From assembly GCF_020804225.1 (NCBI RefSeq), contig NZ_WJBI01000001.1, positions 309,773 through 373,772 of the forward strand: DNA of 64,000 bases, given 5' to 3'. Position 1 is the stretch's first letter; the number at the start of each line of letters is the position of its first letter. The notes beneath the pieces are model-generated. The model searched no databases. It saw only the letters and a program-made list of their open reading frames with translations, and was not told the DNA's origin. The DNA is from Methanosarcina sp. DH2. GTDB taxonomy: Archaea > Halobacteriota > Methanosarcinia > Methanosarcinales > Methanosarcinaceae. This document shows positions 1 to 64,000 of the stretch, in pieces. Both the position numbers and the translations under genes were made by a program.

Positions 1-816
1 TCCGATCTGATCGAAATGAGGGGCAGTGGAGCCTATGACCATATAAAAGACCTGATTGAAAGAGGATTTGTTGAGTCTGTGCCCAGCGGGAGAAGCAGGC
101 AGCTTTCCACAACCCCGCTGTTTGCAGATTATTTCGGGCTCAAAAGGAACGATCCTGAAGCCATAAAGGAGAAAATCATTGAGCTGTTAAGGGTGCAGGG
201 AGAACAGAGTGAGATCAACCTGTGGGTCGGAAAAAAGACCATTGCTGTGACTCCAATGTATGAGTCCCTTATGGGAATGTGCGGAATTAAAGACTATTTT
301 GTTGCGAATGCCTATCGTCCTTCTAAGGAAGAAATATCCCGCCTGCTTGAGGCCGACGTGCTTGTGGTCTCTGCCGGCTATCTTGATACCGTGAGGCAAC
401 ACTGCGATGGAGAAATCCTCGAGGTGCGTTCAACAACCTTTGAAGACCTTATCGAAGCAATCTCTCTAATCTCTGAAGAACTTTCCGATGAAGTGGACCC
501 TAAAATGGTAGCAAACACTCTTCAGAAAATCAGGGATACCCGGGAAAAATATGTATCTTCGGCTTTCCTCGTTGAGAGGAAGGTAAGACCTGCAACTGAG
601 ATGGTTTCGAGGCTCGTAAATGACCTAAATATAAGAATTTCTACAGACGGCGTCCTTGTTGCTCCTGATTATGGGACTTCAGGTGAGGGAGTGAGCATAG
701 GGAAAGGAGCTAAAATTCTGGTGCCCACCCACCGCACTGTAGAGGGCGACCTTCTTGAGAGGGTCTGCAAAAAATACGATTCTATCCTTGAAGGTTTGAA
801 TAATTTCGAAGATTGA
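1..816 (+). CDS. ScpB-like segregation/condensation protein, 5' end outside window
   Basis: The frame is open from base 1 and reads SDLIEMRGSGAYDHIKDL before the first internal ATG at 16, so the gene begins upstream of the window. The first 45 residues (RGSGAYDH, LIERGFVES, TTPLFADYFGL) match the winged-helix C-terminal part of ScpB, the kleisin-associated subunit of the SMC-ScpAB condensin. About 220 further residues follow that are not part of ordinary ScpB; they contain an alpha/beta-looking segment (ADVLVVSAGYL) that I do not recognise. I infer a chromosome-segregation protein with a lineage-specific C-terminal domain. A fusion or a different winged-helix protein cannot be excluded because the N-terminus is missing. 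It is followed by about 200 bp containing the tbp promoter. Confidence 0.55.
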   Translation, partial: SDLIEMRGSGAYDHIKDLIERGFVESVPSGRSRQLSTTPLFADYFGLKRNDPEAIKEKIIELLRVQGEQSEINLWVGKKTIAVTPMYESLMGMCGIKDYFVANAYRPSKEEISRLLEADVLVVSAGYLDTVRQHCDGEILEVRSTTFEDLIEAISLISEELSDEVDPKMVANTLQKIRDTREKYVSSAFLVERKVRPATEMVSRLVNDLNIRISTDGVLVAPDYGTSGEGVSIGKGAKILVPTHRTVEGDLLERVCKKYDSILEGLNNFED

Positions 817-925
817 GGCTCCAAAAAGCCAGCGCGGATGCCTCTAATCTTTCTTACTTTTTTTGAAAACACTGGCGCCCACAATTTAAGCTTTTCTGTC
901 GTATTTATATTCTATATATATAGCA

Positions 926-1000
926 TTTATATACTATGCGAGGCATTTAACTATAGCTTTATATACTGGTTAGAGGATATTACTTTTTGCTTTATATACT
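926..1000 (+). promoter_or_regulatory. Triple TATA-box array in front of tbp
   Basis: The ten bases TTTATATACT occur three times, at 926-935, 958-967 and 991-1000, that is 32 and 33 bp apart, close to three helical turns. The last copy ends 12 bp before the tbp ATG, too close to drive tbp itself with a usual start site about 25 bp downstream. It could instead be a TBP-binding roadblock. Confidence 0.6.
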
Positions 1001-1012
1001 GAGGGTTGACTA

Positions 1013-1564
1013 ATGAGCGAATCTAGCATTAAAATTGAAAACGTGGTCGCATCCACCAAACTCGCTGAAGAGTTTGATTTAACTGTGATTGAATCCAAGT
1101 TCGAAGGCGCCGAGTACAACAAGCAGAAGTTTCCGGGGCTCGTCTACAGGGTTTCTGACCCTAAAGCCGCTTTCCTGGTCTTTACTTCCGGAAAGGTTGT
1201 CTGTACGGGAGCAAAAAACGTTGCTGATGTGCACACAGTTATTGGCAATATGGCAAAAAAGCTGAACGGTATAGGGATCGAGACAATAGAAAACCCGCAA
1301 ATTACTGTCCAGAACATAGTTGCCTCAGCAGATCTGCGCACTATCCTTAACCTCAATGCAATTGCAATCGGGCTTGGGCTTGAGAATATCGAATACGAAC
1401 CCGAGCAGTTTCCCGGTCTTGTATACAGGATCGATGACCCTAAAGTAGTTGTGCTTATTTTCAGTTCCGGTAAACTGGTAGTCACAGGCGGAAAAACCCC
1501 CGAAGACTGTGAGAGGGGCGTGGAAGTTGTTCGTCAGCAGCTCGATAACATGGGGCTTTTATAA
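1013..1564 (+). CDS. tbp: TATA-box-binding protein
   Basis: This is the general transcription initiation factor that binds archaeal TATA boxes and recruits TFB and RNA polymerase. The 183-residue protein shows the two imperfect direct repeats that form the saddle: IKIENVVAS with [18 protein letters not shown] and [10 protein letters not shown] in the first half, and ITVQNIVAS with [18 protein letters not shown] and [10 protein letters not shown] in the second. Length is normal for archaeal TBP. The ATG at 1013 is preceded by a weak GAGGGTTGAC Shine-Dalgarno segment. It stands alone, and three identical TATA boxes precede it, suggesting autoregulation. Methanosarcina genomes usually carry more than one TBP; which paralogue this is cannot be told here. 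Confidence 0.97.
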
Positions 1565-1696
1565 AACCCTCAACCCTTTTAATCTGGTGTATCCATTTTA
1601 ATCTGCCTCCTGCGGAAGGGATACGGATAGAATACCTAAAATAAAAACGGATTCTGCGGTAAGCGTAGAGGCTCCGGCAAAGGATATGTGTGAAAC

Positions 1697-2614
1697 GTGA
1701 ACAGTGCAGATGTTTGCATCCTTATTCCTACCCTTAACGAAGCTTCAACTATAGGGGAGCTCATTAAAGATTTCAAGAGAGAAGGGTTTTCCAATATTCT
1801 GCTAATCGATGGAAACAGCAGGGATGGAACAGCGCAAATTGCAGAGGCAGAAGGCGCAAGAGTTGTCCTGCAGACCGGAAAGGGCAAAGGACAGGCAATG
1901 ATCCAGGCTTTCGAACTTATCGAGAGCCCCTATGTAGTATTGGTCGACGGGGATGGGACTTACCTTGCAAAAGAAGCTCCTTCTCTTCTTGAGCCAGTTC
2001 TGTCAGGAAAAGCCGACCATGTTATAGGTAACCGACTGGAAAAATATTCCCCAGGGGCGTTTACAAAACTAAACCTGATGGGCAACCGCTTGATAAACTT
2101 ACTTTTTGATATTGCTTATGGGGTACAGTTAAGAGATATTCTTTCAGGTTACCGCGCGTTTACGCTCGATAGTATTAGAGAATTGGAACTTAACAAGACA
2201 GGTTTTGAAATAGAAACCGAAATCTCTGTTGAGTGCGTCCTGAAAAAACAAATAGTCGAAGAGGTGCCGATTACTTATCTTCCCAGAAGTGAAAAAGGAG
2301 TAACCAAGTTAAATCCGGTAAAAGACGGAATAAGAATAGGTTCTACTATCTACAGGCTTGCAAAAGTGCATAATCCTATGTTTTATTTCGGGATTATAGG
2401 TTTTATCTTTATTATTGCAGGCCTGTTTACAGGAACCTATGTGGTAGTCGAGTGGTTCCGGAATATCACCCATATTCTCCTTTCAGTTCTCACGACCCTG
2501 TTTATTATATTCGGACTTCAGATGTTTATCTTCGGAATGCTCAGCGACCTTATAGTTACTCTCCACAGGCAAACAGTCAGCTTGATCCAGGAAAAAAATA
2601 AGCAGAGAAAATAA
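1697..2614 (+). CDS. GT2 family glycosyltransferase, AglJ/dolichol-phosphate sugar synthase-like
   Basis: A membrane-bound family 2 glycosyltransferase, 305 residues. The N-terminal GT-A domain has ILIPTLNEASTIGELI, IDGNSRDGT and the metal-binding DGDG at residues 84-87, followed by GNRLE and LSGYRAF, as in dolichyl-phosphate sugar transferases. The C-terminus has two predicted transmembrane segments (about 228-255 and 262-292). This layout is that of AglJ-type enzymes, which load the first sugar on dolichol phosphate for S-layer N-glycosylation; the exact donor sugar is inferred only. The start is GTG at 1697 because the in-frame GTG at 1688 is followed directly by a stop. The stop-codon end of the gene is the first unit of a tandem repeat. 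Confidence 0.8.
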   Translation: MNSADVCILIPTLNEASTIGELIKDFKREGFSNILLIDGNSRDGTAQIAEAEGARVVLQTGKGKGQAMIQAFELIESPYVVLVDGDGTYLAKEAPSLLEPVLSGKADHVIGNRLEKYSPGAFTKLNLMGNRLINLLFDIAYGVQLRDILSGYRAFTLDSIRELELNKTGFEIETEISVECVLKKQIVEEVPITYLPRSEKGVTKLNPVKDGIRIGSTIYRLAKVHNPMFYFGIIGFIFIIAGLFTGTYVVVEWFRNITHILLSVLTTLFIIFGLQMFIFGMLSDLIVTLHRQTVSLIQEKNKQRK

Positions 2615-2696
2615 TTAGAAATAATAAGCAGAGATATAATTAGAACCAATAAGCAGAGAAAATAATTAGAAATAATAAGCAGAGAAAATAATCAGG
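2597..2696 (+). repeat. Tandem repeat, about 26 bp x 4, including the stop codon of the upstream gene
   Basis: Units beginning AATAAGCAGAGAAAATAATTAG start at 2597, 2623, 2648 and 2674. The first unit lies in the last codons and stop of the glycosyltransferase gene, so the 3' end of the gene has been copied downstream about three times with small changes. There are no spacers, so this is not a CRISPR. Confidence 0.85.
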
Positions 2697-3147
2697 AGAT
2701 CTCTCAGTTTCCAGGTTAGTTCTTAGCTTTTCTCAGATATCTTTTCAGCTATTTTCCTGTATTTCTCTTTCTCTGAATTTCAATTCATTTGATTTTTTTT
2801 TCTGTCTTATTCTATTTATATTCCATTTTCTTCTATTTTGTTATTTCTTTCTTTATTCTTTCAGAATTATTCTTCCTCCAACACAAGTTTACTTGCGTTT
2901 TACTCAACATTGCTTTGAGGCTTCTTTATAAAAGAATTATTTTAATCGCAAACTTTATATTTTCGACATCAATGGGCACGCAAGTAAAGTAAAGTTGATT
3001 ATGGTTAAAGTTAATTTTTTAAATAGTGTTATATATAATTAATTGCCTTTTATGATCTAACTCACAATCCCTTTACTTACACATGAATCTTGCATTATAT
3101 TCTTACAGACTAATCTTACAAATAAATGAAAGCTTGAGGTAATAAAG
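2697..3147. other. AT-rich spacer ahead of the thiC-family gene
   Basis: No convincing gene: the one open frame (2789-2992) is low-complexity F/I/L/Y sequence from T-rich DNA. A TATA-like element GTTATATATAATTAA lies near 3026-3041, giving an mRNA leader of roughly 90 nt. A Shine-Dalgarno GAGGT precedes the thiC ATG. I see no TPP riboswitch core in the leader. Confidence 0.5.
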
Positions 3148-4434
3148 ATGACAATTGTGGAAGATGCACAAAAAGGAATTATCACTGAAGAGATGAAGAT
3201 TGTCGCAAAGGACGAAGGGCTTGACCCTGAATTTGTCCGCCGTGGTGTTGCAGCCGGAAGAATCGTTATTCCAACATCTCCTTACAGGCAGGTCAAGATC
3301 TGCGGTATCGGAGAAGGGCTCAGGACCAAGGTTAATGCCTCCATTGGTGTATCCTCGGACATTGTGGACCCAGAGATGGAAGTTCAGAAGGCAATAGCTG
3401 CAGAAAAAGCAGGTGCTGACACCCTTATGGAGCTCGGGACCGGCGGAGATTTCCTTGCAATCAGGAAAAAAGTCATTGACAGCATCTCCCTTTCAGTAGG
3501 CTCAGTTCCTCTCTACCAGGCTTTCATTGAAGCTGCAAGAAAGTATGGTTCAATTGTGCACATGACAGAAGACGAGCTCTTCAACGCAACAGAAGCCCAG
3601 GCAAAGCTCGGAACCAACTTCATGGCAATCCACACTGGAATTAACAATATTACTCTTGACAGGCTTAAAGCCCACGGCAGATACGGTGGACTTTGCTCCC
3701 GTGGCGGCGCCTTCATGAGTTCCTGGATGCTCCACAACGAAAAGGAAAACCCTCTTTTCGCAAACTTTGACTACCTCGTTGAGATCCTCAAGGAACACGA
3801 AGTCGTCCTCTCCACAGGAAACGGCATGCGTGCAGGTGCAGTCCATGACGCAACCGACCGCGCCCAGATCCAGGAGCTCATTATCAACTCCGAGATGGCT
3901 GACAGGGCACACAAGCAGGGCCTTCAGGTCATTGTTGAAGGTCCTGGTCATGTCCCCCTCGATCAGATCGAAACCAACGTAAAGCTCATGAAAGAAATGA
4001 GCGGCCACAAGCCCTTCTACATGCTCGGACCTCTTGTTACCGACATCGCCCCCGGCTACGACCACATCGTAACTGCAATCGGCGCCTCCGTATCCGCATC
4101 ATGCGGCTGTGACTTCCTCTGCTATGTAACTCCTGCAGAGCACCTTGCACTCCCTAACCTCGAAGACGTTATCACCGGAGTCAAGACCTCCAGGATTGCA
4201 GCTCACGTCGGCGACATGATAAAGTACCCCGAAAGAGCAAGACAGTGGGATCTCGACATGGGCAGAGCAAGAAGGGAACTCGACTGGGAAAAGATGTACT
4301 CCCTTGCAATCGACCCCGAACATGCAAGAGCAGTCAGGAACAGCAGGGCACCCGAAGACACCGACGCATGCACAATGTGTGGCAATTACTGCGCCCTGAA
4401 GATCGTCAACCAGAGCTACAACCTCGCAAAATAA
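3148..4434 (+). CDS. thiC: ThiC-family radical SAM enzyme (HMP-P synthase or 5-hydroxybenzimidazole synthase)
   Basis: ThiC rearranges aminoimidazole ribotide to the thiamin pyrimidine HMP-P using a C-terminal [4Fe-4S] cluster and SAM. The 428-residue protein belongs to the short archaeal/anaerobe form and shows GTGGDF, HTGINNIT, SRGGAFM, EGPGHVPLDQI and LGPLVTDIAPGYDH. The cluster motif near residue 410 is CTMCGNYC (CX2CX3C), one residue shorter than the CX2CX4C of classical bacterial ThiC such as the E. coli enzyme. The ThiC paralogue BzaF makes the cobamide lower-ligand precursor 5-hydroxybenzimidazole from the same substrate, and methanosarcinas use 5-hydroxybenzimidazolyl cobamide, so either role is possible. 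The gene is monocistronic, with a strong terminator hairpin. Confidence 0.88.
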   Translation: MTIVEDAQKGIITEEMKIVAKDEGLDPEFVRRGVAAGRIVIPTSPYRQVKICGIGEGLRTKVNASIGVSSDIVDPEMEVQKAIAAEKAGADTLMELGTGGDFLAIRKKVIDSISLSVGSVPLYQAFIEAARKYGSIVHMTEDELFNATEAQAKLGTNFMAIHTGINNITLDRLKAHGRYGGLCSRGGAFMSSWMLHNEKENPLFANFDYLVEILKEHEVVLSTGNGMRAGAVHDATDRAQIQELIINSEMADRAHKQGLQVIVEGPGHVPLDQIETNVKLMKEMSGHKPFYMLGPLVTDIAPGYDHIVTAIGASVSASCGCDFLCYVTPAEHLALPNLEDVITGVKTSRIAAHVGDMIKYPERARQWDLDMGRARRELDWEKMYSLAIDPEHARAVRNSRAPEDTDACTMCGNYCALKIVNQSYNLAK

Positions 4435-4442
4435 ACTTCAAA

Positions 4443-4473
4443 AAAGTAAAGTAAGGCCCCAGGGCTTTACTTT
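4443..4473 (+). terminator. Terminator hairpin after the thiC-family gene
   Basis: AAAGTAAAG at 4443-4451 pairs with CTTTACTTT at 4465-4473, with an inner GCCC/GGGC extension, and T-rich sequence follows. It lies 9 bp after the stop codon and fits an intrinsic-type terminator for the plus-strand gene. Confidence 0.7.
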
Positions 4474-4575
4474 CTCACCTTTTCTTTCATCCTCATTTTT
4501 TGTCTTTTACTTTCTGGGTTTATTCTGTGCTTTTTCCTGTGTTTTTTGCCGCGAATTTGCTTGGCATAGCAGGAT

Positions 4576-5679
4576 TTATGCTTTTTCCGAAATTGATTCC
4601 GCAATTTTCAGCACTTCGGCCTTATCAAGTACTCCTCTCAGACTCAGGTCAACATTTCCAAGCTCCCACTTCAACACTTTCATGTCCCCTAGGGTAAGAT
4701 ACTTTCCTTCTTTCCCGTTGATCGAAACGTCTTCTGCAGAATTCATGATTGCAGCATCCGGGGCCTGACCTTCATATACGGTTTCCGTGATCACCATATT
4801 TTCTTCTCCCTCTTTGTAGGTCAGGACGACCGTTTCGGCAGCCTGTCCTTCAGGGGCCGTTTCACTGGTATTGTAGGCTGTAGCATAGCTGAACTCATAA
4901 CCTTCTGGCAAGTACTCCGGGACCAGGATTTCAAATCCGACACGTTCCTCAGCTTCTTCGAGGCTTAACTCTTCAGGAAGTTCGGTATCTCCGGGATCCA
5001 TGGTCTTTACGGTTGTCCCTTCCGGAATTTTAAATACAAACTCGGAATCAGGAATCCCGGTGTTTACTTTAAGGTCCCGGATTTCTACTCTTGAAGTCAG
5101 TGTTTCATTGCCATCGTACATTTCATATCCGAGGAACATCCAGGTTTCTTTGTCTATCCAGACTTTTATGCTGTATTCAGAGGCCTGTTCTCCTGTTTCT
5201 TTCGGAGTCCCCTCTAGCAGGTAAGCTTTCCTTCCTTCAACTTCCTCTGTTTCGAGCAGGGATAGACTCGTATCATTAAGGGCAATTTTTATGAGTGAGA
5301 GATAGTCGTTCTCGGTTAGTTCCTGGGTATCGGGGATCTTTGTTTTCATGACTGTGTTTGTCCCCGGGGCATAGGTCCACCTGAATTCCCCATCCGAGAG
5401 CACGAGCGTCTCTTCTTCCTTTCCCGGCTCTTCAATGAAGTTTTTTATCATGTGTGGTTTTTTGTACATTGTCTTAAATTCGTTTTCCACGACCTGCTCC
5501 CCTATATAGTAGGTCATGTGCATTGTGTACGAATAATCTTCAATGCTGTTCTGTTTCTCCAGCATCCGGGTTGCAATCTCCTCGGCACTCGGTTCTTTTT
5601 CCGTACAGCCCGATGCGAAGAGGACCGGAATCAGCAGAACCAGTAATGTAAGTGTTGTAAGTGTTTTCCTGTCTGTCAT
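4576..5679 (-). CDS. LolA-like lipoprotein with C-terminal DUF4367 domain
   Basis: A lipid-anchored surface protein. A signal peptide with lipobox FASGC opens the protein. Residues of about 30-220 resemble the LolA/LppX-like fold of archaeal outer-membrane-lipoprotein-sorting homologues (YSYTMHMTYYIGEQ, SDGEFRWTYAPGTN, VWIDKETWMFLGYEMYDG). The C-terminal 120 residues match DUF4367 (VPEYLPEGYEFSYATAYN, ending in KWELGNVDLSLRG). I chose ATG 5679, which follows GGTGAAGGAA; a GTG 12 bp upstream at 5691 is the alternative. The next gene upstream is a paralogue in the same direction and a third relative is at 10364. Function is unknown; binding of a hydrophobic ligand is inferred from the fold. Confidence 0.8.
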   Translation of the reverse strand: MTDRKTLTTLTLLVLLIPVLFASGCTEKEPSAEEIATRMLEKQNSIEDYSYTMHMTYYIGEQVVENEFKTMYKKPHMIKNFIEEPGKEEETLVLSDGEFRWTYAPGTNTVMKTKIPDTQELTENDYLSLIKIALNDTSLSLLETEEVEGRKAYLLEGTPKETGEQASEYSIKVWIDKETWMFLGYEMYDGNETLTSRVEIRDLKVNTGIPDSEFVFKIPEGTTVKTMDPGDTELPEELSLEEAEERVGFEILVPEYLPEGYEFSYATAYNTSETAPEGQAAETVVLTYKEGEENMVITETVYEGQAPDAAIMNSAEDVSINGKEGKYLTLGDMKVLKWELGNVDLSLRGVLDKAEVLKIAESISEKA

Positions 5680-5749
5680 TTCCTTCACCACTCTATTTTC
5701 GGGTTTTTTCCAAACTTCTTTCCTGGCGGTTGAATCCCTCCCATCCCAC

Positions 5750-6631
5750 TCAGGGGCAAAGATCCATGATGAAACCTAAAGCAATCTGTTCGTCTCCATC
5801 AGGGCCTGTCAGGTTTTCAGGAGGATATGATTTCCCAAACTCCCTTGTTTCTACAGTTACCCCTTCCGGAACTTCGAATTCAAATTCGGAGTCCGAGATG
5901 CCCGTGTTGATTTTCAGGTCTCGTATTTCGTATTTTACTGTCAGGTTTTCGCTGCTGTCATATGTCTCATACCGGAGAAGTGTGCCTGTCTCTTCATCTA
6001 TCCAGAATTTTTCCCTATATCCTGAAAGAGATCCACCTTCTCCCTCTACTTCTCCCTCTCCCCCTTCTTCTTTATCTTCCTCTCTTTCTTCCCATCCATT
6101 TTCGTCGGAGTTCTTCACCAGCAGGTATGCGGGTCTGCCGTCTATCTCTTCTGTCCCGAGAAGGGATACACCACTTTTATTCAGGAGGTCTTTAATGAAC
6201 CCTGTATCACTTTTTTCTCCAGACTCTTTCTCTGCAGATTCTTTTTCTTCGGATCCGGAAGTTTCAGGCAGTTTTACTTTTATGGTGGTGTTTTTCCAGG
6301 GGTAATAGGTCCACATGTACTCCCCGTCCGAGATCTCTACTTTTTCAGGATCTTTTCCCGGCTTTTTTGTTAGAATTCTGTACATGCCAGGGTTCTTGGA
6401 CATAACCTCAAATTCCCTTTCCAGGTTTTCTCCTTCAAAAAATAAGTTCAGGTGTATTATACATGAGTAATCTTTGATATTGCCCTCTTTTTGCTGTATC
6501 TGTTCTGTAATTTCTTCTACTGTAAGTTCCTTTTCTACAGTGAGTTTTTCCCCGCAGCCCGAGTTAAATAAGGCAAGTGTCGTTGCAATAAATGCGACAA
6601 TAAGTACGGGCAGTAATGTCTTTGTTTTCAT
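5750..6631 (-). CDS. LolA-like lipoprotein, paralogue apparently truncated before DUF4367
   Basis: This 293-residue protein has a signal peptide with lipobox FNSGC and the same LolA-like region as its downstream neighbour (SDGEYMWTYYPWKN, FWIDEETGTLLRYETYDS, IRDLKINTGISDSEF). A Glu/Ser-rich insertion (EEKESAEKESGEK and EEREEDKEEGGEGEVEGEGG) is not shared. The protein ends in ALGFIMDLCP exactly where the paralogue enters DUF4367 (RVGFEILVPEYLP), so the C-terminal domain looks lost by truncation. ATG 6631 fits the signal peptide directly. It probably forms a two-gene unit with 4576-5679, 58-70 bp apart. Confidence 0.78.
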   Translation of the reverse strand: MKTKTLLPVLIVAFIATTLALFNSGCGEKLTVEKELTVEEITEQIQQKEGNIKDYSCIIHLNLFFEGENLEREFEVMSKNPGMYRILTKKPGKDPEKVEISDGEYMWTYYPWKNTTIKVKLPETSGSEEKESAEKESGEKSDTGFIKDLLNKSGVSLLGTEEIDGRPAYLLVKNSDENGWEEREEDKEEGGEGEVEGEGGSLSGYREKFWIDEETGTLLRYETYDSSENLTVKYEIRDLKINTGISDSEFEFEVPEGVTVETREFGKSYPPENLTGPDGDEQIALGFIMDLCP

Positions 6632-6977
6632 TTTCTCCGTCTTCTAACTTTTCCTTTATCTTTTTCTTCGTTTTTTTACCTGAATTTATGTTTTCAGAAG
6701 CGTGCTCAGAAGTTTAACCCTTTTTTAATATAACTCTTCCGGAATAAGTTAACAATCATTTGTCTTAATTGCGAAATCTATGTGCATTCATTGGGATATT
6801 TTGCTGGCTAAAATTATTAATACTTTTTTTAAAACTTTTGTCCATTAAAAACCGGCAGCTTTTTATTCTACCTCTTAAATTTCTATATATATTTTACTAT
6901 ATTTTTTGGGAAGTTTGGACTTGCTCCTCCCGGAAGTGGGAATGAGCCTGTTTACATACAAATCGAGGTAAAGTTTT
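6632..6977. other. Divergent spacer with promoter of the decayed pepF
   Basis: AT-rich spacer. A TATA element TTCTATATATATTTT lies near 6882-6896 and GAGGT lies just before ATG 6978, so the promoter and ribosome site of the oligoendopeptidase are still present although its N-terminal coding part is gone. Confidence 0.5.
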
Positions 6978-8553
6978 ATGAAAAGGGACAACGGATGAAT
7001 GGGAGCAGCTCTTTTCCGAGGAGCCCGAGCTTGAAGAGTACCGGCCCTATTTCGAAGCTGCCTATATCAGGTTTGCAGAACACAGTCCAGAGGACGAGGC
7101 CCAGGCCGCATACCTTGCAGATATAGAGAACCAGCGCATGAAACTCCAGACCGAGGCATTTTCTAAGATTACGAACAATGTCACAAGGGCAGGGAATATA
7201 ACCCTCGAGAGCGAAGAAGAATATGCAGTCAACTCCCAGTCCTTCTATACTCTGCTTTCAACAGACCAGAGCCAGGAAAACAGGAAGAGATGTTATGATC
7301 AGAGGTTTTACCATCTGATTGACGAATCGGACTCGATGGCGACCCTCTATTTTGAAAAAGCCCGGCTTGATGACCTTGCCGCAAAGGAGTTGAAATATAC
7401 TGACTCTTACGAAAAATGCCTTTACCGCCTTTATCTGACTGATTCTCAGGTTGACGGGATGAATTCGGTCTTCAAGGAACGAAAAGACATATTTGAAGGC
7501 TACAACGATTTCAGGAAAACAAAGCTCGAGCTTGAAACCCTGAAACCCTATGACCTCTTGCTGGAGTTAACTGAAGAACCGGGAGAAGAGTATGCTTATG
7601 TGGATGCTCTGAAAGGTATCCAGAAGTCCTATGCCGGAATGGACCCACGCTTCAATGATATCTTTCTGGAGATGGTTACAGGGAATTTCATAGACGTGTA
7701 TCCTGATCCCGAAAATGGGAAGCAGCCCGGCGGTTACTGTTACAAACTCTGTGCCCTGCATGCCCCAGCTCTGATCTTCATGAACTATAACGGTCTGATT
7801 TCGGACCAGAAGACCCTCACGCATGAACTGGGGCATGGGATTAATTCCTACCTGATGGGCAATTCTGTTGATTATCTTTACTGCACAGGTCAGATTTACG
7901 AGATGGAGATTCCTTCCACTTTCAACGAAGAACTCTTTGTCGACTATGTGATCGAAAACTCCGATAGTGATCCCGCTGTTGCAGTGCTCTCCCAGCATAT
8001 AGGTGAATATCAGAACTATTTCGCTTTCCAGCCTATGATCACGGAATTCGAGCATAAGGCCCACCAGCTCTGCGCTGAAAAAAGCGATGAAAACGGAATT
8101 GTCAGCGGAGCAGAACTCAATGCCCTCTGGACTGAATTATATAAAGATTACAGGAGCGACTCCATCGAATACTATGCCGAAGACTCTGCAGAATGGACCA
8201 ACATCAACCACATCTATCTGGCAAATAACTACTACACCTTCAACTACGCAGTTTCGAAAGCAATAACTCTCGCCCTCTTCAAGCAGTACAGGGAAGACCC
8301 GGAGGCTTTCAATGAAAACTACATAGCCTACCTCTCTGCAGGCTCAACGCTGACTCCCGAGGAAAAACTGAAAAAATACTTCGGGATCGAAATCAACAGG
8401 CAGCTCTTTGAAGATGCCATGGACGTCGTGGAGTTGAGGATCCAGCAGCTTGAGGAGCTTGAAAAGGAGAGGAACGGACCTAAATTTGAGTCTGCCGCAG
8501 AAATCCTTAATATTTACTCGGGATCTTTCTGGAATATGCCACTGCAAAAATGA
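6978..8553 (+). pseudogene. pepF: M3 oligoendopeptidase F, 5'-deleted and frameshifted
   Basis: The C-terminal part is an intact M3 zinc metallopeptidase with HELGH in TLTHELGHGINSYLMG and the downstream Glu-rich helix, which would hydrolyse oligopeptides. The promoter, GAGGT site and ATG at 6978 remain, but that frame reads only MKRDNG and stops. The M3 frame is open without a start codon from 6982 (TDEWEQLFSEEPELEEYR) to the ATG at 7138. The family is usually about 600 residues; only about 520 codons remain after the join and 471 from ATG 7138. I infer an internal deletion that fused the first codons, out of frame, to the middle of the gene. Translation from 7138 would give a peptidase lacking most of the N-terminal lobe; activity is doubtful. 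Confidence 0.72.
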
Positions 8554-8792
8554 TTAACTGGAAGGCTCAGTGAATTGAAAATCCGGGGCTTTTGAGGGCG
8601 TTCTGGATATTTAACTGCCCCTGCCTCCACCTTCCTCTTTTTCGCTTATCTTTGCTCCCGTGAAAAGCTTTTTTCCTTTTGTAGTGCTTCATGTTCTTCC
8701 CGGTCATGAGAGTTGCCTGCTGAAGATATATTGAATAAACATTTCTACCATAAGCGATAGAACTACCTGTAACCGGCAGGAGAAGACAAAAA

Positions 8793-9269
8793 ATGTATTA
8801 TTACATAGTTGAACACCCTATTTGCCCCATTCTTCTCGCAGGAGATGAAGAAGGGCTGAAGCACCTTATCTTCCTGAAAGGCAAAGAGAATGTAAAAATT
8901 CCTGATGACTGGGTAGAAAATAAAGAATTTTTCCGGGAAGCTTCCAGGCAGCTTGAAGCTTATTTTTCCGGGAAGCTCAAATCTTTTAATGTAAAGCTGG
9001 CCCCAGAAGGTACGGAGTTTCAAAAATCTGTATGGAAGGCTTTGTGCGAAATCCCTTATGGAGAGACCCGGACTTACAAAGATATAGCCGTCTCCATTGG
9101 AAACCCGAAGGCTTCCCGGGCTGTGGGGCTTGCAAACAACCGGAATCCGATCGCAATAATAGTGCCATGCCACAGGGTTATCGGGGCAAATGGAAAACTT
9201 ACCGGCTATGCAAGCGGGCTGGATGTAAAAGAATTCTTATTAAAACTTGAAGAAAATAATTTGAAATAG
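8793..9269 (+). CDS. ogt: Methylated-DNA--protein-cysteine methyltransferase
   Basis: Suicide DNA repair protein that transfers the alkyl group from O6-alkylguanine to its own cysteine. The C-terminal half has the helix-turn-helix and active site: FQKSVWKALCEIPYGETRTY, then RAVGLANNRNPIAIIVPCHRVIG, with the acceptor Cys in PCHRV and the Asn hinge before it. At 158 residues it is a normal Ogt-type protein. The ATG is preceded by GGCAGGAGAAG. It is a single gene; neighbours do not suggest an operon. Confidence 0.95.
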   Translation: MYYYIVEHPICPILLAGDEEGLKHLIFLKGKENVKIPDDWVENKEFFREASRQLEAYFSGKLKSFNVKLAPEGTEFQKSVWKALCEIPYGETRTYKDIAVSIGNPKASRAVGLANNRNPIAIIVPCHRVIGANGKLTGYASGLDVKEFLLKLEENNLK

Positions 9270-9518
9270 GAAAAACACAAAGATTCTATCTCAATTCTCT
9301 GTGAATGCTGTTTAGTTCTCTGTGAATGAATCAATTTTTCTTCGATTTATTCCATTTATATACCATTTTCAAAAACAGCAATGCGACTATAAGATAGAAT
9401 ATTACCATAAGAGTAGCCATTATTTCAGTAACCCCTATCATCATTATAAGTCCCATTTTGTTATGTTTTTTAATCTATTTAACATCTGTCAAAAAGATAG
9501 ATTTTCAGGAGAACCATT

Positions 9519-10262
9519 ATGGAGCTCAAAAATAAGATCGAGAATATTATCAAAGAAAGCGCCGCAAATCCCGGCACTGAAACTCGATATCGTGAGCCTC
9601 TCGTAGGCTACGCTTCAGCCCGCGATCCAATTTTTGATGAAATGAAGAAAATCATTAGCCCTCACAACCTGCATCCTGAAGAGATCTTTCCCGAAGCAAA
9701 AACTGTTGTCTCTTTCTTTCTGCCGTTTGAAAAAGAACTTGTGAAGCTGAACTGGAGATCCCGGGAGCCTGTAGGGGAATGGATTCTGGCTAAAGGCGAA
9801 ACAGACCGCCTGATTGGAGAAATCAACGAAAAATTGAAGGCTGAGCTGGCAAAAGAGGGTATAAAGGCAGTCGCACCTTCGATTATTTTCGATTATAAAA
9901 GTAAGGGTTTCGACGTTTCATGGTCCCACAAGAGCGCAGCCTACGCTGCTGGCCTGGGCACGTTTGGGGTTCACCATATGCTGATCACAAAGGCTGGGTG
10001 TGCAGGCCGCTTTGGAACAATATTGATTTCCGCAAAGATTCCTCCCACTCAACGCCCGACAGAAGAATTCTGCCGCTACAAAAAAGGAGAGAAATGCCTT
10101 GTCTGTGTGGATAGGTGTCCGGCTGGAGCTCTTACTATAAAAGGGCTTGACAAGGAAAAGTGTTTCAGGCTGCTTCAGGAAAACGCAAAAGCTTTCCCCG
10201 AACTTAACCAGCTTGCCTGCGGGAAATGTGCGACCGGACCATGTGCTCTCAAGTCTCGCTGA
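9519..10262 (+). CDS. QueG-like iron-sulfur protein
   Basis: A cytosolic Fe-S protein of 247 residues related to the C-terminal part of epoxyqueuosine reductase (QueG) and other corrinoid/Fe-S reductases. It has the substrate-domain signature SWSHKSAAYAAGLGTFGVHHMLITKAGCAGRFG (given here only as a named stretch, residues about 130-162) followed by a ferredoxin-like set, CLVCVDRCPAGAL, and a terminal CGKCATGPCA. It is shorter than QueG and lacks the tail repeats, so tRNA modification is not assured; an anaerobic reductase with a [4Fe-4S] pair is the safe reading. AGGAGA precedes ATG 9519. A 7-bp inverted repeat (9472-9478/9497-9503) lies just upstream. Confidence 0.75.
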   Translation: MELKNKIENIIKESAANPGTETRYREPLVGYASARDPIFDEMKKIISPHNLHPEEIFPEAKTVVSFFLPFEKELVKLNWRSREPVGEWILAKGETDRLIGEINEKLKAELAKEGIKAVAPSIIFDYKSKGFDVSWSHKSAAYAAGLGTFGVHHMLITKAGCAGRFGTILISAKIPPTQRPTEEFCRYKKGEKCLVCVDRCPAGALTIKGLDKEKCFRLLQENAKAFPELNQLACGKCATGPCALKSR

Positions 10263-10363
10263 AACAGGCTAAATTCTTCTCCTTTTTCTATGGATTTAGA
10301 GATTTCTAATCATTCAGCTTTTCCTGGGAAAGTGGACTCACTGTTTAATTTCAGCCCAGTTGC

Positions 10364-11317
10364 TTATAACTCCGTTAACGGGGTTGAACTGTTCTCCAGG
10401 AGATTCTGCTTTACATTTATCCATAAATGAAGGTCTCTGTAAGGCACGCTGATATTCCCTTCGAACATGTCTTTTTTGTCCTTATTATAAAGCAAAAATT
10501 CAAGTTTCATACTTGTTCCTTCGAAGGGAGGAGTTATATTAATTGCTCTTTCCAGGGTCTCGTTGTTTTCGATAAATACATTTTTCCAATCCTCCGGCAA
10601 AGGCAGAGATGTCTCTTCGAGCCTGACTTCCATTGTATAATTCACGGGCTTCTGCTCATGATTTATAATTCCCACTATTACGGTACCGATTTCCTCGAGC
10701 ATGTATTCTGTAGGATAGTTCTCAGCAGTACCTTCAGGCCCCAGGATGTAGAACTCAGTAAAGGGTTTCTGTATGGATTCCGCAATTTTCAGCATTTCGG
10801 TTTTTTCAAGAGATCCCTTCAGAGTTATTTCAACTCCTTCAAGTTCCCACTGCAGTACCTTCAGATCTCCTCGTGCTTCCAGGTATTTTCCATCCCTTCC
10901 ATTGATACTTATCTTTTCAGCCAATTTTATGAGACTATTTTCTTCAGGCTTGTCTGGATAGATTGTTATTTCAGCTCCCCCAAGCCCCAATTTCCTTTCG
11001 TAAACTGTTTCCTTTATCTGGAAGCTTTCATTCCTCTTTTGATAATTAAGGATAACTATTCTGGAATCCTGACCTTCAGGGGTTACAGCACTGCTATCGT
11101 ATACCATCGAATAATTGAAAGCATATCCTTCAGGCAGGTACTCTGGAGTGATGATTTCAAAGCTGGCCTGTTGTCTGGCTTCTTCAAGGCTAAGTTTTTC
11201 GGAGAGAGAATCCTCTTTAGGGTTTAGGGTTTCTGCACTCAGTCCTTCCTCACATCCCGATGTAAAAATAGCCAGGATTATCAAAACTAATATCAATACT
11301 ACTCTTGCATGCTTCAT
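10364..11317 (-). CDS. Lipoprotein with DUF4367 and DUF1616-like domains
   Basis: A 317-residue lipoprotein with lipobox FTSGC. Residues about 40-190 form a DUF4367 domain closely similar to that at 4576 (TPEYLPEGYAFNYSMVYD, KLAEKISINGRDGKYLE, VLQWELEGVEITLKG). The C-terminal 120 residues (TEFYILGPEGTAENYPTEY, VIVGIINHEQKPVNYTMEV) match the extracellular DUF1616 beta-domain found in archaeal membrane proteins. No enzyme motif is seen. Its neighbour pair at 4576-6631 carries LolA-like domains instead, so the three together suggest domain shuffling in one cell-surface family. The convergent QueG-like gene ends about 100 bp away. Confidence 0.8.
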   Translation of the reverse strand: MKHARVVLILVLIILAIFTSGCEEGLSAETLNPKEDSLSEKLSLEEARQQASFEIITPEYLPEGYAFNYSMVYDSSAVTPEGQDSRIVILNYQKRNESFQIKETVYERKLGLGGAEITIYPDKPEENSLIKLAEKISINGRDGKYLEARGDLKVLQWELEGVEITLKGSLEKTEMLKIAESIQKPFTEFYILGPEGTAENYPTEYMLEEIGTVIVGIINHEQKPVNYTMEVRLEETSLPLPEDWKNVFIENNETLERAINITPPFEGTSMKLEFLLYNKDKKDMFEGNISVPYRDLHLWINVKQNLLENSSTPLTEL

Positions 11318-11436
11318 TTTATATCAACGACCTATACTCTCCTATTAATTTACAATGCTTACCTGACTTTTTCACATCTTGATATATTTTATCAAATTTG
11401 CATAATATGAAATACAAAAAAAGCTGAGTGATATTT

Positions 11437-12225
11437 ATGTCTATTATTTCTCTTACTACGGATTTTGGAGATCTCTATCCCGCAGCCATGAAAGCCGTGA
11501 TCCTTGGAATCAATCCTGAAGTACAGATAGTTGATATAACTCATTCTATCAAGCAGGGAGGAATCAGGGAAGGCGCTTTTGCCCTGTATTCACTTATCCT
11601 GTATTTCTCGGCCAAGAGTGTGCATCTGGGAATTGTCGATCCTGGGGTTGGGACTTCTCGCCGTGCCCTTGCCTTAAAAGCCGGCCGTGAAGGCGAAGAG
11701 CAGTTCTTCGTGGGTCCTGACAACGGGCTCATGATCCCTGCAGCCCGCCGCCTTGGGAATATGGAAGTGTACGAAATCACAAATAAGGAAATAATGCTTA
11801 AGTCGGGGATCTCGGCAACCTTCCACGGCAGGGATATTTTCGCACCTGTGGGAGCCAGGCTCTCAAAAGGTATGCCGATCGAGGCTGTCGGGCATAAGGT
11901 GTCGGATTTTGTGGACCTTGATTTCGAAAATTTCGGAATTGACGGGTCATTTCTTGTAGGAGAAGTCGTTTTTGCTGACAGCTTCGGAAATGTAATTACG
12001 AATATTCCGGAAGATGCAGTCCTGAAGTTCCGTAATTTCGGCTCACAGGTGGAAGTAAACGGCAGGAAAATTTCCTTTGTCAGGACTTATGGTTTTGTCG
12101 GGAAGGAAGAGGCACTCGCACTTATAGGCAGCCATGGCTTTCTTGAAATTGCAGTTAATAAGGGAAGCGCAGCTCTGCAGTTCGGGCTCAAAAGCGGGAG
12201 TCCTGTGGCAATAAGGGTTCTCTAA
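11437..12225 (+). CDS. SAM hydrolase/SAM hydroxide adenosyltransferase (DUF62)
   Basis: Family (DUF62, the duf-62/fluorinase relatives) that splits S-adenosylmethionine with water into adenosine and methionine. Visible features are the N-terminal LTTDFGDLYPAAMKAVI with the conserved Asp, GIVDPGVGT, FVGPDNGL, TFHGRDIFAPVGA and the C-terminal-domain VVFADSFGNVITNI. Length of about 262 residues is normal. I prefer ATG 11437, with GAGTGAT placed 7 bp before it, over GTG 11428. Single gene; divergent from the DUF4367/DUF1616 lipoprotein. The physiological purpose of SAM hydrolysis in methanogens is unknown. Confidence 0.9.
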   Translation: MSIISLTTDFGDLYPAAMKAVILGINPEVQIVDITHSIKQGGIREGAFALYSLILYFSAKSVHLGIVDPGVGTSRRALALKAGREGEEQFFVGPDNGLMIPAARRLGNMEVYEITNKEIMLKSGISATFHGRDIFAPVGARLSKGMPIEAVGHKVSDFVDLDFENFGIDGSFLVGEVVFADSFGNVITNIPEDAVLKFRNFGSQVEVNGRKISFVRTYGFVGKEEALALIGSHGFLEIAVNKGSAALQFGLKSGSPVAIRVL

Positions 12226-12285
12226 ATATCTATGAAACATTGTTTACTCTTTCCAGCTCCAGGCATGGCCCGTTAAATGCCGGAA

Positions 12286-12296
12286 TTTTTATATAA
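12286..12296 (+). promoter_or_regulatory. TATA box of the HEAT-repeat gene
   Basis: TTTTTATATAA lies inside the longest possible reading frame (which would begin at 12277). A start site about 25 bp later falls just before ATG 12325, so this box argues for 12325 as the true start. Confidence 0.55.
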
Positions 12297-12324
12297 CTCT
12301 TCGAATACAATCTGCCTGTTAAGA

Positions 12325-13800
12325 ATGAGATTTGTCGACCTGAGAACTTACAAACTCGAATTGCTTTTTTTCTCTTCTCTGGCTATTTTGAGTTTTTTCA
12401 CGCTTTTCGAGAGCGAAAGCATGGGCACGGCCGGTGGAAGCTCTTCAAATACCTTCTGGCTTCCCTCTGCAGTGATGCAATCTACAGCTGCGTTATATGC
12501 CGTATTTATTGCTATTTTCATTTTGTCCCTGCAGAACAACAGGGAAAATATCAATTCTATTGCCAACCGTATAAAGCCCACCCTGAAGATCGTATCCTAT
12601 ACGGCAGCAGGCACGATTTATTTTAATGGGTTGATGCTGATCGTTTTTAGCCTGGGTGCTTTTTCTGAGACTAAAATGAAAATTCTGCTGTTTTTTTCCC
12701 TCTTTTCCATGGTAGCGTCACTGATAGCTATTGTCTATTCCTCTATGAACTTGCTAAGCGATGTTTCGGGTCTGAAGACTTCATCGGAAAAATTGATTTA
12801 TATTTCAGGTCTTCTTAATGGGCAGGAAGGGCCGCGCTCTGAAAACGTTATAAAGCAAAATAGCAGGGACATTGAATTCTGTATTCAAGCGCTAGATGAT
12901 GAGAGCCCTGAGGTCAGGGTAATTGCTGCCGAAGCTCTGGGACAGGTAAGAGAAAAAAGGAGTGAAAAGGCACTTATCGGGCTTCTTGAGGACCGCAATT
13001 CTGCGGTGAGAATTGCTGCAGTCAAAGCCCTTATCCTGGGAGGAAGCGAGGATGCCCTAGAGCCTCTAATTAAACAACTGGCAGATAAAGACCCTGCAGT
13101 AAGAATCCGTATTATAGAGGCTCTGGGAAACCTCCATGACAGAAGATCGACCGGGCCTCTTCTCAAAAGCCTGGATGATAAAGTCCCTGAAGTCAGGCTG
13201 GCCGCAGCCAGGGCACTGGGAGTCCTGGGTGATGAAAGAGCAGAAGAAGAGCTTATTGAAAAGCTTGACGACAGCCCTGTAGAGTTCCGTAGCCAGGTGG
13301 CTCTGGCTCTTGGGAAAATAGGGGGCAAAAGGGCAGCTGTTATGCTTATCCCCCGATTGATGGATACGGATTCCGAGCTTCGAAAACATGCTGCTGAAGC
13401 CCTTGGGAATCTGGGTGACCTTCAGGCGGTTGAGCCGCTTCTCAGGTGCCTGGAAGACAAAAGTTCTGGAGTAAGAAATGCCGCCGCGTATTCTCTGGGA
13501 GTCCTTAGAGCCGGGAAAGCAGCAGCACCCCTCATAAAAATGCTGCAGCAAAAGGATTCCGAAATCAGGATCACTTCTATCTATGCTCTTGGAGAGATAG
13601 GCAGCTGTGAGGCAGTCGATCCTCTTCTTGAGCTTCTCGATGACAGCAACCCCTGGGTCAGGCGGTATGCAGCCGAAGCTCTGGGAAAAATCGGAGATAT
13701 AAAGGCAACAGGTCCCCTCGTTAAAAATCTTAATGATCCGGATCCGGAGGTAAAGTGGGCTGTAGCCGAAGCTCTAAAAACGCTGGATAAGCAAAAATAA
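12325..13800 (+). CDS. Membrane protein with HEAT / PBS-lyase-like repeats
   Basis: About 490 residues. The N-terminal 150 residues carry four predicted transmembrane helices (LLFFSSLAILSFFTLF, AALYAVFIAIFILSL, AGTIYFNGLMLIVFSLGAF, LLFFSLFSMVASLIAIVY). The rest is ten or so HEAT-type repeats of about 31 residues with the pattern DxxPEVRxxAAEALGxLGDxRAxxPLIxxLxD, a protein-protein interaction scaffold on the cytoplasmic face. No catalytic residues are seen; a lyase role is not implied by the repeat name. ATG 12325 is chosen over 12277 because a TATA box lies between them. The stop-codon end begins a 27-bp tandem repeat. Confidence 0.85.
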   Translation: MRFVDLRTYKLELLFFSSLAILSFFTLFESESMGTAGGSSSNTFWLPSAVMQSTAALYAVFIAIFILSLQNNRENINSIANRIKPTLKIVSYTAAGTIYFNGLMLIVFSLGAFSETKMKILLFFSLFSMVASLIAIVYSSMNLLSDVSGLKTSSEKLIYISGLLNGQEGPRSENVIKQNSRDIEFCIQALDDESPEVRVIAAEALGQVREKRSEKALIGLLEDRNSAVRIAAVKALILGGSEDALEPLIKQLADKDPAVRIRIIEALGNLHDRRSTGPLLKSLDDKVPEVRLAAARALGVLGDERAEEELIEKLDDSPVEFRSQVALALGKIGGKRAAVMLIPRLMDTDSELRKHAAEALGNLGDLQAVEPLLRCLEDKSSGVRNAAAYSLGVLRAGKAAAPLIKMLQQKDSEIRITSIYALGEIGSCEAVDPLLELLDDSNPWVRRYAAEALGKIGDIKATGPLVKNLNDPDPEVKWAVAEALKTLDKQK

Positions 13801-13867
13801 AGGAGGAATGTGTATAAGCAAAAATAAAGAAGGAATCTGTATAAGCAAAAATAAAGAAGGAACGTGC
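13787..13867 (+). repeat. 27-bp tandem repeat x 3 that contains the gene's stop codon
   Basis: Units beginning ATAAGCAAAAATAAAG start at 13787, 13814 and 13841. The first unit is the KQK-stop end of the HEAT-repeat gene, so the coding end was duplicated into the downstream region. Confidence 0.85.
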
Positions 13868-13971
13868 GAACCCTGCGGAAGTCTCTAAACAGAGCAGTCC
13901 TTTTAAAAGCTTTTTAGTGCTGTGAATATAATTTTTTACTAAACCATCATCGACAAGGTTGATATTAGACA

Positions 13972-14952
13972 TTAAGGCAGCCTGGACTCTGCAAGCACTT
14001 CGGGGTTTACAATATTCTGGGGTCTTCCGGCTACGAACCTTTCTATGTTTTCCACGCAAACGTGTGTACACTCTTCAAGGGATTCTTCCGAAAGGAAAGC
14101 TATGTGAGGTGTAAGTACAGCATTTTCCAGCCTGATAAGAGGGTCGTCAGGAGGGAGCGGCTCCTTTTCAAAAACATCAAGACCGGCACCTCTTATTTTC
14201 TTCTTTTCCAGGGCTTCTACAAGTGCAGTTTCATCAATTACCTTGCCTCGTGCAGTATTTATTAGAATTGCGCTCTTTTTCATTTTTGCAAGCTCTTTTG
14301 CACCTATCATTTTTTCCGTGGATGGGGTTAGAGGCACATGCAGAGTCACTACATCGGATTCGGTAAGCAGTGTATCCAGGTCGACAAACCTCACTCCCAG
14401 CTTTCTCGCTTTTTCCTCACTTGGATGCCCGGTTACGGAAAGTATATTCATGTTAAACCCATGCGCTATCTGGATAACCCTCTCCCCTATACTGCCAGTA
14501 CCTACCACTCCCATTGTCTTTCCCATAAGCTGGTTCCCTATGTAATCCCTCCAGTCAAAATCCCCTTCTCTCAGCTTGCTGTCTGCAGTATGCACTTTCC
14601 TCATGAGATTGAGCGCCAGGGCAAAAACCATCTCAGCAACCGAATCAAAAGCATAATCAGGGACATTGGATACAATTATGCCGTTTTCAGTTGCTGTTTT
14701 AATGTCTATATGGTCATACCCGGTTTGCCATACCGAAACCATCCTGAGGTTCCGGGAAGCATGAAACTCTTTTTTAGAAAAACCGTGCCTGCCGACCATA
14801 ACTATGTCCGCATCCTCTACCCTGGAGATAAATTCCTCATTGGAAGATGGCATGCTGTCAAAAACCTCGAGATCTCCCAGAGCCTCAAGCCTTTTTCTAT
14901 ACTCTCCTGGCAGGAATACAGGATCCGAAATAACGATTTTCACCTGTTTCAC
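13972..14952 (-). CDS. D-isomer-specific 2-hydroxyacid dehydrogenase (phosphoglycerate-dehydrogenase-like)
   Basis: NAD-dependent oxidoreductase of 326 residues interconverting a 2-hydroxyacid and its 2-oxoacid. The nucleotide-binding motif is MGVVGTGSIG, and the catalytic trio is visible as Arg in INTARGKVID, Glu in GAGLDVFEKEPLP and His in LTPHIAF. There is no C-terminal ACT domain, unlike full-length SerA, so the substrate need not be phosphoglycerate. It overlaps the YHS gene by ATGA, with GGGGAGGTGA just before its start inside that gene, so the two are translationally coupled. Confidence 0.88.
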   Translation of the reverse strand: MKQVKIVISDPVFLPGEYRKRLEALGDLEVFDSMPSSNEEFISRVEDADIVMVGRHGFSKKEFHASRNLRMVSVWQTGYDHIDIKTATENGIIVSNVPDYAFDSVAEMVFALALNLMRKVHTADSKLREGDFDWRDYIGNQLMGKTMGVVGTGSIGERVIQIAHGFNMNILSVTGHPSEEKARKLGVRFVDLDTLLTESDVVTLHVPLTPSTEKMIGAKELAKMKKSAILINTARGKVIDETALVEALEKKKIRGAGLDVFEKEPLPPDDPLIRLENAVLTPHIAFLSEESLEECTHVCVENIERFVAGRPQNIVNPEVLAESRLP

Positions 14953-15137
14953 CTCCCCGGATGATAGAAGCTTATGTACTTTTCCGGATCTTCATCGAAT
15001 TTCTTTTTGCATGAAAGAGAACAGAAATAGTAAGTCTTTCCCTCGTATTCACTCGTGAACTTTACGTCCTCTCTGTTTAATTTCATCTTGCATACGACAT
15101 CTGTTTCCATTGACAGGGTAGACTCTGTACCGTTCAT
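14949..15137 (-). CDS. Small YHS-domain protein
   Basis: A protein of about 62 residues with a YHS domain, VCKMKLNREDVKFTSEYEGK followed by YYFCSLSCKKKFDEDPEKY. The conserved Cys residues of this fold are commonly associated with metal binding. The ATG at 15137 has GGGGAG in front of it; a GTG at 15149 is the alternative. It overlaps the downstream dehydrogenase gene by 4 bp. A TATA-like stretch at about 15160-15170 suggests a very short leader. A regulatory or metal-sensing role is inferred only. Confidence 0.82.
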   Translation of the reverse strand: MNGTESTLSMETDVVCKMKLNREDVKFTSEYEGKTYYFCSLSCKKKFDEDPEKYISFYHPGR

Positions 15138-15149
15138 AACACTCCCCAC

Positions 15150-15500
15150 ATTGCCCCTCTATTTTTATAATAATTAGAAAAATAACTCCATTTAGTATAC
15201 TTTCGAGATGCATATATGTGTTACCTTATCCGGGATATTGTCAGAAAAGCTTCCCTCCCGAGCGTATCATATAGTCCGGTTCAAGTGCAGTTATCCATCA
15301 ATAAACCTTAATATTAGAGCTCACTCTATCGAACGGTACTTGAATGGTGCTAATTAACAAAAAATATACAAAAAAGTTAAATAAACCTTTTCAAGCGAAG
15401 CAAAAGATTACTTCCCACTAATTAGTCCTTTTGAACGAAGCGAAACTCTGGAAGTAAAACTCAGGTCACAGAGCTACAATTTGACTTCACAACTCGGCTT
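15150..15500. other. Spacer with imperfect GAAGCGAAA repeats
   Basis: No gene seen. Two related stretches, CCTTTTCAAGCGAAGCAAAA (about 15388-15407) and CCTTTTGAACGAAGCGAAAC (about 15428-15447), form an imperfect direct repeat. The region downstream of the radical SAM gene on the minus strand is otherwise AT-rich. Confidence 0.4.
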
Positions 15501-16493
15501 TCACATCCATTCATAATGCATCAAAACTTCAGGGTTGAAGCTCTGCATTAAACTGTTTTCCGTATACCCGAAAAAGAGGCAGCCTGCACAGTTCTCTACT
15601 ATTTCCTTTCTGCGCCGTTCGGAATCTTTCCAGACTTTCTCAAAGCCGTCCTTCATCACATTCCCGAGAGCTTCCTGATGTACCCTGCAGGTCTCGGCAG
15701 TGCCGTCGTGCGTGACATTGATAATAACGCCGCTCGCCCGGCATTTGTAATCCATTTTTCCGTCCCTGACCATTCTCAGGTAGGTCTTGGAGTTAATTAT
15801 AGGGTAGCCCTGTCCTTTGAGCTCGATTATGCGGTCAACTGTGTTGCGGAATTTTTCCTTATTACGGATCCCTATTTCGTTCCAGATATCTTTGCTGATT
15901 CCGGGAAACTCATGTACAGGCTCAAATGATACTTTTACACCCAGTTTTTCTGCAAGCAAAATAAGGGTTTCAATATCATCCAGATTTTTCCCTGTGAGTA
16001 CACAGTTCATCAGGATCGGATTTTTCTGTTTCTGGAGTTTCCTGATCTCAATGGCTTTTCTTAAGCCTTTCAGCAGGGTTTCGAAATCCATCTTCCGAAT
16101 TTCTTTATAGCTTTTTATCCCGTCTACTGAAACCGAAAGGTAATCTACGTCCTCAAGCTCTTCCGCTCTTTCATAGAGCAGCTTTCCATTTGTAACCATA
16201 GATGTAACCATCCCGAGTTTCTTTGCGTGAGCCATTATCAGGGGCAGATCCTTTCTGAGGAGGGGTTCCGTAGTCCAGGCATTATATACTCCGATCCCGA
16301 ATTTTTTCGCATCATCGAGCAACCTGAAAACCTCCTCTCTTGAGGGTTCCTTCCCGGTTTCTTTCCAGTATTCACAGAACCTGCAGCGCATGTTGCAACT
16401 GGCATTTACGCCGTGAGAAAGGACAAACGGGCGCTTTTTGATTCTTATCTGCCAGAGGGCTCTTGAAGCAAGGATGGGGTCAAATCGGGACAT
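15501..16493 (-). CDS. Radical SAM protein with C-terminal Cys cluster
   Basis: A 330-residue radical SAM enzyme. The cluster motif CNMRCRFC (residues about 33-40) will hold the SAM-binding [4Fe-4S]. The following strands YNAWTTEPLL, MVTNGKLLY and LSVSVDG match the TIM-barrel core. The C-terminal part has further cysteines (YKCRASG, ETCRVH, ENCAGCLFFG) as in SPASM-like or HpnH-like proteins, which bind auxiliary clusters. Substrate is unknown. No partner gene for a peptide maturase is present next to it. Starts at ATG 16493 with no obvious strong Shine-Dalgarno site. Confidence 0.85.
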   Translation of the reverse strand: MSRFDPILASRALWQIRIKKRPFVLSHGVNASCNMRCRFCEYWKETGKEPSREEVFRLLDDAKKFGIGVYNAWTTEPLLRKDLPLIMAHAKKLGMVTSMVTNGKLLYERAEELEDVDYLSVSVDGIKSYKEIRKMDFETLLKGLRKAIEIRKLQKQKNPILMNCVLTGKNLDDIETLILLAEKLGVKVSFEPVHEFPGISKDIWNEIGIRNKEKFRNTVDRIIELKGQGYPIINSKTYLRMVRDGKMDYKCRASGVIINVTHDGTAETCRVHQEALGNVMKDGFEKVWKDSERRRKEIVENCAGCLFFGYTENSLMQSFNPEVLMHYEWM

Positions 16494-16704
16494 AGCAATC
16501 TCTTTTGTTTTTTACAACAGGATTTTTTTCATGCAAGATTAATTCGCTCTATTCATGAGCTTTTTTATTATAACTTTTTTGTAAGATAGGCCGGAACAGG
16601 AGATTCAGAGGTGAAAACTCTCCAGAGATATAGAAATAATCTAAATTGGTCCAAAAGATAATCCCTAAATCGACCACGAAAAATTGTATGGAGATTTCAT
16701 TCCT

Positions 16705-16808
16705 GAAAAGCATTTCCGAAAAACATTCCCGAAAAACATTCCCGAAAAACATTCCCGAAAAACATTCCTGAAAAGCATTTCCGAAAAACATTCCCGAAAA
16801 ACATTCCT
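16705..16808. repeat. 13-bp tandem array, 8 units
   Basis: Eight contiguous 13-bp units of the type GAAAAACATTCCC run from 16705 to 16808. Units 1 and 6 carry the variant GAAAAGCATTTCC and units 5 and 8 end in CCT, so the array is made of two related sub-blocks. There are no spacers. Apparent reading frames through it on both strands are only translations of the repeat. Confidence 0.9.
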
Positions 16809-16886
16809 TAAGATAACTCTCGAAGCAGTTGAGAAAAAACCGGACTTAATATACTTACTTACTATTGTTGCAATGTATCGGGTCTC

Positions 16887-16916
16887 AAAAAAAAGGGTGC
16901 TCGCCCTGAGGCGAGC
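16887..16916 (-). terminator. Terminator of the ribosomal stalk operon
   Basis: Perfect 7-bp stem GCTCGCC/GGCGAGC (16899-16905 with 16910-16916) and a 4-nt loop. In the minus-strand transcript it is followed by a run of eight T (16887-16894). It lies 14-30 bp after the rpl12 stop codon. Confidence 0.85.
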
Positions 16917-16929
16917 TTAGGTATTGAAA

Positions 16930-17238
16930 TTATCCGAAGAGGGCGCCGAGACCGGCCATCCCATCTTCTTCAGAGGTGTCATCTTCTTCCTCTTCTGGCT
17001 CCTCGACAGGAGCTTCTGCTGCTGCAGGGGCTGCTGCTGCAGGGGCTGCTGCAGGGGCTGCGAATGCTGCCTTTGCAATTGCTTCTTCGATGTCTACACC
17101 GTCAAGGGCTGCAACAAGGGCCTTTGCCCTGGCTTCGTTTACTTCGATACCTGCTGCCTGAAGAACGGCAGTGATTGCTTCTTCGGTAATTGCTTTACCA
17201 GCGTTGTGCAATAAGAGAGCTGCATATATGTATTCCAT
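16930..17238 (-). CDS. rpl12: Ribosomal protein L12 (P1)
   Basis: Acidic archaeal stalk protein, 102 residues, present in several copies bound to L10 and recruiting translation factors. It has the N-terminal helical dimerisation part ([21 protein letters not shown]), an Ala-rich hinge, a Glu-rich linker and the C-terminal [13 protein letters not shown] tail that contacts elongation factors. The same 13-residue tail ends L10. It is the last gene of the L1-L10-L12 unit; GGTGATT precedes its ATG. A strong terminator follows. Confidence 0.98.
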
Positions 17239-17281
17239 CGTTAATCACCTAATTTTATATTATCGTAAATTGTAAATCTGT

Positions 17282-18325
17282 TTATCCGAAAAGGGCACCG
17301 AGTCCGGCCATTCCGTCTTCTTCGGCATGGTCCTCTTCTTCCTCTTCAGGTTCTTCTTCCTTCTTTTCTTCTTCTGCTGCTGCCGGAGCTGATACTGCAG
17401 CTGCTGCTGCGCTTGCGGCTGCCCCGAGAACTTCCCTCAGGTCTTCATCCACAGCATTTTCATCCTTGTCTGCGGCTTTGGACGCAACAGATGTCATCTG
17501 GATGTGTGCTTTTGCCAGCAGGGCATCCATGACTCCCGGTTCAAGGATAACAGCATTGACACCGAGGTTCTTTGATTCTGCATAGGCTTTTGCCAGCAGG
17601 GTGCCGATTGTTGCACTTGTCGGGTATGCGGTGTTGACTGAAAGGTTGAAAGCGTTCTGAACTGCACTGATAATGTCAGAGAAGTATTTGCTTTCGTCAA
17701 CTGCAAGGAGTTCCGGCTCGTAAATTGTCCCTTCATCGTAGGCGGCTCTAAGATCAAGCCCTATAATGAGTGGGTATATTTCCAGCTTTGAGAGCATGGT
17801 GGCGAGCTTCTGCGGGACTGCCTCGCCTGCTTTACAGACAACTTTAGTTTCCTTTATTGCTACCTTTCCGGCTTCGATTGAGGCAGGAATTCCTGCGCTC
17901 TGGAATTCGCCAAGAATCGGACCAGGCGGGAAACTGGTGGGCCCTTTCTGGACAATTATGTCCGCAGGAGCTATTGCGCCTCCTTTGATTGGAGAAGGAG
18001 TCTTTGTCTGTTCGAGCAATTTGTAAAGCTTGAAGGGACTTTCATTGGTAAATACCAGAGCAGTCTGCTTGTCAAGATATTTGTTCATCTCGGGAATGGT
18101 TTCCCCGAGCTGGTCTAAAGCCCGCTCTGTGAGGGTGTTCCTGGAGACTTTGAGCACCGCAACGTCCTTAAGGTCCCGGCGAATCTTCTGGATCTTAGTT
18201 GCGAGGATGCCTTCGATCCCGACCATCCCGAAAACTTTGTGGGATTGGATGAGTTCCTTTATGTTTTCGATTTCATCCTTTTTCCACTGGGGGATGTGCT
18301 CGGTGTGATGCCTTTCTTCTGCCAT
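17282..18325 (-). CDS. rpl10: Ribosomal protein L10 (P0)
   Basis: Base of the ribosomal stalk, anchoring L12 dimers to 23S rRNA. The 347-residue archaeal form has the rRNA-binding domain (HKVFGMVGIEGILATKIQKIRR), an inserted domain, long C-terminal spine helices for L12 binding, an Ala-rich hinge and the acidic tail ending [13 protein letters not shown] as in L12. It begins immediately after the L1 stop codon (18326), so the two are translationally coupled. Confidence 0.98.
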   Translation of the reverse strand: MAEERHHTEHIPQWKKDEIENIKELIQSHKVFGMVGIEGILATKIQKIRRDLKDVAVLKVSRNTLTERALDQLGETIPEMNKYLDKQTALVFTNESPFKLYKLLEQTKTPSPIKGGAIAPADIIVQKGPTSFPPGPILGEFQSAGIPASIEAGKVAIKETKVVCKAGEAVPQKLATMLSKLEIYPLIIGLDLRAAYDEGTIYEPELLAVDESKYFSDIISAVQNAFNLSVNTAYPTSATIGTLLAKAYAESKNLGVNAVILEPGVMDALLAKAHIQMTSVASKAADKDENAVDEDLREVLGAAASAAAAAVSAPAAAEEEKKEEEPEEEEEDHAEEDGMAGLGALFG

Positions 18326-18967
18326 TTACACCACCCTCTCTGATTTTCCCATGGTTGTCGTGACATAGACCGTTCTGAGGTTGTGCTTGCCCTTATCGAG
18401 GACACGCTCAAGCCTGGCCATAATAGTTTCAATATTCTCGGCAAGATCATCAGGATTCATAGTCCTTCTGCCGACAGCCACATGGAAGGTAAGTTTGTCT
18501 TTTGACCTGAGCCTGACCGCATTTTGCTTACTCTGGATCAGTTCGCCTATATCTTTGTTCGGCATGAGCGGGATAGGCATTTTGCCTCTGGGTCCCAGAA
18601 CAATACCAAGGTTCTTACCGATTATCGGCATGAACTGAGTTTCAGCAATAAAAAGGTCACATTCGTTTGCAAGAGTTCTGGCTCTGTTTTTGTCAGCTAC
18701 CAGCTCTTCGAGCTCAACGTCAGAAATAACATACGCAGCACCGGCAGCTTTTGCTCTCAGGCCAACGTCACCCTTTGCAAAAACGCCGATCTTCAGCTCT
18801 TTTCCGAGCCCGTGCGGAAGAATTACTTCTTCATCGACTCTGTTCTTTGGTTGGTTCATGTCAAGATTCTTTAAGTTAATCGCCAGGTCCACGCTTTCCG
18901 AGAAATTGCGTTTTGGCGACTCCTCAATAACTTTCTTGACAGCTTCCAGTATATTCTTTTCTACCAT
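18326..18967 (-). CDS. rpl1: Ribosomal protein L1
   Basis: L1-stalk protein, 213 residues, with the two-domain signature (LPHGLGKELKIGVFAKGD, GPRGKMPIPLMPNKDIGELIQ). In methanogens studied so far (Methanococcus), L1 also represses its own operon by binding the mRNA near its start. Here the gene follows a structured 236-nt spacer after rpl11, consistent with such control, though I cannot place the binding site with certainty. GGGGAGG lies just before the ATG. Confidence 0.98.
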   Translation of the reverse strand: MVEKNILEAVKKVIEESPKRNFSESVDLAINLKNLDMNQPKNRVDEEVILPHGLGKELKIGVFAKGDVGLRAKAAGAAYVISDVELEELVADKNRARTLANECDLFIAETQFMPIIGKNLGIVLGPRGKMPIPLMPNKDIGELIQSKQNAVRLRSKDKLTFHVAVGRRTMNPDDLAENIETIMARLERVLDKGKHNLRTVYVTTTMGKSERVV

Positions 18968-19203
18968 CTTGTTCCTCCCCGTAGTGTTTGAACTTAATGT
19001 CCAGACAGCCGTTCCGGCTTACTACGGTGGTCGTAGGGGCTCCCATCCGGGTTCTGTAATCTTAACAGTAAGCCACCAATAACTTCTTGTAAGCTATTCC
19101 AGTAGAAACACTGTTCAAGGCTCTTGTGCTATTAGTGGTATCCAATTTAAAACTATTGGTGTGTAAACAGAACCCGAATTAAAAGGTAAATGAAGAAGAA
19201 GGC
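18968..19203 (-). promoter_or_regulatory. Structured leader between rpl11 and rpl1
   Basis: Two nested long-range inverted repeats are present: CGGGTTCTGT 19048-19057 with 19167-19176 (10 bp, perfect), and CACCAATA 19074-19081 with 19154-19161 (8 bp, perfect). The segment between the outer stem and the L1 start includes GGATGGGAGCCCC in the transcript sense (about 19036-19048), which could mimic the L1-binding site of 23S rRNA. The folding follows from the sequence; the L1 binding is inferred. Confidence 0.55.
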
Positions 19204-19689
19204 TTACCACTCCTCGCCTGCAAGCAAATCATCAAATTTGCCTTCATCGAGTGCTTTCTGGCAGTCCTTGGCCTTCATTCCCTCTACATTCACGCCCATA
19301 GGGACACAGGTTCCCATTACCTCTTTCATTGTAGCTTTGAGGTCATAAGAAAGTACATCTTCCTTCTTCATACGGGCGATCTTTGCAACCTGCGGGATGG
19401 TGAGGTTACCAACAACCTCGCTTCCTGCAGTTCCTGACCCTTTCTGAATCCCAAGCTCTTTCATGACCAGGGATGCGGTCGGAGGGGTGCCTACCTCGAT
19501 CTCGACGTTTTTCTTGTCGTCAACAATTATCTTCACAGGGACCTGCATTCCATTATAGTCCCTTGTTTTTTCATTGATCTTTTCGACCACTTCTTTTATA
19601 TTGACCCCGAGCGGACCAAGTGCCGGACCTAATGGTGGTCCGGGATTCGCTTTTCCTCCGGGGACAAGTGCTTCAACAATACTTGTCAT
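19204..19689 (-). CDS. rpl11: Ribosomal protein L11
   Basis: L11 of 161 residues binds the GTPase-associated centre of 23S rRNA. It has VPGGKANPGPPLGPALGPLGVN, the proline-rich linker start VGTPPTASLVMKELG and the C-terminal rRNA-binding helix region with MGTCVPMGVNVEGM. It lies 122 bp after spt5; a TATA-like sequence at about 19704-19720 in the gap and GGTGA near the start allow a separate promoter as well as read-through. Confidence 0.97.
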   Translation of the reverse strand: MTSIVEALVPGGKANPGPPLGPALGPLGVNIKEVVEKINEKTRDYNGMQVPVKIIVDDKKNVEIEVGTPPTASLVMKELGIQKGSGTAGSEVVGNLTIPQVAKIARMKKEDVLSYDLKATMKEVMGTCVPMGVNVEGMKAKDCQKALDEGKFDDLLAGEEW

Positions 19690-19811
19690 CTGAGTCTCAC
19701 CGGTTTTTATAAGTATAAATTTTGTAGATTTGTATCAATCCACTCTGAGTACTGGTGATTTTTGTTTATTAATAAGCTGGAATTTTCGGTATTTCCCATA
19801 CGATCTCTGGC

Positions 19812-20270
19812 TTAATCGTTGTCTTTTTTGAGTACCCGTACGGTATCGCCGCGAATCGTGATGGGGATCGGAACCACAGCATCGAAGAGTTCCACAGTAA
19901 TTTCCTCATGCCCTTCGTCAACCCTTTTAACCCGGGCTTTCTCTCCTTTGAAGGGTCCGGAGGTGACCTCAATTATAGCCCCTTCTTTAATTCCGGTCAC
20001 TATTGGCTTGGGTTTAAGGAAATGTTCTATTTCAGAGATTGAAGAACTCCCTTTGACAATGGCTCTTGCATGCGGAATTGTCTGGATTGCCAGTTCAACA
20101 ATTCCGGATTTCGGGGCCTCGACAAGGACGTATCCTTTGAGCTCATCAGGAGCCAGGATTGCCCGTATGTCCAGTTTCTCCTTCTTAGAAATCCTTGCAA
20201 GGGCCGTTGCTACTGACCTTTCCTGGTTTGCTGTGGTTTTGATTACGAATATCTGGGAATCCTCACTCAT
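19812..20270 (-). CDS. spt5: Transcription elongation factor Spt5 (NusG homologue)
   Basis: Archaeal Spt5 binds the RNA polymerase clamp and aids processivity and transcription-translation coupling. The NGN domain ([25 protein letters not shown]) is followed by one KOW domain ([22 protein letters not shown]). I set the start at ATG 20270, which overlaps the secE stop as ATGA; a longer reading from 20282 would add MGGP and lies inside secE. Together with secE and ftsZ this is a widely conserved archaeal gene order. Confidence 0.96.
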
Positions 20271-20482
20271 TGGGCCACCCACTGGGGCAACATTGTCAGC
20301 AGTACATAGATAATAAAACCAATTGCGCCCACAGCCAGAATGCCGGCACCTGCAACTTTGGCAATGGTCAAGAACTCTTCCCTGGACGGTTTTTTCGTAA
20401 GTTTCAGGACCCGCAGGTGTGCCCGGATTGCCTGACCAACGCTTTTTGTGGTTATACTCGGTTCAAATGTGGATTCTACCAA
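20267..20482 (-). CDS. secE: Protein translocase subunit SecE (Sec61 gamma)
   Basis: Small essential clamp subunit of the SecYEG channel: 71 residues with a cytosolic amphipathic helix ([21 protein letters not shown]) and one transmembrane helix near the C-terminus ([19 protein letters not shown]). The only available start is TTG at 20482. A TATA box TATATAAA at 20501-20508 on this strand puts the transcription start almost on this TTG, so the mRNA may be leaderless. It overlaps spt5 by ATGA. Confidence 0.95.
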
Positions 20483-20910
20483 TTAATTCACATCCAGGTT
20501 TTTATATACATATTTATTTTTATCTGGAGTTTTGCGCGCGGCTCTTCCTTTGTATATTGTATCTCCGATATTTGCTTTTCTATCGCAGAACATCGGATTT
20601 TACTTCTCAGGAAGGACGAGCGGATTATATTATTAATTCCTATTATATGAAGATATCACTGGCACAATCTTTAACACATCCAAAAGTTTAAACGCAGGAT
20701 TGGTGCTCACATAGTACCTTTAATCGTGTCAGTATAAATTTTCCTTTTTTGATGCCGAATTGTATCGGCATCATACTGCATTTACCATAAAAATAGTTTT
20801 CGATTGGATTTATATTCCTACGTTCCTTCTTTTTCCTTTCAGAGGAGGAAAACAGTATTTATTCCAACCGAACGTTTTTATCCATTTTTACTGTTTCGTT
20901 CCTGATTTGA
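20483..20910. other. Spacer ftsZ-secE with an 8-bp hairpin
   Basis: No gene seen. GATGCCGA (20751-20758) and TCGGCATC (20765-20772) form a perfect 8-bp hairpin with a 6-nt loop, lying between the end of ftsZ and the secE promoter. On the minus strand it is followed by A, not T, so it is not a standard terminator for ftsZ. The secE TATA box is at 20501-20508. Confidence 0.6.
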
Positions 20911-22035
20911 TCACTCTACGAAGTCAATTCCGTATTTATATGTAATGTTCTTATCGCTTCCATGACCGTAAATCTGGGCAGAAGTAACTCCTGTGACCAC
21001 GATCATGGTACGCACTGTCTGTTCGAGGTCAGGGTCAATCTGGGCACCCCATATCAGGCGGGCGTTGCTGTCTATGCGGCTGTAGACTTCCTGAACCACA
21101 CACTCAGCTTCCGAAATGGTCATGTCAGGGCCTCCAACCACATTAACAAGAGCAGAGGTCGCACCTGATATATCCACGTCAAGGAGAGGGCTGCGCAGAG
21201 CTTTCTGGACAGACTCAACAGCTTTATTCTCGCCGTCTGCCTCTCCAAGCCCTATCATGGCAACACCTCCGTTTTGCATAACAGTTCTTATATCTGCAAA
21301 GTCAAGGTTGACAAGTCCGGGCTTTGTAATCAGTTCGGTTATGCCCTTTACTGCTCTCATAAGAACTTCATCCGAGACCTTAAAGGCAGCCTGAAGCGGA
21401 AGTCTTGGGACAACTTCAATCAGCTTGTCATTGGGGACAACGATAACTGTGTCGGCAACGTCTCTCAGACGCTCGAGACCGGCTTCGGCATTTGTCCTTC
21501 TGACATGCCCTTCCACGCTGAACGGAAGGGTTACGACTGCAATTGTAAGGGCTCCTGCATCTCTGGCTGCCTCAGCCACTACAGGTGCAGATCCGGTTCC
21601 GGTTCCTCCTCCAAGGCCCGCGGTGATAAAAACCATATCTGAGCCCTGGACGATTTTGTTAATCTCATCAATACTCTCGATTGCAGCGTCTTCTCCTATC
21701 TGGGGGAGGCTGCCGGCTCCAAGTCCTCGGGTTTTCTTCCTACCGATGAGAATTTTTTTGCCGGAGCGTATATGAAGAAGGTGCTGAGCGTCAGTGTTCA
21801 GAGCAACAAGGTCTGCTCCCTGGATACCTTCACCCATCATGCGCTGGATGCTATTTGAACCGCCGCCGCCACAACCTACTACTTTGATGGTTGTTTTAAG
21901 GCTTCTCAGTATTTCTTCAAGTTCAGCATCTACTTCTAAGTTTTCATTAGAGTAATCTGAATTTGAATACTCTCCCTGCCCGGCACGTCCTTCCAGGGCA
22001 GATCGAGCAAGGGCTTCTTCCACAATGGATCTCAT
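20911..22035 (-). CDS. ftsZ: Cell division GTPase FtsZ
   Basis: Tubulin homologue that forms the division ring. Visible are the G-box [13 protein letters not shown], the N-terminal [19 protein letters not shown] and the synergy-loop segment [12 protein letters not shown]. About 374 residues from the chosen start. I prefer ATG 22035 ([16 protein letters not shown]), with GGAGG 11 bp before it; ATG 22053 (MEENSS) and 22113 are possible but lack such a site. A 10-bp inverted repeat lies at 22130-22190 upstream. It is followed by secE, spt5 and the ribosomal genes. Confidence 0.96.
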
Positions 22036-22129
22036 GCTACTGTTTTCCTCCATTCTGCTGGGGTGATCATTAACGGATTGTATTAGAAACAAGTATATTA
22101 CATCAAGGATCAAATTATTTTAACCATCA

Positions 22130-22190
22130 CATATACAGTTTCCAATTTAATAGTTTTCCTTTTCCAGTTTTTGAATTTACACTGTATATG
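22130..22190. promoter_or_regulatory. Inverted repeat upstream of ftsZ
   Basis: CATATACAGT at 22130-22139 and its exact complement ACTGTATATG at 22181-22190, separated by 41 bp. Each arm contains a TATA-like core. It sits about 95-155 bp before the chosen ftsZ start, a possible operator or pair of opposed promoters. The rest of the spacer (22191-22535) is T-rich with no gene seen. Confidence 0.55.
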
Positions 22191-22535
22191 TTTAAGAATT
22201 TTATTAATGTTACTCTATCATCCTGTTTGATATTATTATCTATTGCTCTCCGGTATTATCCGGGCCAGTTTTTTCTTTCGGCTGGATCTCTTTAAATTTT
22301 TTTGCTTCAAATGTATATTTTTTTATTTTTTATATTTTTTTGAGGCTGGTTCCTGTATTTTTACCTTTCCCTTTTTTCCTGATTTTTCCATGCTTCTCCT
22401 TGATTCTATATCCTTCCCGGAGCTTGTTTATACTCAATCTCTGTTCAGAAATCTGCTCAGAAATCTGCCCAACAGTCTGTAGGCTACCTGCCCGGTCCTC
22501 CTCCTGGAGTCCGGTAAAACAGGTTATTTTCTCAG

Positions 22536-23126
22536 TTATGCTTTTCCTCTTGACTCCCCTAAAATGATGCCTGTTGCAATTAGATGAGCAACCCTGAGAG
22601 GCTCCGGAATATTACTTCTTATTGAAGTAAGGCGGACTATCTTTTCTGCGCTTTTTGCCCCGATTCCTGCTTTCTGAATATAAATCGGAGTCCTGTTATT
22701 TTCCGTGACCAGCTTCTCTATTTTGCCAGCTTTTTTTATTATCTCCCAGCGCACATCTCCATCGGAAAAATGCCTTAGAGCAGATCGAATCTTGTCAAAG
22801 TCCGGATAGGAGCGCATAACTACAATAACAGGAAGTCCTGTCTCCCTGTAAAGCTCCTCTATATCGACAACATTGAAGCCTCCGTAAGTAATCCCATCAA
22901 GCATGATAATTCTGATCTGACCGTAATGCCTGCTGTTCTTTATCATCGTGACCATCACCACGGTGGCATCAAGCCCGTCTTTTGTTATTTCGGATCGCAG
23001 GACTCCGTCTATCCAGTCTCCTCCTCTGAAAACAGTTCCTACTATCATTATTTTCTCGTTAAGAAGCGCAGAATCATCTATGGCCAGAATTCGGATTTCG
23101 GGTTTGATATGAAAATCTGAACTCAC
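22536..23126 (-). CDS. DUF99/UPF0215 family protein
   Basis: Conserved archaeal protein of unknown biochemical function, related to RNase H-fold/endonuclease V-like proteins. Seen are RILAIDDSAL near the N-terminus, TVFRGGDWIDGVL, IIMLDGITYGGFNVVDI and the C-terminal EPLRVAHLIATGI. I set the start at GTG 23126 (196 residues): a TATA box TTTTTTATAA (23147-23156) puts the transcription start on it, giving a leaderless mRNA. A longer frame to ATG 23198 exists but would place the first 24 residues across the promoter. It lies between pan and ftsZ. Confidence 0.85.
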   Translation of the reverse strand: MSSDFHIKPEIRILAIDDSALLNEKIMIVGTVFRGGDWIDGVLRSEITKDGLDATVVMVTMIKNSRHYGQIRIIMLDGITYGGFNVVDIEELYRETGLPVIVVMRSYPDFDKIRSALRHFSDGDVRWEIIKKAGKIEKLVTENNRTPIYIQKAGIGAKSAEKIVRLTSIRSNIPEPLRVAHLIATGIILGESRGKA

Positions 23127-23230
23127 AGGTATCTTTATGTACGAATTATAAAAAATAGTTTGCCGGTTTCCCATGAAGTCGCTTCCAGCATAAATCAAAA
23201 GGAAACAGGGATTTCTCCGGTAAAAACGGG

Positions 23231-23248
23231 AGCCCCTGAAGGGGGGCT
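23231..23248 (-). terminator. Hairpin after pan
   Basis: AGCCCC (23231-23236) pairs with GGGGCT (23243-23248), about 20-35 bp after the pan stop codon; T-rich sequence follows on both strands. A terminator for pan is likely, before the DUF99 promoter. Confidence 0.6.
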
Positions 23249-23266
23249 TTTGTAGCTTACCGGATT

Positions 23267-24565
23267 TTACACGAACATTGTCGTCTCAGGAGGGGCGACA
23301 GGCATCATCTTCTGCGTATCCGCAGCTATAGATACTTTGTCTACTGCTTCGAGGAAATCTCCCATCTCAACGAGTTCCTTATCTTTTCTGACCGCGAACA
23401 TGCCTGCTTCAGTGGCAATTGCCTTCAGGTCTGCTCCGCTCATCCCTTCGGTAGCTTTTGCGAGCTTCTTAAAGTCGATGTCTCCCGCAAGAGTCATCCT
23501 TTCACAATGGATTTTGAGGATCTTTCCTCTGGCTTCTATTCCGGGCATAGGAACATGGACAAGCCTGTCAAAACGGCCTGGCCTGAGAATTGCCGGGTCA
23601 AGGACGTCCGGTCTGTTTGTTGCTGCAATAATCCGGATGTTCTTTCTCTTGTCAAAGCCATCCATTTCTGCAAGAAGCTGCATCAAAGTTCTCTGAACTT
23701 CTCTATCTGCGCCAGTTGTCTCGTTTAAACGCCTTGCAGCTATCGAATCCAGTTCATCGATGAAGATGATACTGGGAGCTTTTTTCCGTGCCATCTCGAA
23801 TATTTCCCTGACCAGCTTGGAGCCGTCCCCTATGTACTTCTGTACAAGTTCGGAACCTACGACTCTGATAAATGTCGCATTGGTTCTATGGGCTACGGCT
23901 TTTGCGAGCAGGGTTTTACCTGTTCCCGGAAGCCCGTAGAGTAGTACTCCTTTCGGGGGCTCAATTCCTATCCGGGCAAAGCGTTCAGGATCAATTAGCG
24001 GAAGTTCGACTGCTTCCTGAAGTTCCTGAATCTGCTCATCGAGACCGCCTATCTGGTCATAATCCACTTCAACACTTTCGATAACCTCCATTGCAGCAAC
24101 AAAAGGCTCTTCCGTGGAAGGAATAACCTCTGCAATGGCAAGTGTATGCTGGTTCAAGGCAACTTTTGCCCCTGGCAGCAGTTTTTTCTCGTCAATGTAT
24201 TGTGAGACGTTAACCAGAAACTGAGGCCCGTTACTGCTACGGACAATTATACGATCATTTTTTATCACATCAATAACCGTACCAATGATCAATGGAGAGG
24301 TCTTCATGCGGTCGAGCTCTGACTGCAGCTTTCGTATTTCTCTCTCATACTTGATCTTCTGGTTCTCCAAATAGCGTTTTTCGGACTCTATCTGGCTACA
24401 CTGCTCTTCCAGAAAACTGTTGCGGCTTTCAAGTTGCCTCACTCGGTCCTGGACGCTTTCAGTTGACTCCCCCAGCTCTCCAGGCTCGATTCCGTCATAC
24501 ACAGATCCGGGCTTCACAAGGTGACTGCGCATGCTTTCATCCTTACTTTTGGTACTTTCCGTCAT
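23267..24565 (-). CDS. pan: Proteasome-activating nucleotidase PAN
   Basis: AAA+ hexameric unfoldase that feeds proteins to the archaeal 20S proteasome. N-terminal coiled coil ([20 protein letters not shown] region), then an OB domain, then the AAA module with Walker [14 protein letters not shown], Walker [12 protein letters not shown], sensor-1 IIAATNRPD and arginine fingers in LRPGRFDR. I start at ATG 24565 (432 residues): GGAG precedes it and the TATATA box at 24597-24602 lies about 35 bp upstream, which excludes the longer frame. The C-terminus is TMFV: the HbYX docking motif would need Tyr where Phe stands. Confidence 0.95.
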
Positions 24566-24596
24566 GGAGCTCCGAATATTATTTAAGTTCATACCG

Positions 24597-24602
24597 TATA
24601 TA
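24597..24602. promoter_or_regulatory. Palindromic TATA box shared by pan and mbf1
   Basis: TATATA is its own complement and sits between the divergent pan (start 24565) and mbf1 (start 24623). On the minus strand it is well placed for pan; on the plus strand it would give a start at about 24623, near the mbf1 ATG. A second possible mbf1 box is ATATTATTTAAG at about 24576-24587. Confidence 0.5.
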
Positions 24603-24622
24603 GCGTTTTCGAAGTGATCAAT

Positions 24623-25108
24623 ATGCAGTGCGAAATATGTGGTGCAGAGATCCGCGGAACGCCTATATGCGTTACAATCGACAACAGCGAACTCCAGGTC
24701 TGCCAAAAATGTGCACCGTACGGTAAGCCCGTTGACAAGCGGACTCCCGTATCAAGGAAAGTCTCTCCGGTAGTTCGTACGGTACCACGAACTGAAAAGA
24801 GGCCAAAGAAGGATTTCTTCGATATTTTGAAAGATGAACTTCTGGACAACTACGATCAGATTATCCGGGACGCCAGAGCAACTAGAGGCTGGTCTCAGGA
24901 GGATCTGGCTGAAAACATCAAAGAGAAAGCATCTCTTATCAAAAAGATAGAGAGAAGAGAAATAGTACCCGAAGATTCCGTTAGAAAGAAACTGGAACAC
25001 ACCCTTAATATCAAACTTACAGAACGCCTGGATGCCGCAGGGCAGGAAGTCTCTCACATGAAGAAAGACACTACTCTTGGCGATATAGTTAAAATAAAAC
25101 GCAAATAA
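24623..25108 (+). CDS. mbf1: Archaeal multiprotein bridging factor 1
   Basis: MBF1 homologue of 162 residues. An N-terminal zinc ribbon ([12 protein letters not shown], then VCQKCAPYG) is followed by a basic linker and a Cro-type helix-turn-helix ([25 protein letters not shown]). In archaea it associates with ribosomes and possibly transcription. I prefer ATG 24623, with GAAGTGATC before it, over the GTG at 24614 in the same frame. It is divergent from pan, an arrangement that suggests co-regulation of protein quality control and translation. Confidence 0.95.
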
Positions 25109-25503
25109 GTTATGAGTTTTAACTGTAAAGTTTTAAATTGAGGTTTTGTTCCAGCAAGCACAACTGTTTCCGGCAGGTTTTTCCTTCCGGAAACAACTGA
25201 CGGATAGAGTTTTCATTCGAATAGGTTTTCCTTTAGGTTTCTTGAAATTGTTTTGCCCTCTGCTTTTTAATCAACCTTAATCTATTTTTTATTGTACTTT
25301 TAATAATCCATCTTAATCTGCCTTTTAACGATACTTTTAATAATCCATCTTAACTTATGGCAGTGCGCCTAATTTATCTTTTAACTGCAGTTTTAATAAT
25401 CGTCTATAAAGTTAATCTCTAGAGTTTGTCTCTAAATCTCTTTCCAGGCTTCTTCTCGTTTTTCAGAACTTCTTTTTTCCAGGACCGACTCTTCTGAGTT
25501 GCG
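25109..25503. other. Spacer with degenerate direct repeats
   Basis: No gene seen. The stretch from about 25260 to 25405 has decayed direct repeats of the type CTTTTAATAATCCATCTTAA (clearest copies near 25300 and 25346, with a partial copy near 25391), about 46 bp apart. Confidence 0.5.
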
Positions 25504-26346
25504 TTAAAGCTCGACTTCTATATCGTAAACCTTTTCCGGATTCTCCTTGTGGATAATCCAGAAAGGTTCTTCTCCATATATTTCCATCAGTTTTAGGGTC
25601 CTTTTCGGGATTGTCTTCGGGCCAAGTACCGCGCCCGGTCTGTCAGGGTCATCGATATAGTCAGTTTCCATCATAAAGCGGGACCCCTCTTCAAGCGCCT
25701 GCTCGATTGCCCCTTTAACAGATATGACCCCTGGAAAAATCCCGAGTTCTTCACATGTATTTACGAGCGGGGGAGAATAATGTTTGACTACCCTGTGCAT
25801 TTTTATTCCTGTTTTTTTTGCCCTTCCTGCTATATCGCGAAGTTCGGTCTCTCCCACATTTTCGGTATGGAGCTGGACTGCGCAGTCCTGTTCTTTTCCG
25901 AGAGAAAATGCATATTCCATTATCTCATTCGAGGCTGTCCAGAAATCTGAGGGTACAGGGTAGTGCGGGCGTCCTGATTTTATTCCTACTGCAAGACCTT
26001 GTTCCACATATCCTGCAGCAAGCTCAAGCCCTTTTTTCATGGTTTCTGCAGCTTCTGATAATTCCATGTATTCCGTAAGCTTTGAAATTTCAGCAGGGTG
26101 GACCCCAAGGACCGGAAAAGCCCTGACTCCAATCTCGCGGATTTTTGATGCGATTTCCACTGTTTCGTCAAAGACCGCAAGATAATCCTCGGGTTTCCTG
26201 ACCGTAACCCCAAGGGACCAGCTGGGTTTGGTGACCAGGATTATATGCGTCCCGCCAGATTTCTGAAACTCTTTTACTGCCTCAAGCCCTCTGGCTCTTG
26301 GATCTATATGCATATGGTTATCGGTAATCGGAATTTTTGCAGGCAT
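25504..26346 (-). CDS. TatD-related metal-dependent hydrolase
   Basis: TIM-barrel amidohydrolase-superfamily protein, 280 residues. Metal-ligand positions are seen in ITDNHMHIDP (HxH), LGVHPAEI, AVQLHTENVGE, MHRVVKHY and METDYIDDP. This pattern is that of archaeal TatD-like proteins, a family that includes DNases; the actual substrate is unknown. It begins at ATG 26346 and is a single gene, divergent from the isocitrate dehydrogenase gene across a 400-bp spacer. Confidence 0.8.
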   Translation of the reverse strand: MPAKIPITDNHMHIDPRARGLEAVKEFQKSGGTHIILVTKPSWSLGVTVRKPEDYLAVFDETVEIASKIREIGVRAFPVLGVHPAEISKLTEYMELSEAAETMKKGLELAAGYVEQGLAVGIKSGRPHYPVPSDFWTASNEIMEYAFSLGKEQDCAVQLHTENVGETELRDIAGRAKKTGIKMHRVVKHYSPPLVNTCEELGIFPGVISVKGAIEQALEEGSRFMMETDYIDDPDRPGAVLGPKTIPKRTLKLMEIYGEEPFWIIHKENPEKVYDIEVEL

Positions 26347-26747
26347 GTTTATTCCTCAAATATTTCCTGAAAGCTTCTTCAAAACTCTCTATTCAGTAAC
26401 ATAAATCCTACATATCTGGGATCTTTATGAAAGGTTCCGGATTGAATATTATGATTTGAATACTAATTGAATGTACAGTTAACTGTTTAATTTGAACACC
26501 ATACTTTTCTTCGTAGAGCGCGAGGGCAGGATTATATTCTGCGAGCCCGTATCTATTTTCGGGATGTATATTCTATACTATTATTACCCAAAAGTTGAAA
26601 TATGAGCCTTACGTTGAGTACGCGGCGAGATTCAATTATACTTACCAAATTCTTCGAAAAGTTCCCCCTTTTTTAGCTTTTCAATAGCTACGGTTCTTTT
26701 AACACGAACCTTACAGATAACATGAACTTTACAGATCTGGTGATAAC
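26347..26747. other. Divergent spacer ahead of isocitrate dehydrogenase
   Basis: No gene seen. An exact-period direct repeat (AACACGAACCTTACAGAT at 26701-26718 and AACATGAACTTTACAGAT at 26719-26736) ends 11 bp before the ATG and overlaps the probable leader; GGTGAT follows as ribosome site. Confidence 0.6.
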
Positions 26748-27776
26748 ATGACTAAAACCGCAGCAGTAATCAAAGGTGATGGGGTAGGCCCCGAACTCGT
26801 GGATGCGATGCTTAAAGTCGCAGAAGCCGCTGGTACTGATATCGAATTCGTAATGTGTGAGGCCGGAGCAGGCTGGTGGGAGCAGCACGGAGGCAATTCC
26901 CTTGTCCCTGATGAGACCTGGCAGATTCTTGACAGCTCTGATGCCTGTTTTAAGGGCCCGACAACAACCCCTGGCGGAATTGGTTCCCCGAGAAGTGTGG
27001 CTGTATCTATCAGGAGAAAGTACGATCTCTATGCAAATGTCAGGCCAATAAAGACCTTCCCTAACTCAAGTGCACCCCTCGGAGACGTTGAGATGGTCTG
27101 TGTGCGTGAAGGGACAGAAGGTCTCTACATAGGAGAGGAAATCCAGCTCACAGACGATGTATCCATTGCGATCAGGAAGATTACCCGCACAGCTTCCAGT
27201 AAAATTGCCCGCTACGCCTTTGAGGAAGCCAGAAGTAGAGGTTACGACACTGTTGTGCCCATCCATAAAAGCAATATCCTGAAAATGACCTGCGGCTCTT
27301 TCCTGGAAGAAGTCGAAAAGGTTGCACAGGACTACCCGAAAATTGAGGTCTGGCCCTATCATATTGATAATATAGCCCAGCAGCTTATCAAAAACCCCCA
27401 GATCTTCAACAAAAAAGTTCTCCTTTCCACTAACCTCTTCATGGATGTAATCAGTGAGGAGTGCTCAGCCCTCGTTGGTAGTATCGGACTCATTTATTCT
27501 GCAAATATAGGGGACAACTTTGCAATGTTTGAACCGGCTCACGGCTCAGCCCCGAAGTATGCAGGCCAGGATAAAGTAAATCCTGTTGCAACCGTACTTG
27601 CAGGAGCTTGGATGCTGGATTATCTTGGTGAAAAGGAAAAGTCCGAAGCCATATTCAGAGCAACTGAACGTGTTATTTCCGAAGGCAGGTATGTAACCTA
27701 TGACCTCGGAGGCAGCGCAAAACTCAGTCAGATGACAGACGAGATCGCAAGACACACAGAAAAAATACTGAAATAA
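26748..27776 (+). CDS. Isocitrate dehydrogenase, isopropylmalate dehydrogenase family
   Basis: Beta-decarboxylating dehydrogenase of 342 residues. It shows KGDGVGPELVDAM, the substrate loop SVAVSIRRKYDLYANVRP, REGTEGLYIGEE, the catalytic region VPIHKSNILKMT and the NAD-pocket EPAHGSAPKYAGQDKVNP. The short subunit and the GSAPKYAG motif suggest an NAD(P)-dependent isocitrate dehydrogenase rather than leucine-pathway LeuB; this cannot be decided by motif alone. The convergent citrate-synthase-like gene supports the isocitrate reading: together they would form the oxidative branch to 2-oxoglutarate used by methanosarcinas, with aconitase encoded elsewhere. Confidence 0.85.
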   Translation: MTKTAAVIKGDGVGPELVDAMLKVAEAAGTDIEFVMCEAGAGWWEQHGGNSLVPDETWQILDSSDACFKGPTTTPGGIGSPRSVAVSIRRKYDLYANVRPIKTFPNSSAPLGDVEMVCVREGTEGLYIGEEIQLTDDVSIAIRKITRTASSKIARYAFEEARSRGYDTVVPIHKSNILKMTCGSFLEEVEKVAQDYPKIEVWPYHIDNIAQQLIKNPQIFNKKVLLSTNLFMDVISEECSALVGSIGLIYSANIGDNFAMFEPAHGSAPKYAGQDKVNPVATVLAGAWMLDYLGEKEKSEAIFRATERVISEGRYVTYDLGGSAKLSQMTDEIARHTEKILK

Positions 27777-27822
27777 GGTTTAAAGAATCTAAATACTGCC
27801 TGAGTAAAATAAGTGGTAATAA

Positions 27823-27948
27823 CTGATATAAAGTTTAATTAGGCTGATATAAAGTTTAATTAGGCTGATATAAAGTTTAATTAGGCTGATATAAAGTTTA
27901 ATTAGGCTGATATAAAGTTTAATTAGGCTGATATAAGAATTAATAAAA
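27823..27948. repeat. 21-bp tandem repeat, 5 units plus decayed copies
   Basis: Five exact-period units CTGATATAAAGTTTAATTAGG begin at 27823, 27844, 27865, 27886 and 27907, followed by decayed units at 27928 and 27949. The array lies in the spacer between the convergent isocitrate dehydrogenase and citrate-synthase-like genes. There are no spacers between units. The remainder of 27777-28078 shows no gene. Confidence 0.9.
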
Positions 27949-28078
27949 CTGATGTAAGATTTAGAGAATCTTATATCATTTTATTTCATTCTTTTTTTTT
28001 TTGTCTTTTATTGATCCTTTACCCTTTCGCTCTTGATCGTTTGCTTTTACCCTGTATCTTCTTCTCTCTTTCTCAACT

Positions 28079-29410
28079 CTAATCCTTCTCTTCTGTCTCT
28101 TCTGTCGATTCCTGGATTTTTCCTTTGTTTTTGAGTTTTCTTCCGCCTGTACGTGCCGGGTCGCAGATTGGCTGGTAGAGGAAATATTTCTCAACGTAAG
28201 CGAGGAGCTCCTCATCTGAGATGCAGGAAACCCTTTCTTCCTTATCGTAGAGCTTCTGGATCTCTTTCTGGATCTTAAGCAGTCTCCGGTCGTCTTTTTC
28301 AACTATGGTTTCAACATCAAGGAGGTTGTTTAAGGTTTCCTGGACCTTGTAACGTATCACCTCAAGGCCTGAAGAGTCACCTATGAGGAGAAGCCTGGTA
28401 CCTCCCACCAGTTCAGGGGGGTAGGGTTCATAGTTAAAGGGGTTTTTCAGGACGCCTGCAGCATGTATGCCTGACTCATGGGCAAAGATATTTTTCCCGA
28501 CAACAGCTTTGTTTCTCGGGACTCTGAGCCCAAGTTCCTTTTCCATAAACTCTGCAAAGCGGGTAATAGGTTCAAGGTTGTATTTGTCAAAACCTTCAAT
28601 CCTGTCTGCCAGAAAGAGCAGAATTTTTTCCATCTCGCTGTTTCCTGCCCGTTCTCCTATGCCCAGGAAGGTCACACTTGTCCAGTTGGCTCCATGCCAG
28701 AAACCTGTAATCGAACTTGCTGACCCGAATCCGTAATCATCATGTATATGGGTTTCTATGTTCTTTACCCCAATCTCTTTCTTGAGGTGCTGGATAATTT
28801 TCGGAATCCCGTAAGGCTCGTCAATATTCATGAACGGCATTCCATACCCAACTGTATCGCAAACTCTTATAATGCAGTCAGGATCGATCTCCATAATCCG
28901 TTTTACCAGGGGGAAAACAAAGCCATAATTGTCAGCTCTTGTCATATCTTCCAGATGAGCTCTTGTACGAAGCCCGTGGTCCACTGCATACTGAAGGGCA
29001 TCAAGATATTTGTCTTCAGCTTCTTCTCTGCCTGGAAGCCTCATCTTTGAATGAATGTGCGTATCCGAGACAGACATCAAAATCCCGGTCTCTTCAAGCC
29101 CATCAACTTCCAGAATTTTGTCGATATCAGCTCTTGAAGCCCTTGCCCAGCCTGTTATTTCAGGGCACTCATATCCCCTGTCAAACATAAGTTCAACAGC
29201 GTCCCTGTCTCTTTTATTGAATACAAAAGCTTCAAGTTTCTCAATCCCTATCTCGTGCAGGTATTCATAGATTTGAACTTTGTGTTCTCTGCTCAAAACT
29301 ATTCCCGGCATCTGGGAGCCGTCGCGAATAGTGCTGTCACTTATGAAGACCTCGTTTCCATAAGGCAACTTCAGTTTGGGCAGATCCTCATATGATTCGT
29401 AAATTTTCAT
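28079..29410 (-). CDS. Re-citrate synthase / isopropylmalate-homocitrate synthase family
   Basis: DRE-TIM metallolyase of 443 residues: ISDSTIRDGSQMPG, THIHDDYGFGSASSI with the metal-binding HxH-type histidines, GIGERAGNSEMEKI and FAHESGIHAAGVLKNP. It is of the type of the Re-face citrate synthase of Clostridium kluyveri rather than a leucine-pathway LeuA, because the C-terminal LeuA regulatory domain is not seen. It would condense acetyl-CoA with oxaloacetate. The charged low-complexity C-terminal tail (KLKNKGKIQESTEETEEKD) is unusual. GGAGGA lies upstream of ATG 29410. The convergent isocitrate dehydrogenase supports the role. Confidence 0.75.
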   Translation of the reverse strand: MKIYESYEDLPKLKLPYGNEVFISDSTIRDGSQMPGIVLSREHKVQIYEYLHEIGIEKLEAFVFNKRDRDAVELMFDRGYECPEITGWARASRADIDKILEVDGLEETGILMSVSDTHIHSKMRLPGREEAEDKYLDALQYAVDHGLRTRAHLEDMTRADNYGFVFPLVKRIMEIDPDCIIRVCDTVGYGMPFMNIDEPYGIPKIIQHLKKEIGVKNIETHIHDDYGFGSASSITGFWHGANWTSVTFLGIGERAGNSEMEKILLFLADRIEGFDKYNLEPITRFAEFMEKELGLRVPRNKAVVGKNIFAHESGIHAAGVLKNPFNYEPYPPELVGGTRLLLIGDSSGLEVIRYKVQETLNNLLDVETIVEKDDRRLLKIQKEIQKLYDKEERVSCISDEELLAYVEKYFLYQPICDPARTGGRKLKNKGKIQESTEETEEKD

Positions 29411-30244
29411 CTATTGTCCTCCTTTTTCCTTCAGGCGGCAGAGCCCTGCATCGAGAGAGCGGGCTTACACTGCTGGGGTTTTTCCTGTCAAAAAGATACT
29501 GTTATGTATGCAGATCGGAAAATCAGATATTAAACAGAAAATAAACCGAAAATGTTCCGTTTCCTGTTTAAAAAACATTTATTTCGGGGAATAACCATCG
29601 TTTTTTACTTCAAAGAGCGTTTTAACCTTTCTTCAAAAAACATTTTATCAGGGGCGTTGGAAACTTAACTATTATATGCTATCCTAGTTAAAATCCCTTT
29701 CTTTTAAAATATCTATACATGTTCTTAACTTTGTAATTATAAAAATGTTTTGAAGTTGCAGCAAATTGAAGAAAATTTTTATTTCTTCCCCTCTTCAAAA
29801 TTTATTTTCAACGCCATTTGAAGAATAATTGCTTGAGAAAAATACCCTCTTAAGAAAATACCACTTAAGAAAAACACTCACATCGAAGAGCTCCTATTTA
29901 AGTTTTGAAGGATTCTCTTTAAAGTTCGGCTTACATGTGGTACAAACTTTTTTGCCTGTTTTTTCCTTTTGCTTCTGGTCTTCCGTTAAAGTTTACTTTC
30001 CTTTACTGCCCTTCTTGTCGATAATAAGGTATATCTATAACAAGTTATATTTATAATCGGGTAAATCTGAAATGTTGAATTTATAACTGTCTCTCTATAT
30101 GCATCTGCATATGGTTTGAACCTTATAAAAATCGTATCTTGTCAGCTCTGGTTATCAATTCCAGATTTAATATAATTTCCAAATTATATCGCCATATATT
30201 TAATTTACATCGATATATTTGCTTTACTTTTCCCGAGGTAGAAC
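29411..30244. other. Long spacer before the cobalamin cluster
   Basis: About 830 bp with no gene seen. It holds imperfect direct repeats AAAAAACATTTATTTCGGGG (29570-29589) and AAAAAACATTTTATCAGGGG (29635-29654), a palindrome at 30097-30112, and the cbiT promoter (TATA-like ATATAT at about 30194-30200 or 30213-30219; GAGGTA at 30235-30240). Confidence 0.55.
30097..30112. promoter_or_regulatory. Palindrome upstream of cbiT
   Basis: ATATGCA-TC-TGCATAT, two perfect 7-bp half sites around a 2-bp centre, 133 bp before the cbiT ATG. It could be an operator for the cobalamin cluster. No cobalamin riboswitch core is visible in the region. Confidence 0.45.
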
Positions 30245-30799
30245 ATGTCCGAAATAGTAAGTGTTAGCGGCGGTCCGACTAAACCGGAAATAATTGCAGT
30301 GTCCCTCTCCAAACTCGGACTTCAGGATGGGGACCGGTTCGCAGATGTAGGCTGCGGTACGGGATCGGTCTCTATTGAAGCAGCCCGAGTTGCCCGGAAC
30401 CTGACGATCTATGCAATCGATGCCCGTAAAGAAGCCCTTCTTGCCACGGAGACGAACTTTAAGAATTTTAAGATCAAAAACACCAATATCTTAGCTGGTG
30501 AAGCCTCGGATCTTCTGAGCGCCGGAGGGCCTATTGATTCTGTTGACTGCGCTTTTGTTGGTGGGACAAAAAACATTGACTCCGTGCTTGAGAAACTTGT
30601 TGAAAAAAAGGCACGAAGCATTGTGGTAAATGCTGTCCGTATCGAAACCGTTGTCAGGACGATCGAGGTTATGAAGAGATTGGGAATTTTTGATGAGGTA
30701 GTCCATGTGGCGGTCTCAAGAAGTGCCCCGATTGCCGGAGAGACTATGTTCAAACCCGAAAATCCTGTGTACATAGTTGTCGGAAAAAAGCAAGCCTGA
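30245..30799 (+). CDS. cbiT: Cobalt-precorrin-6B C15-methyltransferase/decarboxylase CbiT
   Basis: SAM-dependent enzyme of the anaerobic cobalamin pathway that methylates C15 and, with or as CbiT, decarboxylates the C12 acetate. The 184-residue protein has FADVGCGTGSVSIEAA as SAM-binding motif I, IYAIDARKEALLAT and the downstream VDCAFVGGTKNID. Length fits CbiT as a separate subunit, without the CbiE part of CobL. It is the first gene of a run cbiT-L-F-G-G-H-C. GAGGTA precedes the ATG. Confidence 0.92.
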   Translation: MSEIVSVSGGPTKPEIIAVSLSKLGLQDGDRFADVGCGTGSVSIEAARVARNLTIYAIDARKEALLATETNFKNFKIKNTNILAGEASDLLSAGGPIDSVDCAFVGGTKNIDSVLEKLVEKKARSIVVNAVRIETVVRTIEVMKRLGIFDEVVHVAVSRSAPIAGETMFKPENPVYIVVGKKQA

Positions 30800-30886
30800 A
30801 AATTATCCTTTTATCATCAGGCTAAGTTACCATTAGTTTAATGAAATCATGCTTTATATCTACCTGTACATTTATGGAGCGATAAT

Positions 30887-31495
30887 ATGTTAATAGGAGT
30901 AGGACTTGGTCCCGGAGACCCTGAACTTCTGACCCTGAAAGCAGTGAATGTTTTGAAAAACAGTGACAAGGTATATGTTCCAGGACGCCTGGCAAAAGAC
31001 CTTGTAGCCCCTTACGCAGATGCCGAAATTCTCGAGTTTCCCATGATAAGGGATATCGAAGTCCTGAACGCTCTCTGGAAAGAAAATGCAGACAGGGTGG
31101 CAGAAGAAGCAAGAAAAGGGACAGTGGCTTTCGGGCTTATAGGTGACCCTAACTTTTTCTCCACATTCACCCATCTGAAAAAGGTAATGAACAGACACTA
31201 CCCGGATGTTGAAACCTCCACAGTGCCGGGAATAAGTTCTATTACATCTTTTGCTGCGAGGACTAATGTGGCAGTCGAAAGTTCCTTTGAAGTAAGCGAC
31301 GGCTCTGAAATCGGGTATAAAATTCACCTTAAAGCCACACAGCCGAGAAAGATTATGGAACAGCTCGAAGCTGAAGGATATAATGAGTTTATTTTTGCAG
31401 AGAGACTCTTTTCGGACAATGAACTGATTATCGGTAAGAAAGAAGATATCCCTGAAAAAGGGAACTATTTCAGTATCATCTACGGAAAGAAGTGA
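30887..31495 (+). CDS. cbiL: Cobalt-precorrin-2 C20-methyltransferase
   Basis: Tetrapyrrole methylase family protein of 202 residues, adding the C20 methyl group to cobalt-precorrin-2. The glycine-rich start [20 protein letters not shown] is the family motif, followed by [15 protein letters not shown] and [12 protein letters not shown]. The ATG at 30887 follows GGAGCGATAAT. It is the second gene of the cluster, 87 bp after cbiT. Confidence 0.9.
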
Positions 31496-31643
31496 AGTCG
31501 ACTGGACGGATACTCCAGCTAAATAATCTTCTAACTGAATGAATTTTTTAATACTTAAACTACTCAATACAATTCTAAATATTACGAGCTTGAATTTCAG
31601 CATATAACTTTGAACCAGTTACAGTAGCAAAGGGAATGGTCAG

Positions 31644-32372
31644 ATGGAAAGAAAAGTGTATTTTGTAGGAGCAGGTCCCGGAAACCCCAAACTAATTACC
31701 GTACTGGGGCGTGAGATGCTTGAAAAAGCGGATCTTGTTATGTATGCGGGCTCCCTTGTAAACCCCGAAGTCCTTAATTACACAAAGGGAAAGACAGTTG
31801 ATAGCTACGGGCTTACCCTTGATGAGACCACGAAAATAATTGTCGATGCCGTGGAAGCAGGGAAGTTCGTAGTACGCCTTCACAGCGGAGACCCCTCTCT
31901 TTACGGATCTGTTATAGAGCAGATGGAAGAGCTGAGAAAATACGAGATTGAAGTTGAGAGGGTAGCAGGCGTCTCGTCTGTCTTTGCAAGTGCAGCTGCT
32001 CTTGGTACTCAGCTAACCCTCAATGGTGTTTCTGATACTCTAATTATTACCCGGCCTGCAGGAAAAACCCTGGAAAAAGACCTCATCTCCGAGCTTTCCG
32101 CTTATAATACCACCATGGCAATTTTCCTTGGCACGCAGAAGATCAGGGAAATTATGGAAAAAGTCCGCTGCCCCAAAGATACGCCTGTTGCAGTTGTTTT
32201 CCACGCGTCCTGGGAGGATGAAGAGGTCATTACAGGGACTGTAGAAGATATCGCAGATAAGGTGAAAGATGCAGGGATTACACGCTCGGCAATGATAATC
32301 ATCGGTGGGGTTGTTGACCCTAAAAACTACAGGAGGTCCTACCTATACGGAGTAGCCCAGGAACCGCTGTAA
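31644..32372 (+). CDS. cbiF: Cobalt-precorrin-4 C11-methyltransferase
   Basis: Tetrapyrrole methylase of 242 residues with [44 protein letters not shown] and [20 protein letters not shown] as in CbiF/CobM, which methylates C11 and sets up ring contraction. The 3' end contains a perfect GGAGGT (32332-32337) used, as I read it, by the next gene. The cbiG frame overlaps the last 28 bp of this gene. Confidence 0.93.
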
Positions 32373-32908
32373 TTACCTTTGAAAGGAATAGAGAAATTGC
32401 ATCAAGGATAGCGGAGCATCTTGAAGCTGACCTTCTGCTCTATGAAAAGGGTGTGTTCAGGAAAGCGTTTGAAAACTACGGGGCAATCGTTGCAGTTTTT
32501 GCTACTGGCATCGTTGTAAGGGATATTGCTCCACTTCTAGATAATAAGTGGTCAGACCCTGCAGTGGTCGTTGTGGACTCAAACCTTAATTTCGCAATTC
32601 CTCTCCTTGGAGGGCATCACGGGGCAAATGAAATCTCCCGAAAGATTGCGGAATTAGGCGCAGTTCCTGTGCTCACCACAGCAACTGAGGTTCACGGTAA
32701 ACCCTCTGTTGAGGGAATTGCTGACAGGTTCGGCTGCGAGGTCTTCAATAAAGAATCCACAATCGCTGTAAACTGTGCCCTCCTTGACCAGCAGGTAGAG
32801 GTTCTTGAGATTAAGGGGCCCAGGATTGTTATTGTGGACGAGGATGTTTCCGTACTTGTTAGAAAAAAACGTGCTGAAGCAGAGGATAACAGCGCCGGAA
32901 ACAGCTAA
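32345..32908 (+). CDS. cbiG: Cobalt-precorrin-5A hydrolase CbiG, N-terminal and central domains, AUA start proposed
   Basis: CbiG opens the delta-lactone of cobalt-precorrin-5A. The protein shows the N-terminal [19 protein letters not shown] and the central [19 protein letters not shown] and [19 protein letters not shown]. The first standard in-frame start is GTG 32453, which would remove 36 conserved residues. The frame is open back to a stop at 32321, yet has no ATG, GTG or TTG between. A perfect GGAGGT (32332-32337) stands exactly 7 nt before ATA at 32345, so I propose AUA initiation (187 residues). Other readings are frameshifting from cbiF or the short form. The usual third domain is a separate gene at 32934. 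Confidence 0.75.
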
Positions 32909-32933
32909 CAATTAACGCTTATTAACCGATTAA

Positions 32934-33329
32934 ATGAAGAAACTGCATAAAAAAGCAGTGGATAACAGATTACTGATGATTGTCGGAATCGGAACTCGCA
33001 GGGGCATTACAAAAGAAGAAGTCCTTGAAGCCGTAAAACAGGCGCTTGATGAGTGCGGCCTGAGTCTTAAAGAGATTACGGCTTTTGCTTCTGCGAAACT
33101 CAAAGAAAATGAGCAAGGTCTGCTGGAAGCAGGTGAAATGCTCGGCATTCCGGTTAAGTTTTTGCCGGATGAAGTGCTGAACAGCTACAACCCCCCTTCC
33201 TTGTCCCAAGCTTCACGCTTTGGGTTAAAAGGGGTTGCAGAGCCTGCGGCGCTGGCCCTATCGGAAAAAAACGAATTGATTTGCAGGAAGAAAGTCTATG
33301 GCAGAGTCACAATCGCAATCGCAAGATAA
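32934..33329 (+). CDS. CbiG C-terminal domain protein
   Basis: Separate 131-residue protein equivalent to the C-terminal CbiG/CobE domain, with LMIVGIGTRRGITKEEVLEAV, ITAFASAKLKENEQGLLEAGE and AEPAALALSE. Many organisms have it fused to the rest of CbiG; here the two halves are encoded apart by 25 bp, presumably interacting. It overlaps cbiH by 32 bp, suggesting translational coupling. Confidence 0.85.
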   Translation: MKKLHKKAVDNRLLMIVGIGTRRGITKEEVLEAVKQALDECGLSLKEITAFASAKLKENEQGLLEAGEMLGIPVKFLPDEVLNSYNPPSLSQASRFGLKGVAEPAALALSEKNELICRKKVYGRVTIAIAR

Positions 33330-34098
33330 GGCATCCGGCGGAAAGCTCTACGTTGTAGGGATCGGGCCGGGCTCCGTGGAACAGTTGACCCTCAAAGCTC
33401 GGGATGTAATCCTCAATGCCGATTATGTTCTTGGGAACAGTACCTATCTGGACCAGATGGAAAGCCTTCTCGGCACCCAGGAGGTAATCCGAAGTTTTAT
33501 GGGAAAAGAGGTTGAAAGAGCCCGGAAAGCCGTGGAACTTGCAAAAACCGCAAACGTGGTCATGATCAGTGGGGGCGACACCAACGTCTACGGCATGGCA
33601 GGTATCGTGCTGGAGGTTGCTGAACACGAAAACCTTGACGTGGACATCGAAATCCTGCCCGGGGTCACAGCAGTCCTTGCCGGGGCAAGCATCCTCGGTG
33701 CACCTGTGGTGACGGACTTTGCGGTAATCAGTTTAAGCGATCTCTTAACTCCCTGGGAAGTTATCGAAAAGCGGCTTCATATGGCTGCAGACGCTGATTT
33801 CGTGATAGGGCTCTACAACCCAAAAAGCCGCAAAAGACAGTCCAATTTTGCAAGGGCAATCGAAATCATCCGTAAGTACAAGACTGATTCCGTGCCTGTG
33901 GGGCTTGTCAAGAATGCCATGAGAGGTGAGGGGGAGGACCAGATCGTGACAACCCTGGGGGAAGTCATGGAACATGAGGACTGGGTGGACATGAGCACCG
34001 TCATTCTCGTAGGCAATGGAGAGTCCAGGATCTGGAAGTCTCCTAAAAAAGATATCATCATAACACCCAGGGGGTATCAAAGGAAGTATGACTACTGA
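33298..34098 (+). CDS. cbiH: Cobalt-precorrin-3 C17-methyltransferase
   Basis: Tetrapyrrole methylase of 266 residues that methylates C17 and drives ring contraction in the anaerobic pathway. Seen are LYVVGIGPGSVEQLTLKA, MISGGDTNVYGMAG, LPGVTAVLAGASILGAP and DFVIGLYNPKSRKRQ, all of the CbiH/CobJ type. It begins inside the end of the CbiG C-terminal gene and ends inside the start of cbiC (11-bp overlap), so the three form a tightly coupled unit. Confidence 0.95.
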   Translation: MAESQSQSQDKASGGKLYVVGIGPGSVEQLTLKARDVILNADYVLGNSTYLDQMESLLGTQEVIRSFMGKEVERARKAVELAKTANVVMISGGDTNVYGMAGIVLEVAEHENLDVDIEILPGVTAVLAGASILGAPVVTDFAVISLSDLLTPWEVIEKRLHMAADADFVIGLYNPKSRKRQSNFARAIEIIRKYKTDSVPVGLVKNAMRGEGEDQIVTTLGEVMEHEDWVDMSTVILVGNGESRIWKSPKKDIIITPRGYQRKYDY

Positions 34099-34819
34099 AA
34101 AAAGAGCGAATGAAAACGCAGGAAATCTTGAAAACCTTGAAGAGTTTACCGAGCTTACAGTGGAAGTAGATCCCGAGCTTGTAAAGATCTGTAATGACTC
34201 GGGAGCAAGGACTGAAGAGGCAAAAGCCATTTACATGAAAAGCCGGACAATGATCCGGGAAATTGTCGGAAATTCCACACCCGAGGATCGTTTCCGCCAG
34301 CGCTGTGTAATTGCTACCGGAGACCTCTCGGTTGCAGATATCCTGCGTTTTATGCATGACCCCATACCTGCAGGTGTCGAAGCAATTAAAAAAGGCGCCC
34401 CTATCTTTGTTGATATTAACATGGTAAAAGCCGGGATCACAAGAGCCGGGCATAAATCCGAAATCATCTGCGTGCTTGACGAAGACCCGGATGCTGCAAT
34501 TGCTAATGAGTACGGGATAACCAGGACATCGGCAGGTTTTCTGGCTGCCAGAGACAGGCTGGATGGAAGCATCATCGCAATCGGAAATGCGCCTTCTGCC
34601 CTCATCATGGTCTGCAAGCTGATCGAAAAAGGTGTAAGGCCTGCCCTTATAATCGGGCTTCCTGTTGGTTTTGTTAACGCGGCCGAATCCAGGGAAATGG
34701 TCCGAAACCTGAAAATTCCCATCCCCTCAATCAGTTGTGTCGGAACCCGTGGAGGGACCCCGATGGCAGTTGCCTGTGTAAATGAGCTCGTGGCAATCGC
34801 AAGAGAAAGTGAAGAATAA
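34088..34819 (+). CDS. cbiC: Precorrin-8X methylmutase family, catalytic His position replaced
   Basis: CbiC/CobH moves a methyl group from C11 to C12 to give cobyrinate (Co-precorrin-8 to cobyrinic acid). Family features are IGNAPSALIMVCKLI, GLPVGFVNAAESREM and CVGTRGGTPMAVACVNE. The position of the catalytic His of CobH (in VIHA-type sequences) reads CVIATGD, so the residue is Ile; the DNA (tgt gta att gct) gives no hint of error. A 60-residue N-terminal extension (KRANENAGNLENLEEF) precedes the domain. It is the last gene of the cluster. The stop-codon end is duplicated in tandem (34801-34844). Confidence 0.8.
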   Translation: MTTEKRANENAGNLENLEEFTELTVEVDPELVKICNDSGARTEEAKAIYMKSRTMIREIVGNSTPEDRFRQRCVIATGDLSVADILRFMHDPIPAGVEAIKKGAPIFVDINMVKAGITRAGHKSEIICVLDEDPDAAIANEYGITRTSAGFLAARDRLDGSIIAIGNAPSALIMVCKLIEKGVRPALIIGLPVGFVNAAESREMVRNLKIPIPSISCVGTRGGTPMAVACVNELVAIARESEE

Positions 34820-34844
34820 TATAAGAGAAAGTGAAGAATAATAT
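34801..34844 (+). repeat. Perfect 22-bp duplication containing the cbiC stop codon
   Basis: AAGAGAAAGTGAAGAATAATAT occurs at 34801-34822 and again at 34823-34844 without a change. The first copy ends the cbiC gene (RESEE-stop). Confidence 0.95.
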
Positions 34845-35242
34845 TTCTGCTTTCTTCTTTTAATTTTATTTTTATTTCAGCCTATTTTTTGTTTTTCTGC
34901 CTGCTCTTCACTTTCAGTTTTTATTTTATTTATTTTTGTTTCAACTCGTTAATTTTTTTACCATATTCATCAGTCCTTTTCATTTTTTCTTCCTTGAATT
35001 TTATTCTCGATCAGATTTTTTCTGTTACATCTATTTCTTTCATCTCAGCTTTTTCAAAGTCTGTTATTCTCGTATTTCTCTCTTGATTCACTCAGATTCT
35101 GAATATTTTTTCTTAATCTTTATTATATCTTTCAATAATTTACTATATAATTAATAGACATAATATTTCATTTATAGTCGTAGTTTTTATTTAATACTCT
35201 TAATAATTTGGGTTAAATATAGAATATATTTGGGGAGAGAAA
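34845..35242. other. Pyrimidine-rich spacer
   Basis: Very T-rich on the plus strand. Small apparent reading frames here are F/I/L/S-rich and not credible. A promoter for the following secreted protein probably lies near 35140-35220. I see nothing else. Confidence 0.5.
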
Positions 35243-35821
35243 GTGAAAAAAATTTGTGCATTAATGCTTGCTCTTATTCTTTTATTTTCAGTGGCCACCA
35301 GCGCAGCAGCACTGGAATATAAGGCAATAGCCCGTCAGAGTGGTATGTGTGCGCTTGCAGGCTGGACCGATATGGATGAGGATACAATTACTTCTACCGA
35401 TCTGGTTGCAATCAAGACGCCTGTCGGGACTTTTGTTTTCCTATCAATCTCGACCTTTGATACGATGACAGGTGGCGGTTCTTATAAATCGGGATACATA
35501 TTTACCCGGAATAATGTTTTCCATGCAGCCGGGAACCTCAATTCAGCGCGTCTTTCTGCAGTTGATATAGAGGTCTCTGATCTGGAGAATTATGAAACGG
35601 AAATTATAACTGTCAAAGCTAATTGGGCTGGCAAAGGCGAAACTCTAAAGGGCAGTTCAAAGTTTATTTCTAAATCCGGTGACTGCATAATAAAGAGTAG
35701 TGACAGTTCCAGTTATAGAGAGGCTACAGCCACGGCGAGTATAGATAACCTTGATGCAGGAGAAAATTGCTTCGCAGAGCTTGTGAGTTTCAAGTCTACC
35801 TCTATGGAGATGAAGAAATAA
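35243..35821 (+). CDS. Secreted protein of unknown function, paralogue A
   Basis: A 192-residue protein beginning at GTG 35243, with GGGGAG before it. An N-terminal signal peptide (ICALMLALILLFSVATSAAALE) is followed by a beta-rich, Thr/Ser-rich mature region. Cys residues are at the FCALAG-like position, GDCIIK and ENCF. It shares with the next gene the motifs LNSARLSAVDIE, TVKANWAGKG and KGSSKFISKSGD and the end SFKSTSMEMKK. I do not recognise the family and assign no function. Confidence 0.7.
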   Translation: MKKICALMLALILLFSVATSAAALEYKAIARQSGMCALAGWTDMDEDTITSTDLVAIKTPVGTFVFLSISTFDTMTGGGSYKSGYIFTRNNVFHAAGNLNSARLSAVDIEVSDLENYETEIITVKANWAGKGETLKGSSKFISKSGDCIIKSSDSSSYREATATASIDNLDAGENCFAELVSFKSTSMEMKK

Positions 35822-36138
35822 AACAGATCACAGTTTCCAAAAATTTTATTATTAACTTTATAGAGCTTTCTAGTTTTATCAGATCAGCATCTTAGTTGAA
35901 ATTGAGCGTCAAGTTCAGCGTTTAAACAATCTGATCTGAACTCCTTTTTTATTTTTCTTAATTCTTTTTTTTGGTTGTATTCTTGTCCATAAATATTCTT
36001 ACACAGTCTTTTTATACATACACGAGTAATTATACTTGTCTAAATAAAAACTAGTTAGATATTATGTGTAAACAATGGAAATAAAAAAATAAAAAACGTT
36101 CATATATTGTCTAAATTTCTAGATGATCGAGGAATAAT
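35822..36138. other. Spacer between the two secreted paralogues
   Basis: AT-rich. TATA-like CTTTTTATACATAC lies near 36007-36020 and a GAGG ribosome site is at 36128. No gene seen. Confidence 0.45.
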
Positions 36139-36738
36139 ATGAGAAAATCATGCACAATACTATTTGCCCTCATAGTCTTGTTTTCAACGGCTATGAGTGT
36201 AGATGCGCTGGAATCTAAATCAATGACGCGATATAATGGTGCTTATGCATATGCAGATTGGACTGAAACGAATGGTAATGTAACTACCTATACCTATCTA
36301 TCTGTAACTGAAACAGATGATGAGACTGATATTTATGTTTCAGTATGGACGTATAACGAAATGACAGGTGAATCGTCCGATAAGTACGGATATATGTGTA
36401 CAGAGGATGATGTTTTCAATATCGATAAAAAACTTAATTCTGCAAGCCTATCCGAAGTCGAGATTGAGCTATATGAGTGGTATTACGATGAAACGGGAGA
36501 ATATTATATAACTGAGGGTGCTTTGACCGTTAAAGCCGATTGGACCGGCATTGGTGATGTTTCAAAGGGCAGCTCCAGGTACGTCTCAAGAGATGGAGAC
36601 TACTTATTCAAGAGTGCTGAGAATTCGCTCTCCAGAAGAGCGTCAGTCACAGGGTCAATAAATGGCAGTGACCTTGGATCTGAGTATTATGCCCGCATGG
36701 TCAGTTTCAACTCTGCTTCTATGAGTGTGGAAAAATAA
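36139..36738 (+). CDS. Secreted protein of unknown function, paralogue B
   Basis: 199 residues with a signal peptide (CTILFALIVLFSTAMSVDALE). The mature part is an unrecognised beta-rich domain like that of the gene at 35243 (LNSASLSEVEIE, TVKADWTGIG, KGSSRYVSRDGD, SFNSASMSVEK) but with Tyr/Asp-rich changes and no cysteine at the end. The 5' halves and signal peptides are also similar, so this is a recent tandem duplication in an otherwise orphan family. Cell-surface localisation is inferred. Confidence 0.7.
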   Translation: MRKSCTILFALIVLFSTAMSVDALESKSMTRYNGAYAYADWTETNGNVTTYTYLSVTETDDETDIYVSVWTYNEMTGESSDKYGYMCTEDDVFNIDKKLNSASLSEVEIELYEWYYDETGEYYITEGALTVKADWTGIGDVSKGSSRYVSRDGDYLFKSAENSLSRRASVTGSINGSDLGSEYYARMVSFNSASMSVEK

Positions 36739-37131
36739 GCTCATTATCTTGTTTTTAAAGGACTTGGAAAGCTTCTAAATCCTTATCAGTTGATGCAGGC
36801 CTTGTGTTCGACTGATAAAAGGCAAGGGCTGAAAAACTCCTTTCACTCTTTTCTCTTTTTTTCTTCGTAATATAATAGATTCGCCGACTCTTTTTTTAGT
36901 TAATGACAGAGAGCCAATAATTGATATTTCATTATTATGGTACCGCATTATCAATAACATAGCTGATATGCCAGAATCATGGAAAAGAAAGGGAAAAAGA
37001 AGATGTGCCGGTATAATTGATACCGTAAATATGCTCTTTTCTCCAAAGATTACGAGAACGTTCTATCTATTTTACTATTTATATCATGTAATATGATGTT
37101 GCAACCTGTTGAAAACAAAAAAGGTGATTAA
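36739..37131. other. Spacer before the membrane methyltransferase remnant
   Basis: AT-rich, with no gene, repeat or RNA structure that I can support. Confidence 0.4.
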
Positions 37132-37423
37132 GATGGTTACAGAAGATGTCTGGTCCATTTCGGAATGTGGTGGATGGCTGCCCTCTGGATAATTATTTAC
37201 GGTATATTCTTGTTATTTGTGCCGTTCTATAGAAAGAGCCAGGTAAAGCCTTCAGGGGTTTACGTGGAGTTTATTGTTGCGTTTACACTTGGAAATGTTT
37301 GGCGTACCGTTCAGTATGTTTGCTATCGGCTGGCTTTTTGGTTTTACCCTGCCTGAAAGCGTACTGTGGGGGCATACGCTGGTGCAATATATCGGCTTCT
37401 GGGGAATTTTCATTTTATTATAA
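37132..37423 (+). pseudogene. Remnant of an isoprenylcysteine-methyltransferase-like membrane protein
   Basis: Two overlapping frames give one protein. MWWMAALWIIIYGIFLLF through GVYVEFIVAFTL is in one frame. After an extra G near 37291 the sense continues in the next frame as EMFGVPFSMFAIGWLFGF and LPESVLWGHTLVQYIGFWGI, then stops at 37423. This looks like the N-terminal half of an ICMT/PEMT-type membrane methyltransferase, whose catalytic C-terminus is missing. The region from 37132 (MVTEDVWSISECGG) also reads out of frame. Identification of the family is from memory of the WGHTL-type motif only. Confidence 0.5.
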
Positions 37424-37492
37424 GATCAAGAATAAATTATAAGAAGTAACGCATGTATTCTTTTTTTTACATTATTCCGGAGTGAAATCTAA

Positions 37493-37921
37493 TTGGGCAA
37501 TAATTCTAAGAAACTGGTTCTTTCAGGTATCATTATCCTGATAACCGTTTTAGTTTTCTATATCTCTCTCCCTTGTATGTTTAGGGGGCCTGCAGCGCCG
37601 CTTTTCATAATACACAACCATGATGTTAATGGTCATGAAGTGGCAGTTGAAGTATTTGATCAACACAACAAATCAATAATAAACGAGTCATACAGTCTTG
37701 AATCTGAAGGCGATTTTTCACAAGCCCGCCCTTTAAGTCTACGGTTCCACCGGGAAAAAAGAGATTATACGTTTAAGGTAACTATGGATAAACAGATTAC
37801 AAATGCAGTTAAGATGGAGATTCCGCATAGTCATACTTTAGTCGACATATGGTTGTACGGTAAGGACTATAAGTCGGGCGAAATTGTTCCTATTTTCATG
37901 GAAATCGCAGAAGTGGTGTGA
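37493..37921 (+). CDS. Membrane-anchored protein of unknown function
   Basis: 142 residues from TTG 37493, which has GGAGTGA 9 bp before it. One N-terminal membrane segment (LVLSGIIILITVLVFYISL) is followed by an extracellular beta-rich domain (IIHNHDVNGHEVAVEVFDQ, YTFKVTMDKQ, IPHSHTLVDIWLYGK) with several His in short patches (HNHD, HSH) that could bind a metal. The family is not recognised. Confidence 0.6.
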   Translation: MGNNSKKLVLSGIIILITVLVFYISLPCMFRGPAAPLFIIHNHDVNGHEVAVEVFDQHNKSIINESYSLESEGDFSQARPLSLRFHREKRDYTFKVTMDKQITNAVKMEIPHSHTLVDIWLYGKDYKSGEIVPIFMEIAEVV

Positions 37922-38003
37922 GAAGAAACAGGTCTAATTTACTGTTTCCTTCCCAATTTATGTTTCAAATTGTGTTTCAAATATACACTTATTTACAAAA
38001 AAC

Positions 38004-38654
38004 TTAAAATAGCCACCAGAAGTGGTTCTGGTAGACCATTGAAAGCCCTACAAGGATAAGCACTATTCCGGCTCCCTTTTTGAAGGCTACGTCATACTTT
38101 GATATGAGCTTTATTTTCGAAGTGGAGAGGTGAGCTGAGTATGCGAGCAGTAGCATGGGTACCGCAAACCCCGCAGAATAAATGGAGAGGGTTAGTGCAC
38201 CGGTAGCAGCGTTTCCTTCCAGGGCTACCATGGTCAGGATTGAGGCAAGGATCGGTCCCACACAGGGGATCCAGAGCACGCCGAGGGAAAGTCCTAACAG
38301 AAGGCCTGAGATCGGTCCCTTACCTTTCATGTCTGCAAGAAGGGGGAATTTTGCAAAGGCATTGAACAGGCTTATATCAAAGAGTATTGCAAGACCCATT
38401 GTGATTATAAGAAGCTCTGCCAGGATCTTCAGCTGACCTATGTATGCCTGAAAAGCTGCTCCAAAGGCTGAGGTCACAACTCCCATAAGGGTAAAGGATA
38501 TCGAAACTCCAAGCACTATAGCAAGGGGTCTTAACTTTCCTTTTCCTGCTGAACTTGCAAGGACTGCAGGAAGAAGGGGTAGGATGCATGGAGACAGGAC
38601 GCTGAGCACTCCTGCACTAAATGCAGCCAGGGGGGAAATGGCTTCATAATACAT
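38004..38654 (-). CDS. ccdA: CcdA/DsbD-type thiol-redox membrane protein
   Basis: 216-residue protein with six predicted membrane helices. It carries electrons across the membrane by a cysteine pair: VLSPCILPLLPAVLAS in helix 1 and LWIPCVGPILASIL in helix 4. This is the CcdA family, which reduces extracytoplasmic thioredoxin-like proteins. The lipoprotein thioredoxin gene directly upstream (38804-39307, same strand, 149 bp away) is the likely partner. Confidence 0.9.
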   Translation of the reverse strand: MYYEAISPLAAFSAGVLSVLSPCILPLLPAVLASSAGKGKLRPLAIVLGVSISFTLMGVVTSAFGAAFQAYIGQLKILAELLIITMGLAILFDISLFNAFAKFPLLADMKGKGPISGLLLGLSLGVLWIPCVGPILASILTMVALEGNAATGALTLSIYSAGFAVPMLLLAYSAHLSTSKIKLISKYDVAFKKGAGIVLILVGLSMVYQNHFWWLF

Positions 38655-38803
38655 GGTTTTGATTCGATGTTTTTCTGTCTAGTTTTTAACGATGCTGTTT
38701 TTTTAATTCCGAAATTCGGCTTTGAGTCCAGAATCTGCCGAAAACCTGAGTTTTTCAGCTGATAAAGGGAGCTTGAAATTAGTTTTCTGGTAAGACCATT
38801 TTT

Positions 38804-39307
38804 TTACTCTGCATTTACATTTTCATAATAAAGAATGGATCTTTTAATGAGCTCTTCATACACCTGCTTTTCAATGAGTCCCTGAACTCTTGCTTGAGTT
38901 CTGTCCGTGGTAATATTTCCGTCTCTCTGCATGTAGACATATTTTCCGTTTTCAATGCCCACGACTACAAAGGAATCAGGGATATAGTATGCTCCGAAAT
39001 AAGCTTCAATTTGAGGGCTCTGGACTAGATCTGCAGACATGACCGTGACTTGTCCTCCGTATTTTGCTGCCAGGTCACTCAGGATAGGTTCCATCTCCCT
39101 ACAGGCATAGCACCCCTCGGATCCGAGTTTCACAAAGACAGGACCTTCCTGAACGGATGTGTTTATCTGTTCCAGATCGGTTAAATTTACAACAACACTT
39201 TCTTCCTGGGTTTCCTGAGCAATTGCAGAATTTTCCGGGTTTTCAGTACAGCCTGCCGTAAAGAGTACAGATACAAGCAGGATTAGTAAGATAATTAATT
39301 TTTTCAT
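38804..39307 (-). CDS. Thioredoxin-like lipoprotein
   Basis: 167 residues. A signal peptide with lipobox FTAGC anchors it outside the membrane, and a thioredoxin-fold domain carries the active-site CYAC in LGSEGCYACREMEPIL, followed by the cis-Pro-type segment AYYIPDSFVVV. It probably receives electrons from the CcdA protein encoded next to it. The extracellular substrate is unknown. Confidence 0.88.
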   Translation of the reverse strand: MKKLIILLILLVSVLFTAGCTENPENSAIAQETQEESVVVNLTDLEQINTSVQEGPVFVKLGSEGCYACREMEPILSDLAAKYGGQVTVMSADLVQSPQIEAYFGAYYIPDSFVVVGIENGKYVYMQRDGNITTDRTQARVQGLIEKQVYEELIKRSILYYENVNAE

Positions 39308-39690
39308 GTTCTCAACGTTAATTTTTCATTTTGTAGTTCTTTAGGTTTTCTGTATTAATAATTCTCTCTATCTCAAATAATTTTGTTTTTACCGATTATG
39401 AAAGCTTGAATTCTGCAATAGAATTCTCCATAATACACAAATAATTTACCGTAAACAAAGGTAATAGCTATCTGTAAACTTCCCAATTTAAGGGATTCTA
39501 TAGAATAAGAATCAATAACTATATTAGAGACCTGCGGTAGGAGTGGAAAATAAATATGGGAAAGAAATGATAAAATAAGTCCGGAAAAGGAGAAGAGAGT
39601 AAAAGAATTGGTTCCGATAGGGGAATGCAATTCTGATAAAAAAGTTTAAATGGCTATGGGCTGTGTAAACTTTTTACTTTTTACTCTGAC
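39308..39690. other. Spacer
   Basis: AT-rich with no gene that I can support. The reading frame at 39373-39630 (minus) is low in confidence and has no ribosome site. Confidence 0.4.
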
Positions 39691-40533
39691 TTATTCTTCC
39701 TTAAGGATTTTTTCTACGGCGGTCACGACATTTTCAAAATTCTTCTGCCACTCCGTGCTGTGTTTAAGCTGGTCTTGAACGACCGTGCCCTTGTCTTCCA
39801 TTTCTGCAATTTTGGGTTCTATGGGAAGTCTGGCAAGTATGGGGACGTTAAAGTCTTTTGAGGCTTTTTCAACGCCTCCGCTTCCGAACACATCTATAGG
39901 TTTATTGCAGTGAGGACAGATCAGCCCATGCATGTTGTCTACAAGTCCTATCACAGGCACATTTAGTTTTTCAGAGAATGTGATTGATTTCCGGACACTG
40001 ATAAGGGCTACATCCTGAGGGGTTGTGACAAGCACGGAACCATCACAATTGGGGATAAGCTGTGCCACACTCAGGGGCTCGTCTCCCGTTCCCGGAGGAA
40101 GGTCGATAATTAGAAAGTCAAGTGTCCCCCAGAAAACCTCTTCCAGGAACTGCTTAATTGCTCCCATTTTGGCCGGTCCTCTCCAGATTATTGGCGAGTC
40201 TTTGTTTTCGAGCAGGAAACCAATAGACATTATTGAGAGGTTGGGAAGCACCTGAATTGGGAGAATTCCTTCTTCATTTACCTCAGGTCTTGCGGACTCC
40301 AGCCCGAAGATAGTAGGGATAGTCGGGCCATGGATATCACAGTCCAGAAGACCTACCCTGTGCCCGCGGAGGGCAAGCCCTACAGCGAGATTTGCGGCAA
40401 CTGTACTTTTCCCTACTCCGCCTTTCCCGCTCATTACCATGATCTTACGTTTGATGCGCCTGAGGTTGACTACGATTTTTGGTTCCTCGGGCTTCTTCGA
40501 TAGGCTTTCCAGTGATTGAACCTTATCTGTCAT
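39691..40533 (-). CDS. Mrp/NBP35-family Fe-S carrier ATPase
   Basis: 280-residue ParA/MinD-type ATPase of the ApbC/NBP35 group, which holds and transfers [4Fe-4S] clusters. It has the deviant Walker A VMSGKGGVGKSTVAANLA, IDLPPGTGDEPLSVAQ and the C-terminal CPHC in GLICPHCNKPIDVFG, the bridging-cluster motif. Next to it are DUF134 on the same strand and the NifX/MinD group on the other. A role in cluster delivery to the enzymes of this region is inferred. Confidence 0.93.
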   Translation of the reverse strand: MTDKVQSLESLSKKPEEPKIVVNLRRIKRKIMVMSGKGGVGKSTVAANLAVGLALRGHRVGLLDCDIHGPTIPTIFGLESARPEVNEEGILPIQVLPNLSIMSIGFLLENKDSPIIWRGPAKMGAIKQFLEEVFWGTLDFLIIDLPPGTGDEPLSVAQLIPNCDGSVLVTTPQDVALISVRKSITFSEKLNVPVIGLVDNMHGLICPHCNKPIDVFGSGGVEKASKDFNVPILARLPIEPKIAEMEDKGTVVQDQLKHSTEWQKNFENVVTAVEKILKEE

Positions 40534-40593
40534 TTTTATCGCCTGTGTAAAATTTCCGCATTTTCAGTCTTTCCCCGTTTTCAGATGTCTCTT

Positions 40594-40932
40594 TTATGCG
40601 TCAGCATCTTCTCTAGTGTCAGTACTCTCAGCCCTGATATAGTTACCGCCTTTTATTTCGATTGCTTTTCCTTTGCTCAGGGCAAGAGCTACTTTCATTC
40701 TGGCGGCTTTCAAATCTTCCCAGAATGCTCTCCTTGATATCCCTACCCTGCTGGCTGCGTCCTCCTGTCTTAAACCTTCAATATCCACAAGCCTGAGGGC
40801 TTCAAGCTCTTCTACCGTGAGGGACACCACTTCAAGGTCTGACAGTGGAACCCCTCGGGGCTTGAAATATGTGACATCAGGGGTTTGCTCGACGCGCCTC
40901 GGACATTTTGGTCTTCCTCTGCATTTTTTCAT
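40594..40932 (-). CDS. DUF134 (UPF0251) helix-turn-helix protein
   Basis: 112-residue probable DNA-binding protein: a Cys/Arg-rich start ([14 protein letters not shown]) and a sigma-like helix-turn-helix ([40 protein letters not shown]). DUF134 genes commonly sit with Mrp and NifX-like genes, as here, so regulation of the neighbouring metal/Fe-S genes is plausible. It lies upstream of the Mrp gene on the same strand and is divergent from the NifX-like gene. Confidence 0.9.
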
Positions 40933-40993
40933 AGGTTACTTATGCACATTGTGGAATAAATATATAACAATTTCTCTTTTCAAATAGAAAACT

Positions 40994-41005
40994 ATAAATA
41001 TTTAT
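40994..41005. promoter_or_regulatory. Palindromic TATA region between DUF134 and the NifX gene
   Basis: ATAAATATTTAT reads the same on both strands and lies 62 bp before the DUF134 start and 143 bp before the NifX-like start. It may serve as a shared or paired promoter. Confidence 0.4.
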
Positions 41006-41147
41006 GTACATATGAGTGAAATTGTACTTTCTATATCTCTGACTTCTCTGCGTTTGTGCGGGACTTATTTGCCTCCGCTTTATTTGGAAATTTTACAGAG
41101 AAATGTATAGTTTGAGAGTCAGCGGATTTTATATTGGAGCATGAAAT

Positions 41148-41519
41148 ATGAAAATCTGCATAAGCGCCTGTGGAAAGGATCCTGATTCTGAAGTGGACCC
41201 TCAATTCGGAAGATGCAATTATTTCGTGATTATTGATCCGGACATAGGGTCAGTAACATCAATCAAAAATCCCGGTTCGGAAGCCTCCGGTGGTGCAGGG
41301 ATCCGGGCAGCAGAAGCAATTGCGGGTGCAGGAGTAAACACTCTCTTGACGGGAAGTGTGGGGCCGAACTCTTTCTCCATACTATCCGAAGCAGGTATTG
41401 AAACCTGCTCTGGAATCAGAGGTACAGTAGCCTTTGCCCTTCGAGAGTATCAGGCCGGAAAACTCGCTGTCCTTGAGAGTCCGAATGCTTCTACTCATAG
41501 CGGTATAAAAAAGAGTTGA
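41148..41519 (+). CDS. NifX/NifB C-terminal-domain-like protein (1)
   Basis: 123-residue protein of the dinitrogenase iron-molybdenum cofactor biosynthesis family, a small RNase-H-like fold domain found also as the C-terminal part of NifB and in NafY/NifX; they bind metal clusters. Seen: PQFGRCNYFVIID, SGGAGIRAAEAIAGAGV and ALREYQAGKL. Nitrogenase genes are not nearby, so the cargo may not be FeMo-co. It has GGAG before ATG and is the first of a run of related genes. Confidence 0.9.
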   Translation: MKICISACGKDPDSEVDPQFGRCNYFVIIDPDIGSVTSIKNPGSEASGGAGIRAAEAIAGAGVNTLLTGSVGPNSFSILSEAGIETCSGIRGTVAFALREYQAGKLAVLESPNASTHSGIKKS

Positions 41520-41614
41520 TTTAAAGGTCCGAATTAAGAGCAAGAATCTCAAATAATACTAAAAATTTTGTAAAAATATTTTATTGAAAATCTGAAAAAT
41601 TAAAGGTGAGCTGT

Positions 41615-41980
41615 ATGAAAGTATGTATACCCACAAAAGATAACAACGGCATGGAAGGGACTGTAGAACAACATTTCGGAAAAGCTCCCACTTATACAAT
41701 CCTGGATACCGATAGTAGAGAAGTTTCGGTGATCCCTAATACCAGCGAGCATATGGGTGGAGTGGACCTGCCGCCTGAATTCCTCTATAAGAATGGGGTG
41801 GAAGTTATGCTCTGTGCAGGACTGGGGTACAAAGCTGTCAAGATGTTTGAGTCTTATGGAATCAATGTTTTTGTAGGTGCCGGAGGTAAGGTCCAGGATA
41901 CGATAGATGCATGGAAAGCAGGGCAGCTCCGCAGTGCCAGTGCCGAAAACACCTGTGCAGAACACGATCACCATCACTGA
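41615..41980 (+). CDS. NifX-like protein (2) with His-rich C-terminus
   Basis: Second member of the same family, 121 residues: KVCIPTKDNNGMEGTVEQHF, KAPTYTILDTDS and FVGAGGKVQDTIDAWKAGQ. The tail AEHDHHH is a possible metal-binding patch not present in the first copy. I start at ATG 41615, which follows AGGTGAGC, rather than GTG 41606. It precedes the two ferredoxin-MinD ATPase genes by 43 bp. Confidence 0.88.
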   Translation: MKVCIPTKDNNGMEGTVEQHFGKAPTYTILDTDSREVSVIPNTSEHMGGVDLPPEFLYKNGVEVMLCAGLGYKAVKMFESYGINVFVGAGGKVQDTIDAWKAGQLRSASAENTCAEHDHHH

Positions 41981-42023
41981 TGATTGTTTCCTCAGTTTGT
42001 GTACAGGTGGGAAGGCGCAGCTT

Positions 42024-42875
42024 ATGAAAATTGCAATTGCTAGCGGTAAAGGCGGTACAGGGAAAACCACAGTTGCAGTAAACCTTGCCCTTGCTATTGA
42101 AGAGGTCCAGCTTTTTGACTGTGATGTGGAAGAGCCTAATTGCAACCTGTTTCTGGAGTTTGAACTGGAGCCTGTAGAAGAAGTAATCTGTCTGGTTCCG
42201 GAAATCAATCCTGACATGTGTACTCTCTGCAGGAACTGTTCTAGTTTCTGTAAGTATAACGCTCTGGCTGCCCTTCCCAATAAAATTCTTTCCTTTCCTG
42301 CCCTCTGCCACGGATGCGGTGGATGCAGCTTTGTCTGTCTAGCAGGAGCCCTAAAAGAAAAGCCCAGGCCTATAGGTATGATCGAAAAAGCGTCCCCTGA
42401 GAGCTCCCTCACATTTATCTGTGGCACACTTAACATAGGGGAAGCTATGGCGACTCCTGTTATCAGGTCACTTCAGCGTCATATCGATGAAAACAGACCT
42501 GTAATCTTTGATTCCCCTCCTGGAACGGCATGTCCTGTCCTTTCAGTTATGGGGTATGCAGATTACTGTGTGCTTGTAACCGAGTCTACTCCATTCGGTT
42601 TCCACGACTTTCTTCTTGCCCTGGAAGCTGCAAGGGCTCTTAAGGTCCCTGTGGGAGTTGTTCTCAACCGGGACGGGCTTGGAGATTCAAGAGTTGAAGA
42701 GTTTTGCAGAGCTGAAGGGATTCCTATTCTACTCCGCATTCCGAATGATAAAATGATTGCCAGGCTCTATTCAGAAGGCACTCCTTTTGTTAAGGAAATG
42801 CCCGAATGGAAAAAAAAGTTCGAAGATATGTTCGAAACGATAAAAGCACTGGCCTGCAAAAACACGGGGGTATAA
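42024..42875 (+). CDS. MinD-type P-loop ATPase with inserted ferredoxin domain (1)
   Basis: About 283 residues from ATG 42024 (AGGTGGGAAGG in front). The deviant Walker A GKGGTGKTTVAVNLA and DSPPGTACPV belong to the ParA/MinD fold. Between them lies a 2x[4Fe-4S] insertion: CTLCRNCSSFCKYNAL and CHGCGGCSFVCLAGAL. Such proteins are taken to be redox or cluster-transfer ATPases in anaerobes, and act in pairs. The next gene starts on the same bases as the stop (TAATG), so the pair is translationally coupled. The exact cargo is unknown. Confidence 0.9.
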   Translation: MKIAIASGKGGTGKTTVAVNLALAIEEVQLFDCDVEEPNCNLFLEFELEPVEEVICLVPEINPDMCTLCRNCSSFCKYNALAALPNKILSFPALCHGCGGCSFVCLAGALKEKPRPIGMIEKASPESSLTFICGTLNIGEAMATPVIRSLQRHIDENRPVIFDSPPGTACPVLSVMGYADYCVLVTESTPFGFHDFLLALEAARALKVPVGVVLNRDGLGDSRVEEFCRAEGIPILLRIPNDKMIARLYSEGTPFVKEMPEWKKKFEDMFETIKALACKNTGV

Positions 42876-43807
42876 TGAGGCAGCTGGCTATAATTAGCGG
42901 AAAAGGTGGGTGCGGAAAGACCACTCTTACAGCTGCCTTTTCGTCTCTCTCTAAAAATGCTGTACTTGCAGACTGTGACGTTGACGCATCTGACCTGCCT
43001 CTCCTCCTTAAGCCCGAGGTACTTAAAAAAGAAGATTGTCTGGGACTGGAACTTGCTTCTATTGACCCGAAGCTCTGTACCGGTTGTGGCATCTGCCTGG
43101 AGATATGCAGATTCGGAGCAGTCCTTGAAAACTTCACGATAAATCCGTATAGCTGCGAAGGTTGTGCAGTCTGTACTGTCGCCTGTCCTGAAAATGCGGT
43201 GTCTTTGACGCCGAGAATCTCCGGACAGGCAGTTTCCTCCATGACCCGTTTCGGGCCAATGGCTCATGCAAAACTGGGCACCGGAGAGGAAACAAGTGGA
43301 AAACTTGTGAACCTGGTCAGAAAGAAGGCCTTAGAACTTGCAGATAGATATTCCTGCAAACTCGTTCTTATTGACGGCCCTCCCGGTACCGGCTGCCCGG
43401 TTATGGCAGCAATTACCGGAACCGACCTTGTCCTTGTGCTTAGCGAACCCACTGTTTCCGGACTCCACGACCTGAAACGGGCAGTCGAGCTTACCAAACA
43501 TTTCAGAATCCCAACCGTTGCCTGCATTAACAAGTATGATATCAACGAGAAAAAAAGCCTTGAAATTGAGGCTTTTTGTAGGGAAACCGGAATTCCTCTT
43601 CTTGCCCGCTTACCTTATGCGGATGTAACTACAGAGGCAATGATGAAGGAAGAAACCGTGATTGAATATGCCGCCCACTCCGGAGGCTCCGAAGCTGTGG
43701 AATTTGCAAATACTGTCCGTAATCTCTGGGAAGAGCTCGAAATGAGGCTTTCAGATACTTTCAAAGAAAAAATGTGCTCGGAAGCCCTCGATACGAGGGA
43801 GCTTTAA
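42875..43807 (+). CDS. MinD-type P-loop ATPase with inserted ferredoxin domain (2)
   Basis: About 310 residues from ATG 42875, overlapping the previous stop by one base. It has Walker A SGKGGCGKTTLTAAF, the 2x[4Fe-4S] insertion CTGCGICLEICRFGAV and CEGCAVCTVACPENAV, and DGPPGTGCPVM. It is a paralogue of the gene before it; a heterodimer is likely. In this arrangement with NifX, DUF134 and Mrp the pair probably moves iron-sulfur or metal cofactors, but no target enzyme is encoded here. Confidence 0.9.
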   Translation: MRQLAIISGKGGCGKTTLTAAFSSLSKNAVLADCDVDASDLPLLLKPEVLKKEDCLGLELASIDPKLCTGCGICLEICRFGAVLENFTINPYSCEGCAVCTVACPENAVSLTPRISGQAVSSMTRFGPMAHAKLGTGEETSGKLVNLVRKKALELADRYSCKLVLIDGPPGTGCPVMAAITGTDLVLVLSEPTVSGLHDLKRAVELTKHFRIPTVACINKYDINEKKSLEIEAFCRETGIPLLARLPYADVTTEAMMKEETVIEYAAHSGGSEAVEFANTVRNLWEELEMRLSDTFKEKMCSEALDTREL

Positions 43808-43979
43808 ATTTGTCGAATATTAACTGAAGAATTAAAAAGTTAAATAATATAGCAACTGTTAACTGAGATAGCAGTTGTTAACTAATAATTAGTCTATCCT
43901 TTTATTATTATTTCAAATAATTGATAAATTAAGTAGTAATTAAGTAATAAGTTCAACAAATAGTTGGTGAGGGAATAAA

Positions 43980-44678
43980 ATGGATTATACTCAGCTTGCA
44001 GAGAAACTGGTCAAATTCCTTGACCTTAAGTACGAACCGGTGGCAGTGAAAGTTGTTAAAAAAGGAGAGCCTGTGCCTGAAGGGTACCAAGAGCCCGAAA
44101 AAAACCTCAGGCACTGCCAGTCTATTATGAAAGCCAGGAAAGGGGAGTCCTTCATAATGCCTGCAGATAAGCATGCCTGCGTGGTAGGAGCCTCAAGCCT
44201 AGGGATTATTCCTACGCCTGAAAAGGTAGCATCAGGAGAATTCCATCATAACCTGGGAATGTTCAATAGTGTGGAGGCTGCAGCTGGAATGATAGCAAAG
44301 CGTCCGGCATTTGAGCCTGAAAGCAGACTTGCAACCGTTGTGGGGCCTTTGAAGGATGCAAAGGTCGAACCCGATGTAGTTATTCTTGTAGACAGACCCG
44401 AAACTGTTTACTGGATTATCCCTGCAAGTACCTACCACAAAGGCGGAAGAGTTAACTTTAGCAGTGCAGCTTTTCAGGCAACCTGCGCCGACACAACTAT
44501 CCTGCCGAGCCTGACAGGGGAAATAAATGTTTCTTTAGGCTGCTTCGGGTGCAGAAAAGCCACTGACATTGAAAACGATGAAATGCTTATAGGGATCCCT
44601 TTCAACAAATTGGAAGAAATTGTCAATGCCCTTGAAAAACTTTATGAAGGCCCTCTGCCGAAAGCGAGGCAGAAATAA
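43980..44678 (+). CDS. DUF169 family protein
   Basis: 232 residues. DUF169 proteins share DLKYEPVAVKVV, CQSIMKARKGES, CVVGASSLGIIPTPE, ADTTILPSLTGEINVSLGCFGCRKA and the C-terminal IPFNKLEEIVNALEKLYEG. Conserved Cys (CFGCRK) points to metal or redox chemistry; function is unknown. GGTGAGG stands before the ATG. Its position after the MinD/NifX run and before DUF1847/DUF1284 suggests a joint anaerobic metal-handling group, but a 172-bp spacer with imperfect 19-bp direct repeats (about 43851-43888) separates it. Confidence 0.88.
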   Translation: MDYTQLAEKLVKFLDLKYEPVAVKVVKKGEPVPEGYQEPEKNLRHCQSIMKARKGESFIMPADKHACVVGASSLGIIPTPEKVASGEFHHNLGMFNSVEAAAGMIAKRPAFEPESRLATVVGPLKDAKVEPDVVILVDRPETVYWIIPASTYHKGGRVNFSSAAFQATCADTTILPSLTGEINVSLGCFGCRKATDIENDEMLIGIPFNKLEEIVNALEKLYEGPLPKARQK

Positions 44679-44792
44679 CCCTTTAGAGTTTTTAATTTTT
44701 ATTATTTCTTAAATGAGATTTCTTTGTTTTTCTCATTGAGTTTTTTTATCTATTTTCCTTATCATGAATTCTACCCGTTCATTTATTTATTT

Positions 44793-44812
44793 CATGTAAA
44801 TATTTATACATG
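44793..44812 (+). promoter_or_regulatory. Inverted repeat around a TATA box, upstream of DUF1847
   Basis: CATGTA (44793-44798) and TACATG (44807-44812) flank AATATTTA. A TATA box lies inside the repeat, and the start GTG is 59 bp downstream, suggesting an operator. Confidence 0.5.
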
Positions 44813-44870
44813 CAAAGTTTATTTATGTTTATAATGCCTATTCGTCCTAAAAACCCCGGGGAGAAAAAGT

Positions 44871-45404
44871 GTGCAGTGCGCGTTGTGCAGGAATAAGGAA
44901 TGCCTGATAGGCAAAAACTGTTCTGTTATCAAATCGAAACTTGAGTATACCGGCGATGATCTTAAATCGATCCAAATTTCTGCCTGGCTTGAGTCGGATC
45001 CTGCAAAAAGGACAAAATTGGAAGAGATTGTAATTTACTCAAAGAGGCTTGGGTACAGCAAGATCGGAATTGCTTTCTGTATAGAACATGAGAGGGAAGC
45101 AAGACTGGTCTATGACATCCTTTCAAGGTATTTTGAAGTATTTTCAGTTTGTTGCAAAGTTTGCAGCCTCGAAAAAGAAAGTCTCGGTATCAGAAAAACC
45201 GGTAGTCTGGAGCTTGAAGCTGCCTGCAATCCTGTAGGGCAGGCTCTCCTCCTTAACAATGACTGCACTGATCTGAATATTACTCTGGGACTTAGAACAG
45301 GCTACGATATTCTCTTTGCGGAACACTCGGAAGCACCTTCTATAGCACTTCCTCTTCTGGAACTACCCTATCTCGGGGATTCAGAAATTGATTTTATTGA
45401 ATGA
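44871..45404 (+). CDS. DUF1847 family protein
   Basis: 177 residues from GTG 44871 (GGGGAG in front). A Cys-rich start (MQCALCRNKECLIGKNC) is followed by YSKRLGYSKIGIAFCIEHER, VCCKVCSLEKE and a conserved CNPVGQALLLNNDCTDLNI. The family has a cysteine set consistent with metal or Fe-S binding. Function is unknown. It lies after DUF169 and before DUF1284. Confidence 0.85.
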   Translation: MQCALCRNKECLIGKNCSVIKSKLEYTGDDLKSIQISAWLESDPAKRTKLEEIVIYSKRLGYSKIGIAFCIEHEREARLVYDILSRYFEVFSVCCKVCSLEKESLGIRKTGSLELEAACNPVGQALLLNNDCTDLNITLGLRTGYDILFAEHSEAPSIALPLLELPYLGDSEIDFIE

Positions 45405-45456
45405 GCTTTTAGAAAGAATTCTTTAATTTTTGTAATTTTAAGCTCCGGAGAAATAT

Positions 45457-45909
45457 ATGTCCGAAAAATCCAAATGCAGATTTGAAACCGACTATAAACC
45501 AGATTCCGAACTCTTAAAAATCAGGGCTCATCATCTCTGTTGTATTCAGGGGTTCCAGGGGTATGGGTACAGTCCGGCTTTTGTTGCAAATATGCGGGCT
45601 GTGATTTCGGATCTCGAAGCTCTTCCTTCCAGGCTTCTCAAGCTTGTAACTGTGTGTGATGCAATCTGTATTTCCTGCCCCAGCAAAAGGGAGTGCACCA
45701 TTCAGGAATCTGCCCTCTCCCTCAGAATAAGACAGATGGATCTGGCTGTCCTGGAGAAATTAAAAATAGATGACGGAACTGTTTTGAAGGCAGAAGAAGC
45801 CTTCAGGCTCATAAATTCAAAACTTAACAGAGCTTCGGATCTCGAAGAGGTATGCGGGGCCTGCAAATGGAGGCAGAAATGCCTCTGGTACATGCAGGCA
45901 AAAAGGTAA
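45457..45909 (+). CDS. DUF1284 family protein
   Basis: 150 residues: the start IRAHHLCCIQGFQGYGYSPA is the family signature, and Cys patches VCDAICISCPSKRECTI and VCGACKWRQKCLWY suggest an Fe-S cluster. Function is unknown. GGAG lies upstream. It is the last gene of the group before the convergent hdrB. Confidence 0.85.
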   Translation: MSEKSKCRFETDYKPDSELLKIRAHHLCCIQGFQGYGYSPAFVANMRAVISDLEALPSRLLKLVTVCDAICISCPSKRECTIQESALSLRIRQMDLAVLEKLKIDDGTVLKAEEAFRLINSKLNRASDLEEVCGACKWRQKCLWYMQAKR

Positions 45910-46066
45910 GAAGGTCTGGAGTAAGGCTTTGAGGAAACGTCACCTTGAGGAGAGACTGAGTTCCTGGTTTCAAAAATATTCTTGACCTTTTTACCTTGAA
46001 CTCCTTTTTCATTCGTTCTGCCTTTAAACCTCTTTTTCATGCATTTTACGTATTTTTCAGCTATTT

Positions 46067-46969
46067 TTACCTTAAACCTGCACTGATCTCATAGATTTTC
46101 GCAAGAAACTCGATATTCTGGACTGCATTCTGTTCTATTCCCAGTTCATCCGGGGAAAAACCTAGAGCAAGGCCAAGGAGCTGGGAGTAATGGAGAACCG
46201 GGATAGAGTAGTCAGTTCCGAACCTTTCATTGACTGCAAGCTGTCCCCTGTCAAACTGAAGATGGCAGAAGGGGCAAGCATTGATAATACAGTCTACTCC
46301 TGCATTCCGGATACATGCAAGCTTATGTTCGAGCATCTCCAGGGATTCGGCAGCGTATCCTGAACGGACTCCTCCGCCTGCTCCGCAGCACATCATTTTG
46401 TCGGTATAGTCCACACTTTTTGCACCGGTAGCTTCAACCAGCTCATCAAAGAAGACCGGAGCTTCCGTCTCTCCGAGGTTTCTGTCTTTTGAGGGCTTGA
46501 TAAGATGGCATCCGTAATGAAGGGCTACTTTCAGGTCAAGGGGAGTTGTGAGGAAGCTTTTGAGTTTTTCAGGCCCGAATTCCCTGTAAAGAAACTCGAT
46601 TATGTGCCTTACTTCTGCAGTTCCCTTATACTCCATACCTATCTCTTTCAGGCAGGTGTTTGTGCAGGCTTTCATCTCCGGGTCTTTTTTAAGTTCCATA
46701 TTAGCGTCTGCCAGGGACCCGTAGCAACCATTGCAAACCGTAAGGATATCTCTCCCCATTCTTTCCGAGAGGACGATGTTTCGGCTAGCAAGGGCAAGCC
46801 AGGTCGCTTTGTCAAAAGACTTGAACACTCCCGGAGCAGGGCAGCAGGAGGCTCCTGGCAGGTCGGATACATCTACTTCAAGTTTCTGCAGGCAGAGTTT
46901 CGTTGCTTTCTCGATTCCGGGGTAACGGTTGGGCACAATGCAGCCAAGAAATAGCGATAGTTTTTCCAT
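46067..46969 (-). CDS. hdrB: Heterodisulfide reductase subunit HdrB
   Basis: Catalytic subunit of the soluble HdrABC-type reductase for CoM-S-S-CoB. 300 residues with two Cys-rich CCG domains: LFLGCIVPNRYPG, GASCCPAPGVF, CNGCYGSLADAN, then HYGCHLIKPS, DKMMCCGAGGG and NACPFCHLQFDRG, which bind the non-cubane [4Fe-4S] clusters. It follows hdrC by 14 bp. HdrA is not encoded nearby, as for the second, methanosarcina-type hdrC2B2 set, which works with a separate HdrA2. Confidence 0.93.
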   Translation of the reverse strand: MEKLSLFLGCIVPNRYPGIEKATKLCLQKLEVDVSDLPGASCCPAPGVFKSFDKATWLALASRNIVLSERMGRDILTVCNGCYGSLADANMELKKDPEMKACTNTCLKEIGMEYKGTAEVRHIIEFLYREFGPEKLKSFLTTPLDLKVALHYGCHLIKPSKDRNLGETEAPVFFDELVEATGAKSVDYTDKMMCCGAGGGVRSGYAAESLEMLEHKLACIRNAGVDCIINACPFCHLQFDRGQLAVNERFGTDYSIPVLHYSQLLGLALGFSPDELGIEQNAVQNIEFLAKIYEISAGLR

Positions 46970-46983
46970 GATTTTCTGCCTCC

Positions 46984-47469
46984 TTATTTTTCAGCCACCA
47001 GCTCGTCAAATTTGCAGGTTTTGAGAAGAGTTCTCAGACCTTCCAGAGCTTCCGGATATTTCTGGACGGTTTCAGGTATCGGGTCCAGCCCCAGTTCCTC
47101 TCTTTTTTTCTTTGTTTCTTCATCGAGGGGGACTGCATGCCCGCACTCCAGCACCATTTCCGAAACACGGCGGTGTTCGGGGCGCATAAACCCTTCCCTG
47201 ACTGCGAGTCTCCTGAGTTCAAGCAGGGCATCAGTAATTGGTATTCCGCGAGGGCAGCGCTCCTGGCATGTGTAACAGGTTGTACAGAGCCACAGGGCGT
47301 CATCTGAAAGAACAGTAGCTCTGTTCTTGCGTGCATCTCGAATTATTCTTCGGGTGTTGAGCCCGGTATGCCGTCCCGAAGGACAGCTTCCTGTGCATGT
47401 GCCGCAGTGCATGCAGGAAAGTACATCAAGTCCTGCCGCCTTTAACACTTTTAGCAGTTCTTCACTCAT
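46984..47469 (-). CDS. hdrC: Heterodisulfide reductase subunit HdrC
   Basis: 161-residue iron-sulfur subunit linking HdrA to HdrB, with two [4Fe-4S] motifs: LSCMHCGTCTGSCPSG and LCTTCYTCQERCPRG. The C-terminal part is helical. The start is ATG 47469. It is the first gene of the hdrC-hdrB pair. Confidence 0.94.
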   Translation of the reverse strand: MSEELLKVLKAAGLDVLSCMHCGTCTGSCPSGRHTGLNTRRIIRDARKNRATVLSDDALWLCTTCYTCQERCPRGIPITDALLELRRLAVREGFMRPEHRRVSEMVLECGHAVPLDEETKKKREELGLDPIPETVQKYPEALEGLRTLLKTCKFDELVAEK

Positions 47470-48265
47470 ACAGTTTCACTGTCTGGTTTTGAGTCTGGTT
47501 TTAATATTGATTCTTCCGTTTTAGAAAAGCAAATATTACCGAAAGAAATAGATCTTAATAAACCCTGCACTCCGGACAGAATCTCTGATTTTCAAGATAA
47601 TTCTCAGGATAATTTTCAGGATGAATATGCCTATCAACCGGATTATTTCCGGAGATCTCAAGCAAAATATTCTTTTCAGGTTTTTTCAGCAAGTATTTTT
47701 AGCCACTTTTTCGGCAATTTCCTCTTTCGCTGATCCCCTTCCGATAATTTCTCTGCTTTCTCTGCTATATGTTCGTATTACTCTCATGATATTTAACACA
47801 AACTAAATCTATTCAGGGTTAAAAGCCGGAATGAGAGATGAAACACAGGTTCTGAATTCTTGTTGGGTAGTTATTGAAAAGTCTATCCTAAAATTTAAAA
47901 ATTACTTTCCTGGATGACGAATTTAGATAATCAATCAGGTTTCTGGCACTGGAAATAGTTCTGAACTCTTATTTATACGGGAATGGAATCGGTTTTGAGA
48001 CGAGCTCGAAAACAAAAGTAGCATGTCTCTTTTGGAGTGATTATGACCTCATTCTTTAATCTCACCTTTCAGGTCTGGTTCCACGTCCATTGTAAAGGTT
48101 ACATCTTTTTATGCTCCTTTGAAATCTTTGATACCTTGTTATATGTCTGAGCTTATATAAAAAAGAAGTTATTTGTCGTAAACTCCACATCCTCAGACAG
48201 ATTTTATTTTTTCCGTGCAGCCTTCGCCCTGATATATTCTTCAGGCTTTTTCTCGATTTTATTTC
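47470..48265. other. Long spacer with one doubtful small reading frame
   Basis: About 800 bp with no clear gene. A 35-codon frame (48043-48150, plus) begins with GGAGTGATT-ATG behind a TATA-like CTTATTTATACGGG near 47969, but it resembles nothing I know; I would not call it a gene. I see no RNA structure. Confidence 0.35.
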
Positions 48266-49009
48266 TCAGGAGAAGTTTATTCCAAGATCTTTAAGCCCAT
48301 TCAGTTTTGCGAGATTGATCAGCAGCGGTGTCAGAGATTCCATTGTGTTTGCCTGTTTAAGAGGGCCGCCATCCAGGGGTTTGAGGCATCCCATATGCCG
48401 TGTGAGCTCCATTACGAGTTTCTTTGCTTCGGCATCGTCGCTACATACAAGAGCATCATGTACGGCTTTACATTTAACAACATCTTTGAGTTTTCCTGCA
48501 GGGATGTTATGGAAAGCTGCAACAACTCTGGCGGACTCCGGGACATTTTTCTGGATGGCAAGAGCTGCCGAGCCTTCTTCCGGAGGTCTGTATGCCATAA
48601 GGCTTCCTTCTTTTATCATCGGAACCACAGGTGAAATAATGATTTTATTTTCAAGGGCTCCTTTTATCTCTTCCAGCAAAGGCAAAACATGGTCAAAACG
48701 AATTGTAAGTATTATCACTTCGGCTGCCTGTGTAGCATTAAGGTTGCTCATGCCGGTAATTATTATCTGTGATGTGTCAAATCCGAAATTTTCAAGCTCT
48801 GATAAAGCTTTTTTTGCAGCCTCATCTGCAGTTTCCAGGGATCTGGACCCGATAATTATTTCATTCTTCACACCATCAGGCATAAGGTTTTGAAGGGCAA
48901 GCCTCAGCACCATTCCTTCTCCTATGTTGCCGGTTCCTCCAAGAACAGCTATCTTCAGCTTTTTAGAATTCAATTTGAACAAGACCTCCAGTTTGCTGTG
49001 ACTTCCCAT
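48266..49009 (-). CDS. npdG: F420H2:NADP+ oxidoreductase
   Basis: Fno transfers hydride between F420H2 and NADP+. Seen are the Rossmann start KIAVLGGTGNIGEGMVLRLA, the NADP-2'-phosphate residues IIGSRSLETADEAA, VIILTIRFDHVLPLL and the F420-binding C-terminal part AAFHNIPAGKL. It begins most likely at ATG 49009: TATATTA at 49028-49034 in front gives a near-leaderless message. Other ATG (49051) or starts closer to KIAVLGG cannot be excluded. Single gene. Confidence 0.88.
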   Translation of the reverse strand: MGSHSKLEVLFKLNSKKLKIAVLGGTGNIGEGMVLRLALQNLMPDGVKNEIIIGSRSLETADEAAKKALSELENFGFDTSQIIITGMSNLNATQAAEVIILTIRFDHVLPLLEEIKGALENKIIISPVVPMIKEGSLMAYRPPEEGSAALAIQKNVPESARVVAAFHNIPAGKLKDVVKCKAVHDALVCSDDAEAKKLVMELTRHMGCLKPLDGGPLKQANTMESLTPLLINLAKLNGLKDLGINFS

Positions 49010-49187
49010 AACATATGTCCGGAAGTTAATATATCTTCTGTCTTCAATCATTTAATTATAATACTTAATGTTATCTATAATTAAATTTATCAAGTCAGTC
49101 CCTGTTTTTATCCTATTTTTGAAGATTATGTCCTTACTAGATTACGTTTCTTTTTTCTTCTAATTTCTCTTCCCTGCAAAAAGCTCA

Positions 49188-49212
49188 TGGAAATATTTAT
49201 AATGTATTTCCA
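49188..49212 (+). promoter_or_regulatory. Operator-like inverted repeat around a TATA box, upstream of the subtilase
   Basis: TGGAAATA (49188-49195) and TATTTCCA (49205-49212) are perfect 8-bp arms around TTTATAATG, a TATA box. A repressor bound here would block TBP. The subtilase start is 112 bp downstream. Confidence 0.6.
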
Positions 49213-49323
49213 CATATGTTTAAATAAGTTAATTCTGTTTGTGTATTGCTGCAGGAATTACTTCGGATATAGCTGTATCCTGTTTGCATTCTTAACTTAC
49301 TATATAAGCAACGTCGGAGGGTT

Positions 49324-51138
49324 GTGTACCTGGGGAGTTACACCATAAGAGTATTGCACCTGTTAATATTAGCCTTAGTCTTTACAGGTATACTTTCTCC
49401 TTTAATTTTTATAATACATGATGAGATTGGATTTGTCGGATTTGAACAGGTAACTTCTGGTCTATTATCTTCCAAACTGATTTCATCCGGCTCCACAGTA
49501 TTGCTCTCCTCTTCATCTCTTCCGGGACCACTGGAAGCATATTCAGGCAGAATTTACAAAGAAGTGGTAGAAGAGAACATAACCGCATATGTCTATCTTT
49601 TTCCAGGTAAAGATGCAGAATTGCCGGACTCATATACTATGGTTGAAGAATGGGATGGAACCTCCAGCATTGCCTCAGTCCGTGTTAACACGGAATCATT
49701 TGAGGAACTGTCTTCTCTCACAGAAGTACGCTCAGTCCAGCAGGATATTCCTCCTGTTATTAGAAAGGTGGACCGGAGAGAAAAGGCAACTTTTTTCTCT
49801 TCTTCGGAAGAGTTCTGGAAACCGGACGGTGTAACAGGAAACGGAATTAAAATAGGGATAATCTCCGATGGGGTGGAAGATATATCTGAAGCTACGACAT
49901 CTGGAATTCTTCCTGAAGATGTGCATATCCTTTCTCCGGGAAAAGGAGACGAGGGGACTGTAATGCTCGAAATAGTCCATAAAACCTCTCCCGGTGCAGA
50001 ACTGTACTTCCATAGTGCAGGTAGCAACAAGCTTGAATTTAACCGGGCTGTTGACGCCCTCATTGCCGAAGGCTGCCGAATTATATGCGATGATGTAGGC
50101 TGGCCTGATGAACCTTTTTTCGAAGATGGAATCGTAGCTTCCCATATCAAAGAAGTAATAGAAAGCCAGGATATTCTTTATGTGAGCGCAGCAGGGAATG
50201 ATGCAGGCCGACACTATCAGGGCATGTTTTTTGACAACGGATCAGGCTGGCACGATTTTAGTTCCGGAACCAGCACTTTCAGAAATATTTGCATGGATGT
50301 CCCGCCAGGTGAAAAAGTGACTGTGGTTCTCCAGTGGAATGACCCGTGGAACTGTTCCGAAAACGATTACGACCTTTTTCTCTATGACTGTTGCAACGGA
50401 AAAGAAATTGATGCAAGTGAAAAAACTCAGAGTGGCACAGGTACCCCTCTTGAATATCTCAAATACACCAACACGGGAGAAGCTGTAAAAACACTAGGCA
50501 TCTCAGTAAAAAAACATTCAGGAGAAGATAGAGTACTGGAAGTTTATATTTACCCGAACTCCTCTGTAAAGGTTCATCCTGACAATCTGGTTGAGGAGGA
50601 CTCTGTCTTCGGGCATCCTGCTGTTCCGGGTGTTGTCTGTGTTGGGGCTGTTGATTCCGGAGATTCGGAAAACCAGAGTATTGCGCCTTACTCTTCCCGT
50701 GGCCCTGTAAGTATCTATTATCCAGAATACGAATTGAGGAACAAGATTGACCTCAGCGGACCAGGTAGTGTGAGAGTTTCAGGTACAAACGGAGCTGGCA
50801 GTTTTTTTAGGGGTACAAGCGCTTCTGCCCCCTCTGTTGCAGGGATCGGGGCTCTTATCTGGAGCATGTGCCCCGAAAAGAACGGCAGTGATATTCGCAG
50901 GATCCTGTGTTCTTCAGCTGAAGACCTTGGAGAGCCGGGTTATGACACTATCTTCGGCCATGGTTCAGTCAACAGCCGTACAGTCCACATTCTTGAAAAT
51001 CCTTATACAGATACTGGTTTGTTGTCAGAAAAGTCCGGAGTCCCACCTGCGGAAGCAAAAGGAATGTTTACTCTAAAACTTTCCATGCCCCTTGAACAGA
51101 TATCCTATCTGGCAAAACTACCCTGCAGGGGAAAGTAA
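49324..51138 (+). CDS. Membrane-anchored subtilisin-family peptidase with Glu in the His position
   Basis: 604 residues from GTG 49324 (GGAGGG just before it). An N-terminal membrane segment (residues about 10-32) precedes a propeptide region and the S8-type domain. The catalytic Asp is in IGIISDGVEDI (D182). The usual HGT of subtilases reads DEGTVMLEIVH (E210), and the Ser is in GTSASAPSVAG (S499); AAGND (N292) is also present. A beta-sandwich insertion (about 305-430, LQWNDPWNCSENDYDLFLYD) interrupts the domain. Use of Glu as in sedolisins is inferred. It is a surface protease; the target is unknown. Confidence 0.85.
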   Translation: MYLGSYTIRVLHLLILALVFTGILSPLIFIIHDEIGFVGFEQVTSGLLSSKLISSGSTVLLSSSSLPGPLEAYSGRIYKEVVEENITAYVYLFPGKDAELPDSYTMVEEWDGTSSIASVRVNTESFEELSSLTEVRSVQQDIPPVIRKVDRREKATFFSSSEEFWKPDGVTGNGIKIGIISDGVEDISEATTSGILPEDVHILSPGKGDEGTVMLEIVHKTSPGAELYFHSAGSNKLEFNRAVDALIAEGCRIICDDVGWPDEPFFEDGIVASHIKEVIESQDILYVSAAGNDAGRHYQGMFFDNGSGWHDFSSGTSTFRNICMDVPPGEKVTVVLQWNDPWNCSENDYDLFLYDCCNGKEIDASEKTQSGTGTPLEYLKYTNTGEAVKTLGISVKKHSGEDRVLEVYIYPNSSVKVHPDNLVEEDSVFGHPAVPGVVCVGAVDSGDSENQSIAPYSSRGPVSIYYPEYELRNKIDLSGPGSVRVSGTNGAGSFFRGTSASAPSVAGIGALIWSMCPEKNGSDIRRILCSSAEDLGEPGYDTIFGHGSVNSRTVHILENPYTDTGLLSEKSGVPPAEAKGMFTLKLSMPLEQISYLAKLPCRGK

Positions 51139-51156
51139 AGTGATTCCTGATGGAAT

Positions 51157-51178
51157 ACCCCGGGTAACCCCAGGGGTT
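51157..51178 (+). terminator. GC-rich hairpin after the subtilase
   Basis: ACCCC (51157-51161) can pair with GGGGT (51173-51177), with an inner GGGT/ACCC option, and TTTAATTTTTATT follows. It lies 19 bp after the stop codon. A terminator for the plus strand is likely. Confidence 0.6.
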
Positions 51179-51224
51179 TAATTTTTATTGGAGATTCCGT
51201 CTCCGGCTCATTCAGATCAGATCT

Positions 51225-51764
51225 TCACTCTATTAGCAAAATCCCTACGCATGCGACTTTTTCCGGCTTGCAGAACTCAAGTACAAGCCCTGCTTCTTTC
51301 ATTGCCTCCTGGATATTTATTCCAACAGCCTCAGGTGCAAAACGCCTCATTTCCGGCTTTACGCATTTTTCAAGATTGCAGACCTCGCATTCGTTACAGG
51401 AGCCAGGTCTCAGGAGATGTGCAAAGGTAAAGCCTTCCCTAAAAGCTTCCTGCTCAAGCTCGAACATCTTATAAAAAGAATCCTTCCGAAGCCCTGACCA
51501 GGCTTCAAGGACATCCTGAATTTCTGATGTATCACATTCGTCTACAAGAAGAAGTGCGCTATTATACTCTCCTATAACCTTCCTGAATTCATCAACTGAC
51601 ATGATATATGGAGGGCAACTCAATCTTTTTCCATAGCCTTTGCATCCGTAAGCGCACTTAAGAGCAATACGATTCTCAACCGGGATATCCCCTGCCTTCA
51701 GAAAATAAGCTTGGATTCCCATTTCTGATGCCTTTTCAACAAGATCTTCATATTTCCCAAGCAT
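51225..51764 (-). CDS. DUF2284 family metal-binding protein
   Basis: 179 residues. The cysteine pattern is typical: KCAYGCKGYGKRLSCPPYI in the first half and CNECEVCNLEKCVKPEMRRF in the second, which will hold metal or Fe-S clusters. The C-terminus (KEAGLVLEFCKPEKVACVGILLI) is also conserved. DUF2284 proteins are common in methanogens; the function is unknown. Convergent with the subtilase. Confidence 0.88.
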   Translation of the reverse strand: MLGKYEDLVEKASEMGIQAYFLKAGDIPVENRIALKCAYGCKGYGKRLSCPPYIMSVDEFRKVIGEYNSALLLVDECDTSEIQDVLEAWSGLRKDSFYKMFELEQEAFREGFTFAHLLRPGSCNECEVCNLEKCVKPEMRRFAPEAVGINIQEAMKEAGLVLEFCKPEKVACVGILLIE

Positions 51765-52144
51765 GATAACCCCTTTTAAAAAACCTTATTTTATTTCGTT
51801 TCTGTTTATTTTACTTTTTGTTTCCTTTTAATTTGTCTCCCTTCTAATTATTTTTTCTGTTTTTAAAAAAAATCAGAGTATAGTTTCATTAAATCCGTGC
51901 ATACTCTCATCAAATCAAAAGTAATTTCATTAAATCAAGGTATAGTTAAATTGTTAGTTTGTTTTTACCTCCTTAATACTACTATGAAACACTATGAAAA
52001 ACAGTAACATCTTTGTACATCTTTGTACATCTCTTACAAGTTTTTATTTGATTTATCTAACGGGCTATTAACGGGCTATTAACGGGTTATTAACGGGTTA
52101 TACTTCCATAACCGAGTGCAGACAAACTTAGTACAGGGATTCTC
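51765..52144. other. Repeat-rich spacer upstream of the M24 peptidase
   Basis: No gene. Contains CATTAAATC-type and ACTATGAAA-type direct repeats, CATCTTTGTA twice in tandem near 52009-52030, and the 11-bp array at 52059-52102. Confidence 0.5.
52059..52102. repeat. Four 11-bp direct repeats 43 bp before the M24 gene
   Basis: AACGGGCTATT at 52059 and 52070, AACGGGTTATT at 52081 and AACGGGTTATA at 52092, in perfect 11-bp register (one helical turn). The last unit contains a TATA-like GGTTATAC. A set of protein-binding sites on one DNA face is plausible. Confidence 0.8.
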
Positions 52145-53347
52145 ATGATTAAAAAAGTACCTTTAACCGAACTGAAAAACCGCATGAAATGCTTCAGAAA
52201 AAGGATGGATATCTCAAATCCCGATTGGGAGATAGCTGTCATCTTCAGCAAAATCAACCTTTATTACTTTACCGGCACCATGCAGGATGGAATGCTGATC
52301 ATCCCGAAGAATGAAGAAGCAACATTCTGGGTGCGCCGCAGCTATGAAAGGGCTCTGGACGAATCACTATTTTCCAGTATAGAACCTATGAACAGCTTCC
52401 GTGATGCTGCAGGGGGCATAAGTAAGGTAGGGAAGCTTCCGGATACGGTATATCTGGAAACCGAAGTAGTTCCTCTGGCTCTGTACCAGCGGTTTCAAAA
52501 ATACTTCCCTTTTAAGAACGTTGAATCCGCTGATGCCCAGATTTGCGCTGTTAGAGCAGTAAAAAGCGAATATGAGCTGTCCCTGCTGCGAGAAGCCGGT
52601 CGTATTCACAAGCATGTGCTTGAAGATCTTGTGCCGGATATGCTGCGTGAGGGAATGAGTGAGGCTGACCTGTCAACTGAACTGTTTTCGGTTCTGGTAA
52701 AGGAAGGGCATCATGGGGCATGCCGTTTTGGCATGTTCGATACTGAGATGATTCTGGGAAATGTCTGTTTTGGGGAAAGCTCTATTTATCCGACTTATTT
52801 TAACGGGCCCGGCGGAAAGCTCGGTCTAAGCCCTGCAGCACCCGTGCTCGGGAGCCGTGGCCGGAAACTGAAAAAAGGAGACTTCGTCTTCGTTGACGTC
52901 GGGTGCGGAGTTGATGGGTACCATACGGATAAAACTACAACATACATGTTTGGGTCTTCCCTTCCGCAATATGCCATAGATGCCCATAATAAATGCGTGG
53001 CTGTACAGAACGAAGCTGCATCAATGTTAAAACCCGGCATCTCTCCCTCGGAGATCTACAATACCATAATAAACGGGCTTGATAAGGAATTTCTGCAAAA
53101 TTTCATGGGTTTTGGGAACCGTAAAGTAAGATTCCTCGGGCATGCAGTTGGCCTGTTGATCGATGAAACTCCCGTAATTGCCGAAGGGTTTGATGAGCCC
53201 CTGCAGGAAGGAATGGTATTTGCCCTGGAACCCAAAAGGGGAATTGAAAATATCGGTATGGTCGGAATTGAAAATACCTTCATAGTAACTGCTGAAGGGG
53301 GAGAGTGCATTACGGGGGATAATCCGGGATTGATTCCTGTATTTTGA
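52145..53347 (+). CDS. M24-family Xaa-Pro-type metallopeptidase
   Basis: 400 residues with an N-terminal creatinase-like domain and the C-terminal pita-bread domain. The dinuclear metal ligands are visible as Asp in [21 protein letters not shown], His in [12 protein letters not shown] and Glu in [12 protein letters not shown] and GIENTFIVT. This is the Xaa-Pro dipeptidase/aminopeptidase P family; substrate preference is not predictable. A run of 11-bp repeats lies upstream. Single gene, convergent with the glutamate synthase cluster. Confidence 0.9.
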
Positions 53348-53421
53348 TTACAATGACTGTAAAAAAGTCCTGTGCATAATTCCTCTTAGAAATTAAAGAG
53401 CATAACTAGGTAATCAAAAAA

Positions 53422-53478
53422 GTACAAAATTAGAAAGAGAAAAGATGGAGTTAGACCCCATCTAAAACTGTTTTGTAC
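53422..53478. terminator. Nested inverted repeats between convergent genes
   Basis: GTACAAAA (53422-53429) pairs with TTTTGTAC (53471-53478), and inside it AGATGG (53443-53448) with CCATCT (53458-53463). The element lies between the ends of the M24 peptidase and the FrhB-like gene and can serve as a terminator for both strands. Confidence 0.7.
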
Positions 53479-53480
53479 AA

Positions 53481-54515
53481 TTATTCCTGTTTCCTTGCCA
53501 TTTTTTTCTTTGCAAGCTTTTCGATGATCCCAAGGCTGACTTCCCCGCCTACGCTCAGTTTGCCATTGGCAACTGCGCTGTCAAGGATGTGCTGTCCGAC
53601 AAGAGTGCGGACAATCAGGGTGGTGTAGCCGTCAGGACTTCCTACCGAGCCTGCTGAGACGTCTGCTTTAAGAGCGGTAAAGTCTGTACAGACCCCACAG
53701 CCTGGGCGGACTGTGTCCTCAAGTTCGGCAAGGGGGATCACATACTGTGTCCCGTCATTTAAGGTAATTTCGAGCTTGCCCTTGACGTCAATGCGGCAGA
53801 CTTTCATGGGTTCGAGTGCGTACTCGCTTTTCAGCTTGCCTGCGATAAGCTTTTCGTAATCGAAGTTTTCGGTACAGAAGAGCCCAAGCACGAAACGGAT
53901 GGAATTCTTGTACGGGCGCACGAGCTGGTGATCGGTCTCAAGCATCTTGCGAACTGCCTGGACTACACAGGGCACTCCGACAACTGCAATGTTCCGATAT
54001 TTCTTGTTTATGACTGCTTCCTTTAGAGAAGAGACAAGAGGGACCCACCAATTGTAGCGACTTCCTGCCTGGCCGATAAGGGCTTCACTTCTGGTGATCA
54101 CCATGGAGTGGGGCTTAAGGGTCCAGGGGTCTTCGGTGACTGTAACCACAGCATCTACAAGGCCGGTATCGAGGGCGTTTGCAAGGATTGCAGTAACAGC
54201 TCCTCCGCTCTGCTTTCTTGGGATATCGAACTCGGCTTTTCCGGCAGTGATCTTCAGATAGTCTCCAAGCAGGCTTGAAGGCTGTTCATCAAGCCTCGGG
54301 CAAACCTCGTAGCAGGCTCCGCAGGGCACGTCATCAACAGCGGCTTTACAGTAGTTGTTGCTCTTCGGGTGTGTGGAATCGCCGCCGGTTTCAAAGTACA
54401 GGGCGTCAGCAGGGCAGACTGCAATGCAGGCCCCGCAGCCTGAGCAAAGGCCTTCGTCCCAGACTTTTGATTTGAGGTCAAGGTAATTTTTGCTGATTGG
54501 TTTCATTTCTGCCAT
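53481..54515 (-). CDS. FrhB-like F420-binding subunit of glutamate synthase
   Basis: 344 residues of the coenzyme F420 hydrogenase/dehydrogenase beta subunit family. An N-terminal 2x[4Fe-4S] part (CSGCGACIAVCPADAL and CGACYEVCPRL) is followed by the FAD/F420-binding domain (QSGGAVTAILANALDTG, VPCVVQAVRKM, FCTENFDYEKL, RPGCGVCTDFTALKADVSAG). It is the last gene of the gltB-type cluster, 6 bp after the GXGXG subunit. In bacteria the electron donor of glutamate synthase is GltD with NADPH or ferredoxin; here an F420H2 oxidoreductase takes that place. Donor identity is inferred from family and position. Confidence 0.85.
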   Translation of the reverse strand: MAEMKPISKNYLDLKSKVWDEGLCSGCGACIAVCPADALYFETGGDSTHPKSNNYCKAAVDDVPCGACYEVCPRLDEQPSSLLGDYLKITAGKAEFDIPRKQSGGAVTAILANALDTGLVDAVVTVTEDPWTLKPHSMVITRSEALIGQAGSRYNWWVPLVSSLKEAVINKKYRNIAVVGVPCVVQAVRKMLETDHQLVRPYKNSIRFVLGLFCTENFDYEKLIAGKLKSEYALEPMKVCRIDVKGKLEITLNDGTQYVIPLAELEDTVRPGCGVCTDFTALKADVSAGSVGSPDGYTTLIVRTLVGQHILDSAVANGKLSVGGEVSLGIIEKLAKKKMARKQE

Positions 54516-54521
54516 TTCTGA

Positions 54522-55265
54522 TCACTCCCAGACGTATTTGCTTGCAAAAGGCCGGCTGCTTGCAGGTCCGATCCTTGTGTAATTGGTGTCCAGGAACTCT
54601 GCGGGGTCATACCCGAACTGCTCACAGAAGCTCTTTACGATTGGAGCTATACGTTCCAGGTCAGCTTCCGTAAACTCAAATTTCTTGGCTCCGACTCCGA
54701 GCAGGTAGTCGTCCACTTCCCCACGGATGATAATTTCTCCACCGTGGATTCCGCTTCCTATGCCCCTGTCAGTCATGGCCTTATCTTTGCCGATGCCGAG
54801 TACCAGCACGAGGCCTCCTGCCATGTATTCTCCAAGGAAGGAGTGGGCTGAGCCCCCTACGACAAGTACGGGCCTTGCTTCCACTTCATACTGCTTCATG
54901 TGGATGCCGCCGCGGTAGCCGATGTTGTTCCTTACAAAGACCTTGCCACCCCTCATACTGTGGGCGACTGCATCTCCTGCACTCCCGTGAATAACGAGCA
55001 TGCCACTGTCCATAGTGTTTCCGGGGGCGTGTTCGGCGTTCCCGTTTACTATGCAGGTGGGTCCGCTCATAAACATCCCCAGGTCTCCTCCGGGAACCCC
55101 GTTGATTATGATGCGGGCATTGCCTCTTAATCCATCCCCTATAAAGCGCTGTCCGAGCACGTTGTCGATGACAATCTCTTCTGCTCCGTCCTCAACTGCG
55201 GCCCTTATTTTCTGGTTTAAGGGGGTGTAGTGCATGCCTTTAGCATCGATTCTTACAGTCTTCAT
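54522..55265 (-). CDS. Glutamate synthase GXGXG domain subunit
   Basis: 247 residues corresponding to the C-terminal structural domain of GltB, a right-handed beta-helix with the repeated GxxGxGxxG pattern (AEHAPGNTMDSGMLVIHGSAGD, MRGGKVFVRNN, GGSAHSFLGEYMAGG, GIGSGIHGGEIIIRG). In archaea this is a separate protein. It lies between the FMN subunit (2-bp gap) and the FrhB-like subunit (6-bp gap). Confidence 0.94.
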   Translation of the reverse strand: MKTVRIDAKGMHYTPLNQKIRAAVEDGAEEIVIDNVLGQRFIGDGLRGNARIIINGVPGGDLGMFMSGPTCIVNGNAEHAPGNTMDSGMLVIHGSAGDAVAHSMRGGKVFVRNNIGYRGGIHMKQYEVEARPVLVVGGSAHSFLGEYMAGGLVLVLGIGKDKAMTDRGIGSGIHGGEIIIRGEVDDYLLGVGAKKFEFTEADLERIAPIVKSFCEQFGYDPAEFLDTNYTRIGPASSRPFASKYVWE

Positions 55266-55267
55266 GT

Positions 55268-56779
55268 TCAGGCCCCCGCTGGCAGTACGTCCAGGATTTT
55301 AAGCATTCCTTCATCCAGCATGTATCCGCGCAGGCGGTCCCTGTTTCCACGCAGGCTTTCAATGCTGTTGATACCTGCAGCACCCATAAGTTCGCTGAGT
55401 TCCAGGGTCCAGCCGTGTATCAGGTTTGAAACCTGTGCTGCTCCAGCCTCTGGGTCAAGCCTGCTCACAAGATCAGGACGCTGGGTAGCAATACCCCAGG
55501 GGCAAAGGTTTCTGTAGCAATTGCCACAGACCCTGCATCCCAGAGCAACCAGAGCTGCAGTTCCTATATAAACTGCATCCGCTCCGAGCGCAATAGACTT
55601 GGCAAGGTCGGCGCTGTTCCTTATCCCGCCACTTGCAATAATGGAGATCTCGTTCCTTACTCCCTGCTCCCTGAGTTTCTGGTCAACACTTGCGATTGCA
55701 GCTTCTATGGGGATTCCCACATGGTCCCTGAAGACTTTCGGGGCTGCTCCAGTCCCTCCACGGAACCCGTCAATGACCACTGCGTCTGCAGAGGATCTGG
55801 CAATGCCTGCGGCGATGGGGGCCACATTGTGCACTGCTGCAATCTTCACAAAGACCGGCTTCTTCCATTCGGTTGCTTCTTTCAGGCTCCTGATAAGCTG
55901 AACAAGGTCTTCAATGCTGTAAATATCATGATGAGGAGCAGGGCTGATCGCATCGCTGCCAAGAGGAATCATACGGGTCTTTGAGACTTCTTCGTTTACC
56001 TTTTCTCCGGGGAGGTGCCCTCCGATTCCAGGTTTTGCTCCCTGTCCGATCTTGATTTCTATTGCAGCGCCCCTTTCCAGATAGTCAATATTCACACCGA
56101 AGCGGCCTGAAGCGACCTGGACAATCATGCGGTCCTGGTAGGGATATAAATCCTTGTGCAGTCCGCCTTCTCCTGTCCCCATGAATGTTCCGGTTTCAGC
56201 TACAGCTTTTGCCATGCTGAGCTGGGAGTTAAGGCTGATTGCTCCGAAACTCATGTGCCCGATCATGATAGGAGTGTCGAGTTTCAGATTGGGAGCCAGC
56301 TTTGTTTCCAGTTCTACGTCTCCGCTCTCGGTTTTTCTAAATTTGAGTTTTGCCGGTTTCTTTCCTATGTAAGTCCTGAGTTCCATAGGCTCTCTCAGGG
56401 GGTCAATGCTAGGGTTTGTGACCTGGCAGGCATCAAGGAGAAGGCGGTCATAGATAATTGGAAGATCTCTGGCGTTTCCCATCCCTGAAAGGATGATCTT
56501 TCCGCTGCGTGCCTGGTTGATTATATCTTCTCTTGCTTCTCTCGTCCAGACTGGGTGGCTGCGATAGTCGACGGGTTTTTCCGTAAGATTAATTGCGTCC
56601 CTCGGGCACATGGAAACACAGCGGAGACATGCAGTACATTTCCTGGATTCTATCAGGATTTTGTCGCCTTCTCTCCTGTATACTCCATAGGAACAGTTTT
56701 CAATGCAGCGTCCGCAGTCCATGCACTGGTCGCGGTCAATGCTGACCTTAAATTTTGGGGGTACACTTCCGAGCGTCAT
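55268..56779 (-). CDS. Glutamate synthase FMN-binding subunit with N-terminal ferredoxin
   Basis: 503 residues: the GltB central domain that makes glutamate from ammonia and 2-oxoglutarate. An N-terminal 2x[4Fe-4S] domain (CMDCGRCIENCSYGVY, CTACLRCVSMCPRDAI) precedes the FMN-barrel (LDTPIMIGHMSFGAIS, GTGEGGLHKDL, IKIGQGAKPGIGGHLPG, DGFRGGTGAAPKVF). The C-terminal part has CRVCGNCYRNLCPWGIATQ, the 3Fe-4S-type Cys set of glutamate synthases. It overlaps the amidotransferase gene by 4 bp. Confidence 0.95.
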   Translation of the reverse strand: MTLGSVPPKFKVSIDRDQCMDCGRCIENCSYGVYRREGDKILIESRKCTACLRCVSMCPRDAINLTEKPVDYRSHPVWTREAREDIINQARSGKIILSGMGNARDLPIIYDRLLLDACQVTNPSIDPLREPMELRTYIGKKPAKLKFRKTESGDVELETKLAPNLKLDTPIMIGHMSFGAISLNSQLSMAKAVAETGTFMGTGEGGLHKDLYPYQDRMIVQVASGRFGVNIDYLERGAAIEIKIGQGAKPGIGGHLPGEKVNEEVSKTRMIPLGSDAISPAPHHDIYSIEDLVQLIRSLKEATEWKKPVFVKIAAVHNVAPIAAGIARSSADAVVIDGFRGGTGAAPKVFRDHVGIPIEAAIASVDQKLREQGVRNEISIIASGGIRNSADLAKSIALGADAVYIGTAALVALGCRVCGNCYRNLCPWGIATQRPDLVSRLDPEAGAAQVSNLIHGWTLELSELMGAAGINSIESLRGNRDRLRGYMLDEGMLKILDVLPAGA

Positions 56780-57828
56780 TCGATAAACCTCCCTATAATG
56801 GGTTCTCCTGCCCTGGGAGTGTAAACATTCTTTACTTCGGGGTCGAGGGTCCTTATTGCGGCTTCTTCGCTGGAAATGTAGAGTTTGCTTCCGTTTTCTC
56901 CAACCACAAGGGGACGTAGTTTAATCCTGTCAGTGAAACCCACAATACCGTCATCCGTGCCAACAACAATCGCAAAAGGCCCGTTCATAAGGGCAGACCC
57001 ATAGGTCAGGCGGACTGCCTTATTTAAGTCGGCTTCCTTTTCAGGCATCCTGTCTATATCGTCCCAGAACGGAGGGGCAAGAGCCCGGACAACCATCTCG
57101 TGGGAGAGTTCATGCTGCCTTCCGAGCAGGTCAAATAGGTAAGCTACAACCTCTGTGTCAGTAAGTGCAGTGCATTTGTATCCGTATCCTTCGACATAGC
57201 GCTGGTTTGTGCCATATGAGGTGATTTCTCCGTTGTGCACTACTGACCAGTTAAGCAGGTTGAAGGGGTGAGCTCCTCCCCACCAGCCCGGAGAGTTTGT
57301 CGGGTAGCGGTTGTGAGCAAGCCAGATATAGCCCTTGTAGTCCTCAATTCTGTAGAAGTTTGCTACATCCTCAGGCCAGCCGGAAGCCTTGAAGACCCCC
57401 ATATTTTTTCCCGAGGAAAAGATTGTCGCGCCTTTTACATTGGCGTTTACTTCCATGACAATATACGTGACAACGTCGTTTTCAGAATTCATTCTCCCTG
57501 CCATCAGGTCTTTTGAGGGCTTGAAGAAGTATCTCCAGGGGGTATGGACTTTTCTAATTCCCGGCTGTGGGGTAGTCGGGATTTCTTCCTGGTGAACAAT
57601 TTCTCCCCACTGCTGGAGGAGTTCATCAACCTTCCTTTTTGGTTCTGCCAGGTTGTCAAAGAAAACATGAAGAGCATAATAGTCTGCATATTCGGGGTAA
57701 ATCCCATATGCTGCATAGCCTGCCCCGTCTCCACTGCCTCTTTCATTCATGAGACTGAGGGCGGCTTTTATGCTCGACCCGTCCATTCTGGACTTTGTTC
57801 GATCTATAAAGCCTATTATTCCACACAT
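56776..57828 (-). CDS. Glutamate synthase class II glutamine amidotransferase subunit
   Basis: About 350 residues; releases ammonia from glutamine. The N-terminal nucleophile Cys is in MCGIIGFIDR, so the gene must begin at ATG 57828 and not at the ATG nine bases upstream (MIKMCGII), with initiator Met removed. Other signatures are LAHNRYPTNSPGWWGGAHPF, NGEITSYGTNQRYVEGYGYKC and YGSALMNGPFAIVVG. GAGTGATC precedes the start. First gene of a four-gene cluster with overlaps of 4 bp or gaps up to 6 bp. Confidence 0.93.
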   Translation of the reverse strand: MCGIIGFIDRTKSRMDGSSIKAALSLMNERGSGDGAGYAAYGIYPEYADYYALHVFFDNLAEPKRKVDELLQQWGEIVHQEEIPTTPQPGIRKVHTPWRYFFKPSKDLMAGRMNSENDVVTYIVMEVNANVKGATIFSSGKNMGVFKASGWPEDVANFYRIEDYKGYIWLAHNRYPTNSPGWWGGAHPFNLLNWSVVHNGEITSYGTNQRYVEGYGYKCTALTDTEVVAYLFDLLGRQHELSHEMVVRALAPPFWDDIDRMPEKEADLNKAVRLTYGSALMNGPFAIVVGTDDGIVGFTDRIKLRPLVVGENGSKLYISSEEAAIRTLDPEVKNVYTPRAGEPIIGRFIE

Positions 57829-58630
57829 TTTGATCACTCTAGAAATGGATAGAAATGAACGTGATGTAAATACTTTTGCCAGTAATTTCCCCGAAGATTT
57901 CTGCGGCTCATTTTTGAGAAATAGTCAAAAAATTTGCCAGCTCGATAAACTGGATTTCAGGGGATATTTTATAAGTTTTCGTAAGTTACGGGGATATTTT
58001 ACTTTAATTAATCTAATGCTTATTATATAATTAATGCGGATTCGTGATAGCTTTCCTGCCTCTGCTTTTACTTATCCTAACTAAATTGAGAGGGTCGCCG
58101 CTAAGGGAAGTAAGTAATTTAGTACCTATTTGACAATATATATATGTTTCTTTTTTCAGGGCCAGGTCTGTTTACAATAATACTGCAAAGCATGACGTTT
58201 TAACCGCTTAGTTTTCTTTCTTCCTACGTAATATTATTCATATTGTTTAGACCCGTAAGCAGTTTGCAATGATCCCCTACTCAGAATTACCAGCTTTTTT
58301 TGCTTAAAAGAACTTTTAGATACTGCGGCCTACCAAAAAAGTAAAAATCAAACTTGAAAAGGTTGAACTGAAATTCTAAATTTCTTGAGGAAAGCATTTT
58401 TATACTGAAATCCTTTTTCGGTCCGACTTTTCTGAAGAAAGTAGAATAATTATTTATCTAGATGAAATATATTCCTCTTACAAAGAGAAAATCTCTCCAT
58501 TTCTTAGTCAGACTGATTTTTTAGAAATATAAGCACACCTGCCGGACAGGGTGTGCCTTCTGATTTCGAGTTCTGTTCTTAGTTTCATTAATATTTTCCG
58601 GCTTACTGTATCACTTCAGAATGATTATCC
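57829..58630. other. Spacer between glnA and the glutamate synthase cluster
   Basis: About 800 bp with no gene seen. On the minus strand TAAAATATCCCC occurs twice 30 bp apart (57960-57971 and 57990-58001), beside TATA-like CTTATAAAATATCC, a likely promoter for the cluster with a leader of about 115 nt. The glnA terminator is at 58533-58556. Confidence 0.5.
58533..58556 (-). terminator. Hairpin after glnA
   Basis: GCACACC/GGTGTGC stem (58533-58539 with 58550-58556, extendable by one wobble pair) with an 8-10-nt loop, 75 bp downstream of the glnA stop codon. In the transcript it is followed by TTATATTTC. A terminator is likely. Confidence 0.6.
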
Positions 58631-59974
58631 TTACAACATAGGGAGGTATCTGGCAAGTTCCCAGGGATGAACCATTGCTTTGTATTCATTCCATTCCATC
58701 TCTTTCGCACAGAGATAGTGGCCGAATACATGGTCTCCGAGAACTTCTTTTACGAATGCACTGCCTTTCATCTCATCCGTTGCTTCCTTGAGATCTGCAG
58801 GAAGGGAGCGAATTCCTCTTTCTTCGCGTTCTTTTTCCGTAAGGTGGAAGATGTTTACGTTGGTGGGCTCTCCAGGGTCGATCTTGTTTTTAATCCCATC
58901 AAGACCAGCTCTGAGCATGAGGGCAAAGGCAAGGTAGGGGTTACATGCCGGGTCCGGACATCTGAGTTCGACTCTTGTCCCGTTACCCCGGGTAGCAGGA
59001 ATACGGATCAGGGAACTCCTGTTCGTTGCAGACCAGGTGATGTAAACCGGAGCTTCATATCCGGGAACGATCCTCTTGTAGGAGTTTACTACAGGGTTTG
59101 TAACAGCTGCAAACTCTCTTATGTGCTTTAAGAGTCCGCCAATATAATACATTGCGTCCTGGGAAAGTTTGGTGGGGGTGTCAGGGTCATGGAAGGCATT
59201 TTCTCCATCCTTGAAAAGGGATTGGTTGCTGTGCATTCCTGAGCCGTTTACTCCGAAAAGGGGCTTTGGCATGAAGGAAGCGTAGTACCCCTTGTGATAT
59301 GCAATGGATTTTACTACGTATTTGAAAGTCACGACATTGTCTGCCGTGCTGAGTACATCGCCGAATCTGAAGTCGATCTCATGTTGGGAAGGTGCTACTT
59401 CATGATGAGATGCCTCTATCTTGAATCCCATATGTTCCAGGGCATAGTCAATGTCTCTGCGTACATCCTGTGCACGGTCAAGGGGTGCGAAGTCGAAGTA
59501 TCCGCCCTGGTCAGTAAGTTCGGTTGTAGGGTTTCCGTTTGCATCAAGCTTAAAAAGGAAAAATTCAAGTTCCGGTCCTACGTTCATCGAGAAGCCCATT
59601 TTTTCGGCTTCTTTGATTGCGCTCTTCAGGACGTACCTCGGGTCTCCTTTGAAGGGGTTTCCATCAGGAAGGTATACGTCTCCAAGAATCCTGGCGACTG
59701 CGCCGGTTGCAGGCCTCCAGGGAAGAATCCTGAATGTAGAAGGATCAAGCACGAGTTTCATGTCAGACTCTTCAATCCTTGTAAAACCCTGGATCGAAGA
59801 TCCGTCAAACATTACGCCGTTTTCAAAAGCTTCTTCCAGTTGTTCTGCGGGAATTGCCCAGCTTTTGATGATGCCGAGTGTATCCGTAAACTGAGTCCGG
59901 ATAAACTTTACGTCTCGCTCTTTTACAGCCTCTAACACGTCTTCTTTAGTCGTACACTTTTTCATCTGCACCAT
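58631..59974 (-). CDS. glnA: Glutamine synthetase type I
   Basis: Makes glutamine from glutamate, ammonia and ATP; dodecameric. 447 residues with FDGSSIQGF, the ATP/metal signatures NVGPELEFFLF, NGSGMHSNQSLF, ATRGNGTRVELRCPDPA and the beta-grasp N-terminus. It is a GSI-alpha type: no adenylylation Tyr motif of the NLYDLP kind is seen near residue 400 (ERGIRSLPADLKEAT). Control by effectors and PII is expected in methanosarcinas. GAGGATG precedes ATG 59974. An NrpR-type operator overlaps the transcription start. Confidence 0.97.
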   Translation of the reverse strand: MVQMKKCTTKEDVLEAVKERDVKFIRTQFTDTLGIIKSWAIPAEQLEEAFENGVMFDGSSIQGFTRIEESDMKLVLDPSTFRILPWRPATGAVARILGDVYLPDGNPFKGDPRYVLKSAIKEAEKMGFSMNVGPELEFFLFKLDANGNPTTELTDQGGYFDFAPLDRAQDVRRDIDYALEHMGFKIEASHHEVAPSQHEIDFRFGDVLSTADNVVTFKYVVKSIAYHKGYYASFMPKPLFGVNGSGMHSNQSLFKDGENAFHDPDTPTKLSQDAMYYIGGLLKHIREFAAVTNPVVNSYKRIVPGYEAPVYITWSATNRSSLIRIPATRGNGTRVELRCPDPACNPYLAFALMLRAGLDGIKNKIDPGEPTNVNIFHLTEKEREERGIRSLPADLKEATDEMKGSAFVKEVLGDHVFGHYLCAKEMEWNEYKAMVHPWELARYLPML

Positions 59975-59997
59975 TTGATTTCATCCTCACTAGGCAT

Positions 59998-60032
59998 TAG
60001 GTAACCATTTACCTACCTAATATTATATATAG
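59998..60032 (-). promoter_or_regulatory. glnA promoter with NrpR-type operator
   Basis: TAGGTAA-N4-TTACCTA at 59998-60015 contains GGTA-N6-TACC, the operator form described for the nitrogen repressor NrpR in Methanosarcina mazei. A TATA box (60024-60032) lies just upstream on the minus strand, so the operator overlaps the expected start site, as for repression. Confidence 0.75.
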
Positions 60033-60318
60033 TTTTCTATATTTTGTATGGCATAGGATACGCTCAAAACTCTAGACAGGACTAAACAGGTTCTAAAATT
60101 ATTTCTATAATTCATCCCCACTTCACTACATATATTTCAACATCCTATATATAAAACTCATTCCAGAAGGGATAGATTTCTCAATGGAGCTTAAAATTTA
60201 ATTCTTTTTTCTGGCAGATTTGCCAAAATGCTTTAACACCTGGGAACAGGAAGTTAAAGCTTTTTTCTAATCTTAAAATTAATGAGCCTTGAAATGCAAT
60301 ATATTTGTGAGGTCTTAT
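60033..60318. other. Divergent spacer glnA-tspO
   Basis: AT-rich with no gene. A TATA-like CAATATATTTG at about 60297-60307 lies directly before the GAGGT site of tspO. Confidence 0.4.
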
Positions 60319-60801
60319 ATGTTTCAGAAAGTAAATCTGTTCAGGCTTCTGGTATCCGTAATAATCTGTCAGTTAGCGGGAGCAATTGGTTCCATATTTA
60401 CATCTTCTTCTCTTGAAAGCTGGTATATTTTGCTTGAAAAACCCGCTTTCAATCCTCCGTCCTGGGTATTTTTCCCTGTCTGGACTACTCTTTACACTTT
60501 TATGGGAATCTCCCTTTATCTTGTATGGGAAAAGGGACTGCAACAGAGAGAAGTCAAAGTAGGTATCTTCCTTTTCGGATTACAGCTGGGCCTTAATATA
60601 CTCTGGTCTTTGTTGTTCTTCGGATTGAAAGCTCCTTATTATGCCTTTCTTGAGATTCTTGTGCTCTGGTTTGCAATTTTATTGACGTCCATACAGTTCT
60701 GGAAAGTCTCAAAAAAAGCTTCCATGCTCCTTATCCCTTATATCCTCTGGGTCAGTTTTGCCGCGCTGCTTAATTATCAGATATGGGTTCTCAATACATG
60801 A
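60319..60801 (+). CDS. tspO: TspO/MBR family membrane protein
   Basis: Five-helix membrane protein of about 160 residues. The family motifs WYILLEKPAFNPPSWVFFPVW, TTLYTFMGISLYLVW, LGLNILWSLLFFGLKAP and the Trp-rich helices that line the tetrapyrrole/ligand pocket are visible. GAGGT stands 6 bp before ATG 60319, which I prefer to the ATG at 60289. Function in methanogens is unknown; porphyrin or oxidative-stress roles are known in other groups. It is monocistronic. Confidence 0.93.
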   Translation: MFQKVNLFRLLVSVIICQLAGAIGSIFTSSSLESWYILLEKPAFNPPSWVFFPVWTTLYTFMGISLYLVWEKGLQQREVKVGIFLFGLQLGLNILWSLLFFGLKAPYYAFLEILVLWFAILLTSIQFWKVSKKASMLLIPYILWVSFAALLNYQIWVLNT

Positions 60802-60960
60802 ATATTATATTTCCACCAATAATATTTCACACAAAAATTGAATTCTTCAGTATAGAGCGATGGCTGTCCTGAAGTTCTAAGTTCTATTATTGACTGAACC
60901 TGCATTTATGAAAGAGCTCTGAAAAAAGACTATACCCGGAAAATCCGGGTAAACTTTGAG

Positions 60961-61185
60961 TTAAGGGGAATCAGTATGGAGGGCGCCACAACCGCAACTT
61001 CTTCCTAGAAGGGTTGATACACGATGCTTGAGATGGTGAATATCATCTTCGGACATCTTTTCAAGTTCTTCTTTGTGTTCTTTTTCTATATGGTCAAACA
61101 TAGCTTTTTCGACTTCTTCAAGCTCATTACCAGCAGCCATAAAGTTGCATTTGAACCCCAGATCGCCGCACTTAACAATTTTCAT
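60961..61185 (-). CDS. DUF1059 small protein
   Basis: 74 residues of the DUF1059 family: MKIVKCGDLGFKCNFMAAG followed by a helical part (EEVEKAMFDHIEKEHKEE) and a Cys-rich end (GRSCGCGALH) that is longer than in typical members. Conserved Cys and His suggest metal binding. Function is unknown. Confidence 0.85.
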   Translation of the reverse strand: MKIVKCGDLGFKCNFMAAGNELEEVEKAMFDHIEKEHKEELEKMSEDDIHHLKHRVSTLLGRSCGCGALHTDSP

Positions 61186-61326
61186 AGTATCTCCTCTCGC
61201 AGTAAAAATTGATCAAAATAGTCTTCTTTCTATTCAAATTAAATATAATAAAAATTAATTGGATATAAAACTAAGTCTTTCCTGGTTTTTTCTCTCTGTA
61301 CGGCGCTTTTTGCTATCTTCAATTTT

Positions 61327-61635
61327 TTAATCTATCGGAACATATCTTGCGCAAACAAAGCCTTCTTTGTAAGGGACTTTTATCGTGAGCATTCCATTAT
61401 TGTTTACTGCAATAGCCTCTTCCGGGTCTACGGGCCCGTCCAGGAAAAAAGATCCCAGGTATTCAACAGTTTCACTGTAGGCTTTAATATAGAAACTATT
61501 TTCATGCACCACAAGCGTTATATGCTCGTCCATAACGTCCGGAAGTTCAACCTCTATGGTAAGGCTCTCATGTTTATCATCGTGATACATAGCTATAATC
61601 GGGGTTTTTATTATCCTGGGCACGGGACTTTTCAT
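61327..61635 (-). CDS. Hsp20/alpha-crystallin-like protein (2)
   Basis: 102-residue small heat-shock-like protein, essentially only the beta-sandwich domain: LTIEVELPDVMDEHITLVV, ENSFYIKAYSETVEYLG and AIAVNNNGMLTIKVPYKEG. It lacks the N-terminal arm and the C-terminal IxI motif of classic sHsps. The next gene upstream (61689-61988) is a paralogue in the same direction, 53 bp away. Confidence 0.8.
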   Translation of the reverse strand: MKSPVPRIIKTPIIAMYHDDKHESLTIEVELPDVMDEHITLVVHENSFYIKAYSETVEYLGSFFLDGPVDPEEAIAVNNNGMLTIKVPYKEGFVCARYVPID

Positions 61636-61688
61636 TAATGTTCCCCCCTCTGAGATAAATTATTCAACCTATTGTCTCAAATATCCAC

Positions 61689-61988
61689 TTATTCAATCTT
61701 CACGTCCACTGCACTTTCAAAAGGCTGCTGATAAGGCACAGTGACCTTCAGTACACCATTTGAGTAGGTTGCAGTAGCTTTTTCCGGACTTATCGGACAG
61801 CATACTGCATAACTGTCTGCATACTCAACCCCTTCTTTGGTAGCCTTTACATAAAAGCCGTCTTCCACAACCTTGAATGAAATATTTTCCTTTTCCACTC
61901 CTGGAAGAACTACTTCTATCTTCAAATTTTCATATGTGTCGTCTGGATACGCGCAAATAGCCGGTGATAACCTCAAAATGTCAGCCAT
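61689..61988 (-). CDS. Hsp20/alpha-crystallin-like protein (1)
   Basis: 99 residues with the alpha-crystallin core: LKIEVVLPGVEKENISFKVV, DGFYVKATKEGVEYAD and ATATYSNGVLKVTVPYQQP. The two adjacent Cys in YAVCCPISPEKA are unusual. It is about as similar to its neighbour as expected of an old tandem pair. No IxI tail; the ends are short. It may form dimers only. Confidence 0.8.
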   Translation of the reverse strand: MADILRLSPAICAYPDDTYENLKIEVVLPGVEKENISFKVVEDGFYVKATKEGVEYADSYAVCCPISPEKATATYSNGVLKVTVPYQQPFESAVDVKIE

Positions 61989-62340
61989 AACATTCCCCCA
62001 AATAAAATCGCTAACTAAGATATTTATATGTATCTTATCTATTTATTTCACTATATTCAGAATCGAAAACAGCGTGTATACAGGGAATGATATGTTTTTG
62101 ATCTTTATCATCAATTAAGCTCAAAGAAATTCATATTTATGTAAAAACAAACTGTATAACTAAACTGTATAACTAAACTGTATAACTAAACTGTATAACT
62201 AAACTGTATAACTAAACTGTATAACTAAACTGTATAACTAAACTGTATAACTAAACTGTATAAAACAAAACGTGTAATACAAATAAAAAAGCATTCAAAG
62301 AAAAAAATATTAAAAGGTTCCTGTATAAGGGGAATCTTCT
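61989..62340. other. Spacer holding the 62151 repeat
   Basis: AT-rich; no gene. The Hsp20 promoter is probably near 62010-62040 (TATTTATATG-like), and the rest is the 13-bp tandem array. Confidence 0.5.
62151..62262. repeat. 13-bp tandem array, 8 full units plus a partial
   Basis: ACTGTATAACTAA repeated without change from 62151 to 62254, then a truncated ninth unit to 62262. No spacers. The unit length equals that of the 16705 array, but the sequences are unrelated. Confidence 0.95.
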
Positions 62341-62769
62341 TCAAAGTTTCAGGATTCCCAGGTCAAGGATCAGGGACAGGGCAATTGCTATTACTGAGAA
62401 CACTGAGATTACATAGTAATTTGCACGCTCTTTTGAGACGGAAAGGCTCCAGAGAAGATATTCCATTCCTTCAAGTTCTTTTTCTGAAAGTTTCTGTCTG
62501 GTCCTTACCTTTTCAAGTAGATTCAGGTCTTTAACTACACTAAACCTTCGCTTCGCGATATGGTACCTGTGTGTGAAGAACCATAAATAACCTGTGACTC
62601 CAAGATACCATATTGCCTTCCCCCAGAAAATGCTATAGTGGTCAGCTATAATTATACTCCTCAGCAGGATTGCGGAAACCAGTCCTACCCAGAAATACAG
62701 ATTGATAACGGGCATGCCGTATCCTCGGGAAATCTCGAAGGTCGGAGTTTCTGATTTTAGTTCGGTCAT
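62341..62769 (-). CDS. Membrane protein of unknown function
   Basis: 142 residues. Predicted helices are VINLYFWVGLVSAILLRSII, IFWGKAIWYLGVTGYLWFFT and YYVISVFSVIAIALSLILDL, with a basic/acidic cytosolic loop (KRRFSVVKDLNLLEKVRTRQ). The ATG at 62769 is preceded by a weak ribosome site. I do not recognise the family. It follows glnK on the minus strand by 98 bp. Confidence 0.6.
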   Translation of the reverse strand: MTELKSETPTFEISRGYGMPVINLYFWVGLVSAILLRSIIIADHYSIFWGKAIWYLGVTGYLWFFTHRYHIAKRRFSVVKDLNLLEKVRTRQKLSEKELEGMEYLLWSLSVSKERANYYVISVFSVIAIALSLILDLGILKL

Positions 62770-62867
62770 TATGGTACCTTGCCTTATTCCGTGAATCTTT
62801 TCCGTATTTAATTATGAGTTAAGATTAGAAAAGAAAGAAGTTAAAAAGGAACAAAAGAGGTACCCGG

Positions 62868-64000
<1,133 letters not shown>

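What the first reader, a model, noticed from the sequence alone, without database searches (positions are those of the whole stretch)
926..1000. Three identical, helically phased TATA boxes in front of tbp
TTTATATACT occurs at 926, 958 and 991, 32-33 bp apart. The last copy is only 12 bp before the start codon and cannot drive tbp. TBP bound there would cover the start region. This suggests TBP autorepression, with copy number set by its own DNA-binding occupancy. The repeats are seen; autoregulation is inferred.
Basis: partly seen in the sequence, partly recalled or inferred. Interest (0 to 1): 0.6.

Follow-up and report, generated by a model that had tools for sequence, protein, structure and literature searches.

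The report
TATA-box array before archaeal tbp genes
The gene for the archaeal TATA-binding protein carries extra copies of that protein's own binding site right up to its start codon, in methanogens and across two archaeal phyla, which suggests that the protein limits its own production.

Summary
Confirmed and extended. TTTATATACT lies at 926, 958 and 991 before tbp (1013-1564; 0.11 copies expected per window). In 30 Methanosarcina genomes TATA-type boxes occupy -86/-54/-22, a 32-bp period. The window's 33-bp gap is a private 1-bp change. Box 3 is TTTATATA in 30 of 30, and too close to the ATG to drive tbp. The dispensable paralogs tbp2/tbp3 lack the array. Widening the search gave the main result. 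In 20 sampled families of the window's phylum, tbp carries 2.0 TATA-like boxes in its last 60 bp, against 0.28 for 540 neighbouring genes (>=2 boxes: 41/52 vs 20/540, P=8e-38; permutation z=15), 0.47 for AT-matched genes, 0.54 for thermosome and 0.37 for Alba genes. A second phylum shows it too (11/19 vs 11/238, P=6e-9). Spacings cluster near one, two and three helical turns. Best explanation: the upstream box is the promoter and the boxes over the start region are TBP operators, making tbp self-limiting; TBP is needed for its own transcription, so the loop would otherwise be purely positive. Architecture and conservation are shown; binding and repression are inferred. No held paper describes it; key subscription papers could not be read.

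The parts
904..922 (+). degenerate AT block TTTATATTC-TATATATA upstream of box 1 (possible fourth/fifth TATA element)
   Evidence: read directly; a TATA-like block at -99/-97 in many Methanosarcina; weakly conserved
926..935 (+). box 1, TTTATATACT; likely the (or an) actual promoter TATA, predicted start about 952-957
   Evidence: at -86 in most Methanosarcina genomes, degenerate (TTTATAAA) in L025 and L027; start position inferred from the usual TATA-to-start distance
958..967 (+). box 2, TTTATATACT; predicted start about 984-989, just before box 3; alternatively an operator over the box 1 start
   Evidence: at -54 in all Methanosarcina (TATATATA in L028/L029, CTTATATA in L017); at -50 to -56 in most other genera of the family
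991..1000 (+). box 3, TTTATATACT; predicted start about 1017-1021 inside the ORF, so non-productive; proposed TBP operator
   Evidence: TTTATATA in 30/30 Methanosarcina, 9 of 10 columns invariant in 26 genomes; CTTTAAATA at the same place in Methanolobus and others; 0 of 295 genes of another Methanosarcina have TTTATATA in their last 30 nt
1001..1004 (+). GAGG, Shine-Dalgarno-like, directly after box 3
   Evidence: nearly invariant block in the alignment
1013..1564 (+). tbp, TATA-binding protein, 183 aa (main TBP, orthologous to tbp1)
   Evidence: Pfam PF00352 2e-59; 94-98% identical orthologs in nearly all Methanosarcina genomes

Best explanation
The array is a built-in TBP sensor on the tbp gene. 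The upstream box (box 1 or box 2) is the working promoter. The further boxes, which sit on the start site, leader and start codon, are binding sites for TBP itself (alone or with TFB). When free TBP is abundant they fill, or nucleate unproductive initiation complexes, and block the productive complex. When TBP is scarce only the promoter box is used. Because tbp cannot be transcribed without TBP, the loop would otherwise be purely positive; the extra boxes add the negative arm that holds TBP at a set level. Shown: the boxes, their conservation, their enrichment at tbp against all controls, and the position of the last box too close to the ATG for a usable TATA. Inferred: that TBP occupies them in the cell and that occupancy lowers tbp transcription.
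For: Three perfect boxes, conserved register -86/-54/-22 in the genus, box 3 the most constrained element. 0 of 295 genes of another Methanosarcina have such a box in their last 30 nt. Paralogs tbp2/tbp3 lack the array (17 of 19 have no box in about the last 60 bp). Phylum-wide: 2.04 boxes in the last 60 bp of tbp vs 0.28 in 540 background genes, dinucleotide shuffles 0.37, z=15; >=2 boxes 41/52 vs 20/540; a box starting at -24 or closer 24/52 vs 26/540 (P=4e-15); AT-matched genes 0.47; permuted motifs of the same make-up 0.04-0.25. Present in most of 20 sampled families, including 63-70% GC haloarchaea. Thermosome genes, many with a plain conserved TATA, have >=2 boxes in 1/28 and Alba in 2/30. 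Second phylum 11/19 vs 11/238. Box sequences differ between clades but all stay TATA-like, which points to TBP itself rather than a lineage-specific repressor. Archaeal repressors are reported to bind mostly downstream of the initiation complex (PMC4287449). The M. acetivorans tbp1 transcript is steady across three growth conditions (PMC5112694), compatible with homeostasis.
Against: No binding, footprint, start-site or expression data. Archaeal TBP-DNA complexes are very short-lived (0.18 s for M. jannaschii), and Sulfolobus acidocaldarius TBP bends DNA only with TFB (PMC4041446), so a TBP-only roadblock may be weak; TFB or cooperation between boxes may be needed. Upstream BRE-like matches did not differ between first and later boxes, so 'promoter box' and 'operator box' could not be told apart by BRE. 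In Methanosarcina the spacer between boxes 2 and 3 is also strongly conserved, so other constraints act there. A few lineages (ANME-2-like and families f2, f7, f10, f12) lack the array.
Confidence: 0.55

Rival explanations
1. Tandem promoters: each box drives its own start, giving strong or condition-robust tbp expression with several leaders.
For: Boxes 1 and 2 are correctly placed for starts about 57 and 25 nt before the ATG; multiple start sites per gene are common in Methanolobus psychrophilus (PMC5378194). Each predicted start falls just before the next box.
Against: Box 3, and the last box in 24/52 phylum loci (start at -24 or closer), would start inside the ORF. Thermosome genes, many with a conserved clear TATA, have one box. 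Boxes 9-13 bp apart cannot both hold a full initiation complex (established geometry).
Confidence: 0.2
2. Positive self-loading: the array raises local TBP concentration at its own gene and speeds promoter capture, an antenna rather than a brake.
For: Archaeal TBP binds briefly (PMC4041446), so neighbouring sites could aid rebinding; helical phasing would put TBPs on one face.
Against: Boxes lying on and beyond the start site would be in the path of polymerase; TBP is already required for its own transcription, so a further positive arm would destabilise TBP level (compare the bistability model for eukaryotic TBP, PMC2928763).
Confidence: 0.1
3. Leader/translation feature: box 3 is kept as an AU-rich, unstructured leader next to the Shine-Dalgarno, and its TATA likeness is incidental.
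For: Box 3 abuts GAGG and the -26 to ATG block is near-invariant; leader RNA is not more folded than shuffles (z 0.7-0.8).
Against: 0/295 other Methanosarcina genes have TTTATATA there; in the phylum, TATA-like words are 2.04 per 60 bp but permuted A/T words are 0.04-0.25, so it is TATA shape, not A/T richness; the pattern also holds in lineages whose boxes lie at -27/-15, as in leaderless promoters.
Confidence: 0.1
4. A dedicated tbp regulator, not TBP, recognises the repeated box.
For: Regular 32-bp repeats with some extended similarity (GC-TTTATATACTG); spacer conservation.
Against: Between clades the repeated word changes (TTTATATA, TTTAAATA, TATATATA, TTTATAAA, TTTAAAAA) but always remains TATA-like, as expected for TBP.
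Confidence: 0.05

Closest known systems
Archaeal repressors that block their own promoter by TATA/start-site occlusion (e.g. Sulfolobus Lrs14; title cited in PMC2121645, details from general knowledge)
   Same: a DNA-binding protein with sites overlapping the TATA/start region of its own gene
   Different: there a gene-specific repressor excludes TBP; here the sites are TATA boxes and the proposed repressor is TBP, the general factor itself
Ordinary archaeal core promoter (BRE-TATA-Inr, one TATA about 26 bp before the start)
   Same: the upstream box has the sequence and position of a normal TATA
   Different: further boxes follow, up to the ATG, where normal promoters (thermosome control) have one
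Eukaryotic TBP auto-regulation model (PMC2928763)
   Same: TBP is required for its own gene, giving positive feedback
   Different: there the negative arm is TBP dimerisation; no extra TATA boxes are involved
Genes with several start sites in Methanosarcinaceae (M. psychrophilus dRNA-seq, PMC5378194)
   Same: several promoter elements upstream of one gene
   Different: the box next to the ATG cannot yield a full-length message, and spacings are near whole helical turns

Membership tests
Direct negative autoregulation by operator occlusion | sites matching the protein's known recognition sequence in its own promoter | tested here: met
   TATA-like boxes enriched at tbp, 2.04 vs 0.28 per 60 bp; second phylum 1.53 vs 0.29
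Direct negative autoregulation by operator occlusion | at least one site lies over or downstream of the start site, where it cannot promote | tested here: met
   box start at -24 or closer in 24/52 tbp vs 26/540 genes; box 3 at -22 in the window. The start sites themselves are predicted, not mapped
Direct negative autoregulation by operator occlusion | arrangement conserved in orthologs but absent from dispensable paralogs | tested here: met
   30 Methanosarcina genomes; tbp2/tbp3 paralogs lack it
Direct negative autoregulation by operator occlusion | protein occupies the sites and occupancy lowers transcription | not testable with these tools
   needs footprinting, in vitro transcription, reporter assays
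Ordinary single-TATA archaeal promoter | one TATA box per start | tested here: not met
   three boxes in the window; 46/59 phylum tbp loci have >=2 in 60 bp vs 1/28 thermosome genes
Ordinary single-TATA archaeal promoter | BRE directly upstream of the TATA | tested here: inconclusive
   too few reference promoters for a matrix; RNWAAW match equal for first and later boxes
Tandem productive promoters | every TATA lies far enough upstream to give a full-length message | tested here: not met
   box 3 ends 12 bp before the ATG
cis-RNA regulator in the leader | known RNA family or unusually stable fold | tested here: not met
   no Rfam match; fold z 0.7-0.8

The most novel reading that the evidence does not exclude
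Across Archaea (two phyla sampled) TBP directly represses its own gene through arrays of two to five helically spaced TATA boxes laid over the start region: a general transcription factor whose cellular level is set by competition between its own promoter and its own decoy boxes.
Probability: 0.45. Interest if true: 0.82.

Novelty: new variant of a known kind. Interest (0 to 1): 0.72.

Why it matters
How cells set the amount of a factor that every gene needs, including its own, is an open question. The array offers a concrete, testable answer written in the DNA, and it is conserved over very distant archaea. If true, it turns TATA boxes from promoter elements into operators, contradicts the expectation that archaea avoid multiple TATA boxes (stated in PMC4802759), and gives a simple promoter-swap experiment in tractable archaea such as Methanosarcina and Haloferax.

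Tried and rejected
BRE matrix from a Methanosarcina genome: only 12 reference contexts, discarded. BRE comparison between first and later boxes: no difference. tfb as a control: mostly inside operons by the look of the upstream DNA, so weak (2 of 30 with >=2 boxes in 60 bp); replaced by thermosome and Alba. RNA structure and Rfam: nothing. Chance or simple tandem duplication: rejected as the full account, because boxes are kept across genera while spacers diverge and clade-specific TATA variants replace each other. Reichlen 2010 (TBP1-3 in M. acetivorans) and what I believe to be the M. mazei start-site paper (PNAS DOI tried) are not held. No held paper was found on a TATA array or autorepression of archaeal tbp. 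Limits of my statistics: ORF-based gene starts for the background, related genomes counted separately within families, and the box word YWTAWAW chosen after seeing the loci; permuted words, shuffles, AT matching, thermosome/Alba and a second phylum answer the last point in part.

Full report
What is there. The window is from a Methanosarcina genome. TTTATATACT lies at 926, 958 and 991 on the + strand and nowhere else in 64 kb; 0.11 copies are expected. The gene behind it (1013-1564) is tbp (Pfam TBP 2e-59). Box 3 ends 12 bp before the ATG and is followed directly by GAGG. An upstream AT block (904-922) may be a further, degenerate element. No other triple of TTTATATA within 80 bp occurs in the window or in 400 kb of a second Methanosarcina genome. 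In that genome 0 of 295 genes have TTTATATA in their last 30 nt.

Conservation in the genus. Thirty tbp loci from Methanosarcina genomes (including the window) were read. Boxes start at -86, -54 and -22, an exact 32-bp period. The window's 33-bp gap and one other species' shift are 1-bp differences. Box 3 is TTTATATA in 30/30. Box 2 changes to TATATATA or CTTATATA, and box 1 to TTTATAAA, in a few species. Conservation by element in 26 genomes: box 3 0.996, box 2 0.969, box 1 0.958, spacers 0.88 and 0.94, further upstream 0.80, third codon positions of tbp 0.77. The second spacer is thus constrained too, so not all constraint is on boxes. A DNA search finds the array only at tbp (the one extra hit is a 29-bp remnant before a tandem tbp copy). 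TATA pairs at this spacing are rare, 1-11 per genome.

Paralogs and duplicates. tbp2/tbp3 paralogs have no array: 17 of 19 have no TATA-like word in about the last 60 bp. M. acetivorans TBP1 is required for growth, TBP2 and TBP3 are dispensable (PMC3960522), and the tbp1 transcript is similar across three growth conditions (PMC5112694). In two genomes tbp is tandemly duplicated; the second copy, 79 bp behind the first, keeps only a damaged box 3 (TTTATATG).

The family. In other Methanosarcinaceae genera boxes recur near -85, -74, -53 and -21 (Methanolobus, Methanomethylovorans and others), with box 3 as CTTTAAATA just before GAGG-ATG in Methanolobus. Names come from the annotated records.

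Wider Archaea. Methanothrix tbp genes carry several TATA-like boxes 9-17 bp apart; other lineages carry two or three, often to the ATG, for example TATATATA-GGG-TTTATAAA-GGTC-TTTAAATATG. To measure this, 20-kb pieces around tbp were taken from 59 genomes of the phylum. TATA-like words (YWTAWAW) in the last 60 bp: tbp 2.04 (52 loci), 540 neighbouring genes with at least 50 bp upstream space 0.28, dinucleotide shuffles of the same DNA 0.37; choosing one random gene per locus gives z=15. Two or more boxes: 41/52 against 20/540 (P=8e-38). A box starting at -24 or closer: 24/52 against 26/540 (P=4e-15). AT-matched genes have 0.47, and permuted words of the same make-up 0.04-0.25 (the reversed and reverse-complement words are enriched too because the box is nearly palindromic). 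With seven haloarchaeal loci added it is 46/59, and the pattern holds in most of 20 families, including genomes of 63-70% GC; f2, f7, f10 and f12 lack it, as do ANME-2 records. Thermosome genes, many with a clear conserved TATA, have >=2 boxes in 1/28 and Alba in 2/30. In a second phylum (that of a record titled Ca. Methanosuratincola, i.e. Thermoproteota by name) it is 11/19 against 11/238 (P=6e-9), with pairs such as TATTTAAATA and TTTATAAA at -27 and -15.

Spacing. Successive boxes are mostly 9-13, 19-24 or 28-33 bp apart. Phase concentration at 10.5 bp is R=0.31 for 93 spacings from distinct patterns, against 0.12 for 278 background spacings. The loci are related, so this is suggestive only. 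In Methanosarcina the 32-bp period also equals the TATA-to-start distance plus a few bases, so each box sits on the predicted start of the one before it. Start predictions use the 19-22 nt figure for Methanolobus (PMC5378194) and the usual archaeal geometry.

Mechanism. The first usable box would be the promoter; the boxes on the start site and leader would be operators for TBP. Whichever of boxes 1 and 2 is used, box 3 lies at or after the start. TBP is needed for its own transcription, which by itself gives positive feedback (bistability model, PMC2928763); downstream boxes would supply the negative arm. Caution: archaeal TBP-DNA complexes last fractions of a second in M. jannaschii, and S. 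acidocaldarius TBP needs TFB to bend DNA (PMC4041446). A blocking TBP-TFB or abortive initiation complex is therefore at least as likely as TBP alone. No BRE difference between first and later boxes was found.

Known or not. No held paper reports this; one paper modelling the origin of transcription systems expects selection against multiple TATA boxes in archaea (PMC4802759). Two central papers could not be read, so novelty is likely but not certain.

Verdict. Autorepression by TBP is the best explanation (0.55), unproven.

Noticed in passing
L134 (G000:C2:121728-121766, - strand): A second conserved TATA pair, TTTATATA and TTTATATA 31 bp apart (TTTATATATTTCTCTATGCTTTTTACGTAAATTTATATATC), lies shortly before a gene whose product reads as phosphotransacetylase (pta, identified by eye), and recurs in most Methanosarcina genomes.
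   Followed up: partly
L011 and L006: tbp is tandemly duplicated (starts 631 bp apart); the downstream copy, 87% identical in L011, has lost boxes 1 and 2 and has a damaged box 3.
   Followed up: partly
L035-L047: Many of the tbp2/tbp3-like paralogs share a different conserved upstream block, CCGACAAT...CTATAGAAC...GATATATGTTGTATG, possibly their own control element.
   Followed up: no
L351, L353 (tfb loci): Two tfb genes, haloarchaeal by inference, have a TATA at -35 and a second TATA-like word at -12 (CTATAAAAGTGCGATG), similar to the tbp pattern.
   Followed up: no
window 16-816: The gene upstream of tbp has only a weak Pfam match (ScpB, 8.9e-7, over its first 44 residues); most of the protein has no family. 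The ORF may begin before the window.
   Followed up: no
L230 / G232: A contig titled Ca. Methanosuratincola carries a Methanothrix-type tbp with its TATA array, while a different tbp lies elsewhere in the same assembly (L362): probable contamination.
   Followed up: partly
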